Assembly: GCA_903844735.1 (NCBI GenBank)
Contig: CAIMUX010000050.1
Span: forward strand, 1-39,135
Origin: Candidatus Eiseniibacteriota bacterium
GTDB lineage: Bacteria > Eisenbacteria > RBG-16-71-46 > CAIMUX01
Direction: 5' to 3'
DNA length: 39,135 nucleotides
The notes beneath the pieces were generated by a model. The model had not been told where the DNA came from. It was given only the letters and a program-made list of their open reading frames with translations, and ran no database searches. Made by a program: the position numbers and the translations under genes. Below, one piece after another: positions 1 through 39,135 of the stretch. Every line of letters starts with the position of its first letter. Position 1 is the stretch's first letter.

Positions 1-441
1 CTGCTTGGTGACGAAGAGGCGCACCTTAGCCTCGACGTCCTGAAACAGCCTGATCCGGATGTGGTACACCCCGAGTTCGCGCAAGGTGTCCTCCAGCACA
101 ACGGACCGCTTGTCCACCGAGTGCCCGCTGCGGGCCAGTTCTTCCACGATATCGGCCGAGGTCACCGAACCGAAGAGCTTCCCGTCCTCGCCGGCCTGCA
201 CCGGGATGGTAAGAGTCAGCTTGTTGAGAGCCGCGGCCTCCTTGTCGGCCGCATTCCGCGATCGGTTGCGCCGAATCGTGGTCACACGCTCGTGTTCCTG
301 GAACACGCGCGCGCCGGCACTGGTTGCCTCGAGCGCAAGGCTGCGCGGCAGAAGGAAGTTCCGGGCATACCCCTTCTGCACCTTGACCGTGTCACCGCGG
401 CGCCCGAGTCCGAACACATCATCGAGCAGGATCACTTCCAT
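1..441 (-). CDS. rplI: 50S ribosomal protein L9 (3' end cut by window edge)
   Basis: Binds domain V of 23S rRNA at the base of the L1 stalk. The 147 codons visible begin MEVILLDDVFGLGRRGDTV and carry the L9 N-terminal signature with the G-rich turn followed by KVQKGYARNFLLP, then the central helix and the C-terminal domain ending VEAKVRLFVTKQ. The family is about 148-150 residues long, so only the last residue or so and the stop codon lie outside the window. The ATG is preceded by a GGAGAGG-type ribosome binding site. It is the last gene of the S6-SSB-S18-L9 operon. Identification is certain from the N-terminal motif and gene order. Confidence 0.96.
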   Translation of the reverse strand, partial: MEVILLDDVFGLGRRGDTVKVQKGYARNFLLPRSLALEATSAGARVFQEHERVTTIRRNRSRNAADKEAAALNKLTLTIPVQAGEDGKLFGSVTSADIVEELARSGHSVDKRSVVLEDTLRELGVYHIRIRLFQDVEAKVRLFVTKQ

Positions 442-510
442 GGTCTCTACGTCCTCTCCGCGGGCCATGCGCGGCCCGCCGTTTTCCCGGCTCCCTGACC
501 CCCGGCGGGC

Positions 511-750
511 CTAGCGGTACGACTCACTGGCGAACGGGAGCAAGGCGAGGTAGCGGGCCCGCTTCACCGCCCCGGTGATCTGGTTCTGGTGACGGGCGCA
601 GTTGCCCGAGATCCGCCGCGGCACGATCTTGCCGCGGTCGGTGATGGCTCGCTGCAAGCGCTTCTCGTCCCGGTAGCTCACAAATACCACCCGGTCGATA
701 CAGAGCTTGCACACCTTCTTGCGCATATCTTTCAGGTCACGGCTACGCAT
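511..750 (-). CDS. rpsR: 30S ribosomal protein S18, zinc-binding form
   Basis: Small-subunit protein that binds as a heterodimer with S6 on the platform of the 30S subunit. The 79 residues match the family length and contain the core run RRISGNCARHQNQ followed by AVKRARYLALLPF. Cys14 and Cys17 (CKLC) together with Cys50 and His53 form a likely zinc site, so this is the C+ version of S18, which many bacteria have lost. An AAGGA-type ribosome binding site lies six bases before the ATG. It sits between ssb and rplI with short spacers, so it is surely part of the same transcript. Confidence 0.96.
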   Translation of the reverse strand: MRSRDLKDMRKKVCKLCIDRVVFVSYRDEKRLQRAITDRGKIVPRRISGNCARHQNQITGAVKRARYLALLPFASESYR

Positions 751-809
751 CAGATTCCTTCCTTCGCGCCGGACCGCCCACGGCCCGGCAGGTTCTCGTT
801 TCGCTCGAC

Positions 810-1370
810 CTAGACCTCAGAAATCCCGGGTCCCTCGATCCGATCCGGGGTGTCGCCGTGCGGCTCGATGTGATGTCCGCTGTCGGGCTCGGAGCTTGAC
901 CCGGCACGGTGTTCGCCGTGCGGCTCTCCTGGCGGGGGCGGCTCCTCCACCCGGCCGATCCTCTCGTCCGGACGCGACTCCGCGTCCCGTCCGCCTCCCC
1001 CCCCGCGCAGCTCGGGCGGCGACAGGGAGATCGGCGAAGTATCGAGATTGTCGGCGTAGACCTCCAAGACCGTGCGCCTCTCACCGTTCCCCGCCACAAA
1101 AGAGCGCGAGTGAAGCGAGCCTTCCACCGTCACGCCCTGCCCGAGCTCGGCCTCTTGGCAGACTCGGAGCGCGAGGTCTTGCCAGACCACCACGGTGAAC
1201 GTGGAAAAAGTCTCACGCACCGCGCCGCGCCGGTCCCGCAAGAGCCGGCCCGTGCGCACCCGGAAGGAGGAGACCGGCACGCCCGAGGGGGTATGACGCA
1301 GCTCCGGCTGCTGTTGGATGAAGCCGGTCACAATGACCCGGTTGATCCGGGGAAAGGCGTCGGATTCCAT
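810..1370 (-). CDS. ssb: single-stranded DNA-binding protein
   Basis: OB-fold protein that coats single-stranded DNA in replication, repair and recombination. The start at MESDAFPRINRVIVTG is chosen because the OB fold begins there and the upstream codons overlap the S6 tail; this gives 186 residues. The OB-fold strands are visible (NRVIVTGFI, VPVSSFRVRT, FTVVVWQDLA, GQGVTVEGSLHSR, EVYADNL). Residues from about 115 on are a disordered tail rich in Gly, Pro, Glu and His. Unusually, the tail ends GPGISEV and lacks the acidic DDDIPF-like tip that recruits SSB partners. It lies in the canonical S6-SSB-S18 order. A second ssb gene elsewhere in the genome is possible. Confidence 0.88.
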   Translation of the reverse strand: MESDAFPRINRVIVTGFIQQQPELRHTPSGVPVSSFRVRTGRLLRDRRGAVRETFSTFTVVVWQDLALRVCQEAELGQGVTVEGSLHSRSFVAGNGERRTVLEVYADNLDTSPISLSPPELRGGGGGRDAESRPDERIGRVEEPPPPGEPHGEHRAGSSSEPDSGHHIEPHGDTPDRIEGPGISEV

Positions 1371-1404
1371 CGTCTTCGTATCTCCGTGGTACCGGTGCCT
1401 CCCG

Positions 1405-1965
1405 CTAGAGGGATGCACCGTCGGCCGGTTCGGCCGAGATATCGTCCGCAGCGGGAAGCGGGGTGACCGGAGCCTCGACCGCGCCCGGAGTCTCGGGAAC
1501 TACCGAAACCTCGATCGCAGCCGGGATGCCGAGGGCCACCGATTCCTCGATCGCAGCAGAGGTCCCGAGAGCCACCGGCGCCTCGATTGCGGCCGGGACC
1601 CCGAGGGCAGGGAGGCTCGGGCTCGGCCCGCCGTTTCCATGACCATCGGAACCGCCCTCGGCATGTGGCGGGGCAAGAGGACCCTCGCTGATTACGGTCA
1701 TGTACCGCAGCATTCGCTCGTTCATCCGGAAACGGCGCTCGATGTCCTTGAGCACCCCCGGCTCGCTGCTGTAGCGAAGCAGCGTGTAGATCCCCTCGTG
1801 GACTTTCTTGATGTCGTAGGCAAGCCGACGGCGACCCCAGCGGTCAATCTCAATGATGCTGCCGCCCGAAGCGGTGATCATGTCGCTGACCGCCTGAACC
1901 TCGGCTTCGAACTCCTTCTCTTCGTAGTTCGGATGGAGGACGAATACCGTCTCGTATTCGCGCAA
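1405..1965 (-). CDS. rpsF: 30S ribosomal protein S6 with long repeat tail
   Basis: Partner of S18 on the 30S platform. Residues 1-95 are a normal S6 (MREYETVFVLHPNYEEKE, then GRRRLAYDIKKVHEGIYTLL and FRMNERMLRYMTV). Residues 96-186 are an extension with four imperfect copies of a 12-residue unit of the type PAAIEAPVALG, encoded by about 36-bp DNA repeats at 1435-1625. The start codon is TTG, fixed by a strong AAAGGAG ribosome binding site seven bases upstream and by the conserved N-terminus. S6 proteins are usually 95-140 residues, and acidic or low-complexity tails occur in several lineages. First gene of the S6-SSB-S18-L9 operon. Confidence 0.93.
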   Translation of the reverse strand: MREYETVFVLHPNYEEKEFEAEVQAVSDMITASGGSIIEIDRWGRRRLAYDIKKVHEGIYTLLRYSSEPGVLKDIERRFRMNERMLRYMTVISEGPLAPPHAEGGSDGHGNGGPSPSLPALGVPAAIEAPVALGTSAAIEESVALGIPAAIEVSVVPETPGAVEAPVTPLPAADDISAEPADGASL

Positions 1966-2302
1966 GGGCGAACTCCTTTCCGGGCTCCGGGTCGAGCCCC
2001 ACGGGATGGCCTGCCTGCTTCCGCCGGCCCGTCCCGCACGGGACCAGGCGATGGAACGATCTCCGCCCCGCGGTCAGAGCCCTCAAAGGACCGCCTCGGG
2101 TCGCGAATCTCGTGAAGCCGGACGACGAGCGGCCTGGAGAACCGGCTGCGCGACGGCAAGCGGGGAGCGTGCGCGTCGCGACCGGACATCCTTTGGAAAA
2201 GCGCCCATCGCATGGCGCGGTCGCCGACCCAGGCCGACGAGACCGCGTTTGGGGATTCTGCCAGCTTAGAACACGTGTTGGCAAGCCCAGAGATCCGGCG
2301 GA
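1966..2302 (-). promoter_or_regulatory. leader region of the rpsF operon
   Basis: This 337-base gap between pth and rpsF holds no convincing ORF. On the transcribed strand there is a 6-bp stem with loop GACCCG at 1982-1999, directly before the rpsF ribosome binding site, and a second small hairpin (GTCCC-GCAC-GGGAC) at 2031-2044. A perfect 10-bp palindrome AACACGTGTT lies at 2270-2279, overlapping a possible -35 element TTGCCA (2284-2279); no good -10 is obvious. S6:S18 complexes are known to bind leader hairpins carrying a CCG trinucleotide in several bacteria. The loop here contains CCG, but a match to that motif is only suggested. Confidence 0.35.
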
Positions 2303-2986
2303 TCACGATCCCGGTGGAAAACCCGGATCCGTGGGCAAGGCCCGATCAGCCGGATCCGTCCCGCCTGCCGGGGGCCCTGCCTGAGGGGCCGGATCCCGAT
2401 TGAAGGCATCCATCGCCGCAACAAGTCCGCGAGTGATCGCCACCTCGACCACGTCGGCGGCCGCGGCCACGACAGCCTCCATGTAGGCCCAGGCCTCCCC
2501 CGAGAGCGACTCGAGGACAAAATCGGCCAAGTCGATCCCAGCAGCCGGAGACCCGACCCCGACCCGCAGCCGCGGGAAGTCACCGGTCCCCGTGGCGTCT
2601 CGAATGGAGCGGAGGCCGTTGTGTCCTCCGTGTCCCCCTCCGACCCGAAGGCGGAATCGGCCCGGCGGGAGGGCAACATCGTCCACCACCACGAGCATGG
2701 AGGCGGGGCTAACGTCATGCACACGCAGGAGATCCGACACCGCATTCCCGCTCCGGTTCATATACATGAGGGGACGGGCCAACAAGAACTCGTTGGCACC
2801 GAGCCGAATCGTCGCCTCCTCCCAGATCGACTCACCCTTGCCGGCAGGAAACCAACGGCGGCACCTGCCCGTGAGAATGCGCTCCACGACGAGAAACCCG
2901 GCATTGTGCCGGGTTCGCTCGTACCGAGACCCGGGATTGCCCAGGCCCACAATCAGCCGGATGCCGTCCACCGGGGGATCGGCCAA
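2303..2986 (-). CDS. pth: peptidyl-tRNA hydrolase
   Basis: Releases tRNA from peptidyl-tRNAs that drop off the ribosome. The 227 residues show the family hallmarks: LIVGLGNPGSRYERTRHNAG near the N-terminus (catalytic His in RHNAG), the RPLMYMNRSG substrate loop, VVDDVALPPGRFRLR with the conserved Asp, and GGHGGHNGLRSI. The protein is longer than the usual 190-200 residues because of a Pro/Gly/Asp-rich tail after AAMDAFNRD. The likely start is TTG, two bases after the L25 stop codon, pointing to translational coupling; a GTG five codons further on is the alternative. The L25-Pth gene order is widely conserved. Confidence 0.94.
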   Translation of the reverse strand: MADPPVDGIRLIVGLGNPGSRYERTRHNAGFLVVERILTGRCRRWFPAGKGESIWEEATIRLGANEFLLARPLMYMNRSGNAVSDLLRVHDVSPASMLVVVDDVALPPGRFRLRVGGGHGGHNGLRSIRDATGTGDFPRLRVGVGSPAAGIDLADFVLESLSGEAWAYMEAVVAAAADVVEVAITRGLVAAMDAFNRDPAPQAGPPAGGTDPADRALPTDPGFPPGS

Positions 2987-2988
2987 GA

Positions 2989-3723
2989 CTACTTCTTGGC
3001 TGCCTTGGCAGGCTTGGCCGCCGCGGCCGGCTTGGCCCCCTTGTCGGATTTACCCCCCTTGTCGGCCTTGGCCCCCTTATCAGCCTTGTCCGTCTTGACC
3101 GCTTCGGCCGCCGGAGCCACCTCAGCCGCCGCCATCGATCCGGCCACCGCAACCTCTTCCTTCTGCTTGCCGGCCACCGAGACGACAACGCGATCGGCAG
3201 AGTCATGCACGTGGATCGAAGCGGGCACAGGAAGGTCGCGGACATGGATGGAGTCGCCGCGAATCAGGGCCGCAATGTCCACCAAGATACTCTCCGGGAT
3301 CTCCCCGGGCAGACACTCGATGTCCAGTTCGCGGAGGAAGTGCTCGACAATGCCGCCTTCCTTCACCCCCAGGGCCGTCCCTTCGAGATGGATCGGAACA
3401 CGGACCCGCACTCTCTGCGTCATCGAGATGTGCTGCAGGTCAACGTGCAGGATCTTCTGGTCGATAGGGTGGCGCTGTACCTCCTTGATGAGGACCGGCA
3501 GCGGTGCGCCCGCACGCCCGGCGATCGTCAACTCCAGGATCTGGCTGCCGGAAGAAATGTGCCGCAACATCTGCTCAAAGGTGTGCCCGTGCAGCGCGAC
3601 CGGAACACTCTCCTCCCCCGCCCCGTAAAGAATGGCCGGGATATTCTTTCCCATCCGCACGCGACGGGCGTGACCTTTGTTCCCCGCCACCCGCATCTCC
3701 GCCGAGATCTGCACCGCACCCAT
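2989..3723 (-). CDS. rplY: 50S ribosomal protein L25/general stress protein Ctc
   Basis: Long (Ctc/TL5-type) member of the L25 family, which binds 5S rRNA. The start at MGAVQISAEMRVAGNKGHARRVR gives 244 residues and follows a GGAGG/GGAAG ribosome binding site. The N-terminal RNA-binding domain includes the family segment IPAILYGAGEESVPVALHG. The TL5 C-terminal domain (VPIHLEGTALGVKEGGIVEHFLRELDIECLPGEIP) follows. The last 45 residues are a Lys/Ala/Asp/Gly-rich low-complexity tail with KADKGAK-type repeats. Genes prs, rplY and pth are adjacent on the same strand, as in many bacteria. Confidence 0.95.
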   Translation of the reverse strand: MGAVQISAEMRVAGNKGHARRVRMGKNIPAILYGAGEESVPVALHGHTFEQMLRHISSGSQILELTIAGRAGAPLPVLIKEVQRHPIDQKILHVDLQHISMTQRVRVRVPIHLEGTALGVKEGGIVEHFLRELDIECLPGEIPESILVDIAALIRGDSIHVRDLPVPASIHVHDSADRVVVSVAGKQKEEVAVAGSMAAAEVAPAAEAVKTDKADKGAKADKGGKSDKGAKPAAAAKPAKAAKK

Positions 3724-3876
3724 GGCGCTTCCTTCCTCCGTGTCCGTGTTCGGTTCTTGCCCGCACCGCATCGGTCGCGAGCCGTCTTGTTTCGGCAGCA
3801 AGATTCGGCACCGAGTTTCGGCACCGCGCCTCCGCCCCCTGTTTCAGCACTCTGCTTCGACAGCCCGCTTCAGATC

Positions 3877-4824
3877 TCAAACGAAAAGCGAACTGAGCGA
3901 TCGTTCCTCGTGGATCCTCCGGATGGCTTCGCCAAGGAGGCGGCTGACCGTGAGAATCCGCAGCGACTCCCATCGCAGTTCCGGGCGCGGGGCTATGGTG
4001 TCGGTCACCACCACCTCGCGGACCGGGGCCTCCTGTAGATAGCGGGGTGCCTCGCCGGACAGAACCGCGTGCGTCGCCCCCACGTAAATCTCGCGCGCAC
4101 CCTTGCTGCGCAGAGCGCGCGCCGCGTTCGCCACCGTTTTTCCGGTGGAGATCACATCGTCGAAGATGATGACATTCCGTCCCTCGACCTCGCCGATGAC
4201 ATTCATGACCTCAGCGTCGTCTGCACGGGCGCGTCGCTTGTCGACTAAGGCGAGCGAGGCGTCGAGGCGCTTGGCGTAGGCCCGGGCCATCTTGATCGAT
4301 CCGACATCGGGGGCCACCACCGTCAAGTCGGGAATGTTCTTGTGTCGGAAGTAGTCGATGAGCACCGGTGCAGCGTAGAGGTGGTCGAACGGGATATCAA
4401 AAAACCCCTGAATCTGACTGGAGTGCAGGTCCATGGTCAGCACGCGATCGGTCCCAGCCACGGTGAGCAGGTTCGCCACCAGCTTGGCCGTGATCGGCAC
4501 GCGGGGCTGGTCCTTGCGGTCCTGCCGCGCGTAACCGAAATAGGGAATCACCGCGGTCACGCGGTTGGCCGACGCACGCCGCGCCGCATCCACCATCACC
4601 AAGAGTTCCATCAGGTTGTCTGCCGGCGCTCCTGTCGGCTGCACAATGAAGATGTCGCAGCCGCGGATGTTCTCGTTGATCCGGACCGAAATCTCCCCGT
4701 CGGAAAAGCGGCCGACCTCGGCCTCGCCTATCCCGACCTGCAAGTGCCGACAGATCTCCTCCGCCAACACCCGGTTCGATGTGCCCGCGAAAACGCGCAG
4801 CGTGTCCACCAAGCTCCCACCCAT
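3877..4824 (-). CDS. prs: ribose-phosphate pyrophosphokinase
   Basis: Makes PRPP from ribose 5-phosphate and ATP for nucleotide, His and Trp synthesis. Starting at MGGSLVDTLRVFAGTSNR gives 315 residues, the usual class I length. Visible motifs are GRFSDGEISVRINENIRG, the ATP loop IPYFGYARQDRK, DLHSSQIQGFFDIP, the flexible KRRARADD loop and the PRPP-binding loop NVIIFDDVISTGKT. The open frame extends 39 codons upstream, but that part has no similarity to the family and lacks a good ribosome binding site. Downstream on the same strand come L25 and Pth. Confidence 0.97.
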   Translation of the reverse strand: MGGSLVDTLRVFAGTSNRVLAEEICRHLQVGIGEAEVGRFSDGEISVRINENIRGCDIFIVQPTGAPADNLMELLVMVDAARRASANRVTAVIPYFGYARQDRKDQPRVPITAKLVANLLTVAGTDRVLTMDLHSSQIQGFFDIPFDHLYAAPVLIDYFRHKNIPDLTVVAPDVGSIKMARAYAKRLDASLALVDKRRARADDAEVMNVIGEVEGRNVIIFDDVISTGKTVANAARALRSKGAREIYVGATHAVLSGEAPRYLQEAPVREVVVTDTIAPRPELRWESLRILTVSRLLGEAIRRIHEERSLSSLFV

Positions 4825-5023
4825 TCCGGCCCGTCGGGCCCGTTCCGTTTCCTGACCCCAATCTTCCGGCTCAGAATTCTTCCGACTCAGAATCTCTGAC
4901 CCCTGCCCACGTCGCCCGGGTACCGCGTCCCGCCGCCGCAACCAGCTTACCGCACCCGGATCATCTCCATCCAGTCAGCATGCCCGGCGTGGCAAACCGG
5001 TCCCCTCTGACTGCCTCTCTGAC

Positions 5024-5098
5024 TGGCTGGGGCGGGAGGATTCGAACCTCCGAATGCGGGAATCAAAATCCCGTGTCTTGCCACTTGACGACGCCCCA
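5024..5098 (-). tRNA. tRNA-Gln (UUG)
   Basis: A 75-base cloverleaf including an encoded CCA end. The 7-bp acceptor stem pairs TGGGGCG with CGCCCCA. The anticodon stem CGGGA/TCCCG encloses loop TTTTGAT, giving anticodon UUG, and the T arm contains GGTTCGAATCC. The discriminator base is G, as expected for tRNA-Gln. It lies between spoVG and prs on the same strand, a gene order seen in many bacteria. Confidence 0.97.
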
Positions 5099-5140
5099 GC
5101 ATCCGACTCCAGCATCCGACCCGGCATCCGGCGCCGGCAC

Positions 5141-5182
5141 AGGACAAGAAACGAGTCGCGCACGGACGTCGTGAGCGACTCG
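5141..5182 (-). terminator. probable intrinsic terminator after spoVG
   Basis: On the minus strand an 8-bp perfect stem (CGAGTCGC with GCGACTCG, 5182-5152) is followed at once by TTTCTTGTCC. A GC-rich hairpin with a short U-rich run 26 bases after the spoVG stop fits a Rho-independent terminator, leaving tRNA-Gln with its own promoter. The U run is interrupted, so strength is uncertain. Confidence 0.55.
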
Positions 5183-5207
5183 CGGTACGACCGGCCCTAG
5201 CGGCAAT

Positions 5208-5480
5208 CTACCGCACCAAAGCGGTTCGCTCCAGCTCCGCTGCGTACTCGGCCAGGATTTCTTCTTCCATCCACTGACGTGTCGCCATGTTGATCGGATG
5301 GCAGAGATCCTGATAGCCGCCATCCGGCTTGCGCCGGCTGGGCATGGCAACGAACATCCCTTTGGTGCCCCGAATGATCTTCAGTCCCCGGACGACGAAA
5401 CAGCCGTCGATCGTGATCGTGATGAACGCCTTCAGCTTTTCGTCGTCACGCAGAGAAACCCTGACCTCCGTGATCTTCAT
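5208..5480 (-). CDS. spoVG: SpoVG-family RNA/DNA-binding regulator
   Basis: Small global regulator that binds nucleic acids; named for sporulation and septation in Bacillus but widespread in non-sporulating bacteria. Starting at MKITEVRVSLRDDEKLKAF gives 90 residues, the family length, with a GAGG ribosome binding site eight bases upstream. Conserved segments seen are FITITIDGCFVVRGLKII, GMFVAMPSRRKPDGGYQDLCHPIN and the C-terminal helix. The ispE-spoVG-tRNA-Gln-prs order is common. A 25-codon upstream extension is open but not conserved in character. Confidence 0.95.
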   Translation of the reverse strand: MKITEVRVSLRDDEKLKAFITITIDGCFVVRGLKIIRGTKGMFVAMPSRRKPDGGYQDLCHPINMATRQWMEEEILAEYAAELERTALVR

Positions 5481-5618
5481 GCCGTCACCCTCGGGGTCGT
5501 CTGCCATGGGCCCCTTTCGAGCGGTTTCGGAAGATCCCGCGGCCACGGAGGCCAAGCCTCCCGGACATACAGGCTCCGGGTCGCCCTCCTCCAGTATCGC
5601 CTCAGAGCCGTCTCCCCA

Positions 5619-5689
5619 AGACCGCCATTTCCCTAAAGACGCCGTTTCCTTAGAGACGCCATTTCCTTAGAGACGCCATTTCCCCATAG
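5619..5689. repeat. 17-bp tandem repeat between spoVG and ispE
   Basis: Four tandem copies of a 17-19 bp unit, best form AGACGCCATTTCCTTAG, at 5619-5636, 5637-5653, 5654-5670 and 5671-5689. The two middle copies differ at one position. The array lies in the spacer between ispE (stop at 5707) and the spoVG start (5480), so it would be transcribed in the ispE-spoVG mRNA. No function is evident; it looks like slippage. Confidence 0.85.
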
Positions 5690-5706
5690 ACACAGAGCCG
5701 TCCCGA

Positions 5707-6627
5707 TCATGGTCTGAGGATGCACCCACCCCTTGCCGGGCGAAGGCTCTTCGCCCAGTAACCCGCCCGCGAAAGATACCCAGCCCACTCGTCGGCTCGT
5801 CGGGCGTCGGGAGCGACGCCGAACACGGCGGAGCCACTCCCTGTTACCCGGACAAACCCTGCCCCCAGCTTCCGTAGCTCGCAAAGGATCGTTGCTACAG
5901 AGGGTTCCGCTTCCACAACGGCCGACTCCAGATCATTGCGGAGCAGGTCGAGATCGCAGGTCCAGAAATTCCACGGAAACCCACGGGAGTGGAGTTTAGA
6001 TAGAGGCCCTTCGTCGGTCAACCCCAATTTCCCCCGGCCGTAGATCGAAGCCGTGGAAAGCGGGCGGTTGGGGTGGGCCACGACCAAGTTGCGGCCAGGC
6101 CATGGAGGAGCCGGACGCAATCGCTCACCCCGGCCCGTCGCCAACTGGGTTCCCCCTCGAAAAAAGAACGGGACATCCGAACCGAGCGACGCCCCCAGAT
6201 CCTCCAGCTTCTCCATGCGCATCCCGCCGCGACGCAACAGGCCAAGTCCAAGGAGAACCGCTGCTGCGTCAGCGGAACCACCGCCCATCCCGGCACCTAC
6301 GGGAATCCGCTTCACCAGCCTGATAGCCACACCAGGGGGCTGTCCCCGGAGCGGCGGAACAAGCTCGGCCGCGCGGACAGCCAGGTTCCGTTCGGGGGGA
6401 CCCAGATCGATCCCGACCGGCCGCACGTGGAGATCGATCCCGGGCTCGGACGTAAGCGTCAGGGTCACAGTGTCGGCCAGACGGAGTGCTTGCAAGATGC
6501 CGGCGATCTCGTGGAATCCGTCAGGGCGCTTCCCCAGAACCTCCAGACCGAGATTCACCTTGGCCGGAGCGAGAACCACGACCCGGCCCATCCCGGACTC
6601 CTGCGCCTCCACCCTCGGCAACGCCAT
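5707..6627 (-). CDS. ispE: 4-diphosphocytidyl-2-C-methyl-D-erythritol kinase
   Basis: GHMP kinase that phosphorylates CDP-methylerythritol in the non-mevalonate (MEP) isoprenoid pathway. Family signatures are LAPAKVNLGLEVLGKRPDGFHE at the N-terminus, the ATP loop PVGAGMGGGSADAAAVL near residue 112, LGSDVPFFFRGGTQLATGRGE, and the C-terminal VTGSGSAVFGV. Length is 306 residues from the ATG at 6627. A second ATG at 6591 (MGRVVVLAPAKVN) has a better-spaced AGGAG site and would give 294 residues. It starts 18 bases after the prenyltransferase gene, so both are likely co-transcribed, fitting a link between isoprenoid supply and use. Confidence 0.95.
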   Translation of the reverse strand: MALPRVEAQESGMGRVVVLAPAKVNLGLEVLGKRPDGFHEIAGILQALRLADTVTLTLTSEPGIDLHVRPVGIDLGPPERNLAVRAAELVPPLRGQPPGVAIRLVKRIPVGAGMGGGSADAAAVLLGLGLLRRGGMRMEKLEDLGASLGSDVPFFFRGGTQLATGRGERLRPAPPWPGRNLVVAHPNRPLSTASIYGRGKLGLTDEGPLSKLHSRGFPWNFWTCDLDLLRNDLESAVVEAEPSVATILCELRKLGAGFVRVTGSGSAVFGVAPDARRADEWAGYLSRAGYWAKSLRPARGGCILRP

Positions 6628-6645
6628 ACGCTCCTCGCCCTGCGC

Positions 6646-7536
6646 CTAGGCGCCGTTGCGGGCAAGCAGCACGATGAGGATCACCGTGATCACCCAGAGC
6701 ACGACATTGACCAGGGTAGGCAGGTCGGTGAGAAGGACCTCTGAAGGAGAGCCCCCTCGCTGGTGCCGGTACACGAGGTAGAGGTAACGGAAGATGCCAT
6801 AGACCACGAACGGGACGGTGTAGACCAGCTTGTCGGTGCCGAACTTCTCGACCGTGGCCGCATTCACCGTGTAGATCGTGTAGGAAATGACACTCGCGGC
6901 AGTCACCACCGGGATGAGCTGGTTGACGAGCTCCGGCGGGTACTCAACCAGGGTCTTGCGGTGCCCTCCGGCCTGGTCGGCCAGCAGCGCCCGTTCCTGA
7001 CGCCGCTTGCAGACAGCCAGGAAAAGGGCCAGGAAAAAGGTGCAGATGAGAAGCCACGGAGAGATCTCCTCCTTCGTGCGCAGCGCCTCCACGCCGGCCA
7101 CGGCCCGCACGACGAAGCCCAGGGCGATGATCATGACGTCCATCAGCACCACGCGCTTGAGACCAAGCGAGTATGCGAGATTGAGTGCCAGGTAGATCCC
7201 GGCTGTGATCGTGAACGCGCGCCCCAGCGGCAGCGCCACTGCTGCCGCCAGACCGAGGAGGGCACCCATGAGCGCGTACGCCGCCGAACGGGACAGCTTC
7301 CCCGACGGGATCGGCCGCAACCGTTTCTTGGGGTGAAGCCGATCGGCCTCGATGTCGCCGAGGTCGTTGAGCGCGTAGACGGTCGAGGCGAGCAGGCAGA
7401 AGGCAAGGAAGCCCCGGAAAGCACGGAGCAGCTCCCCCGTCTCGGTGAAGTGCAGGCTGAAGATGACCCCGGCGAAGAGGACCGCGTTCTTGGTCCACTG
7501 CCGCACCCGCATCTGCTGGAAGAGGACCCTGATCAT
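6646..7536 (-). CDS. UbiA-family prenyltransferase (decaprenyl-phosphate phosphoribosyltransferase-like)
   Basis: Integral membrane protein of 296 residues with about eight hydrophobic segments. The first Asp-rich motif NDLGDIEADRLHPKKRLRPIPSG (residues 57-79) and the N-terminal MRVRQWTKNAVLFAG are typical of the UbiA subgroup that moves phosphoribose from PRPP onto polyprenyl phosphate, the first step towards decaprenylphosphoryl-arabinose. The second conserved region lies around DVMIIALGFVVRAVAGV and ISPWLLICTFFLALFLAVCKRRQE. Other UbiA members prenylate quinone or heme precursors, so the exact substrate is inferred from these motifs only. It lies just upstream of ispE in the same transcript. 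Confidence 0.85.
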   Translation of the reverse strand: MIRVLFQQMRVRQWTKNAVLFAGVIFSLHFTETGELLRAFRGFLAFCLLASTVYALNDLGDIEADRLHPKKRLRPIPSGKLSRSAAYALMGALLGLAAAVALPLGRAFTITAGIYLALNLAYSLGLKRVVLMDVMIIALGFVVRAVAGVEALRTKEEISPWLLICTFFLALFLAVCKRRQERALLADQAGGHRKTLVEYPPELVNQLIPVVTAASVISYTIYTVNAATVEKFGTDKLVYTVPFVVYGIFRYLYLVYRHQRGGSPSEVLLTDLPTLVNVVLWVITVILIVLLARNGA

Positions 7537-7641
7537 GCCTTGCTCCCCGATCGATCGTCGCCGCGGCCGGGCCGAAGTCCCGCGAGTGCGCGGGGCCCCT
7601 TCGCGTCCGCCGCCACCCAGCCTCCCACCTCGATTGCGGCC

Positions 7642-10299
7642 TCAGCCTCCCAGTGCCAGCGCGAGCTTCGCTCGTCCCGCCGCCATCGCCTCATCGACGC
7701 GCGATGGATCCCCCACGCCGGCCATGGCCAGATGCGGCTTGCCGCCACCGCTGCCGCCCACCGCCGAGGCGGCCGCGCGCACAATTTCGTCCGCGCGCAC
7801 GGTTCCGCCGGCCACGAGATCATCGGAGACCACCGCAAGGAGCGTCACCTTCTTCCCCGCGGTCACGGCGAGCAATGCCGCCCCGGTACCGAGCTGCCCA
7901 CGCACGCGGTCGCCCAGAGCGCGCAGGTCGGTACCCTCCTCGATCTCGAGCGCGCCCACGAGACAGCGCCCGGCGGGCAGACTCAGCGCCCCCGCAAGGA
8001 GCGTCCCAAAGGCATCGTCCGGCCCGCGCGATTTCAGCTCCTGGACCTGCTTGCGCAGCTTGGAGAGTTCTTGCTGCAGCGATTCGACACGCTCCGGCAC
8101 GTCGCCGGCCCCCGGCAGGGTCCGCGTGAGGAGCCCCACCGTGCGCAGCGCCCGCCTCGCCTCGCGCACGGCGCCCCGGCCGGTGAGCGCCTCGATGCGG
8201 CGCGTCCCGGCAGCGATGCCGCTCTCGGCGCCGAGAAGGAAGGCACCGATCTCGCCGGTGCGCCGGACATGAGTGCCGCCGCACAGCTCACGGGAGAACT
8301 CCCCCACCTCGACGCGCCGCACCCGGTCACCGTATTTCTCGCCGAAGAGAGCGGTGACCCCCTCGGCCAGCGCCGTGTCATAGGACGACTCGCTCACATC
8401 CACCGGATCGTCAAGCAGGATCCGCTCGTTCACCAGCCCCTCTATCGCCGCGATCTCCTCCGCGGTCAGAGCCCGCGGGTGGGTGAAATCGAAACGCAGC
8501 CGGTCCGGGGCCACCAGCGAGCCGGCCTGCTGGACATGGGAGCCGAGGACCCGCCGCAGCGCCGCCTGAAGCAGGTGCGTGGCGGTGTGGTTGCGCTGGC
8601 TGTCGCGCCGAGCCCCTTCGTCGAGGCGCGCCGTGAGCGGTCCGTCGTGAAAATCGCCCGCCTCCAACTCCACGCGATGACGGATCTCCTCACCGTGATG
8701 CACCGCGCCGAGAACGCGCGCCACGAGGCCGCCCCCCTCCACCACCCCGGTGTCGCCAACCTGACCGCCCGACTCGGCGTAGAAGGGCGTTTCGTCCAGG
8801 ACGATCCAGAACGCGCGGGGAGCGGCAGCCCCACCGGTCGCCGGGATCCCAGTCTCGCCCGGGATCTCAGTCTCGCGCGGAATCTCCGCCACTCGGCGGA
8901 TGCGCACCTCCAGTTCCATCGTCTCGAAGCCGCGGAAAACAGAGTGCGCCCCCTCGGAGAGGACACGCCAGGACAGTGCTTCGCCGGCCGCCTGGTAGAA
9001 GCGGGCGTTCTTCCGGGAGCGATCACGCTGCTCCGTCATAGCGCGCTCGAAGCCGGCGAGGTCGGCCTCCATCCCGCGCTCGCGGGCAAGCAGGGCGGTC
9101 AGGTCGGTGGGGAAACCATAGGTGTCGGACAGAAGGAAGATCTCCTCGCCCGGAAGGGTGCCCGACGACGCGTGGCGCGCCGCCACTTCCTCGAAACGAA
9201 ACAGCCCCTGCACGATCGTGGCTCCGAACCGCTCTTCCTCCAGCAGGAGCCCCATCCGTACCGAGGGCGCGGCCTCGCGCAGCTCGGGATAGGTGCCCGC
9301 CATCATCTCGACAACCAGGCCCGAAAGATCGGCGAGGAACGGCTTAGTGAGCCCGAGGCGGTGCCCCTGGACCGCGGCTCTCCGCAATATGCGGCGAATG
9401 ACGTAGCCGCGTCCCTCGTTACTCGGCGTCACCCCCTCCGCCATCGCGAAGGTGAGGCCGCGGACATGGTCGGCGATGATGTTCATGGATGCGCGCAGGG
9501 CGCCTTCGTACGGCCGGCCGGACATCTCCTCAACGCGCTCTACGATCGGGCGGAAGGCGCCCGACTCGAAGAGGGTGCGCTTTCCCTCGAGCACCATCGC
9601 GATGCGCTCGAGGCCGAGACCAGTGTCGATGCCGCGGTTCTTCAGCGGCGCGAGGGTGCCGTCGAGCTGCATGTCGTATTGCGGGAAGACGACGTTGCCG
9701 ATCTCGACCCAGCGGTCGCAATCGCATCCCGGACCGCACTCCTCCCGGCCACAACCGAGTTCTGCGCCGAGATCGTAGTAGACCTCGGTGTTCGGCCCGC
9801 ACGCGCCGGTGTCCCCGGCCGGGCCCCAGAAATTGTCCTTTTTCCCCAGCCGGTAGATCCGCTCTCGGGGGACGCCGATCTCCTTCTCCCAAATGGCGAA
9901 CGCCTCGTCGTCCTCCTCGTAGACGGAGACCTTGAGCATCTCCTGGGGCAACTTCAGGAGGCCTGTGAAGAACTCCCAGTTCCAGGCGATCGCCTCGCGC
10001 TTGAAGTAGTCGCCAAACGAGAAGTGGCCCAGCATCTCGAAGAAGGTCAGGTGGCGCGGAGTGAAACCGATGTTCTCGAGGTCGCTGGCCCGGAAGCATT
10101 TCTGGACCGAAGCAGCCCGGGTGTAGGCAAGCGGCACGGTTCCCGAGTAGAGCTTCTTGAACTGCACCATCCCCGCGGAAGTGAAGAGGAGCGTGGGATC
10201 GTCCTTCGGCACCAGAGGCGCGCTCTTGATGACGCGGTGGTCCTTGCCGCGGTAGAAGTCGAGAAAGGTCTCACGTATGAACTTCGGCGTGTCCTTCAT
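7642..10299 (-). CDS. alaS: alanyl-tRNA synthetase
   Basis: Charges tRNA-Ala; class II synthetase of 885 residues, full length. It starts MKDTPKFIRETFLDFY and shows the catalytic-core segments SAPLVPKDDPTLLFTSAGMVQFK and FEMLGHFSFGDYFK, followed by tRNA recognition and editing domains. The editing-site zinc ligands are visible as HTATHLLQAAL (about residue 568) and CGGTHVRRTGEIG (about residue 671). The C-Ala domain ends with GGSGGGKPHLAMAGVG and a short tail. A small insert rich in Ile, Pro and Glu (RETEIPGETGIPATGG) near residue 475 consists of short repeats. The start codon lies inside a 19-bp repeat shared with the recX end. RecX and RecA genes are upstream, as in many bacteria. Confidence 0.97.
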   Translation of the reverse strand: MKDTPKFIRETFLDFYRGKDHRVIKSAPLVPKDDPTLLFTSAGMVQFKKLYSGTVPLAYTRAASVQKCFRASDLENIGFTPRHLTFFEMLGHFSFGDYFKREAIAWNWEFFTGLLKLPQEMLKVSVYEEDDEAFAIWEKEIGVPRERIYRLGKKDNFWGPAGDTGACGPNTEVYYDLGAELGCGREECGPGCDCDRWVEIGNVVFPQYDMQLDGTLAPLKNRGIDTGLGLERIAMVLEGKRTLFESGAFRPIVERVEEMSGRPYEGALRASMNIIADHVRGLTFAMAEGVTPSNEGRGYVIRRILRRAAVQGHRLGLTKPFLADLSGLVVEMMAGTYPELREAAPSVRMGLLLEEERFGATIVQGLFRFEEVAARHASSGTLPGEEIFLLSDTYGFPTDLTALLARERGMEADLAGFERAMTEQRDRSRKNARFYQAAGEALSWRVLSEGAHSVFRGFETMELEVRIRRVAEIPRETEIPGETGIPATGGAAAPRAFWIVLDETPFYAESGGQVGDTGVVEGGGLVARVLGAVHHGEEIRHRVELEAGDFHDGPLTARLDEGARRDSQRNHTATHLLQAALRRVLGSHVQQAGSLVAPDRLRFDFTHPRALTAEEIAAIEGLVNERILLDDPVDVSESSYDTALAEGVTALFGEKYGDRVRRVEVGEFSRELCGGTHVRRTGEIGAFLLGAESGIAAGTRRIEALTGRGAVREARRALRTVGLLTRTLPGAGDVPERVESLQQELSKLRKQVQELKSRGPDDAFGTLLAGALSLPAGRCLVGALEIEEGTDLRALGDRVRGQLGTGAALLAVTAGKKVTLLAVVSDDLVAGGTVRADEIVRAAASAVGGSGGGKPHLAMAGVGDPSRVDEAMAAGRAKLALALGG

Positions 10300-10386
10300 G
10301 GCTGGGTGCGTCCTTCGTGGCTGGGCGTGCTATTCGTCGCTCTATGCGTCCTTCGTGGCTGGGCATGTCCTTCATGGCTCGGCGTC
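10289..10386. repeat. 19-bp imperfect repeats spanning recX stop and alaS start
   Basis: On the minus strand, four copies of a unit close to CAGCCAYGAAGGACRYRCC occur in about 98 bases. The first copy contains the recX stop (10372-10374), the last contains the alaS ATG (10297-10299), and two lie in the 72-base spacer. The GAAGGA core in each copy may act as a ribosome binding site for alaS. Origin by duplication of the alaS start region is an inference. Confidence 0.75.
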
Positions 10387-10932
10387 ATGCCCGGAATCGT
10401 CCCGACGCCACGCATCCTCCTCGCCGGGAGCATCGTCCCCGAGGACGGTGCGCAAGGCTTCTCGCACCACGGCCGCCGTGAAGCCGCGCGCGGCCAACAG
10501 ACGCGCCAGTCTAGCAGGATCGGCCCCGGTCGGGCGGAGCTTCTTTCGAACCGCAGCCTCGGCCAGAGCCGGCTCGGGGTGTTCGCGCGCCACCTCGCGC
10601 AGCTCCTCTTCGATGATCCCCGGCGCTACCCCCTCGCGGAGCAGGTCCCGCCGTAGCAGGCGGAGTGAGCGCGGGCGAGCGCGCACCTGCGAGGAAAGCC
10701 ATAGCCGTGCAAAGCGTCGGTCGTCGACGAGGCCGCGGCGCTCCAGGTCGTCCAGGACGGCTTCGATTACCGGCCGGGAGAAACCGGCCCGGGCAAGCAC
10801 GAGGGACATCCCACGCCGCGACTTCTCCATACGCGCGAGGAGGCGAAGGGCCCGCGCACGGGCCTTCGCCTCCGGAGTCTCGGGCGCGCCAATCGCGGGA
10901 CCGCGCCCGGTTTCATCGGGTCTCTCAGTCAC
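10372..10932 (-). CDS. recX: regulatory protein RecX
   Basis: Modulates RecA by binding its filament. The protein is 186 residues from a GTG at 10932 that overlaps the recA stop by eight bases; an ATG at 10977, further inside recA, is also possible. The RecX three-helix repeats are visible: [75 protein letters not shown] and a C-terminal [20 protein letters not shown]. Direct position after recA is the classic arrangement and supports the call. Confidence 0.9.
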
Positions 10933-12181
10933 GCTGCTGAGGGGCACGGCGGGACGGCGGCGTCTCCCGGACCTCACCCACCGGTTCGAGCTTTCCCGTC
11001 GGTGAGACAGCCTTTCCGTCGGAGCGGCCGGCTTCCGACTTCACCTCGGTTTTCGCGTCCGCCTTCGGGTCGGTCTTCGACTCGGTCTTCCCGTCCCCCG
11101 CCGCATCAGATCCTTTCACCGCGCCCTTGCCGCTTCCACCGACCTCGGCCGAAGGAAGTCCCGCGGCCACCCGGATCTCCTGCTCGAGGCGCCCGGCCAA
11201 GTCGGGGTTCCCCTTCAACGTCTGCCGCGACTGCTCGCGCCCCTGCCCGAGCCGGTCGGGGCCGTAGGAGATCCAAGTCCCGGTCTTCTGCAGCAGCCCG
11301 GTGTTCAGACCCTGGTCGATCAACTCGCCCACGCGGTCGATCCCCACGTTGAAGAGAATGTCGAACTCAGCCGACTTGAACGGTGCGGCGACCTTGTTCT
11401 TGACCACCCGCACACGGGTACGGTTGCCGATCACGACGTCGCCGTCCTTGGTGCTCTGGATCTTGCGGATATCGAGGCGCACCGAAGAGTAGAACTTGAG
11501 GGCGTTGCCGCCGGTGGTCGTCTCCGGGTTACCGAACATGACGCCGATCTTCATCCGAATCTGGTTGATGAAGATGACAATCGCCCCAGACCGCGAAATC
11601 GCCCCGGTGAGCTTGCGCAACGCCTGAGACATGAGCCGGGCCTGGAGACCGACATGAGCGTCGCCCATCTCCCCCTCGATCTCGGCGCGCGGCACGAGAG
11701 CCGCCACAGAGTCGATGGCCACCACGTCGATGGCGCCGCTGCGCACCAACTGCTCGGCGATCTCCAGCGCGTCCTCGCCGGTATCGGGCTGGGAAACGTA
11801 GAGGTTATCGGTGTCGACTCCGAGCAGCTTGGCGTAGCCCGGGTCGAGAGCGTGTTCGGCATCGATAAAGACGGCGTTGCCGCCCATCTTCTGCACCTCG
11901 GCGATCATCTGCAGGGTGAGTGTGGTCTTCCCCGATGACTCCGGACCGTAGATTTCGATGACGCGACCCCGTGGGATCCCTCCCACCCCGAGGGCGATGT
12001 CGAGCCCAAGCGAACCGGAAGGCACCACCTCGATCGCAGCCATCGGTTTGGCTCCGAGCCGGATCACGCTCCCCTTGCCGACCTGCTTCTCGATCGCGGC
12101 GATCGCCACATCGAGGGCCTTCTCCTTCTCCTTGCGCTCGTGCTCCTTCTTCTCCTGACTCTTCCGATCCTGTTCGCTCAT
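10925..12181 (-). CDS. recA: recombinase RecA with long charged tail
   Basis: ATP-dependent strand-exchange protein and SOS co-protease. Starting at [12 protein letters not shown] gives 418 residues, against about 350 in most species. Walker [10 protein letters not shown] is at residues 79-87, and Walker B is [15 protein letters not shown]. Loop regions [16 protein letters not shown] and [17 protein letters not shown] are typical. The extra length is mostly a C-terminal tail rich in Lys, Asp, Ser and Thr (for example [17 protein letters not shown]), plus a charged N-terminal helix. The frame stays open for over 500 codons upstream because of GC bias, but that part is antisense or noncoding. 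recX follows with an 8-base overlap. Confidence 0.97.
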
Positions 12182-12342
12182 CGTCCTCTCCTCTCCTGTC
12201 GATCTTTGGCGATCCGTTCCGGCCCACCCGGACGGGACCGCGGGAGCGCGGTCCGGAAGTGCCGGGCAGGGGGTCGGTGTGGTTTGCGACGGCCGCGACG
12301 GCGCCGACCATGTCCTCATCGGGGGCGGCGGTTCCATTCTGT

Positions 12343-12918
12343 TCAGGACAAAGCGGGCGCAATCCGCACGGGCGTGTACGTGGGGCCCTCTGGCCTCAGG
12401 TCGCTGCGCATCAGCGCGACAGCCCGGATCGTAAAGTCGCCCGCCGGCCAAGTCAAACCGGCGGTCCAGTCCGGATCCAGCCGCAGAGGCCGGTCCCGTG
12501 CCGTCCGTCCGATCGTCAGGTGGCTCTTCCACGGCTTGTCCGGCGGCCCGAACCCCGCCTCGCGGATCCGGCGGTCGATCTCCTCCGCCAACGCCGCCAG
12601 GCATCCCGCGCGGTCTTCCACCCCGATCCAGGTCACCTGCGGCCGGGCCGGGGAGGGAAAAGCCGAGACTTCCGTGATGCGCACCGTCACCGGGGCGAAC
12701 GCCTCCTCCATCGACGCTACGACCGACGACGCCTTCAAGAGCGCCTTCCGATCGAGATCGCCGAAGAAACGCACCGTCAAATGAAAGAGCGCCGGATCGA
12801 CCCACTTCACCGAGCCCGGAGGGAATCGGTCCCGAGCCCGCCGCTGGAGATCTGCGGCCGCCGCCACCATCTCCGCCGGAAGAAGCAGGGCCAGGAACGA
12901 TCTCGTCCGTTCGCTCAT
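12343..12918 (-). CDS. thpR: RNA 2',3'-cyclic phosphodiesterase (2H family)
   Basis: 2H phosphoesterase related to bacterial ThpR/LigT, which opens 2',3'-cyclic phosphates on RNA to 2'-phosphates. The protein is 191 residues, the normal size. It starts [17 protein letters not shown], and both catalytic HxT motifs are present: [10 protein letters not shown] (about residue 45) and SHLTIGRTA (about residue 136). It lies between cinA and recA; a cinA-thpR-recA order is found in many bacteria. Confidence 0.93.
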
Positions 12919-13029
12919 GCGGCGACTCGCAGCGACCCGCCGACGACGGCCGGTCCGACGCCACCGTCGCGACCCCGCCCACGCATCGCGGCTTCCCGCA
13001 CTGTTCGTTCATTTCCCCGCACGGTTGGC

Positions 13030-14322
13030 TCAGTTCCCCACGCTGCCGGGGCGTGGTCCCTCGCTCCACAGTGGTGTCCCGTCGATCGGAAGACCGGCGA
13101 GGTGCCGGTAGAGCAGCCACAGCCCTGCGAAGACCGCCCGCTGCGTGACCGACTCGCGGCTCCGCCCCGGAAAGATCCGTCGCAGGTGTGACTCTCCCTT
13201 CGCACTCGCGATCCCGAGATAGACGAGGCCCACCGGTTTCTCCGCGGTGGCTCCGTCGGGTCCCGCGACTCCCGTCGTCGAGATGGCGACATCCGAGCCT
13301 GTGATCCGGCGCACCCCCACCGCCATCGCTTCGGCCACCTGCGCGCTGACCGCGCCGTGGTTCAGCAGCGTCCCCAACGATACTCCCAGCAGGCGCTGCT
13401 TGATCTCGTTGTCGTAGGCGGTCACCGCCCCGAGAAAGTACGCGGAGCTGCCCGGCACGCGCGTCAGTGCCGCGCCCACCCCGCCCCCCGTGATCGATTC
13501 CGCCACCGCGAGGCGCGCCTTCGCCGCCAGCGCCAGCTCGCCCACCCGCTGCTCCAGCGGAACCTCGCCCGTGGCGTAGACGATGTCCCCCAGTTTGTCC
13601 AGGATCTCCTTTGTCCACCCGTCGAACTCCTCCCGCGTCAGTTCGGCATCGGGCCGGCGGACGAGCCGGAGGTCTACGCCACCCAACTGTGGAAGATAGG
13701 CCACCTCGCTCCCGTCCGGCTGTACCGGGCCGATCCGATCTGCCAGTACCGTCTCGGGCACGCCCGCGGTGCGAAGCGTCAGCTCCCAACCGCGGGCGAC
13801 GCCCAACCGTCGCTCGATGAAGGGGAGCACGAACCGTTCCACCAGCGCGCGCATCTCTTCAGGAACGCCGGGCAGCGCCACGAGGAACCCTCCGGCGGGA
13901 GTCGGCAAGAGAATCCCTGGAGCCATGCCCACCGGATTCGGGAGGATCTCAGCGCCCTGTGGCACGAGTGCCAACCCCTCAGCGGACGGCGGCGGGGTAC
14001 GGCCGCGCTCACGGTAGATCCGCTCGATCTCCAGCCGCACGTCCTCGCGCAGGACCAGGCGACGGCCCAGGGCCTGCGCCAGCGTTCGTCGCGTGATGTC
14101 ATCGGGGGTACCCCCGAGTCCGCCGGTAACGATGATCCCCTCTGCGCGAGCCAGTGCGTTCTTGAGCGCAGACAGAAGCAGCTCGCGCCGGTCGGGAACC
14201 GTGCTGTGCCACATTGGCGGCACCCCGAGACGGTTGAGCTGTCGCGCGAGATAGTGGAAGTTCGTGTCGAGAATGCGACCGTTCAGGATCTCCCCACCGA
14301 TGGTGAGGGTCTCGATTTTCAT
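13030..14322 (-). CDS. cinA: CinA family protein (nicotinamide-nucleotide amidohydrolase/ADP-ribose pyrophosphatase)
   Basis: Full-length CinA of 430 residues with two domains. The N-terminal MoCF-like (COG1058) domain runs from [22 protein letters not shown] through [18 protein letters not shown] and [11 protein letters not shown]. The C-terminal PncC-type deamidase domain begins near residue 265 with [35 protein letters not shown] and contains [11 protein letters not shown] and [11 protein letters not shown]. Members hydrolyse NMN to nicotinate mononucleotide and salvage pyridine nucleotides. The start is three bases after the pgpA stop, indicating coupling. cinA next to recA is widely conserved. 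Confidence 0.94.
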
Positions 14323-14325
14323 CGC

Positions 14326-14820
14326 CTACCGCGCCAGGTGCGGGGCCAGAAGCGTCGGCCAGAGGCGAATCACCAGCCGCAGAAGCAGGTTCCCGTAGAT
14401 GGCCGCCATGATGTCATCCATCATCACCCCCCAGCCGCGCGGCAGCGACTGAAGCTGATACGCCGGCGGCGGCTTCACGACGTCGAGGATCCGGAACACG
14501 AGAAACCCGGCGACCGCGAGCTTCAACGGATCGACCGACGGCCCCATCCAGGCGATGGTGAGCAACGCTCCCGCCACCTCGTCGATGACGATCGGTTTGC
14601 CGTCGTGTCCGTAGATCGGCTCGGCCCGGCTTGCGAGTGGAATACCGATGGCGGTGACCGCGGCGATGACGACCAGCATGGCGAGCGCCGGAACAGGCTG
14701 GTGCGACTGCACCCACCACCAGATCCCCAGCGTGACGAACGAGGCGAAGGTCGCCGGGGCCACGGGGAAGTGGCCGGTGAAGAAAAACGTCGCCCCCAGT
14801 CGAACCAAAAATCTGCGCAT
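14326..14820 (-). CDS. pgpA: phosphatidylglycerophosphatase A
   Basis: Membrane phosphatase that turns phosphatidylglycerophosphate into phosphatidylglycerol. The protein is 164 residues, the usual length, with four hydrophobic segments. Family motifs are FFFTGHFPVAPATFAS near the N-terminus, KPIVIDEVAGALLTI (the acidic metal-binding region), FRILDVVKPPPA and the C-terminal GWGVMMDDIMAAIYGNLLLR. No Shine-Dalgarno sequence precedes the ATG, which lies about 70 bases after the MglA-like gene. cinA follows after three bases. Confidence 0.94.
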   Translation of the reverse strand: MRRFLVRLGATFFFTGHFPVAPATFASFVTLGIWWWVQSHQPVPALAMLVVIAAVTAIGIPLASRAEPIYGHDGKPIVIDEVAGALLTIAWMGPSVDPLKLAVAGFLVFRILDVVKPPPAYQLQSLPRGWGVMMDDIMAAIYGNLLLRLVIRLWPTLLAPHLAR

Positions 14821-14892
14821 GGAGGGGGACTCTAGCAGAGCTCAGGGCTTGTCGCTACGGGTGGGAGCCGATCCTGAGATTCGGAATAGGCT

Positions 14893-15582
14893 TCAGACTT
14901 CTGGCGTTGGTCGGGCAGACCATGAGCAGGAATCCGTCCGGGGCCCGCGCACCGCCCCGCGCGCGATCGCCGCGAGCGTCTCCAACACCCCCACGCCGTC
15001 GGCAGCCACCGAGGCAAGGCGCGGTCCGCATTCGCCCAGCCGGTCGAGCACCGCATCGATGTCAGCCCGCGGTGTGAGCGGGGCCAAATCCTGCTTGTTC
15101 AACTGAATCACCCGCGGCAGCCGTTCCCAGTCGCGCCCGCACGCCTCCACCGCCTCGCGCGCTTCGAGAAAGCTCCCCACGTTCTCCCGCAGCCGTCGCA
15201 AACGAGAGTCCCAGACAAAGACCAGCCCATCCACCCCGTGCAGCACCAGCCGTCGCGTGACGCGGAAGCGCGGCTGCCCCGGCACGGTGTACAAACGTAG
15301 CCGGATCGGCGCGCCGCGGCCCGGATCGAGGTCGAGCGGAAGGCAGTCGAAGTAAATGGTTCGCTCGCCGGGAGTGTCCAGCGTGATGAGCCGCCCCCGC
15401 AGTTCCGGGCGCAGACGGGCGTGGAGCCACTTCAGGTTCGTGGTCTTGCCGGAAAGCCCCGGACCCCAGTAAACGAGCTTGAGGGGGGTGCCCGTGATCC
15501 GGCCGGGAAATATGCGCCCCGGCATCGTCGCGACACCATCCCCCGGCGGGCCGCTCCCCGGCGTGCCGGTCGACGGCGTCAT
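14893..15582 (-). CDS. MglA-like small Ras-family GTPase
   Basis: Bacterial Ras-like GTPase of 229 residues related to MglA, which sets cell polarity in Myxococcus. The P-loop is VYWGPGLSGKTTN. The G3 region reads RLYTVPGQPRF, with Thr-Val-Pro instead of the Ras Asp-x-Ala, exactly the MglA signature. VDGLVFVWDSRLRRLRENV follows, and LNKQDL is the base-specificity motif. The start used (MTPSTGTPGS, 15582) is seven bases after the stop of the MglB-like gene; an in-frame ATG at 15648 would overlap it. The pair suggests a GTPase with its co-expressed GAP. Whether it controls motility, polarity or something else is not visible. Confidence 0.85.
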   Translation of the reverse strand: MTPSTGTPGSGPPGDGVATMPGRIFPGRITGTPLKLVYWGPGLSGKTTNLKWLHARLRPELRGRLITLDTPGERTIYFDCLPLDLDPGRGAPIRLRLYTVPGQPRFRVTRRLVLHGVDGLVFVWDSRLRRLRENVGSFLEAREAVEACGRDWERLPRVIQLNKQDLAPLTPRADIDAVLDRLGECGPRLASVAADGVGVLETLAAIARGAVRGPRTDSCSWSARPTPEV

Positions 15583-15589
15583 GCGCGGG

Positions 15590-16108
15590 TCAGGCCGAAG
15601 GGCCGAAAAGCCGCCCCATGCCGTCGTCGATGATCCGGTCGACATCATAGCCGTCCTCGGACCCCTCGAAGTCGCCTTCCAGAACCTGTCGCTCGAGCAG
15701 GCCGAGGAGCGGACGCGTCACCTCCTCGAGCCGGGCACGTTCCTTGCGCATAGCGTGGCGCACGAGGCCCAACGTGGTCCGTCCGTCGAAGATGACCGCC
15801 AACACCAACAACGGGTGCAGCGGCGCTAAGACAACGCCACCCTCGATCCCCTGATGGACCACCCACTGCATCGACTCCTCCCCGAGGAGCAACGCCATTT
15901 CTTGGGTGGCGAGGTAGTCGCCGACGGCCAACGAGGCGAAGGTGCCGAGGTCGAAGGTCGGTTCCTCGCCCGCGTAGGTCACGGCATTGCCGGCCGTGTC
16001 AAGCAGGACGGCGGTCGCGGCGCCGGCGCGCTGCAGCGTTCGCTGCAATTCCTTCCAGACCGAACCGAAGTGGAGATCCCACTCCCCCGGGATAGCGGCA
16101 TGATCCAT
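15590..16108 (-). CDS. roadblock/LC7 (MglB-like) protein
   Basis: Protein of 172 residues from MDHAAIPGEWDLHFGSVWKEL, preceded by a G-rich ribosome binding site; a TTG 38 codons upstream is less likely. The segment AGAATAVLLDTAGNAVTYAGEEPTFDLGTFASLAVGDYLATQEMALLLGE has the roadblock/LC7 pattern of MglB, the GTPase-activating partner of MglA. LAVIFDGRTTLGLVRHAMRKE matches the last strand and helix. Immediate coupling to the MglA-like gene supports a partner role. Location after recR is seen in several deltaproteobacterial and related genomes. Confidence 0.8.
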   Translation of the reverse strand: MDHAAIPGEWDLHFGSVWKELQRTLQRAGAATAVLLDTAGNAVTYAGEEPTFDLGTFASLAVGDYLATQEMALLLGEESMQWVVHQGIEGGVVLAPLHPLLVLAVIFDGRTTLGLVRHAMRKERARLEEVTRPLLGLLERQVLEGDFEGSEDGYDVDRIIDDGMGRLFGPSA

Positions 16109-16238
16109 GACCGGCCCCCCCTGGACGACGGGGATGAGGAATCCCCGAAGGTCATCGGCCTCGAGCCAAGCGGCTCGAATCGAGCACGCAGCAAGAAGGG
16201 AAGATCCAGCATCGTCTGTCAAGGAGTTTCTTCGGGCT

Positions 16239-16336
16239 GCGGGCTTCGGGCTTCAAGCTGCGAGCTGCGGGCTGCGGCTCCTGAGTCCTGTCTTCTGTCC
16301 ACTGTCCACTGTCTTCAAGCTGCTGTCTTCAAGCTG
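16239..16336. repeat. simple-phrase repeats between recR and mglB-like gene
   Basis: The 245-base gap 16109-16353 holds no gene. Within it, CTTCAAGCTGC occurs three times (16249, 16313 and 16328 region), GGGCTGCGG/GGGCTTCGG variants are interleaved between the first copies, and TGTCCACTGTCCACTGTC lies in the middle. Such phrases recur in intergenic DNA of many deltaproteobacterial-type genomes. No promoter or terminator is clear. Confidence 0.7.
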
Positions 16337-16353
16337 CGGATCGGGAAGCGCGA

Positions 16354-16953
16354 TTACATCTCCGCCCGCCCCTCCAACGCCCGCACTAGGCTCGCCTGGT
16401 CGGACAGCTCAAGGTCGGAGCCGATCGGAACGCCGCGCGCGATGCGGGTCACGCGCACCCCCGCGGATCGCAGACAATCGACAAGGTAGTGAGCCGTGGC
16501 CTCACCTTGCGCCGGGGGGTTGGTGGCCACGATCACTTCCGTCACGAGTCCGTCGCCTACACGCACCTGCAATTCCCGGATGCGCAGAGACTCGGGCAGG
16601 ATCCCCTCATTGGGAGACAGACTGCCGCCGAGGACATGATAGAGCCCGTGATAGGCGCCGGTTCTCTCCACGGCGACGACGTCGGCCGGTTGCTCGACCA
16701 CACAGAGCAACGCTTGATCGCGCCGCGGGTCGTCACAGATACGGCAGCGCGGGCCGTCGGCGATGTTGCCGCAAGCGGCACAGATGCCGGTCTCCTCGCG
16801 CAGCCGCCGCAGGGCGGAGGCCAGGGCCACAGCGTCGGCGGCCGGGACCCGCAGCAGATGGAAGGCGAGCCGCTGCGCCGTCTTCCTCCCGATCCCGGGC
16901 AGGCGGGAGAGTCGGTCGACCAGCTCTCCCAGGGTCTGCGAGCCGTATTCCAC
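16354..16953 (-). CDS. recR: recombination mediator RecR
   Basis: Acts with RecF and RecO to load RecA at gaps. The protein is 199 residues, the standard length. It has the helix-hairpin-helix LSRLPGIGRKTAQRLAFHLL and a Cys4 zinc finger CAACGNIADGPRCRICDD. The Toprim domain follows with LLCVVEQPADVVAVERTGAYHGLYHVLGG and EVIVATNPPAQGEATAHYL. The start is GTG with an AAGGAG site nine bases upstream. The dnaX-ybaB-recR order is canonical. Confidence 0.97.
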   Translation of the reverse strand: MEYGSQTLGELVDRLSRLPGIGRKTAQRLAFHLLRVPAADAVALASALRRLREETGICAACGNIADGPRCRICDDPRRDQALLCVVEQPADVVAVERTGAYHGLYHVLGGSLSPNEGILPESLRIRELQVRVGDGLVTEVIVATNPPAQGEATAHYLVDCLRSAGVRVTRIARGVPIGSDLELSDQASLVRALEGRAEM

Positions 16954-16985
16954 GCTCTGCGGCTCCTTCCAGGCTCCGGCGATTC

Positions 16986-17294
16986 CTAGAACATGCCGGG
17001 CACGTTCATGCCGCCCGTGAGCTTGTTCATCTCCTCGGCCATCCGGTCGCGCGTCATGCGCAACGCCTCGTTGGCGGCGGCGAGAACCAGATCTTCCAGC
17101 ATTTCGACATCGTCCGGGTCGACCACGTCTCTCTTGATCTTCAGGGACAGGAGCTCGCCCTTGCCGTTGGCGACGACGGTGACCACGCCGCCCCCGGAAG
17201 CGGCCTCGGCTGTCTCTTCCTGCAGCCGGGCCTGGGCCACGGCCATCTTCGCCTGCATCTGCTGAGCCTGCTTCATCAGGACTCTCATGTCCAC
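16986..17294 (-). CDS. ybaB: YbaB/EbfC family nucleoid-associated protein
   Basis: Small dimeric DNA-binding protein of 102 residues. It starts MDMRVLMKQAQQMQAKMAVAQARLQEE and continues with the core GVVTVVANGKGELLSLKIKRDVVDPDDVEMLEDLVLAAANEAL, ending in the family-typical KLTGGMNVPGMF. The start is GTG at 17294, with AAGGAG eight bases upstream. It lies between dnaX and recR, as in most bacteria. Confidence 0.96.
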   Translation of the reverse strand: MDMRVLMKQAQQMQAKMAVAQARLQEETAEAASGGGVVTVVANGKGELLSLKIKRDVVDPDDVEMLEDLVLAAANEALRMTRDRMAEEMNKLTGGMNVPGMF

Positions 17295-17337
17295 GGTGTG
17301 CTCTCCTTCTTCCTCGTTTCCCTTTCCTCTTTCCTTC

Positions 17338-19377
17338 TCAGGCCGGGCCGATCACGTCCCCCCCGAAGAGGTCGACGATGCGGCGGATACCCTCGGGTGA
17401 AGCACTGGGGGCATCAGCGATCGATTTCCCACGACCGCGATGGGCGCCCGGGGCGCCGTTGGTGGTCGCCGTGTCGTTGGCGCTCCCAGCGGCGCCGGCG
17501 GTTGCAGGGACGGGGACGGTTGCAGCGTCGCGCCCCGTCGCGGCCCCTTCCACATTAGTGCCACCCGAAGCCCCCGGATCGGCGGCCGGTGTGGAGGCGG
17601 CACTCGCGCCGGAGCCCACCATCCCTTCGGATGCGGGCTCAAAGCGGACGCCGAGTGGACGACCGAACGTCTCGTTGATCAGTTCCATGATCAACTGTCG
17701 ATTCGCCGCCTTGTCGAGCTGGCCCTTCTGGAACGCCCCGAGCCGCGGCACCCCCACGCGCAGGATGCGCTCTTCCTCTCCCAAGACGGCCGAACCGTTC
17801 AAGGTGGCGCCGAGAGCAGCGCGGCGCGCGCCTAGCATCTGGAGCATCAGGACCCACGGATCGCCGTCCACCGAGACCGGGGCAACCGACGCCGAAACAG
17901 CCGCCGGGTCGACAGACTGGGTGGTGGCCGCACCCATGATAGTAGCATCGGAGCGGATAGCCTCCCGCCCGGGAGGGCCGGCCGTCGCAGGCGCATCACC
18001 GGTTCGGGTGGACACCGCGCCGCCTTCGCGGACCTGCAGCGCCGACCCGGCAGACCTGGTGGGCGGAAGTGACGTCGAAGTCCCCGCTGAGGAGGCAGGA
18101 CCGGCCGGCGAGGCGGACCCAATCGGCGGCACCGGCCCAGCCGAGGTAGGTCCAGCCGAGGTAGGTCCAGCCGAGGTAGGTCCAGCCGAGGCAGGCGTCG
18201 TGGGCAGCAGCGGGCCCGCAGACGCCACGGCCTCTCCCGACCCTGCGTGTCTGCGCGTCGCGTCGAGGAAGCGCCGTAGTTCGAGCGCCGTCGGCAGAGC
18301 ACACATCTCGGCCAGGGCGACCTCGAGGTGCGCCCGCGGGTAGCCACTACGCCGCATCTGTGAGGTCGCTTCAAGGGCAAGGCGGCAGTGACGCAGGAGG
18401 TCCCCGGATGCCATCGCGGCGGCCTGCTCGCAGTACGTCGCGATCTCGTCCTCGGTCGCCTCCACCAGGTCGGCCAGCCCCGGATCGACCGCCACCAGGA
18501 GAAGATTTCGCAGGTGGACTAGGAATTCCTCGGACAGCTCCTGCAGATTCGCCCCCGCCTCCACCGCCCCACCGAGCGAGCGCAGCGCGCGCCCCGCATC
18601 GCGATCCCGGATCGCCGCCGTCCACTCGAAGAACAGTTCACGCCCGACGACGCCCAGGGCACTCTTCACCACCTCGAGCGTGAGCCGCTGCGGCCCTCCC
18701 GCCAGCACCTGGTCGAGCAGCGTGATGCCGTCGCGCATCGACCCGTCACCCTTGCGGGCCATGAGGAAGAGGGCATCGTCGTCGGCCGAAATCTGCTCTT
18801 GATCGACGATGAACCGCAGACGCGCGGCCGCGGTGCGCGGCCCCAGACGCGCGAAATCGAAACGCTGGCACCGCGAGAGAATCGTTTGCGGCACCTTGAG
18901 CGCCTCGGTGGTCGCGAGCACGAAAACAGCGTGCGAGGGAGGCTCTTCCAGAGTCTTCAGCAGAGCGTTGAACGCGTCGGTGGTCATCATGTGGACTTCG
19001 TCGATGATGTAGACCTTGCGGGTGAGCATCGCCGGCGAGTAACGGACCGCCTCGCGCAGTTCCCGGATGTCATCGATGCCGCGATTGGAGGCGCCGTCGA
19101 TCTCGATGACATCCATAGCATTCCCAGCCCCCACCGCACGACAGGCCCGGCACTCGTTGCAGGGTTCCTCCACCGGACCGCGCTCGCAGTTGAGCGCCTT
19201 GGCGAGGATCCGGGCCATGGTGGTCTTGCCGACTCCGCGGGGGCCGGTGAAGAGATAGGCGTGGGCGGCGCGCCCGGTCTTGAGCGCGTTGGAGAGCGTC
19301 CGTGAAACGTGTGACTGGCCCACCACGTCGTCGAAACGCTGGGGCCGATACTTCAGAGCGAGCACGAGATAGGTCAT
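17338..19377 (-). CDS. dnaX: DNA polymerase III subunit gamma/tau
   Basis: Clamp-loader ATPase of the replicative polymerase. Starting at MTYLVLALKYRPQRFDDVVGQ gives 679 residues. Walker A TGPRGVGKTTMA is at residues 44-55, the zinc module CERG..CNECRACR follows, Walker B is VYIIDEVHMM, then TLEEPPSHAVFVLATTEALKVPQTILSRCQRFDF. Domain III extends to about residue 375. A low-complexity linker follows, with four SAGPT copies, then a tau-type C-terminal domain (VLMLQMLGARRAALGATL, KAANRQLIMELINETFGRPL). No A-rich slippery site for programmed frameshifting is seen, so only the long form is expected. SRP RNA lies upstream. Confidence 0.96.
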   Translation of the reverse strand: MTYLVLALKYRPQRFDDVVGQSHVSRTLSNALKTGRAAHAYLFTGPRGVGKTTMARILAKALNCERGPVEEPCNECRACRAVGAGNAMDVIEIDGASNRGIDDIRELREAVRYSPAMLTRKVYIIDEVHMMTTDAFNALLKTLEEPPSHAVFVLATTEALKVPQTILSRCQRFDFARLGPRTAAARLRFIVDQEQISADDDALFLMARKGDGSMRDGITLLDQVLAGGPQRLTLEVVKSALGVVGRELFFEWTAAIRDRDAGRALRSLGGAVEAGANLQELSEEFLVHLRNLLLVAVDPGLADLVEATEDEIATYCEQAAAMASGDLLRHCRLALEATSQMRRSGYPRAHLEVALAEMCALPTALELRRFLDATRRHAGSGEAVASAGPLLPTTPASAGPTSAGPTSAGPTSAGPVPPIGSASPAGPASSAGTSTSLPPTRSAGSALQVREGGAVSTRTGDAPATAGPPGREAIRSDATIMGAATTQSVDPAAVSASVAPVSVDGDPWVLMLQMLGARRAALGATLNGSAVLGEEERILRVGVPRLGAFQKGQLDKAANRQLIMELINETFGRPLGVRFEPASEGMVGSGASAASTPAADPGASGGTNVEGAATGRDAATVPVPATAGAAGSANDTATTNGAPGAHRGRGKSIADAPSASPEGIRRIVDLFGGDVIGPA
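18137..18196. repeat. 15-bp tandem repeat inside dnaX
   Basis: Four tandem copies of CCAGCCGAGGTAGGT (18137-18151, 18152-18166, 18167-18181 perfect; 18182-18196 with two changes). They encode SAGPT units in the DnaX linker. The frame is kept, so copy number may vary without harm. Confidence 0.95.
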
Positions 19378-19505
19378 GAACGCCTCGAAGGGAAAGCCGG
19401 GAGAAGCAGTCCCCCGGCTTTTGGAATTGCGCCCGCGATCAAGAAAACCGGCCGTGCACCCTTCTTCGATCCTCCATCCGGCGAAGCGCGGCAACCGGTG
19501 GCTCA

Positions 19506-19602
19506 GGTCAGGCTGATCCGCGGCACCCGGAGAGATCTACGTACCGCTGCTACCTTCCGGTCCTGACGGGGTTGGCAGGTCTCCGTTGCGCAGGGCCTGG
19601 CC
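19506..19602 (-). ncRNA. ffs: signal recognition particle RNA (4.5S type)
   Basis: Small bacterial SRP RNA of about 97 bases that binds Ffh and guides membrane-protein targeting. The apical part carries the conserved CGTCAGGACCGGAAGG and AGCAGCGGTA asymmetric-loop and GGAA-tetraloop region. The terminal helix pairs GGCCAGGC at the 5' end with GCCTGACC at the 3' end, one mismatch. Exact ends may extend a few bases. Position directly upstream of dnaX is the usual one. Confidence 0.93.
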
Positions 19603-19754
19603 TTCAAAGCCCCTAGCGTCCTCACCCGCCTTCCGGCAGGGACCTCGAAAGGGAATTCAACCCCGCTGTAGCGGATTGCGGGTTACAGGGCACCGCTGAC
19701 TCCCCATCTAGCACGGCCAGAACGGAATCCAGAGATTCAGAGATCCAGAAACTG

Positions 19755-19827
19755 TGGAGATGAGCGGACTCGAACCGCTGACTTCCTCGTTGCGAACGAG
19801 GCGCTCTCCCAACTGAGCTACACCCCC
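19755..19827 (-). tRNA. tRNA-Ala (CGC)
   Basis: A 73-base cloverleaf. The acceptor stem GGGGGTG/CATCTCC has two G-U pairs. The D arm AGCTCAGTTGGGAGAGC is standard. The anticodon stem CCTCG/CGAGG encloses TTCGCAA, giving anticodon CGC, and the T arm is GCGGTTCGAGTCCGC. CCA is not encoded, unlike the neighbouring tRNA genes. Confidence 0.95.
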
Positions 19828-19836
19828 GACAAACCA

Positions 19837-19925
19837 TGGCGGAGAGACAGGGATTCGAACCCTGGAGGGCTTTTGACCCTACACACTTTCCAGGCGTGCT
19901 CCTTAAACCACTCGGACATCTCTCC
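19837..19925 (-). tRNA. tRNA-Ser (GGA)
   Basis: An 89-base type II tRNA with a long variable arm (TAGGGTCAAAAGCCCT). The acceptor stem GGAGAGA/TCTCTCC, discriminator G and an encoded CCA are present. The anticodon stem CACGC/GTGTG has loop CTGGAAA, giving anticodon GGA. It lies nine bases upstream of tRNA-Ala in the same tRNA cluster. Confidence 0.95.
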
Positions 19926-20019
19926 GCGACCCCGGACGGCAGCACGGCCGACCGCGCGAAGACGTATCCTACTGTACCCTGGGGCGTGACCTCAAGAGGG
20001 AAACGCCCGGTCGGTCTAA

Positions 20020-20111
<92 letters not shown>

Positions 20112-20138
20112 GCGTTGACAACTGGTTACAGAATCGGG

Positions 20139-20167
20139 AGTTCACCACAGAAAGGACGGATTGTCAA
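20139..20167 (-). promoter_or_regulatory. probable promoter of the tRNA/SRP RNA cluster
   Basis: On the minus strand a perfect -35 TTGACA (20167-20162) is followed after 17 bases by TGAACT (20144-20139), a weak -10. Transcription would begin about 20 bases before tRNA-Ser (CGA). The perfect -35 and correct distance support it; the -10 is poor. Confidence 0.45.
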
Positions 20168-20333
20168 TCTGAACCTGCTACGCTGAGATTCGGACAATGG
20201 AACCCCGGCTTGACTCTCGCCTCCCCGATGGCGAACCTATCGGAATCCGGTCCGGCGGAGCATTCCCGGCTTCGCTCCAGCCGGATCGAAGCGGCGAATT
20301 CCCGGCGAAACCCCCGGAGCTCCAAGACGAATC

Positions 20334-21002
20334 ATGCCCGACCCGCCTCGTCCCAAGCCGGGCGCCCGTGCACGCCGGCCGGCACCCCGAGGCCACCGCG
20401 CCGAACGCGAGAGTGCGCTGACCCCCGTGCCGGAATGGCAGGAGCGCGTGATCGCTCCGTTCGCTGTCGGCCGTCACCGGGAGGCGGCTGCCGAGCTCCG
20501 CGAGATCATCCGCGCCGATCCCCGCCTCACGGACGCCGCCATCGCGTTGGGAGCGGTTTGTCTCCCGCAACGGTGGTTCGGGAAATACGAGGGTGGTCTG
20601 AGAGATGCGCGTGAAGGGGGTAATCCCGCTCGCGAGATCCTCGTGGACCTCGTCATCACCCACCTCCGCCTCGGGAAGCCGGCTGAGGCGCGACGCTATC
20701 TGGACGACGTTCTCGCCACCCACCCCCGGCGACGCACGCTCAGCGGCCTCCGGTCGAGGCTCTCTTCTGGTCGCGGGACGCTACGGCTTGCGGGCTCAGT
20801 TCTCGCAGGGACGTCTATTTCGCTGCCCCGCCGGGACGGAGTTTCGCGCCTGGGGCGGTCCACCCCCAAAGGAAGCATGGCGAGTGGCAGGAAAGAGACC
20901 TTACCTCGCCTCCGGAGGTCGGCCGTAGTCCTTGTTGGCGGTTCGGAGTGGGGCGAAGGGCGCCCGGGAGTGACAGATCGACTTATCGGGATGTTGTTGT
21001 GA
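20334..21002 (+). CDS. hypothetical TPR-like protein, possibly degraded
   Basis: Open frame of 222 codons. Residues about 33-70 (WQERVIAPFAVGRHREAAAELREIIRADP) and about 102-135 (EILVDLVITHLRLGKPAEARRYLDDVLATHP) have the spacing of tetratricopeptide repeats. The N-terminal 30 residues are basic and Pro-rich. The C-terminal 80 residues look random and Arg/Ser-rich, as if the real frame were lost after about 20740. No clear ribosome binding site precedes the ATG. It may be a frameshifted remnant of a longer TPR protein. The 217 bases after it (21003-21219) hold only the promoter of the next operon. Confidence 0.4.
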   Translation: MPDPPRPKPGARARRPAPRGHRAERESALTPVPEWQERVIAPFAVGRHREAAAELREIIRADPRLTDAAIALGAVCLPQRWFGKYEGGLRDAREGGNPAREILVDLVITHLRLGKPAEARRYLDDVLATHPRRRTLSGLRSRLSSGRGTLRLAGSVLAGTSISLPRRDGVSRLGRSTPKGSMASGRKETLPRLRRSAVVLVGGSEWGEGRPGVTDRLIGMLL

Positions 21003-21101
21003 CTTGCGACTGGAAGGGTACGTAGTGCCGTCGAGCGATTCCGCCCCGCATCCTGATGCCGTCGTCCCCGGGTGTTTTGGAGTCGCTGTGCGTCGTACCG
21101 C

Positions 21102-21129
21102 TTGACCCGGTGCCGGTCGCGCGGATAAT
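21102..21129 (+). promoter_or_regulatory. sigma-70 promoter of the branched-chain amino-acid transporter operon
   Basis: TTGACC (21102-21107, five of six consensus bases) and GATAAT (21124-21129, five of six) are separated by 16 bases. Transcription would start near 21136, about 84 bases before the binding-protein gene, which has its own GGAGG ribosome binding site at 21210. Confidence 0.6.
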
Positions 21130-21219
21130 TCGTCGCGGCGCCGGGTCCGGCCTTCGTTTCTACCTTCCGATCGCCGGACCTCGGAGGACATTTACGTCCG
21201 ATCCGCATCGGAGGACCCC

Positions 21220-22488
21220 ATGCCGACGCCCCGACGCACAAGGCTTCGCCCGGCACCCGGCCACTCGTTCTGCTCGCGACCTGGCCACCCGTTCGGCCAC
21301 GGACCTGGCCTCTTGTTTCGTCCCGGCCTTGCCTACCCGATCCGCTGCCTCCTTCTGTTGGGCGCCCTGGCCTCGCTTCCTGTCCTGCTGCCATCCGGCT
21401 GCGGCCGATCCAAGCCCGCCACGGTCCGCATCGGCCTGGAAGGGCCGATGACCGGTGACTACGCCTACGAAGGGCAGGGCTTCGAGCGGGCCGTGCGCCT
21501 GCTCGTCGACCAGGTCAACGCTTCCGGCGGCATCCTGGGGCGTCATGTCGAGCTCTTCGTGGAGGACGACCGAGGGGACGTCAAGGAAGCCTCCCTCGTA
21601 GCCGACCGGATGGCCTCGCGCGGTGTCTCCGTTGTCATCGGTTCCTACAACTCCACGGCGACCGAGGCGGCCGCGGCCGTCTACGATCGCGCAGGAATCC
21701 TGCAGATCACCCCGTCGTCCACCGCGACGCGGCTGACCGCCAAGGGGTACCAGCGCTTTTTCCGCATGTGTTTCACGGACGACCGGCAGGGCCTCTTCGG
21801 CGCCGAGTTCATCTCCAAGGTGCTCGAGAGCCGCCGGGTGGCGATCCTGCACGACAACTCCACCTACGCGCAGGGTCTGGCGGAGTGGGGGAAGAAGTTT
21901 CTGCTGGAGCGCGGCTGCGAGATCGTCTTCTTCGACGCCATCAACCCGGCCGACAAGGACTTCACGCCGAGTCTGACGAAGCTGAAGGCGGTGAACGCCG
22001 AGACGGTGTACTTCACCGGGTATCACGCACAGGCCGGGCTGCTCCTGAGGCAGGCGCCGGAAGTCGGCCTGAAGGTCCAGTGGGTCATGGGGGACGCCTG
22101 CAACAACCCGGAGCTGGTTCGTATCGCGGGCGTCGATTGCGCGCAGGGGGCGATCTTCACGACCGAGCCTCTGCCGATCGACCTCGACTATCCCGAGGCC
22201 AAGGCTTTCACCGCCGACTACAAGGCCCACTACGGAGCGGACGCCACGAGCGTCTGGTGGGTAATGGCGGCTGACGCCTTCCGGGTGATCCGCGCCGCGA
22301 TGGAGGCCACCAAGAGCACCGATTCGGGCGTGCTGGCCGCGTACCTGCACACCGGCCTGAAGGACCTTCCGGGCATCACCGGCCCCATTCTTGGCTACGA
22401 CGAGAAGGGGGACAGGCTCGGCACGATCCACCGAGCCTACGTCATCACGCCCAAGGGGACGATCGTGCCGTACCCGAAGCAACCGTAG
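21220..22488 (+). CDS. branched-chain amino-acid ABC transporter, substrate-binding lipoprotein
   Basis: Periplasmic-binding protein of the LivJ/LivK type, anchored as a lipoprotein. The protein is 422 residues. A hydrophobic stretch (about 42-57) ends in lipobox LPSGC with Cys61. The mature part begins with VRIGLEGPMTGDYAYEGQGFERAVRLLVDQVNASGGILG, the classic type I leucine-binding fold, and contains VVIGSYNSTATEAAAAVYDRAGILQITPSSTA and RRVAILHDNSTYAQGLAEW. The N-region before the signal helix is unusually long (about 40 residues, with PGH/GPG repeats), although a GGAGG site five bases before the ATG supports this start. Ligand specificity cannot be read from sequence alone. Confidence 0.92.
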   Translation: MPTPRRTRLRPAPGHSFCSRPGHPFGHGPGLLFRPGLAYPIRCLLLLGALASLPVLLPSGCGRSKPATVRIGLEGPMTGDYAYEGQGFERAVRLLVDQVNASGGILGRHVELFVEDDRGDVKEASLVADRMASRGVSVVIGSYNSTATEAAAAVYDRAGILQITPSSTATRLTAKGYQRFFRMCFTDDRQGLFGAEFISKVLESRRVAILHDNSTYAQGLAEWGKKFLLERGCEIVFFDAINPADKDFTPSLTKLKAVNAETVYFTGYHAQAGLLLRQAPEVGLKVQWVMGDACNNPELVRIAGVDCAQGAIFTTEPLPIDLDYPEAKAFTADYKAHYGADATSVWWVMAADAFRVIRAAMEATKSTDSGVLAAYLHTGLKDLPGITGPILGYDEKGDRLGTIHRAYVITPKGTIVPYPKQP

Positions 22489-22489
22489 C

Positions 22490-23398
22490 ATGGAGTTCCT
22501 GGCCCAGAACCTCCTGAACGGAGTCAGTATCGGCTCCTTCTACGCCTTGGTGGCGCTGGGCTACACGATGGTCTACGGCGTGCTCCGGCTGATCAACTTC
22601 GCCCACGGCGATCTGTTCATGTGGGGGGCGTTTCTCGGGTACACCGCGCTGACGGCGATCTCCGCCGCCGGGTTGTCGCCCGGGCCCTGGGTGTTCGTGC
22701 CTGTTCTTCCCGGCGTCATGATCGTGCTGGCCCTGGCCGGCGTGCTGCTGGAGCGAACGGCCTACCGCCCCCTACGTTCCGCCGGACGGCTGCCACCGCT
22801 GATCTCGGCGCTCGGGGCGGCCTTCATCCTGCAGGCGCTGGCCCGCAACCTCTACGGCGCGAGCTACAAGACCTACCCGTCGTCAGTGAGCTTGCCGGGC
22901 GGAGTGCGGATCCTCGGCGACGTCACCATGGGCACCACCCAGATCGTGGCGGTGCTGGCAGCGCTTCTGCTGATGAGTGCGCTGCATGTCTTCGTCCACC
23001 GTACCCGGGTCGGTACGGCGATGCGCGCCGTCTCTCTCGACCACGACACCGCCCGCCTCATGGGAATTCCGGTCGACCGGGTCATCGCGGGCGTGTTTCT
23101 GATCGGTCCCGCGCTGGGCGGGGCCGCCGGGATGCTCGTGGCCCTGCGTTACGGATCGTTCGATTTCACGCTCGGCTGGACCTTTGGGCTGAAGGCGTTC
23201 ATCGCCGCGATCGTCGGAGGCATCGGCAACATCCCCGGCGCCATGCTCGGCGGTCTGATCCTGGGGGTGGTCGAGAGCCTGGGGGCGGGGTACATCTCGC
23301 CGCAGTGGAAGGATCTGATCGCCTACGTGCTGCTGGCCCTGATCCTGATCGCACGCCCCGGCGGACTCCTGGGCGAGCGTTGCGCGGAGCGGGTGTGA
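22490..23398 (+). CDS. livH: branched-chain amino-acid ABC transporter permease LivH
   Basis: Inner-membrane permease of 302 residues with about eight hydrophobic helices. The start MEFLAQNLLNGVSIGSFYALVALGYTMVYGVLRLINFAHGDLFM is the LivH hallmark, and EAA-loop-like RVGTAMRAVSLDHDTARLMGIPVDRVI and GGIGNIPGAMLGGLILGVVESLG follow. The ATG lies one base after the binding-protein stop, so the frame's upstream open codons are ignored. It ends with a 4-base overlap with livM. Confidence 0.95.
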   Translation: MEFLAQNLLNGVSIGSFYALVALGYTMVYGVLRLINFAHGDLFMWGAFLGYTALTAISAAGLSPGPWVFVPVLPGVMIVLALAGVLLERTAYRPLRSAGRLPPLISALGAAFILQALARNLYGASYKTYPSSVSLPGGVRILGDVTMGTTQIVAVLAALLLMSALHVFVHRTRVGTAMRAVSLDHDTARLMGIPVDRVIAGVFLIGPALGGAAGMLVALRYGSFDFTLGWTFGLKAFIAAIVGGIGNIPGAMLGGLILGVVESLGAGYISPQWKDLIAYVLLALILIARPGGLLGERCAERV

Positions 23399-24375
23399 AC
23401 CTGCGTCGAGGTTTCTCGCGCTTTCTCGGTCCGGGTGGGAATCCTGCTCGTGCCCTTCCGCGCTACTTCGGCCCTTTGGGAATCGTGTTGCTCTGCCTGC
23501 TGCCGCTTCCGCTCGACAACTATCTTCGCGCGGTGCTCTGGCAGCTCGGCATCTACGTCCTGCTCGGCCTGAGCTTGCATATCATCGTCGGCTATGCCGG
23601 CATGTTCCAGCTCGGGCACGCCGCGTTTTACGCCATCGGGGCTTACACGGTCGGCATCCTGAACCTGCGGGCGGGATGGCCGATCCTGCTGGCGCTTCCG
23701 GTGGGAGCCGGCCTGGCGGGGATCTGCGGGTACATAGTCTGCCGCCCGATTCTGCATCTGCGCGGCGACTACCTGGCGATCGTGACGATCGCCTTCGGTG
23801 AGATCGTGCGGATCCTGCTGGTGAACGATGCCGGCGGCTGGACTGGAGGAGCCAACGGTCTCTCGGGGATCGCCAGGCCGGCCATCGGCGGCTTCGTGTT
23901 CCGCACGAACCTGGAGCACTTTTACTTCGTTCTGGTCTTCGTGCTGCTGGGGATAGCGGCGGTGCGCCGGCTGGAGGATTCCCGCCTCGGTCGTGCGTGG
24001 ATGTACGTCCGGGAGGACGAGGCGGCGGCCGAGGCGATGGGGATCGACACCGTCCGCGTGAAGAGCCTGGCGTTCTTCCTTGGGTCGGTCGGGGCCGGAT
24101 TGGCCGGCGGACTCTACGCATCCCGAGTGTCGGTGATCTCTCCCGACCTGGCTCGCTTCCAGGAGTCGGTCACCATCTTCTGTATCGTTGTCCTCGGCGG
24201 GTGCGGTTCCATCCCCGGCGTGGTCGTGGGGACGCTGGCCATGGTGGCGTTGCCGGAGTTGATGCGCGTGGTGCGCGATTGGCGCGACGGCTTCCTGGGC
24301 CTGTCGATGATCCTCATGATGATCTTCCGCCCGGACGGGCTTTGGCCCCGGCGTAGATCGGGATTGGGGACATAG
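23395..24375 (+). CDS. livM: branched-chain amino-acid ABC transporter permease LivM
   Basis: Second permease, 326 residues. The GTG start overlaps the livH stop (GTGA), indicating translational coupling. After a short basic N-terminus, the family segments LSLHIIVGYAGMFQLGHAAFYAIGAYT, LRGDYLAIVTIAFGEIVRILL, SRLGRAWMYVREDEAAAEAMGIDTVRVKSLAFFLGSVGAGLAGGLYA and FCIVVLGGCGSIPGVVVGTLAM are all present. It ends ALAP-like with RPDGLWPRRR, typical of LivM. Confidence 0.95.
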   Translation: MNLRRGFSRFLGPGGNPARALPRYFGPLGIVLLCLLPLPLDNYLRAVLWQLGIYVLLGLSLHIIVGYAGMFQLGHAAFYAIGAYTVGILNLRAGWPILLALPVGAGLAGICGYIVCRPILHLRGDYLAIVTIAFGEIVRILLVNDAGGWTGGANGLSGIARPAIGGFVFRTNLEHFYFVLVFVLLGIAAVRRLEDSRLGRAWMYVREDEAAAEAMGIDTVRVKSLAFFLGSVGAGLAGGLYASRVSVISPDLARFQESVTIFCIVVLGGCGSIPGVVVGTLAMVALPELMRVVRDWRDGFLGLSMILMMIFRPDGLWPRRRSGLGT

Positions 24376-24377
24376 CC

Positions 24378-25193
24378 GTGCCGCTTCTCGACGTCCAGGA
24401 CTTGAGCAAGCGTTTCGGCGGCCTGCAGGCGGTGGAGGGTGTGAGCTTCTCCGTCGAGCCGGGACGGATCACCAGTCTGATCGGCCCGAACGGCGCAGGG
24501 AAGACCACCATCTTCAACCTGATCACCGGCATCTACCGGCCGGACCGCGGGATGATCTTGTACAAGGAGATGTCGCTCGTCGGGCGCCGCCCGCACGCGG
24601 TGGTGAAGCTGGGCATCGCCCGCACCTTCCAGGGGATCCGCCTCTTCCCGGGCCTGACCGTGCGGGAGAACGTCATGGCCGGGCGCCATTGCCGGGGGAA
24701 AGCCGGCGTGTTCGCGGCCCTCCTGCGATCGCCGGGGCAGCGGCGCGAGGAGTCGGAGATCCGCTCCCGGGCCGACGATTGCCTGCGGTTCATGCACGTC
24801 GACCAACACCGTTACGAGCTGGCCCGCAACCTTCCCTACGGTGACCAGCGCCGCGTCGAAGTGGCGCGCGCCCTGGCCACCGATCCCGAGCTGGTGGTGC
24901 TGGACGAGCCGGCCGCCGGACTCAACGAGGAGGAGAGTGCTTCTCTGGTTGCCCTGATCCGCCAGATCCGCGAGCAGGGGATCACGGTGCTCCTGATCGA
25001 GCACGACATGAAGGTGGTGATGGGGGTCTCGGACCACGTGCTCGTTCTGGACAACGGTCGCCTGATCGCGGGGGGAAGACCGGACGAAGTGCAGGCGAAT
25101 CCGCGGGTCATCGAGGCGTACCTCGGGTGTGGGGCCGGAGCTGCGGCCGCACCCGGGGCCGCACCCGACGTGGAGGATGCCCGCGATGTCTGA
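24378..25193 (+). CDS. livG: branched-chain amino-acid ABC transporter ATPase LivG
   Basis: ATP-binding subunit of 271 residues starting at GTG (24378), two bases after the livM stop. Walker A is GPNGAGKTT, the Q-loop region is RTFQGIRLFPGLTVRENVM, the LivG-type signature is LPYGDQRRVEVARAL, and Walker B is LVVLDEPAAGLNEEE with switch His in IEHDMKVVM. The signature has YGDQR in place of SGGQ, as is usual for LivG. A short Ala/Gly-rich tail overlaps the livF start by eight bases. Confidence 0.96.
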   Translation: MPLLDVQDLSKRFGGLQAVEGVSFSVEPGRITSLIGPNGAGKTTIFNLITGIYRPDRGMILYKEMSLVGRRPHAVVKLGIARTFQGIRLFPGLTVRENVMAGRHCRGKAGVFAALLRSPGQRREESEIRSRADDCLRFMHVDQHRYELARNLPYGDQRRVEVARALATDPELVVLDEPAAGLNEEESASLVALIRQIREQGITVLLIEHDMKVVMGVSDHVLVLDNGRLIAGGRPDEVQANPRVIEAYLGCGAGAAAAPGAAPDVEDARDV

Positions 25194-25908
25194 GCCGATC
25201 CTCGATATTCGCGAGCTGCACGTCTGGTACGGGCAGATCCACGCTCTGAAGGGTGCTTCGCTCACCTTGGGCGCCGGAGAGGTGGTGGCGCTGATCGGCG
25301 GGAACGGCGCCGGGAAGAGCACCCTCCTGCGCGCGATCAGCGGCCTCATCCGGCCGCGCGAAGGAGAGATCCTGTTGCGCGGCTGCTCGCTCGTCGGCTT
25401 GCCCGCGCACGAGGTAGTGGGCCGCGGCCTCTCTCACGCGCCGGAGGGCCGCAAGGTCTTCACCGCGCTGAGCGTGGAAGAGAACCTGGCCATGGGGGCG
25501 TGGGTGCTGGGCGGTGACCGGACCCGGATCGATCGTCAGCGAGAGCGCGTGTTCTCTTTGTTTCCGCGGCTCCTCGAGCGGCGTCGGCAACTCGCGGGCA
25601 CTCTCTCCGGCGGAGAACAGCAGATGCTGGCGATCGGCCGCGCGCTTATGGCGGAACCTCAGGTTCTGCTGCTCGACGAGCCCTCGCTGGGGCTCGCCCC
25701 GATCCTGGTGGAGAGGATCTTCGCCACGGTCCGGGAGATCCATCGCGCCGGTGTCTCCATCCTGCTGGTGGAGCAGAACGCGCGCGGGGCGTTGGCCCTG
25801 GCCGACCGGGCGTACGTGCTGGAGACGGGGCGGGTCGCGTTGAGCGGGGCGGCTGCGGATCTGCTGGTCGATGAGCGGGTGAGAAAGGCGTATCTGGGAG
25901 AAGGATGA
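25186..25908 (+). CDS. livF: branched-chain amino-acid ABC transporter ATPase LivF
   Basis: Second ATPase subunit, 240 residues from MSEPILDIRELHVWYGQIHALKG. Walker A is GGNGAGKST, the signature is LSGGEQQMLAIGRAL, Walker B is LLLDEPSLGLAPILVE, and the switch region is LVEQNARGALALADRAYVLETGRV. The segment GLSHAPEGRKVFTALSVEENL is the LivF hallmark. The start lies inside the end of livG (8-base overlap). Last gene of the five-gene transporter operon. Confidence 0.96.
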   Translation: MSEPILDIRELHVWYGQIHALKGASLTLGAGEVVALIGGNGAGKSTLLRAISGLIRPREGEILLRGCSLVGLPAHEVVGRGLSHAPEGRKVFTALSVEENLAMGAWVLGGDRTRIDRQRERVFSLFPRLLERRRQLAGTLSGGEQQMLAIGRALMAEPQVLLLDEPSLGLAPILVERIFATVREIHRAGVSILLVEQNARGALALADRAYVLETGRVALSGAAADLLVDERVRKAYLGEG

Positions 25909-25909
25909 C

Positions 25910-26068
25910 GGGATCATCGTCGCCATCGACATCACGAACCCCGAGGATACCCGGATCTTCGCCGGTGTGGAGACGCCTCGCCTTGGCCGTGGGGTGGCCG
26001 TCTCGGGGGCCCACGACTGCGTCGTCGACACCGCGTTGCGGGTTGTGCGCTCGTTCTGCGCACCGTAG
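25910..26068 (+). pseudogene. fragment of an LVIVD-repeat protein
   Basis: Directly after livF, a frame without a start codon encodes about 52 residues beginning GIIVAIDITNPEDTRIF and continuing AGVETPRLGRGVAVSGAHDCVVDTALRVV to a TAG at 26066. This matches the pattern of LVIVD repeats (LxVVDvSdPsnPvlvgsydTPGyArGVAVSGnyayVAD), which occur in tandem in large exported beta-propeller-like proteins of FCB-type and related bacteria. The frame is closed by a stop just upstream inside livF and lacks any ribosome binding site, so this is a short gene relic. Recognition rests on pattern memory, not on a search. Confidence 0.5.
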
Positions 26069-26123
26069 CCGTGGTTTCGCTCACGCCATGGGAAACCAAC
26101 CACCACCATCAAGGGAGGACAGC

Positions 26124-27092
26124 ATGGACCGCGAATCGCAACCCATCCTCGTGACCGGCGCGAGCACCGGTATCGGGCGGCACCTCGCCGAACGTCTGGC
26201 CGATCTCGGCCACCCGGTCTTCGCCACCGCGCGCAAGCCGGCCGACCTGGAGAGCCTGGCGCGGATCCCGGGCGTCGAGCCCGTGCGGCTGGACGTGCGG
26301 AGCCCTGCCGACATCGACCGCGCGGTCCGGCAGGTCGAGGCCCGCGGCCGCGGCCTGTACGGCCTCGTCAACAACGCCGGACTGGGTGGCCTGGGGCTTC
26401 TCGCCACCTGGAGCGAGGAGGAACTGCTCGAGATCTTCGACGTCAACGCGCTCGCGCCGATCCGCGTGACCCGCGCCTTCCTGCCGTTGCTCGTCCGTTC
26501 CCAGGGACGGGTGGTCAACATCGGATCGCAGGGCGGTTCGATCTCCATGCGCTACTTCGGCCCGTACACGATGACGAAGCACGCGATCGAGGCTTTCACG
26601 GTGTCGCTGGCCGAGGAACTGGAGCCGTACGGCGTCGGCGTGAGCATCGTCCAACCCGGCGGCATCGTCTCGGCCATCGGCGAGAACTCGCTCTCCGGCA
26701 CGACGGGGCGGTTCCGGCGGGCGGGAGAGCCCTTCATCGATGAGGCCGCGGCGGTGCTCGCCAGCCTGGAGCCGCCGCCCGCCGATCCGGCGCCCGACCC
26801 CGCCGCCGCCGCGGCCTCCGACCCGGGCGCTGACCCTGCCGCCGACCCGCCCGAGTCGGAGACGAGCCGCAAGCCGTCGTCCCCGGAGATCGTGGCGGTG
26901 GCCGTCCTGGACGCGCTCTTCGCGGAGCGACCGCGGCGGCGGTACCTCGTGGGGACCCGCTGGGAGGGGCACCGGGTTCTCGCGGCGCTCATGGACCGAT
27001 TGCTCGACGCGAATGCCTGCCCTACGCTCGGCCACACGCTAGAGGAGTTGATCGACATGCTGCGGGAGCGGACCGCGAAGGAGGCCCCATGA
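26124..27092 (+). CDS. short-chain dehydrogenase/reductase
   Basis: NAD(P)-dependent oxidoreductase with a Rossmann fold, 322 residues from MDRESQPILVTGASTGIGRHLAERL. The cofactor motif TGASTGIG, LVNNAGLGG, and the catalytic Ser with YTMTK (Tyr-x-x-x-Lys) are all present. Between the core and the C-terminal helices there is a 35-residue insert rich in Pro, Ala and Asp (PPPADPAPDPAAAAASDPG), which is unusual for the classical family. A GGGAGG ribosome binding site lies at 26113. It overlaps the next gene by four bases (ATGA). The substrate is unknown. Confidence 0.9.
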   Translation: MDRESQPILVTGASTGIGRHLAERLADLGHPVFATARKPADLESLARIPGVEPVRLDVRSPADIDRAVRQVEARGRGLYGLVNNAGLGGLGLLATWSEEELLEIFDVNALAPIRVTRAFLPLLVRSQGRVVNIGSQGGSISMRYFGPYTMTKHAIEAFTVSLAEELEPYGVGVSIVQPGGIVSAIGENSLSGTTGRFRRAGEPFIDEAAAVLASLEPPPADPAPDPAAAAASDPGADPAADPPESETSRKPSSPEIVAVAVLDALFAERPRRRYLVGTRWEGHRVLAALMDRLLDANACPTLGHTLEELIDMLRERTAKEAP

Positions 27093-27667
27093 ACGCCACA
27101 CCACACGACGAAGTGACCATCGGATTCGGCCTGCCCTGGCTTACAGCCACGCTCGATAGCCTGGAGCAGATCGCCGTGCTCGTCCCGGAAGACAAGCTCG
27201 ACTGGCGCCTGGCCGACCCATCGGAGAAGTGGCACTTCAGCCTGGCCGAGATCGTCATGCACAGCGCCGACGCGCGGCGCATGTTCGCGCGCATGCTCAC
27301 CGCCTCCGAGAGCACCGACGGGTACTGGTCTACCGGCCCCGGGGATGACGGTGTCTGGCCGTTCAAGCCGTACGGGACGAAGCAAGCGATCCTCGACAGC
27401 CTGAAGGAGTCGCGGGCTGAGCTGCAGCCGTTCCTCGACCGGCCGATCTCCTCCATGTCGGAGACGACCGAGGGGACACGCAAGGCCTTCGAGCGCAACC
27501 TATCCCGGATGCGCGAGCGGAAGCTCGACACCGCCAACGACGAGAAGCGGGGCCCGGCCTCGGTGCTGCGGATCCTCATGGCGTGCGCGGTCCACGAGTC
27601 GGGGCACCGGAGTTCGCTGCAGACGCTCCTGCGGATGCATGGGATCAACCTGGGGGCGGGGGAGTAG
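27089..27667 (+). CDS. DinB-family (DinB/YfiT-like) putative metal-dependent protein
   Basis: Four-helix-bundle protein of 192 residues. KWHFSLAEIVMHSADARRMFARML contains the first His ligand, and CAVHESGHRSSLQTLLRMHG near the C-terminus supplies the other two in the HExxHR-type pattern of DinB/YfiT proteins. Members include thiol transferases and uncharacterised damage-inducible proteins. The start overlaps the stop of the short-chain dehydrogenase gene by four bases, so the two are translated together and may act in one detoxification or modification route; that is inference. Confidence 0.82.
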   Translation: MNATPHDEVTIGFGLPWLTATLDSLEQIAVLVPEDKLDWRLADPSEKWHFSLAEIVMHSADARRMFARMLTASESTDGYWSTGPGDDGVWPFKPYGTKQAILDSLKESRAELQPFLDRPISSMSETTEGTRKAFERNLSRMRERKLDTANDEKRGPASVLRILMACAVHESGHRSSLQTLLRMHGINLGAGE

Positions 27668-27754
27668 GGGGCGAAACGGCGGGGCATCCGTTGGTCCGCA
27701 ACTGTTCCATCGTCGATGGCCTTCACCCGATGCCCTTCGGGACGACCATTTCGA

Positions 27755-27793
27755 AGCGAAGGGGCCCACCTCCCCACGGAGGCGGGCTTCGCT
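27755..27793. terminator. long imperfect hairpin downstream of the DinB-like gene
   Basis: AGCGAAG at 27755 pairs with CTTCGCT ending at 27793, and the inner CCC-A-CCTCC pairs with GGAGG-C-GGG around a CCAC loop, with a three-G bulge and one mismatch. The 16-bp stem lies 88 bases after the gene. There is no U run, so it could be a weak terminator, an mRNA 3'-end stabiliser or a decayed palindrome. Confidence 0.4.
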
Positions 27794-27826
27794 GCTGATC
27801 AATCGGGCCATCCCGATCCTGGTGGC

Positions 27827-28042
27827 CTACCTGTAGCTGCTCTTGGTCCTGCCCCAGGTGGAGATTTCCGTCGGGGCCGGGATGCACTCGATCTGGCTGC
27901 AATTCTGATTAGCGTAGAAGATCCCGTGCGCGGCATCGCAATCCACCCGGGTCAGCATCTGGCAGTCACCCGAGAAAAGGCAGCAGGCGAACTGCGGATC
28001 TCCGGCGCAGGTGACGGTGAACAGGCGAAAGGCGAACGTCAT
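27827..28042 (-). pseudogene. C-terminal fragment of a Cys-rich secreted protein
   Basis: On the minus strand, about 70 residues from MTFAFRLFTVTCAGDP run through FACCLFSGDCQMLTRVDC, then DAAHGIFYANQNCSQIECIP, to a terminal PTEISTWGRTKSSYR and stop. The pattern ACCL..G.CQ.LT...C.A..G.Y...NC....C is a known Cys-rich module of exported proteins in uncultured FCB-type bacteria, and a C-terminus of the type STWGRxKxxYR is recurrent after it. The upstream frame is Arg-rich and unconvincing, with no start or ribosome binding site, so only the 3' end of a larger gene remains. No function can be assigned. Confidence 0.5.
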
Positions 28043-28089
28043 CGAGTTCGCGTCCCGGCGCTCGGATCCGTGTAACCGCAACGACATGA

Positions 28090-28413
28090 GCCGGCGCCGC
28101 GACCGAGTACGAGCGCAAGATCCGCGATCTCGGCCCACGCTACACCCTGCGCGTGGTGCTGCGGCCCCTGGCCGCCATCCGTCTCTCCATGCCCGTGGTG
28201 CTCAACGCCGATCTTTTCCAGTGGCGGACCGCGGAACGCGTCATGCCGGTGATCTGGAATCCCCTGCTGCAGTCGTGCGAGGAGCTTGCCTGCGATGCCT
28301 GCGGCGCGGGCGGATTTGAGTTCAGCCTGGAGGTCGGCGGACGCGAGGAGGCGCCGGACCGGGGCATGTCGTTGCGGTGCGGAGACTGCGGGGCGACGGC
28401 GGACACGCGATGA
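28090..28413 (+). pseudogene. 5'-truncated gene with zinc-ribbon-like end
   Basis: A frame opening right after a TGA at 28087 encodes 107 residues (YERKIRDLGPRYTLRVVLRP, then DLFQWRTAERVMPVIWNPLL). It ends with CEELACDACGAGGFEF and LRCGDC, two CxxC pairs that could bind zinc. The amino-acid mix and lack of frame breaks look coding, but no start codon exists until a GTG at 28153 without a ribosome binding site. It is probably the tail of a larger protein whose 5' part was lost. I do not recognise the family. Confidence 0.45.
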
Positions 28414-28535
28414 CGGCCGAACATCACGGCACGGCGGTGCTGTCGCGCAAGTTGATGGGCCGCTCGCAGACCGGCGGTCGTGGCGCCGACGTGTTCCTCG
28501 CCGACGAAGGCGGCGAATACATCGGCCGCGGCTGA
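28410..28535 (+). CDS. hypothetical 41-residue ORF
   Basis: Begins with an ATG overlapping the previous stop (ATGA) and reads MTAEHHGTAVLSRKLMGRSQ, then TGGRGADVFLADEGGEYIGRG. The 4-base overlap suggests it was coupled to the truncated gene before it. The product is too short to place in a family and could equally be a relic. Confidence 0.3.
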   Translation: MTAEHHGTAVLSRKLMGRSQTGGRGADVFLADEGGEYIGRG

Positions 28536-28556
28536 CGGCAAACAAGGAGGAATTCC

Positions 28557-28616
28557 GTGAAATCCCGGGCCATTCGCCCATCTGCTCGCAGGTCGGCCCC
28601 TCGTGCTCTGTTGTGA
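28557..28616 (+). CDS. possible 19-residue leader peptide with strong ribosome binding site
   Basis: A near-perfect AAGGAGG (28544-28550) lies six bases before a GTG that opens a 19-codon frame (MKSRAIRPSARRSAPRALL) ending at TGA. Seven of the 19 residues are basic or Ser/Arg pairs, like the start of a signal peptide. It may be the surviving 5' end of a broken secreted-protein gene or a leader ahead of the histidine kinase, whose start is 164 bases on. Confidence 0.3.
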   Translation: MKSRAIRPSARRSAPRALL

Positions 28617-28779
28617 CTGCGTACATTGTGGGCTACTCGGATGGGTCGTCGCCGCTTTACCGGGCGGTGCTTCCGGGGACAGCGACGACCACCACGATCG
28701 ACAGCTTCCGGCGTCCCGGGACTTGCGGATGGCGCGGCCGGCATCTCCGTGGCGTAGAATTCCTGCGGAGGACCACCCC

Positions 28780-30642
28780 GTGTTGAACCGACGCACGATT
28801 CTGCTCATCCTGACTCTCACCGCAGCCGGCGCGCTCCTCGCCTGGGCCACCGCACGCGACCTGCGCTCGAGCACAGAGCAGGCCGAACGCCTTATGGTCT
28901 GGCAGGCGCGGTCCGTCGCGGATCTGATCACCGAGAGCGCGGGCCACGGTCTCGTCGCCTGGCGCAACTGGGAAGACGAGGTGTTCGCCCGCCTGGTCGA
29001 CAACGCGCGCTGGATCGCCGCCCGGGATTCGGTGCGCCATTTGACCGACACCGAGTTGCGCGTGCTCGCGGGCGACCACGGACTCGGCCGGATCAACATC
29101 ATCGACGCGGAGGGACGCCGGACCGCGACAAGCTGGACTCGCCCGAGCAGCATCGGCGGGACTTGGTCGCCCGAGTCCCGCCCGGGTCCGCGCGGGGTGC
29201 ATGCCCCGGTCCTGAAGAAAGGCGAGCGGGTCCAGCGTATCGGCTTCCGCGAAGGGCGGGGTGTACCGGGGGCGCGCTACGCCGTGGCGGTCGCCCGCGC
29301 GGGCGGCGGCGCGATCGTCGTGAACGTCTTCGCCGAATCGTTGCGGATCGCGCAGGACGAGATCAGCCCCGGCCATCTCTTCCGGGCCATGGGCGAAGCG
29401 CATGGGATCCGTTACCTCGTCATCCAGGACACGAGCGGTGTGCTGGCCGCTTCGGCGGACAGCGGCGCCTGGAGTACGGCGGAGGACGACCCGGAGGTTG
29501 CCCGGCTGCTCTCGCCGGCCGCGCAGGGAGATGTCACCGCAACGCCGGGGCGCGCGGAACCACTCGTGACCCGCGAGATCGACACCGCGTTCGGTCGTGT
29601 CTTCGAGGTGCTGTGCCCCGCCCACCTACCCAGCGCCGGACCCGCCGTTCTGCGGGTCGGGCTTTCCCCGGAGCCGCTGGACCGGGCGCAAGCGGCGTTC
29701 CGCCGGCGCGCCCTGACCCGCGCGGGTGTCTTTCTCCTCGCCCTCGGACTCGGCGCCGGGTTGCTCCTCGCCTGGCAACGCCATGCCCTGCTCGACCGGG
29801 AAATCGCCCGCGTTCGCGCGAAACTGGAAGCGAACGAACGTGAGGCGCGCCGCCGGGACAAGCTTGTGGCAATGGGGTCGCTCGCCTCGGGCGTCGCGCA
29901 CGAGATCCGCAATCCGCTGAACACGATCCAACTGACTGCGCAGCAGATGGCCCGCGAGCCTGCCGTGGGAGAGGAGCTGCGCGCGCAGGCGCGCGACATT
30001 CATGCCGAGGGGGCTAGGATCGAGGCGATTGTGCAGCAATTTCTCTCCTTCGCGCGGCCGCGCCCTCCGCGGCTCGAGCGGATGGATGTGGGCAGCGTGG
30101 TCGCCGAGGTCGCCCGCACGGAAGAGCCCGCCTTCGCCGCGGCCGGGGTCACGCTGCGCCTCAAATCCGAGCCGGTCGATGCGGAATTGGACGCCGAGTA
30201 CCTGCGGCAGATCCTTCACAATCTGGTGCGCAACGCGCGCGAGGCGTTCGCCGGACGGACCGGCGACTCCGTCGCGCTCACGGTCCGCCGCCGCCGAGGG
30301 GACGTTGAGATCCGCGTCGAAGACGACGGCCCCGGGATCCCCGCGGCGCTGCGCGACCGGGTGTTCGACCTCTATTTCACGACCAAGCCATCGGGTACCG
30401 GTTTAGGGTTGGCTCTCGCCGCCCAGGCGGCCGCGTCAATGGGCGGGACGCTACGGCTCGACCACGAGCGCGCGCAGGGGACGGCTTTCGTGCTGTCGTT
30501 CCCACGCCATCCCGCGCCGGGAGCAGACGGCAAGCCGGTCGCAGACGCCGAGCCGGTCGCAGACGCCGAGCCGGTCGCAGACGGCGCGAGCGCTGCGACG
30601 GGCGCGGAACAGGTTGCAGGCCGGAAGGGAGATCGGGAATGA
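28780..30642 (+). CDS. membrane sensor histidine kinase (NtrB-like)
   Basis: 620-residue sensor starting at GTG, with GGAGG eight bases upstream. A transmembrane helix (about 6-24) is followed by a periplasmic sensor region of about 285 residues and a second helix (about 311-333, AGVFLLALGLGAGLLLAW). The dimerisation domain has phospho-acceptor His374 in LASGVAHEIRNPLNTIQLTAQQM. The ATPase domain has HNLVRNAREA, VEDDGPGIP and GTGLGLALAAQAAASMGG. The sensor region has no domain I can name. The C-terminus carries three 18-bp repeats (GAGCCGGTCGCAGACGCC, 30535-30586) encoding EPVADA. It overlaps the regulator gene by four bases. Confidence 0.92.
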   Translation: MLNRRTILLILTLTAAGALLAWATARDLRSSTEQAERLMVWQARSVADLITESAGHGLVAWRNWEDEVFARLVDNARWIAARDSVRHLTDTELRVLAGDHGLGRINIIDAEGRRTATSWTRPSSIGGTWSPESRPGPRGVHAPVLKKGERVQRIGFREGRGVPGARYAVAVARAGGGAIVVNVFAESLRIAQDEISPGHLFRAMGEAHGIRYLVIQDTSGVLAASADSGAWSTAEDDPEVARLLSPAAQGDVTATPGRAEPLVTREIDTAFGRVFEVLCPAHLPSAGPAVLRVGLSPEPLDRAQAAFRRRALTRAGVFLLALGLGAGLLLAWQRHALLDREIARVRAKLEANEREARRRDKLVAMGSLASGVAHEIRNPLNTIQLTAQQMAREPAVGEELRAQARDIHAEGARIEAIVQQFLSFARPRPPRLERMDVGSVVAEVARTEEPAFAAAGVTLRLKSEPVDAELDAEYLRQILHNLVRNAREAFAGRTGDSVALTVRRRRGDVEIRVEDDGPGIPAALRDRVFDLYFTTKPSGTGLGLALAAQAAASMGGTLRLDHERAQGTAFVLSFPRHPAPGADGKPVADAEPVADAEPVADGASAATGAEQVAGRKGDRE

Positions 30643-32075
30643 GCGAGCGAGCACTTTCCGGGACGATCGTGGTCGCCGATGACGAGGCCCGGCAGCGAGA
30701 GGCGCTCGCGCGGGCGCTACGCGCGTCCGGACACACCGTCGTCACCGCGGGGGGCGGCGCCGAGGCGGTCGCCGCGGTCCGCGCGCACGCGGTCGACCTC
30801 GTCCTCACCGATCTGCGGATGCCCGACCTGTCAGGACTCGAGGTCGTCCGGCAGGCGAAGGAGATCCAGCCCGAGGTCGCGGTGGTCGTCCTTACGGCCT
30901 TCGGCTCGGTCGGCGATGCCGTCGCGGCGATGAAGGCCGGCGCCGAGGACTACCTCACCAAACCGGTCGATCTCGACGAGCTCGACGTCGTGGTGGCCAG
31001 GATCCTCGAGCGGAGCGCACTGGTTCGCGAGAACCGCATCCTGCGCCGCCGCCTGGATGAAGCGCACGCCGGGTTCCGTCTGCTCGGCCGGGCGGCCGCC
31101 TTGCAGGAGGTCCTCGCGCGCGCCTCTCGCGCCGCCGAGACGGACGCCGTGGTCCTCATTCGCGGAGAGAGCGGCACAGGCAAGGAGCTGCTCGCCCGCT
31201 CAATCCATGCGCTCGGACGCCGCGCCGAGGGTCCGTTCGTAGCCGTGAACTGCGCCGCACTTCCCGAGACGCTGCTCGAGAGCGAGCTCTTCGGTCACGA
31301 GAAAGGCGCCTTCACCGGAGCCGACACGCGCCGCGCCGGCCGGGTCGAACGCGCTCGCGGCGGGACGCTCTTCCTTGACGAAATCGGCGACATCGCTCCG
31401 TTGGTGCAGATCAAGCTCCTGCGCTTTCTCCAGGACCGTGAGTTCAGCCGGCTCGGCAGCGACGAGACGCTGCGCGCGGACGTTCGCGTGATTGCCGCCA
31501 CCCATCGCGACTTGGAGGAGATGATCGCGTCGGGGAGCTTCCGTGAGGATCTCTACTACCGGCTCAACGTGATCAGCCTGCGTCTGCCGCCGCTGCGCGA
31601 ACGGCGCGAGGATATCCCCGAGCTGGCCGAGCACTTTCTCGGCCTCTTCGCCCGCCGCTACGACCGGCCGCGGTCCCGCCTCTCGCACGAGGCGATGGAT
31701 GCGCTGCTCAAGCACCCGTTCCCCGGCAACGTCCGCGAGCTGGAGAACATCCTCGAACAGGCTGTCGTGCTCGCGCGCGGCGACGTCATCACGCGAGCGG
31801 ATCTCCCGGCCACGCTGCGAAGCGCCCCCTCGTCGAGCGCGCCTGCCGGGGCTGCCGCCTCTGCCGCCCCTGCCGCCCCTGCCGCGCCTGCCGCAGCGCT
31901 CAGTCCGGAAGGGATCCACGGTAATCTCGGGGAGCTCTTGGAGGAGATCGAAAAGCGCGTCGTCCTCGACACCCTTCGTCGCTACGAGGGGAACCAGAGC
32001 AGCGCGGCGCGGCACCTCGGTCTCACGGAAAGCGGGCTGCGCTACAAGCTCAAGAAGTGGCAAGACGGAGCCTGA
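30639..32075 (+). CDS. sigma-54-dependent NtrC-family response regulator
   Basis: 478-residue activator. The receiver domain has Asp58 (LTDLRMPDLSG), Thr86 and Lys108 (YLTKPVD). The AAA+ domain has Walker A GESGTGKE (176-183), the sigma-54-contacting GAFTGA loop (223-228), Walker B GGTLFLDEIGD and the arginine-finger region. A Pro/Ala-rich linker with small repeats precedes the Fis-type helix-turn-helix (GNQSSAARHLGLTESGLRYKLKKW). All catalytic residues are intact. It is translationally coupled to the kinase (ATGA). A sigma-54 promoter 235 bases downstream suggests its target is the adjacent exported-protein gene. Confidence 0.95.
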   Translation: MSERALSGTIVVADDEARQREALARALRASGHTVVTAGGGAEAVAAVRAHAVDLVLTDLRMPDLSGLEVVRQAKEIQPEVAVVVLTAFGSVGDAVAAMKAGAEDYLTKPVDLDELDVVVARILERSALVRENRILRRRLDEAHAGFRLLGRAAALQEVLARASRAAETDAVVLIRGESGTGKELLARSIHALGRRAEGPFVAVNCAALPETLLESELFGHEKGAFTGADTRRAGRVERARGGTLFLDEIGDIAPLVQIKLLRFLQDREFSRLGSDETLRADVRVIAATHRDLEEMIASGSFREDLYYRLNVISLRLPPLRERREDIPELAEHFLGLFARRYDRPRSRLSHEAMDALLKHPFPGNVRELENILEQAVVLARGDVITRADLPATLRSAPSSSAPAGAAASAAPAAPAAPAAALSPEGIHGNLGELLEEIEKRVVLDTLRRYEGNQSSAARHLGLTESGLRYKLKKWQDGA

Positions 32076-32131
32076 CGGCTTCGCCGTTCGGTCCGGTTCT
32101 CGCAGCGTTTCGCGAGCGCTCCACGATCGGG

Positions 32132-32185
32132 TTCGCAGAGATCTGCGAATCTCGCGCCCGCGCCTCAGCAGGGCAAGGGCGCGAG
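32132..32185. promoter_or_regulatory. inverted repeats upstream of the sigma-54 promoter
   Basis: The 372-base gap 32076-32447 holds regulatory DNA. TTCGCAG-AGAT-CTGCGAA (32132-32149) is a perfect 7-bp-arm palindrome centred about 197 bases before the predicted start site, a good place for an NtrC-type enhancer. CTCGCGCCC and GGGCGCGAG (32151-32159 and 32177-32185) form a 9-bp-arm repeat right after it, and a small ACGGC-TTC-GCCGT hairpin overlaps the regulator stop (32075-32087). Either palindrome could instead end the kinase-regulator transcript. Confidence 0.4.
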
Positions 32186-32309
32186 ACGACCCTGCGCCCC
32201 ACGCACTTTCACCCCCATAGGCAGCAACCCTCGTGATCACAGCACAATCGGCAGCCGCGCTTCTCGTTCCAGCATGCTCCGCCACGACCGGCGGCCCATG
32301 GGACGCGGT

Positions 32310-32326
32310 TGGCACGATCGATGCAC
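32310..32326 (+). promoter_or_regulatory. sigma-54 (-24/-12) promoter
   Basis: TTGGCACGATCGATGCA matches the sigma-54 consensus YTGGCACGRNNNTTGCW at all but one position, with the invariant GG (32312-32313) and GC (32324-32325) separated by exactly ten bases. Transcription would start near 32337, 111 bases before the exported-protein gene. It lies just downstream of an NtrC-class activator that has the GAFTGA loop. Confidence 0.8.
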
Positions 32327-32447
32327 CAACCTGATCACGGGCCGCACGGACGGCTCACATGACGAGGGGCGAGGGGCCGAAAGAACCAAATCGGATCGGT
32401 CGACCGGAGCGCCCCCCAGTAGGTCCAGCAACCACGGAGGTGTTTCC

Positions 32448-33005
32448 ATGAAGCGCACGGCAGTCCTTTTCGCGATCGCACTGATGATCTTCAACACCGG
32501 GTCGGCATGGGCGGGCAACGGTAATGGCAGCGCCAACGGCACCGGCAACGTCAACGGCAGCGACAACGGTCACGGTTCCAGGGTCGGCGGCTTCATCGAC
32601 GAGAACGGAGATGGGTTCAACGATCTCGCGCCCGACGCTGACGGCGACGGCATCCCGAACGGTCTCGATCCCGACTACCAGCGGCCGCAGGATGGGAGCG
32701 GACGTGGCGCCGGCAACGGCGATGGCACCTGCTTGAACGGCAAGACCGGCAACAGCAAGGGGCCCGGCGTCAACAACGGCTCCGGCAAGGGCGACGGCAC
32801 CTGCTTGTACGGCAAGACCGGCAGCGGCGCGGGGCGCGGCTTCAACAATGGCTCCGGCAACGGCACCTGCCCGTACGGCCAGACCGGCAACGGCCCCGGC
32901 ACCGGTCAGGGGACCTGCCCTCAGTCGCCCGGTGGTGGACAGTTCGGTTCCGGGACCTGCGACGGCACCGGCCCGCACGGCTCCACCGGCCGCACGCGGC
33001 GCTAG
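32448..33005 (+). CDS. exported Gly/Asn-rich protein with Ca-binding-type loops and Cys repeats
   Basis: 185 residues with a clear signal peptide (1-22, cleavage after SAWA). Then comes an Asn/Gly-rich stretch (23-43), and then two acidic loops DENGDGFNDL and DADGDGIPNGLDPD like those of dockerin or thrombospondin type 3 repeats, which bind calcium. Residues 91-138 are two nearly identical 24-residue repeats (GDGTCLYGKTGSGAGRG-type), followed by three decaying copies; each keeps GTC, giving five cysteines (95, 119, 141, 157, 171). GGAGG lies eight bases before the ATG. Similar FVDENGDG-type small exported proteins exist in other phyla without known function. Confidence 0.8.
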   Translation: MKRTAVLFAIALMIFNTGSAWAGNGNGSANGTGNVNGSDNGHGSRVGGFIDENGDGFNDLAPDADGDGIPNGLDPDYQRPQDGSGRGAGNGDGTCLNGKTGNSKGPGVNNGSGKGDGTCLYGKTGSGAGRGFNNGSGNGTCPYGQTGNGPGTGQGTCPQSPGGGQFGSGTCDGTGPHGSTGRTRR

Positions 33006-33008
33006 TCG

Positions 33009-33037
33009 ACGTCGCGCCGGCCACCCCGGCGCGACGT
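33009..33037 (+). terminator. 12-bp perfect hairpin between exported protein and barrel genes
   Basis: ACGTCGCGCCGG and CCGGCGCGACGT form a perfect stem around CCACC, four bases after the stop codon. No U run follows, so it is more likely an mRNA-stabilising or attenuating structure than a full intrinsic terminator; the next gene starts 132 bases later. A TGAGGCCGGCG direct repeat follows. Confidence 0.6.
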
Positions 33038-33168
33038 GAGGCCGGCGACATGAGGCCGGCGGCGGGAGAACGGGCGGCGAGGGAACGCAGAGACCCCTGC
33101 CGCCCGGCCGCGTCACCCCGAAACCGAGGCGAATCCGAGCAAAACGATTCCGAACCGGGAGGTCAGCG

Positions 33169-34320
33169 ATGAGACAGACAGTCCGATCCGATGCGACGAT
33201 CAACGCTCCGTTTCGTCCCTCCACACTCGTAGTCATGCTCGCGCTTTTCGCCGCGGTCGGGATGGCGGGCGTCACGAGCCCGGCGTGGGCCGCGCTGGAA
33301 GGCCGGGCGCAGGTCGAAGGATCGTTTCTCGACCACCCCCAGGGCTATGCGGACGAGAAGGCAGCGGGGACCGTCTCGCCTCTCCTGCGGTTATCTTGGA
33401 CGCCGGACGCACCCGGCGCAGTGTGGCGGCTGTTGTACGAGGGCTCATGGCAGCGTCCGCAGGAACCGTCCGCACTCGACCAGCAGGACCACGCCGTCTC
33501 GATCGAATGGTCCCCTGCATCCGCGGAAAACGGAACGGGGGCTTCCGCCGGCGCCCGCGTTCGCATGCACGCCTACCAGGGTGAGTATCAGCCGTATCGG
33601 TTTTGGGGAACCGACGGATATTTCGCATGGCGGGCCCGCCCTTGTGCCGGCTCACTCTTGCGCAGCACCGCCGAACTGCAGGCCCGCAGGTATCCGGACC
33701 TTCCCGAGGAGAGCAGCGTCATCGCGGCCGGCCGCGCCGACCTTCAACGATTCCTGCGGTCCGGCACGACCCTCGGCCTGCTCGCGGAGGCCGCGTACAA
33801 GATCCACCCCGATCCGGCGGCGAAGCGTGTGTGGAACGAGGAGGGGATCCCGACGGCCGTGCGGTTTCGGACCAGGTTCAACGCGGCGCAGGCGCTTGGC
33901 TCCCGGGCGGGCCTGCGGCTGGCGCTCGAAGCCCGCGCCGTGCCGAATGCGATTCCGTTCGTGTCCGCGGACGGCGTGGTCGACACCCCTCTCCTGGACG
34001 AGTTCGCGGCGAGCGGGGGGTCCGGTGAGACGGTGCTGAAGCTCAGCCTCCCCCGCGAGTTCTGGGTCGAGGTGGGAGGCGGCGCGGCGCGATGGGACTA
34101 CGGGGCGTTGCGGTTCCTGACCGCCGACGCCCTCGCGCCCAGCGGGCGCGTAGACGATGAGAGGTGGGTGTTTCTGTTGGCGGAGCGATCGTTCGCGCGC
34201 GGCAACGCGAATACGCTGCACACAAACCTGCGACTGCAGTGGAATCGCCGCGACTCGAGCGTCGCCGCGTACGCGTACCGGGGGCCTGGGGTGACGGCCG
34301 GCCTCGCTTGGGATTTCTGA
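33169..34320 (+). CDS. exported beta-barrel-like outer-membrane protein
   Basis: 383 residues with a signal peptide (about 1-42, hydrophobic VVMLALFAAVGMAGV, cleavage after PAWA). The mature part alternates hydrophobic and polar residues in strands with Arg/Asp turns (VSPLLRLSWTPDAPGAVWRLLYEGSW, TAVRFRTRFNAAQALGSRAGLRLALEARAV). It ends VTAGLAWDF, with the terminal Phe typical of BAM-assembled barrels. GGGAGG lies before the ATG. It follows the sigma-54-controlled gene on the same strand with no promoter of its own that I can see. No family is recognised. Confidence 0.7.
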   Translation: MRQTVRSDATINAPFRPSTLVVMLALFAAVGMAGVTSPAWAALEGRAQVEGSFLDHPQGYADEKAAGTVSPLLRLSWTPDAPGAVWRLLYEGSWQRPQEPSALDQQDHAVSIEWSPASAENGTGASAGARVRMHAYQGEYQPYRFWGTDGYFAWRARPCAGSLLRSTAELQARRYPDLPEESSVIAAGRADLQRFLRSGTTLGLLAEAAYKIHPDPAAKRVWNEEGIPTAVRFRTRFNAAQALGSRAGLRLALEARAVPNAIPFVSADGVVDTPLLDEFAASGGSGETVLKLSLPREFWVEVGGGAARWDYGALRFLTADALAPSGRVDDERWVFLLAERSFARGNANTLHTNLRLQWNRRDSSVAAYAYRGPGVTAGLAWDF

Positions 34321-34474
34321 CCCCTGGTCTGATACCCTGGTTATGGATCGACTTCGGTCTCCCGCTGGAGTTCGTCCGCGGCTCCGCAGTCCGTACACTC
34401 CCCGTGGTGATTGCCCCGGGTCATGCCCAGGATTCCATCTCCGACCTCAGTCGCCTGCCCCCACGCCTACCAGA

Positions 34475-36619
34475 TTACCAGATCCTCACGCGCAAGCTCT
34501 CCGGCCGGCACATCGGCTCGCCGGGCTTGATCCCAAACGCCGCCAGGAACTCCGGGATGTTCGCCATGGGCCCGTTCACCCGCAGCGCCCGCGGGGCGTG
34601 CACGTCGGTCATCACTTGCTGCGCCAGCGCTTCAGGTCGCTGGTCTCCCAGCCACGCCAGCGCATAGCCGAGGAAGAACCGCTGGTCGGGGGTGAGGCCG
34701 TTGAGCTTCTCGCCCTTCTTCCATTGGTCGGTCTTCTGAAACGCCTCGTAGGCGATCACGATCCCACCGAGATCGGCGATGTTCTCCCCCAGCGTGGCGA
34801 ATCCCCGGACATGCAGGTCGCCCACCTTGTAATGATCGAACTGCTCCACGAGAAGGCGCGAGCGCTCGGCGAACTGCACCGAGTCCGCGACCGTCCACCA
34901 CGGCTTCATGTTCCCGTCGGCGTCGTACTGACGCCCTTCATCGTCGAAACCGTGCGTGATTTCGTGGCCGATGGTCGAGGCCCCGGCATAGGAGTAGAGA
35001 ATCGCGTCGTCGATGATCGAGTCAGGTACTCCTGGGATCAGGAAGGCAGCCGCCGGCAACACGATTTCGACGAGGGAGCCGTCGTAGTAGGCGTTGTACG
35101 TTTGCGGCGTCATGTCCCACTCGGTCCGGTCGACAGGTCGGCCGAGTTTCCCCACGCGATAGCGGAACCACCACTGGTTGGCCCGGATCACGTTTTGCAC
35201 AAAGGAGTCGCGATCGATCTCGAGCTGGGTGTAGTCCCGCCACGTGTCCGGATAACCGACTTTTCGGCTCACCCTGGCGAGCTTGGCCAGCGCCTTTTCC
35301 CGGGTCGAAACACTCATCCAGTCGAGCCGCCCGATCCGGTCCCGGTAGGCGGAAAAGATGTCGTCCACGAGCCTTTCATAGCGCGCCTTGGTCGCCGCGG
35401 AGCAATACTTCCTCGCCCAGGCTTGGCCCATCAGCTCGCCGATCTCGCCTTCCTCGGCATCGAGCACTCGCTTCCAGCGCGGGCGTTGGACCTCCGTCCC
35501 GCCCATGATGGTGCCGTAGAAGCGGAAGTCCTCCAGCTCGAACGGGCGGCTCAGCGACTCCGCAAAGTTGGAGACCAGGGCCCACCGCAGGTAGGCCTTC
35601 CAGGTCTCCAGCGGGACCGCGGCGACGACGGAATCGGCCGCGGCGAAGAACTCCGGCTGGCCCACCACCACCGAATCGACCGGCGGAACCCCGAGGGCCT
35701 GGAACTGCTTCCTCCAATCGATGGACGGAGTGAGCCGGTTGAGCTGATCCATCGACATCTTGTTATAGTTGGCCTGTGGATCGCGACGTTCCTCCAGCGT
35801 GCGGGAGGCGCGGGCCAGCTCCGTCTCCAGCGCCACGACCATCCCGGCCTCCTTGTCCGCCGTGTTCCCTTCGTCTCCCAGCAAGCGAAACATGGCGGCA
35901 ATGTGGCGCGGGTACTCATCACGGACCCGTCGTGTCGACGGATCATCGCCGAAGTAATAGTCGCGGTCGGGCAGGCGGATCCCGCCCTGCGAGAGAAAGA
36001 CGACGTGCTGGGCGCTGTTCTTGTCATCCTGGCCGACATACATGCGGTACAGGGGACCCACGCCGTAGGTGCGCAAGAGGGCGATCGCACCCAGCAGGTC
36101 CTCCCGCGAACGGATGGCGGCGATGCGGTCGAGGTCGGGGCGCAGCGGTTCGATCCCCTGCTCCTGGATGCGGGCGGAATCCATCGCAGCGGCCCAGAAA
36201 TCGCCGACCTTCTGGTCAACGCTACCGCCCGACGAGAGTACGGCATCCTGCGGGGGGACACCCCCCAAATGGGGCGCGGCGGCCGGGGCGCTCGCCGCAG
36301 CGGCCGCCTCGCAGATCCCGCGGAGCTGCAGATAGATCTCATCATCCACCAGCCTGCCGATGCCCCAGCTCCGCTCGCTCGGCGGGATCGGATTGGCCTT
36401 GAGCCAGGTGCCGTTGGCATAGAGGAAGAAGTCATCTCCCGGCTTCACCGTCGGATCCAGGTTGCGCACAAGCGGATCCTGATCCGGGGTCAGGCGCGAC
36501 AGAGGCGCGGCAAAGACAGAGGCAACAAGGGCCGCCGCAGCGAGAAGAGCCAGAACGGCCGGGATCGTGAAGGGGGGCAGAAAAGGACCGGGGCAGGCCG
36601 AAACGGAGAATCGTGACAT
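34475..36619 (-). CDS. secreted M13-family (neprilysin-like) zinc metallopeptidase
   Basis: 714 residues from MSRFSVSACPG, with a signal peptide (hydrophobic IPAVLALLAAAALVASVFA). The N-terminal family motif DPTVKPGDDFFLYANGTWLKANPIPPSERSWG is followed by the long helical domain. The catalytic domain has the zinc site GHEITHGFDDEGRQYD near residue 550, the third ligand in FATLGENIADLGG near 610, the substrate-binding NAYYDG and the C-terminal INGP-like RVNGPMANIPEFLAAFG. All catalytic residues are present, so it should be an active oligopeptidase in the periplasm or outside. It converges on the barrel gene. The 36620-36803 gap is a divergent promoter region. Confidence 0.95.
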   Translation of the reverse strand: MSRFSVSACPGPFLPPFTIPAVLALLAAAALVASVFAAPLSRLTPDQDPLVRNLDPTVKPGDDFFLYANGTWLKANPIPPSERSWGIGRLVDDEIYLQLRGICEAAAAASAPAAAPHLGGVPPQDAVLSSGGSVDQKVGDFWAAAMDSARIQEQGIEPLRPDLDRIAAIRSREDLLGAIALLRTYGVGPLYRMYVGQDDKNSAQHVVFLSQGGIRLPDRDYYFGDDPSTRRVRDEYPRHIAAMFRLLGDEGNTADKEAGMVVALETELARASRTLEERRDPQANYNKMSMDQLNRLTPSIDWRKQFQALGVPPVDSVVVGQPEFFAAADSVVAAVPLETWKAYLRWALVSNFAESLSRPFELEDFRFYGTIMGGTEVQRPRWKRVLDAEEGEIGELMGQAWARKYCSAATKARYERLVDDIFSAYRDRIGRLDWMSVSTREKALAKLARVSRKVGYPDTWRDYTQLEIDRDSFVQNVIRANQWWFRYRVGKLGRPVDRTEWDMTPQTYNAYYDGSLVEIVLPAAAFLIPGVPDSIIDDAILYSYAGASTIGHEITHGFDDEGRQYDADGNMKPWWTVADSVQFAERSRLLVEQFDHYKVGDLHVRGFATLGENIADLGGIVIAYEAFQKTDQWKKGEKLNGLTPDQRFFLGYALAWLGDQRPEALAQQVMTDVHAPRALRVNGPMANIPEFLAAFGIKPGEPMCRPESLRVRIW

Positions 36620-36669
36620 GTGCTTCCTCGCGAACGATGATGCGCGGACCAAGGGCACGAGAGCTGCCC

Positions 36670-36692
36670 TGCTACCGGGGCCGATGGTAGCA
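36670..36692. promoter_or_regulatory. inverted repeat in divergent intergenic region
   Basis: TGCTACC (36670-36676) and GGTAGCA (36686-36692) are perfect 7-bp arms around a 9-base GC-rich centre, in the middle of the region between the divergent M13 peptidase and GT8-like genes. The form suits an operator or a small hairpin. No clear -35/-10 pair could be assigned. Confidence 0.35.
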
Positions 36693-36803
36693 TACGCTGG
36701 CAAGGTCGACGCGCTCGCCGGGCGGCCCGCTCCCCGCCGCCGAAACGGGGCGATTCGCGGAGGGGGCGCAAGCCACGGTGTCGAGTCGGGGCAGGAGATG
36801 ACC

Positions 36804-37808
36804 ATGACCGAAACGCTCGGGATTCTCTCGGCTCTATTGCTGGTTCCGCTGGCCGTCTCCATAGGCGATCTGCAGCCGGGTCAGGCCGCCGGACGGAATA
36901 TCATTACCTTCGCCACCAACCCCGAAGACGCGGACGGTCTGCACAACGTCGTCGTTCTCGTGGAGAGCCTCCGCGCCTTCGGCGGTCGGTTCCGCGATGC
37001 CCCGGTGTGGGTCTTCGCGTCGAAGCAGCTACTGGAAAGCGAGAAAATGATGGTGGCCAGGCTCGGGACCCTTCACGCGGAGCTTCGAAGCAGCCGGACA
37101 CCCCCGGAGGCACTCCCCTACTTTCTCGCCAGCAAGGTATTTGCCGCCGCGCAGGCGGAACAGGATGCGGCACAGACGAGCACGTTCCTAGTCTGGATGG
37201 ACACCGACACAGTGGTTCTCCAGGAGCCCGAGGAGTTCATCCTGGCGGACAGTATCAGCTTCGGCTACCGGCCGGTGATGCACCAGCGGATCGGTTCCTT
37301 ATACGCGGAGCCCTTGGACGAATTCTGGAGCCGCGTCTATGCCAAGCTCTCCGTCCCGCCGAACGCGGTCTTCCCTGTCACCACGCCGGCGGACAACAAG
37401 GTCCTGCGCGCCTACTTCAACGCCGGGCTCCTCGTGGTGCGGCCCGAGTGCGGGGTCTTTCACAGGTGGGCCAGGGATTTCACAAGCCTTTATGAGGATC
37501 CCTATTTTCAGGAGGCGTGCCGGAAGGACGAGTTCAAACGGATCTTCCTGCACCAGGTGGCGCTGGTCGGGGCCGTCTTCGGTCAGCTTTCCCCGGCGCA
37601 GATGGTCCTGCTCTCCGACCTGGTCAACGTGCCGCTGTTCTTCAAGGAGCAGTTCGGGGCACAGCGAGAGTTCGATTCGGTCGAGGGCGTGGTTACGCTG
37701 CGCCATGAGTCGTATCTGAGGAACCCGGATGCGCGTTGGCGGGAAAAGCTGAAGGGACCGGCGGATCGGGTCGCGTGGCTTAAGGAGCACTTCCCGGCGG
37801 AGAGATAA
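36804..37808 (+). CDS. GT8-like protein with DxD motif, probably exported or membrane-anchored
   Basis: 334 residues. An N-terminal hydrophobic segment (LGILSALLLVPLAVSI) resembles a signal peptide or anchor. NIITFATNPEDADGLHNVVVLVESLRAFGG starts a GT-A-like fold; VWMDTDTVVLQEPEEF (about residue 131) holds the Asp-Thr-Asp motif that binds the nucleotide-sugar metal ion; YFNAGLLVVRP matches the FNAGxxxxxP motif of GT8-type glycosyltransferases. The chosen ATG has GGAG six bases upstream; an ATG two codons earlier directly abuts that site. Donor and acceptor are unknown. Its last 29 bases overlap a truncated gene on the other strand. Confidence 0.7.
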   Translation: MTETLGILSALLLVPLAVSIGDLQPGQAAGRNIITFATNPEDADGLHNVVVLVESLRAFGGRFRDAPVWVFASKQLLESEKMMVARLGTLHAELRSSRTPPEALPYFLASKVFAAAQAEQDAAQTSTFLVWMDTDTVVLQEPEEFILADSISFGYRPVMHQRIGSLYAEPLDEFWSRVYAKLSVPPNAVFPVTTPADNKVLRAYFNAGLLVVRPECGVFHRWARDFTSLYEDPYFQEACRKDEFKRIFLHQVALVGAVFGQLSPAQMVLLSDLVNVPLFFKEQFGAQREFDSVEGVVTLRHESYLRNPDARWREKLKGPADRVAWLKEHFPAER

Positions 37809-37881
37809 AAAGGTAGCGGACGCCGTGGGCCTGCAGCCGGTCGCGGATCTCTTCTGCCTGCCGGTACTCAAACGCGCCCAT
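37780..37881 (-). pseudogene. 3'-truncated nucleotidyltransferase-like gene
   Basis: An ATG overlapping the end of the 83-residue gene by 14 bases opens a frame reading MGAFEYRQAEEIRDRLQAHG, then VRYLFI, and then leaves family pattern (SPPGSAP) to a TAA. The first 26 residues look like the start of small nucleotidyltransferases of the HGVRYLfIGG type that sit in toxin-antitoxin and abortive-infection cassettes. The catalytic GS...D.D part is absent. The break falls at the end of the GT8-like gene (37808), so a deletion or insertion joined unrelated DNA here. Confidence 0.5.
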
Positions 37882-38119
37882 AGCCCAGCCAGTCCGGAAG
37901 ATTGTCTTCACACCAGCGCCGATAGTCTGCGGTGCTATCAAAGGCTCGGAAGGGCTCGTCGTCCAGCACGGGCTTGTAGGTCTTGATGAAGGCATACCGG
38001 AACCGGGTCCGCAGGGTGCGACTGGCCGCGGCCTCGAACTCGGCCAGCCATTCCGGCGGGATGGACGCCGTTACTTCCGTACCGGCGTCGGGCGTCGGCT
38101 TGTCCGTCCCCGTGTCCAT
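37868..38119 (-). CDS. hypothetical 83-residue protein
   Basis: Reads as a compact acidic/aromatic protein: PPEWLAEFEAAASRTLRTRF, then RYAFIKTYKPVLDDEP, then FRAFDSTADYRRWCEDNLP and WLGYGRV. Strong conservation-like composition and tight packing argue for a real gene. I recall similar small proteins encoded beside nucleotidyltransferases in other bacteria, but no function is known to me. It starts nine bases after the stop of a 44-residue ORF and overlaps the truncated nucleotidyltransferase gene by 14 bases. No clear ribosome binding site, consistent with coupling. Confidence 0.65.
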   Translation of the reverse strand: MDTGTDKPTPDAGTEVTASIPPEWLAEFEAAASRTLRTRFRYAFIKTYKPVLDDEPFRAFDSTADYRRWCEDNLPDWLGYGRV

Positions 38120-38128
38120 GCCGGGAGT

Positions 38129-38263
38129 CTAGGTCTGCTGCGCGATGCGGTCCAGCGCCGTCTCGCGATCGGCCCTGCGGCCGACATGCAACCCCGGGAG
38201 TCGCGCCGACGGATGAGGCCCCGCGCGGGCTCTCCCCGATGACCCCGCCGGTTCACCCGTCAT
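38129..38263 (-). CDS. hypothetical 44-residue ORF in small-gene chain
   Basis: The ATG overlaps the stop of the 86-residue gene (ATGA) and the TAG lies nine bases before the next ATG. The second half, ARLPGLHVGRRADRETALDRIAQQT, looks like a protein C-terminus with an amphipathic helix, while the first half is Gly/Pro/Ser-rich and less convincing. It may be the shortened remnant of a longer partner gene. Its exact fit between its neighbours is the main support. Confidence 0.35.
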   Translation of the reverse strand: MTGEPAGSSGRARAGPHPSARLPGLHVGRRADRETALDRIAQQT

Positions 38264-38520
38264 CGGCCCGGCCCGCGGCCGGCGCTGCCCCGCTGCGCAC
38301 CACGGCTAACCGGGATCCCCGGCGCCTGCGACTTCACGGCCGACCGGGCCAGCCGCACGCGCTCCCTCCACGCCTTGATCTCGAGGTCATCCTTTGCCGT
38401 GGCATTGATGAAGTCGACATAGGTATCGAATTCGAAGCGGCGGGCTTCGAACTCCCGGAGGAGGTCGTGCTGGATCCGATCCTTCATTTCCACGCAATCA
38501 AAGGTCTTCCCGACCGGCAT
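38260..38520 (-). CDS. hypothetical 86-residue protein with FDCVEMK motif
   Basis: GGAGG lies seven bases before the ATG. The N-terminal KTFDCVEMKDRIQHDLLREFEARRF is of a type I recognise from small antitoxin-like proteins (FDCVEMKxxI), followed by FDTYVDFINATAKDDLEIKAWRERVRLARS. The last 25 residues are Gly/Arg-rich and may be read-through from a shorter original end. First gene of a minus-strand chain of four coupled small ORFs. An antitoxin role is only inferred. Confidence 0.6.
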   Translation of the reverse strand: MPVGKTFDCVEMKDRIQHDLLREFEARRFEFDTYVDFINATAKDDLEIKAWRERVRLARSAVKSQAPGIPVSRGAQRGSAGRGPGR

Positions 38521-39000
38521 AGGCCACCTCCAAGGGGCTCAGGATGGTCATGGTTCGCGAAACGCGATCGCGCCGCACCTTCCTCCGGCCAGGAACCATC
38601 TTCCGTCAGGAAACCCTTCCGATCAAGGCCCCGCGTCGGCCTCACCCCGCGAGGACCGGTAACCCGTTCCTCGCTCGGCGGCTACGCATGGTGAGACTGT
38701 TTGACCTTCCTCCACCGGCGACACTCGGATCCGGTGTCGGCGGACCCGCTGCTATCGCCTGCAGGGAGCACAGCCCGGGGGTCCAGACTCATCGGAGTCG
38801 GCCGCCCGCCGCCGATGCAGCCACCCGGGCGCCTCGCGGTCGCAACCCAGCCGGACGGGGCGAGATTCCCGCCGGCCTTGCGGTCTTCCCTGGTCTTCAG
38901 AGGCTACCCTCGACTCCCCGTCCCGACCGGGAGACTCTGATCACGCTGTGGGCGCGTGATTGCCTTTTCCGCTTGACCCGTGGCCATCATGTAGGATAGA
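38521..39000. other. intergenic region without recognisable gene
   Basis: 480 bases upstream of the small-gene chain. Both strands have open frames (one runs 151 codons on the plus strand from 38544), but all have Arg/Pro-rich random composition without family pattern or ribosome binding site. No tRNA, terminator or strong promoter was seen. It ends at the tandem array. Confidence 0.5.
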
Positions 39001-39135
39001 ATCTGCGTAATCTGCGTAATCTGCGTAATCTGCGTAATCTGCGTAATCTGCGTAATCTGCGTAATCTGCGTAATCTGCGTAATCTGCGTAATCTGCGTAA
39101 TCTGCGTAATCTGCGTAATCTGCGTAATCTGCGTA
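39001..39135. repeat. perfect 9-bp tandem array, at least 15 copies
   Basis: ATCTGCGTA is repeated 15 times without a single change from 39001 to the last base of the window, so the true length is unknown. On the plus strand one frame has a TAA stop in each unit, and the other frames read ICV or LRN. The AT-rich unit contrasts with the GC-rich surroundings. There are no spacers, so it is not a CRISPR array. Confidence 0.97.

Follow-up and report, generated by a model that had tools for sequence, protein, structure and literature searches.

A candidate envelope module that joins a small exported protein with Ca-type loops to a predicted outer-membrane beta-barrel and a sigma-54-type two-component pair in mostly uncultured bacterial phyla

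Introduction

The closest parallel in logic to the locus described here, but a different system, is the PEP-CTERM/PrsK-PrsR regulon. PEP-CTERM proteins are often rich in Asn, and PrsK and PrsR define a sigma-54 regulon among them (PMC1569441). PepA of Aquincola is an RpoN-dependent PEP-CTERM protein involved in floc formation (PMC9850573; PMC1569441), and a stem-loop lies between pepA and prsT, in the same place as a hairpin in our locus (PMC9850573). Common to both are a tandem kinase and sigma-54 activator, an upstream enhancer with a -24/-12 site, and a small exported protein as the target, with a stem-loop after its gene. Other described systems resemble the locus in single parts. ZraPSR of E. 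coli (zinc/envelope stress) likewise groups the genes of a kinase, a sigma-54 regulator and an exported protein, although that exported protein, ZraP, is unrelated to ours, and an outer-membrane barrel is added here. Slam, the outer-membrane protein of type 11 secretion (PF04575), is a barrel whose gene adjoins that of a small exported protein, as is also true of this study's barrel, which however is devoid of a TPR domain, while our small protein has no 8-strand barrel like that of T11SS cargo. The 16-strand fold is shared with TpsB proteins (CdiB, FhaC), from which our barrel differs by the absence of POTRA. Finally, tandem loops of the DxDxDGxxDxxD type are known from thrombospondin type 3 and bacterial TSP3 proteins (PF02412, PF18884); in our case, in contrast, the whole protein has about 100-270 aa in the family and a C-terminal motif of its own.

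The locus was found in a 39,135-nt stretch of Candidatus Eiseniibacteriota DNA (contig CAIMUX010000050.1), called the window below. According to the sequence analysis, its main feature lies beyond what the preliminary description of the small protein had in view, and consists of a conserved regulator pair, an enhancer, a sigma-54 promoter and a partner beta-barrel. No description of such a module was found in the open-licence literature.

Results

The gene of the small protein (32448-33005, forward strand) is an intact open reading frame for 185 aa with an ATG start. Reading of this frame confirmed an exported product with an Asn/Gly stretch, two Ca-type loops and five GTC repeats, as it had been described previously: a signal peptide with a predicted cut at about residue 22 is followed by an Asn/Gly linker, two loops of the DxN/DxDGxxD type (residues 51-59 and 63-74), and GTC motifs at residues 93, 117, 139, 155 and 169. 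A ribosome-binding site, GGAGG, was read at 32436-32440 (+). The frame could also start in phase at 32274; however, three features favour 32448 as the true start, namely the Shine-Dalgarno site, the signal peptide and a conserved sigma-54 site (32310-32325) that falls inside the extension. The C-terminus, GTCDGTGPHGSTGRTRR, contains no hydrophobic segment. Structure prediction gave a largely disordered chain at low confidence (pLDDT 55), in agreement with the nearly helix-free Gly/Asn chain proposed before, and the protein was left out of the fold search. The signal peptide is what suggests export, and the loops would bind Ca2+.

In searches of Pfam, NCBIfam and PDB (by sequence) the window protein had no match, so that the earlier remark that no characterised protein of this build was known still holds. 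Nothing was found among plasmid sequences, and no relative occurred in a scan of viral contigs, which argues, as far as tested, against a phage gene. The conserved core was then used to scan 84,980 species genomes, which yielded 156 confirmed matches; 79 distinct loci were kept. The scan pattern was widened by four constructed core variants, added as extra alignment rows; matches were confirmed with the sequence of the window, and the constructed variants took no part in any later statistics, which are based on real loci only. The family is spread over at least ten little-studied, mostly uncultured bacterial phyla, including Krumholzibacteriota, KSB1, Neomarinimicrobiota/Fidelibacterota, Calditrichota, Chlorobiota, Ignavibacteriota, Zixiibacteriota, Latescibacterota, Gemmatimonadota, Bacteroidota, Acidobacteriota/Aminicenantes and others. 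By its sequence the small protein thus belongs to an unnamed family and is not an orphan. Most relatives come from metagenome bins with short contigs, in which genes were called mechanically and starts were chosen by rule. Among 47 genomes of the window's own phylum, the small protein was present in no other genome, and the barrel gave weak partial matches only. Weak matches in the window's own genome (L002-L004) look compositional and were rejected as relatives.

The conserved core, FIDENGDGFNDLAPDADGDGIPNGLDPD, corresponds to residues 49-76 (32592-32675, +) and reads F-x-D-E-[ND]-G-D-G-x-N-D ... D-x-D-G-D-G-I-P-N-G-x-D-P-D in an alignment of 54 rows. Columns F49, D51, G54, D55, G56, D59, D63, D65, D67, G68, N71, D74 and D76 are invariant over the 54 relatives, and hence the Asp/Asn/Gly positions of the two Ca-type loops described before are those fixed in the family; Asp or Asn at the Ca-coordinating positions (D51, N53, D55, D59 and D63, D65, D67, N71, D74) is mostly invariant. 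By the established TSP3 motif, we read the invariant columns as the residues that would coordinate Ca in two thrombospondin-type-3-like loops. The window protein did not match PF02412 or PF18884 at E<=1, and 3-4 of the 54 relatives matched the TSP3 models at E<1, none of them convincingly (best E 0.055). Apart from the double loop, the conserved part of the family is a C-terminal Cys with a basic tail, GxGxCDGTGP[KH]G plus basic residues, present across phyla (L039, L042, L053, L063, L064, L068, L077, L084 and others). In the window, the GTC repeat region covers 32718-33002 (+), and only its last copy, GTCDGTGPHG with the basic tail, matches this motif; the earlier copies are local, lineage-specific duplications. 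Many relatives repeat instead the Ca-loop unit, up to four times. Disruption of the frame in relatives, named in the preliminary description as something that would refute its proposal, was not observed, the frame being unbroken in dozens of them. Proteins of the family are acidic, with a mean net charge of -9.3.

No more than four gene families recur generally around the 79 loci, many of which lie close to contig ends: the small-protein family itself (62 loci), the barrel (57 of the 79, homologues of ~385-388 aa), the response regulator (49) and the kinase (47). The order in the window, i.e. kinase (28780-30642), regulator (30639-32075), small protein and barrel of 383 aa (33169-34320), is the standard one. 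The gap between the small protein and the barrel is typically 50-100 bp in relatives, with a median of 82. Some loci have a divergent order, or their kinase, regulator or barrel gene lies at a distance of several kb or on a different contig. Both partners also tend to be present or absent together. In the phylum of locus L010 (80 genomes; small-protein matches counted at E<1e-30 only), 21 genomes had both, 2 the barrel only, none the protein only and 57 neither, five weak small-protein matches (1e-7 to 1e-13) being found in these 57 barrel-less genomes; for 40 genomes of the L039 phylum the respective numbers were 23, 1, 3 and 13. Since a genome usually carries one barrel and often several small proteins, the barrel may be expected to act as a shared dedicated partner, either a transporter or an anchor. 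Second copies of the small protein, in tandem or nearby, accompany one barrel in L010, L014, L015, L020, L030 and L062, and some second copies have fewer cysteines or none.

The sensor histidine kinase (28780-30642, +; GTG at 28780, start approximate) is predicted to consist of a transmembrane segment, a periplasmic sensor of ~285 residues, a second transmembrane segment, HisKA (5e-13) and HATPase_c (4e-23). The membrane segments, at positions 6 and 311, are about 290-300 residues apart, a layout common to most homologues, and kinase homologues adjoin the small-protein gene in most loci with enough flank. The sensor domain of the window kinase had no match; a Chlorobiaceae homologue matches sCache_3_2 at 2e-9, which makes a periplasmic small-molecule sensor likely. 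The second regulator (30639-32075, +) is of the NtrC/ZraR type, with receiver (Response_reg, 5e-28), sigma-54 AAA+ (Sigma54_activat, 3e-71) and Fis-type HTH (HTH_8, 3e-13) domains.

Between the regulator and the small protein, a perfect palindrome, TTCGCAGAGATCTGCGAA, is located at 32132-32149. It is shared with relatives and is a probable enhancer (UAS) of the response regulator. Its inner 16 bp, TCGCAGANATCTGCGA, are found also in the Krumholzibacteria-type loci L011, L022 and L031, so the element is nearly letter-for-letter common to the window and distant genomes. The palindrome, located about 115 bp upstream of the -24 element, is TCGAC-N6-GTCGA in most lineages, and TCGCA-N6-TGCGA in the Krumholzibacteria type and the window. 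With at most one mismatch, the palindrome was present upstream in 62 of 76 loci versus 18 of 325 control genes (exact in 38 versus 8); the motif was found on the same loci in which it was counted, and this enrichment is descriptive, though the effect is very large. The exact TTCGCAGAGATCTGCGAA occurs only once in the 5.4 Mb genome of the window, and near matches elsewhere were no more frequent than those of a reversed control (34 versus 35), so the circuit appears to have a single target. No related gene adjoins the single one-mismatch site (L105). The second element is a sigma-54 -24/-12 promoter, TGGCACGATCGATGCA (32310-32325, +; score 20/21), located 138 bp before the small-protein start. 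Such a site precedes the gene in nearly every locus, mostly by 60-100 bp; a score >=19 was reached in 41 of 76 loci, as compared with 1.3% of Markov shuffles and 11 of 445 control genes, and a score >=20 in 26 of 76 loci and 2 of 445 controls. The stop codon of the small protein is directly followed, ahead of the barrel gene, by a 12-bp GC hairpin devoid of a T-run (33006-33039, +), and in 39 of 78 relatives the stretch behind this stop tends to fold (z<-2), which suggests that more small protein than barrel is made.

The partner (33169-34320, +) is a predicted outer-membrane beta-barrel of 383 aa with a C-terminal Phe; an aromatic last residue is found in most members of its family. The AlphaFold2 model (pLDDT 89.3, pTM 0.83) has 16 strands, and only a signal peptide precedes the barrel, which begins at residue 43, so that POTRA and TPR domains are absent from the model. 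Foldseek and VIA-align placed it among outer-membrane barrels, with Z values of 22.6 for CdiB (rmsd 3.8 over 287), 21.6, 21.3 and 20.8 for FhaC, and 21.2 for E. coli CdiB. Porin folds reached Z of 18-19.6, and because of this modest gap the fold does not decide between a transporter and a porin. A tree of the barrels joins the window copy to the Krumholzibacteriota type (99/98), though on a long branch. Lumen-side columns contain conserved Lys/Arg, and the lumen is slightly basic (family mean net charge +3.9), which, set against the acidic small proteins, gives a weak hint of cargo complementarity. SlipAM (PF04575) had no match in the window barrel; 7 of 56 barrel relatives matched it (best E 2e-6), the one match displayed covering 42 residues. 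Membership in Slam/T11SS was rejected; the window barrel has no full-length match and the TPR domain is missing. An MtrB-like electron-transfer porin, considered in view of cytochromes near a few loci, was rejected as well, given the 16 strands of the barrel and the absence of cytochromes from most loci.

In spite of the parallels with PEP-CTERM regulation, the module is not a member of the PrsK/PrsR system. Its regulator scored 397.2 bits against PrsR (TIGR02915; cut-off 502.6) and its kinase 74.6 bits against PrsK (TIGR02916; cut-off 300), and the small protein is without a PEP-CTERM tail (PEP, TM, basic) and without any NCBIfam match. A sigma-54 site and an upstream activator motif, a trait of PEP-CTERM genes, are both present, but the enhancer differs in sequence from the 17-mer ending TTTACA; moreover, the target is linked to a barrel and not to PrsT or an exosortase, and the phyla are other ones. 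The window genome encodes two EpsH-type exosortases above the NCBIfam cut-off, unlinked to the locus (G000:C25:16937-17659, L122, and C2:112736-113449, L123), and a PEP-CTERM-type system, as judged from these sequences, probably coexists there with the sigma-54-controlled surface module.

Discussion

Sequence statistics establish the family, the module, the enhancer, the promoter, the co-occurrence and, by prediction, the fold of the barrel. What the module does is a different question. We give about an even chance to an envelope module in which a two-component pair switches on, through sigma-54, a surface protein that has a dedicated barrel, by which it is probably exported or anchored. A membrane kinase would sense a periplasmic or outside cue and phosphorylate the sigma-54 activator, which would bind the upstream palindrome and open the -24/-12 promoter, causing a burst of the small exported protein; the barrel would be made past the hairpin, hence probably at a lower dose. 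Being a Sec precursor, the small protein may fold only around its two Ca2+-binding TSP3-like loops, the rest remaining a disordered Gly/Asn/Asp chain. The barrel would most likely either let it pass or hold it at the cell surface, where it could form or organise a hydrated, Ca2+-dependent material, although a porin function of the barrel fits nearly as well as export. We put forward more tentatively the narrower proposal of an undescribed outer-membrane export system, in which a surface matrix is built of small disordered Ca-loop proteins secreted by a 16-strand barrel devoid of POTRA and TPR parts, under a sigma-54 two-component regulon in at least ten mostly uncultured phyla. If so, FCB and neighbouring groups (Krumholzibacteriota, KSB1, Calditrichota, Marinimicrobia, Chlorobi and others), nearly all uncultured, would share a switchable surface system which is named in no library, and which can be recognised by the family signature, the partner barrel and the cis-regulatory motif. 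It would also raise the question of how disordered cargo could be handled by a barrel that has neither POTRA nor TPR.

The main rival is a stress or metal module of the ZraPSR/Spy type. The small protein would then buffer metal or Ca in the periplasm, or act on the kinase as a feedback partner, and the barrel would serve as a porin or an efflux pore. This reading is possible but rather unlikely. The kinase and the regulator do resemble ZraS and ZraR in NCBIfam (158.6 and 426.8 bits), but these scores are far below the cut-offs (479 and 760). Pfam LTXXQ and Metal_resist matches were obtained in 6 and 5 neighbours, respectively, and in six Neomarinimicrobiota/Fidelibacterota loci the gene behind the barrel is of the Spy/LTXXQ type, which may hint at a role in envelope stress or metal handling; in most lineages, however, this gene is absent, and the window has no adjoining metal gene. 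Side genes vary by lineage (LTXXQ/Spy-like, DUF2202, DUF4405, cytochromes), which would fit such a role too, whereas the predicted disorder of the small protein disagrees with the helical Spy/ZraP fold.

It is still less probable that the barrel is an uptake porin and that the small protein gates it, plugs it or acts as a co-receptor at the surface, for a nutrient which the kinase senses. The nearly equal scores of porin folds, the conserved charged residues of the lumen and the Cache-like domain of the Chlorobiaceae kinase, typical of small-molecule sensing, would agree with uptake; on the other hand, the hairpin suggests that the small protein is made in excess, and no catabolic or transport genes recur near the loci.

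A separate problem is the cysteine array, in the preliminary description an odd number of regularly spaced residues that could make the protein a covalently cross-linked or metal-binding surface material. The five cysteines (95, 119, 141, 157 and 171) are not regularly spaced, the intervals shrinking from 24 to 22, 16 and 14. The two 24-residue repeats, said to be almost identical, are clearly similar but not nearly identical, since 17 of 24 residues and 62 of 72 nt agree; the self-match of 17/24 is far above chance (maximum 12/24 in 500 composition shuffles). As 7 of the 9 codon differences between the copies are non-synonymous, the stretch seems loosely constrained. Among 80 family proteins, 53 have one Cys, 17 two and 6 none, and five occur in the window protein only, which points to a local elaboration of the window lineage. 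Thus, a covalently cross-linked material as the functional novelty is very improbable, despite five Cys in an exported chain and the closeness of the duplicated copies, given that one or two Cys are the rule in relatives that carry the module and the repeats look so loosely constrained; of the earlier suggestions, export and the Ca-type loops are supported, and cross-linking by this array as the essence of the protein is not.

Several features of individual loci may be added. The Spy-type protein of the Neomarinimicrobiota loci (L016, L028, L049, L052, L056, L082) is a periplasmic LTXXQ/Spy/Metal_resist-type protein of ~156 aa. A DUF4405 gene (cytochrome b-like, membrane) lies beside the module in L053, L055, L072, L077, L080, L081 and other loci of the Calditrichota/Chlorobi type, a DUF2202 gene, presumably ferritin-like, in Ignavibacteria, and cytochromes c in a few loci. 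A full module is present on a contig filed as Heimdallarchaeota archaeon (L083); its barrel groups with Calditrichota/Chlorobi, and the contig is therefore probably mis-binned. In the window, a gene of an M13 (neprilysin-type) metallopeptidase (34475-36862, reverse strand), which is not part of the module in relatives, converges on the barrel gene. Farther away, two adjacent reading frames on the reverse strand (14893-15648 and 15590-16222) look to us like an MglA-type small GTPase and an adjoining roadblock-like protein.

Follow-up and report, generated by a model that had tools for sequence, protein, structure and literature searches.

Pairs of a small protein and a nucleotidyltransferase (NTase) are already known as a kind, MenAT1 and HEPN/MNT (HepT/MntA) among them. 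MenAT1 of Mycobacterium tuberculosis (Rv0078B-Rv0078A) consists of an NTase toxin of the DUF1814/AbiEii type and a 68-aa antitoxin (PMC10435456, PMC11375011). The antitoxin, MenA1, is short and contains no DNA-binding domain; its gene precedes menT1, and the protein acts by blocking the active site of the toxin (PMC10435456). T39 of MenT1 is the site of antitoxin-induced autophosphorylation (PMC11375011). The menA1 gene lies upstream of a menT-like ORF in 15 of 21 cases, and orphan small genes also occur (PMC10435456, PMC11375011). Motifs I and II of AbiEii have the form hG[G/S]...RxxxDhD, with an arginine four residues before the first aspartate (PMC3985639). HEPN/MNT is likewise a two-gene unit, in which a small helical protein is paired with a minimal NTase.

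The window analyzed here, i.e., the whole stretch of 39,135 nt of a Candidatus Eiseniibacteriota contig, contains four small frames on the minus strand which a sequence-only reading had proposed to form one multi-part toxin-antitoxin or defence unit, complete elsewhere. An 86-aa ORF (38520-38260), encoding what we call the FDCVEMK protein, ends in an ATGA whose 4 nt also open a 44-aa ORF (38263-38129); a 9-nt gap separates the latter from an 83-aa ORF (38119-37868), which in turn overlaps by 14 nt an NTase frame of 33 aa that runs from an ATG at 37881 to a stop at 37780. The spacing given in that reading is exact. The layout alone is weak evidence, because 39 ORFs of at least 30 aa overlap the GC-rich 4.1-kb stretch around the four frames. 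The weight comes from homology, which indicates that three of the four ORFs are real and spread over two different units. A search of positions 37700-38700 retrieved no promoter or terminator matches. The features of the region are as follows:

36807-37808, plus strand: convergent gene for a glycosyltransferase-like protein of 333 aa, outside the unit (named from sequence only)
37804-37881, minus strand: 5′ end of the NTase gene, residues 1-26 (MGAFEYRQAEEIRDRLQAHGVRYLFI), assigned by homology
37868-37881, minus strand: 14-nt overlap of the 83-aa stop and the NTase start, in a register that nearly all homologous loci share
37868-38119, minus strand: 83-aa WLGYG small protein, intact and with every invariant family residue present, assigned by homology
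38129-38263, minus strand: 44-aa ORF, 73% GC, no homologue, judged spurious
38329-38520, minus strand: conserved 64-residue part of the FDCVEMK protein, 81% identical to the copy on contig C13
38525-38557, minus strand: remnant of a PIN-domain gene, last 11 residues (TILSPLEVAYA), assigned by DNA identity to C13

Scanning one genome per species for the 83-residue protein left 42 true homologues once two Streptomyces matches had been discounted. Most belong to Planctomycetota; the other bins are Verrucomicrobiota, Acidobacteriota, Chloroflexota, Deinococcota, Abditibacteriota, Sumerlaeota and Spirochaetales. When the gene is compared with its homologue at locus L014, 27 of the 35 DNA differences fall at third codon positions. 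Judged from these comparisons, the 83-aa ORF is evidently a real conserved gene. Members of the family are about 75-85 residues long, helical, and end in WLGYG, and 15 residues are invariant across 41 sequences. The family is unmatched in Pfam, NCBIfam and PADLOC and has no significant match in PDB. Its structural model is poor (pLDDT 66), so that the fold is not reliably predicted, and no MenA1 chain was retrieved from PDB sequences with profile A2 at E values up to 10. The A1 profile also scored weakly against a large clostridial toxin chain, in its repeats, a match that we attribute to chance. On contig C106 of the same genome (39157-39240, minus strand; L006, about 3158-3241), a scrap of 28 residues from the N-terminal half of the small protein (64% identity) lies between two unrelated genes.

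The sequence-only reading had suggested searching for homologues of the 86- and 83-residue proteins followed by a full NTase. For the 83-residue protein, such an arrangement was found in 35 of the 42 small-protein loci, where an NTase of about 155 residues comes immediately after the small gene, and likewise at L008, from the window's own phylum. The pairing also holds in the opposite direction. In NTase-seeded searches, the small protein was encoded directly upstream in 18/18 matches from 392 Planctomycetota-centred genomes and in 15/15 newly fetched matches from 297 Acidobacteriota-centred genomes. The register is a 14-nt overlap in nearly all loci, across phyla, with the ATG exactly at the overlap position in most of them; at L043 there is a 3-nt gap. 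Over 30 loci, small-protein and NTase distances correlate (r 0.43, matched by 0/2000 permutations), partly due to shared ancestry. From the pairing in both directions, the shared register and the correlated divergence, it follows that the small protein and the NTase form one conserved two-gene unit, in which the NTase is obligately paired with the small protein. The complete version anticipated by the sequence-only reading thus exists as this two-gene unit, not as a chain of four.

The occurrence of the unit is patchy: 17 of 392 and 14 of 297 genomes in two phylum-wide samples (about 4-5%). Searches for mobile copies retrieved no plasmid copy of the small protein or the NTase at comparable similarity, and the NTase was likewise not found in phages or viral contigs. 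Transfer between phyla cannot be proven from the NTase tree, whose resolution is too poor.

An AlphaFold model of the NTase built from 30 sequences (pLDDT 93.4) has a DNA-polymerase-beta fold. The closest solved structures are TM1012 and MenT1, followed by LnuA and ANT(2'')-Ia. TM1012, an uncharacterized NTase of Thermotoga maritima (PDB 2fcl, 2ewr), aligns with Z 12.8 and rmsd 2.8 over 137 residues at 16-17% identity, and MenT1 with Z 12.6 and rmsd 3.6 over 138 residues at 20% identity. The values for the antibiotic adenylyltransferases LnuA and ANT(2'')-Ia, which share the fold, are Z 12.1 and Z 11.6 at 11-13% identity, and Z is 9.1 for MenT3. D42 and D44 are present in 28 of 30 NTases and D91, D93, K129 and D137 in all 30; G27 is also conserved. 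Two otherwise long NTases lack the first catalytic aspartate, QAAE (L017, 4248-4691) and AAAE (L050, 4134-4604) replacing QDAD.

The AbiEii Pfam model PF08843 matched none of the 30 members at E 0.1. The NTase carries G27-K28, i.e., a lysine as the second motif-I residue, and D42-x-D44, and the residue four positions before D42 is Asp38, not arginine. K129, R134 and D137, invariant in 30/30 sequences, lie closer together than K173, R180 and D192 of AbiEii motifs III/IV. Since the Pfam model is unmatched and the motif II arginine is missing, the NTase cannot be assigned to DUF1814/AbiEii. The family is nevertheless MenT-like in its predicted fold and in its catalytic layout. A T-x-D motif is present in both enzymes (T40-x-D42 here, T39-x-D41 in MenT1), together with a conserved lysine and a downstream aspartate; going by the motif spacing, Thr40 would correspond to T39 of MenT1. 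No NTase member received an assignment from Pfam, NCBIfam or PADLOC, the defence models of PADLOC-DB 2.0.0 included. Scattered weak Pfam matches to RlaP, DUF2204 and aminoglycoside adenylyltransferase occur in single members. Among the families compared (DUF6036, DUF2204, NTP_transf_5 and RlaP), the best weak match is DUF2204 (E 5e-4).

In the window, the last frame, which had been said to start like an NTase, indeed represents a real NTase N-terminus, truncated at this locus. The stub has 72% identity over residues 1-32. Past residue 26 there are seven non-homologous codons to the stop at 37780: the NTase sequence ends at VRYLFI, and from there the frame reads the opposite strand of the convergent glycosyltransferase-like gene. 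Everything from the catalytic loop onward has been lost, the catalytic motif included. The stop codon of the glycosyltransferase-like gene falls within NTase-derived sequence. This gene looks intact, because in three relatives the homologous protein stops no more than about 4 residues away from the same position. The relatives are in the same order, and the glycosyltransferase-like protein has no match in Pfam or NCBIfam. The far end of the window (39000-39135) is a perfect 9-bp tandem repeat (AATCTGCGT, 15 copies) that runs off the contig end.

The remaining frames do not belong with the NTase. The 44-residue ORF was rejected as a gene: it gave only weak compositional matches in most GC-rich relatives, many of them inside larger ORFs. 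The 86-aa protein had been put in the chain and, like the 83-aa one, called conserved; this is valid for its first 64 residues only, and the family is small. The window ORF extends to 38260, beyond the usual end of the family, whereas the sister copy on C13 stops at codon 65. We rejected the FDCVEMK protein as a part of the NTase unit, as none of the 43 small-protein loci has it nearby (best tblastn E 0.23) and it has a partner of its own. By the refuting outcomes named in the sequence-only reading, the link between the 86- and 83-residue proteins, which are found without each other, falls, and that between the 83-residue protein and the NTase stands.

The partner is a PIN-domain gene. Intact pairs in which it directly precedes the FDCVEMK gene were found at L108, L124, L125 and L142; its Pfam PIN match is below the cut-off, and searches of Pfam, NCBIfam and PADLOC with the FDCVEMK protein gave nothing significant. 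The gene occurs without a PIN gene at five loci (L056, L057, L059, L060 and L061). Because its relatives are rare in the Planctomycetota samples (2/294 and 2/392 genomes), the pairing rests on few loci. The unit resembles PIN-domain (VapC-like) toxin-antitoxin pairs in having the FDCVEMK gene directly after the PIN gene at the four intact loci, and differs from them in that the PIN gene comes first.

The 11-residue remnant in the window is not significant by itself (E 132) and was identified through DNA identity: positions 38318-38557 are 90% identical to C13. There, 53 PIN residues (L005, 3438-3596; 66% identity, E 2e-16) are interrupted by an in-frame stop and followed by a 64-residue FDCVEMK protein (L005, 3239-3433), which makes a second decayed pair in the same genome. 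The window therefore holds the remains of two unrelated enzyme/small-protein pairs, each without the enzyme and with the partner kept.

Decay of the NTase unit at other loci takes the same direction. The small gene is intact and the NTase absent at L016, L031, L041, L045, L052 (from a divergent subgroup) and L053, and the small gene is intact and the NTase damaged at L013, L017, L025, L049, L122 and L138. This list was checked by eye on alignments; L013 and L017 were counted as damaged, and L119 and L128, whose alignments are continuous, as probably unbroken. The reverse, loss of the small gene beside an intact NTase, was not seen among the loci found; small-protein-seeded searches favour loci with the small gene kept and the NTase lost or damaged. 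At L045 (3977-4632) the solitary small gene lies between ketol-acid reductoisomerase-like and isopropylmalate-synthase-like genes and overlaps a zinc-ribbon-like ORF in the place of the NTase, all three names being taken from sequence alone.

The complete unit is most likely a MenAT1-like toxin-antitoxin pair, a function we infer by analogy. It shares with MenAT1 a small gene, for a protein without a recognizable DNA-binding domain, directly upstream of an NTase, the fold of the latter and the occurrence of orphan small genes, and the direction of decay, in which the small gene outlasts the NTase, supports this reading. It differs in that the WLGYG protein has no detectable sequence similarity to MenA1 (PDB sequence set), in the conserved 14-nt overlap and the WLGYG C-terminus, and in that the NTase escapes the AbiEii Pfam model. 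The small protein would be translated first, its expression being coupled to that of the NTase through the overlap, and would bind and block the enzyme as MenA1 does MenT1. The NTase would be a growth-inhibiting toxin that moves nucleotides onto RNA such as tRNA 3′ ends; once it is lost, the antitoxin gene could linger. Two adjacent unrelated pairs without their enzymes fit the idea that antitoxin genes outlive toxins. On balance we lean, by a little, towards the window as a site of two decayed units, the NTase unit having in its complete form a MenT1-like toxin blocked by a small antitoxin. Slightly short of an even chance is given to a new NTase toxin-antitoxin family in which a WLGYG protein of about 75 residues, without known relatives and coupled to the toxin by the overlap shared across phyla, restrains a MenT-like enzyme and solitary copies, such as the one in the window, serve as anti-addiction genes. 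Several observations count against the toxin-antitoxin reading: the small protein is more conserved than many antitoxins and has no recognizable DNA-binding domain, LnuA and ANT(2'')-Ia come nearly as near to the NTase in structure as MenT1 does, the enzymes of L017 and L050 lack the first catalytic aspartate, and the plasmid and phage searches found no copies.

A structure nearly as similar to LnuA and ANT(2'') is also what would be expected if the NTase were a housekeeping or resistance enzyme (LnuA/ANT-like NMP transfer or RNA end repair) with the small protein as an obligate subunit or chaperone, and both the weak Pfam similarities of single members and the high conservation of the small protein point the same way. 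Nevertheless, a small upstream gene is not a normal companion of resistance NTases, and LnuA and ANT(2'')-Ia are not known to be joined to a small protein in a two-gene unit. The patchy distribution and the six loci that keep the small gene without an adjacent NTase likewise speak against such an enzyme, which we consider unlikely.

Less probable still is a HEPN/MNT-like arrangement with reversed roles, in which the small protein would be the effector and the NTase would silence it by nucleotidylating, e.g., the invariant Tyr48 or Tyr42. A small helical protein and a minimal NTase do share one operon, and the invariant R39 and Y48, within R-x6-[KRH]-x-Y, recall RX4HXY, the RNase motif of HepT. 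Nucleotidylation of a partner by the NTase has its basis in the chemistry of MntA/HepT (PMC7641770). The small protein is, however, not a recognizable HEPN protein: the position of the catalytic histidine is unconserved (His in only 3/41 sequences), HEPN domains are usually longer than its roughly 75-85 residues, and Pfam, NCBIfam and PADLOC gave no match to HEPN. In addition, solitary intact small genes would kill if they encoded the toxin, and, as the toxin, the NTase agrees with both the gene order and the pattern of loss. The single four-part unit of the sequence-only reading, which the tight spacing of the four frames would suit, can practically be discounted within the collections searched, given an FDCVEMK gene absent from all homologous loci and bound to its own PIN partner and a 44-residue ORF without relatives.

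With the MenAT1-like reading, two conserved families without assignment in Pfam, NCBIfam or PADLOC that pair obligately in several, mostly environmental, phyla present a clear, testable candidate for an NTase toxin-antitoxin family. No earlier report of either protein family was found in the open (non-subscription) papers searched.

A search of the window's genome for a close intact NTase retrieved only five more distant relatives, on contigs C142, C79, C125, C133 and C47 (L100-L104), with 28-36% identity. The first NTase member is below the Pfam curated cut-off, and the distant relatives on C142 and C79 pass that of DUF6036. Four of the five adjoin an ORF of roughly 53-65 residues, a hint that pairs of a small protein and an NTase may form a wider class.
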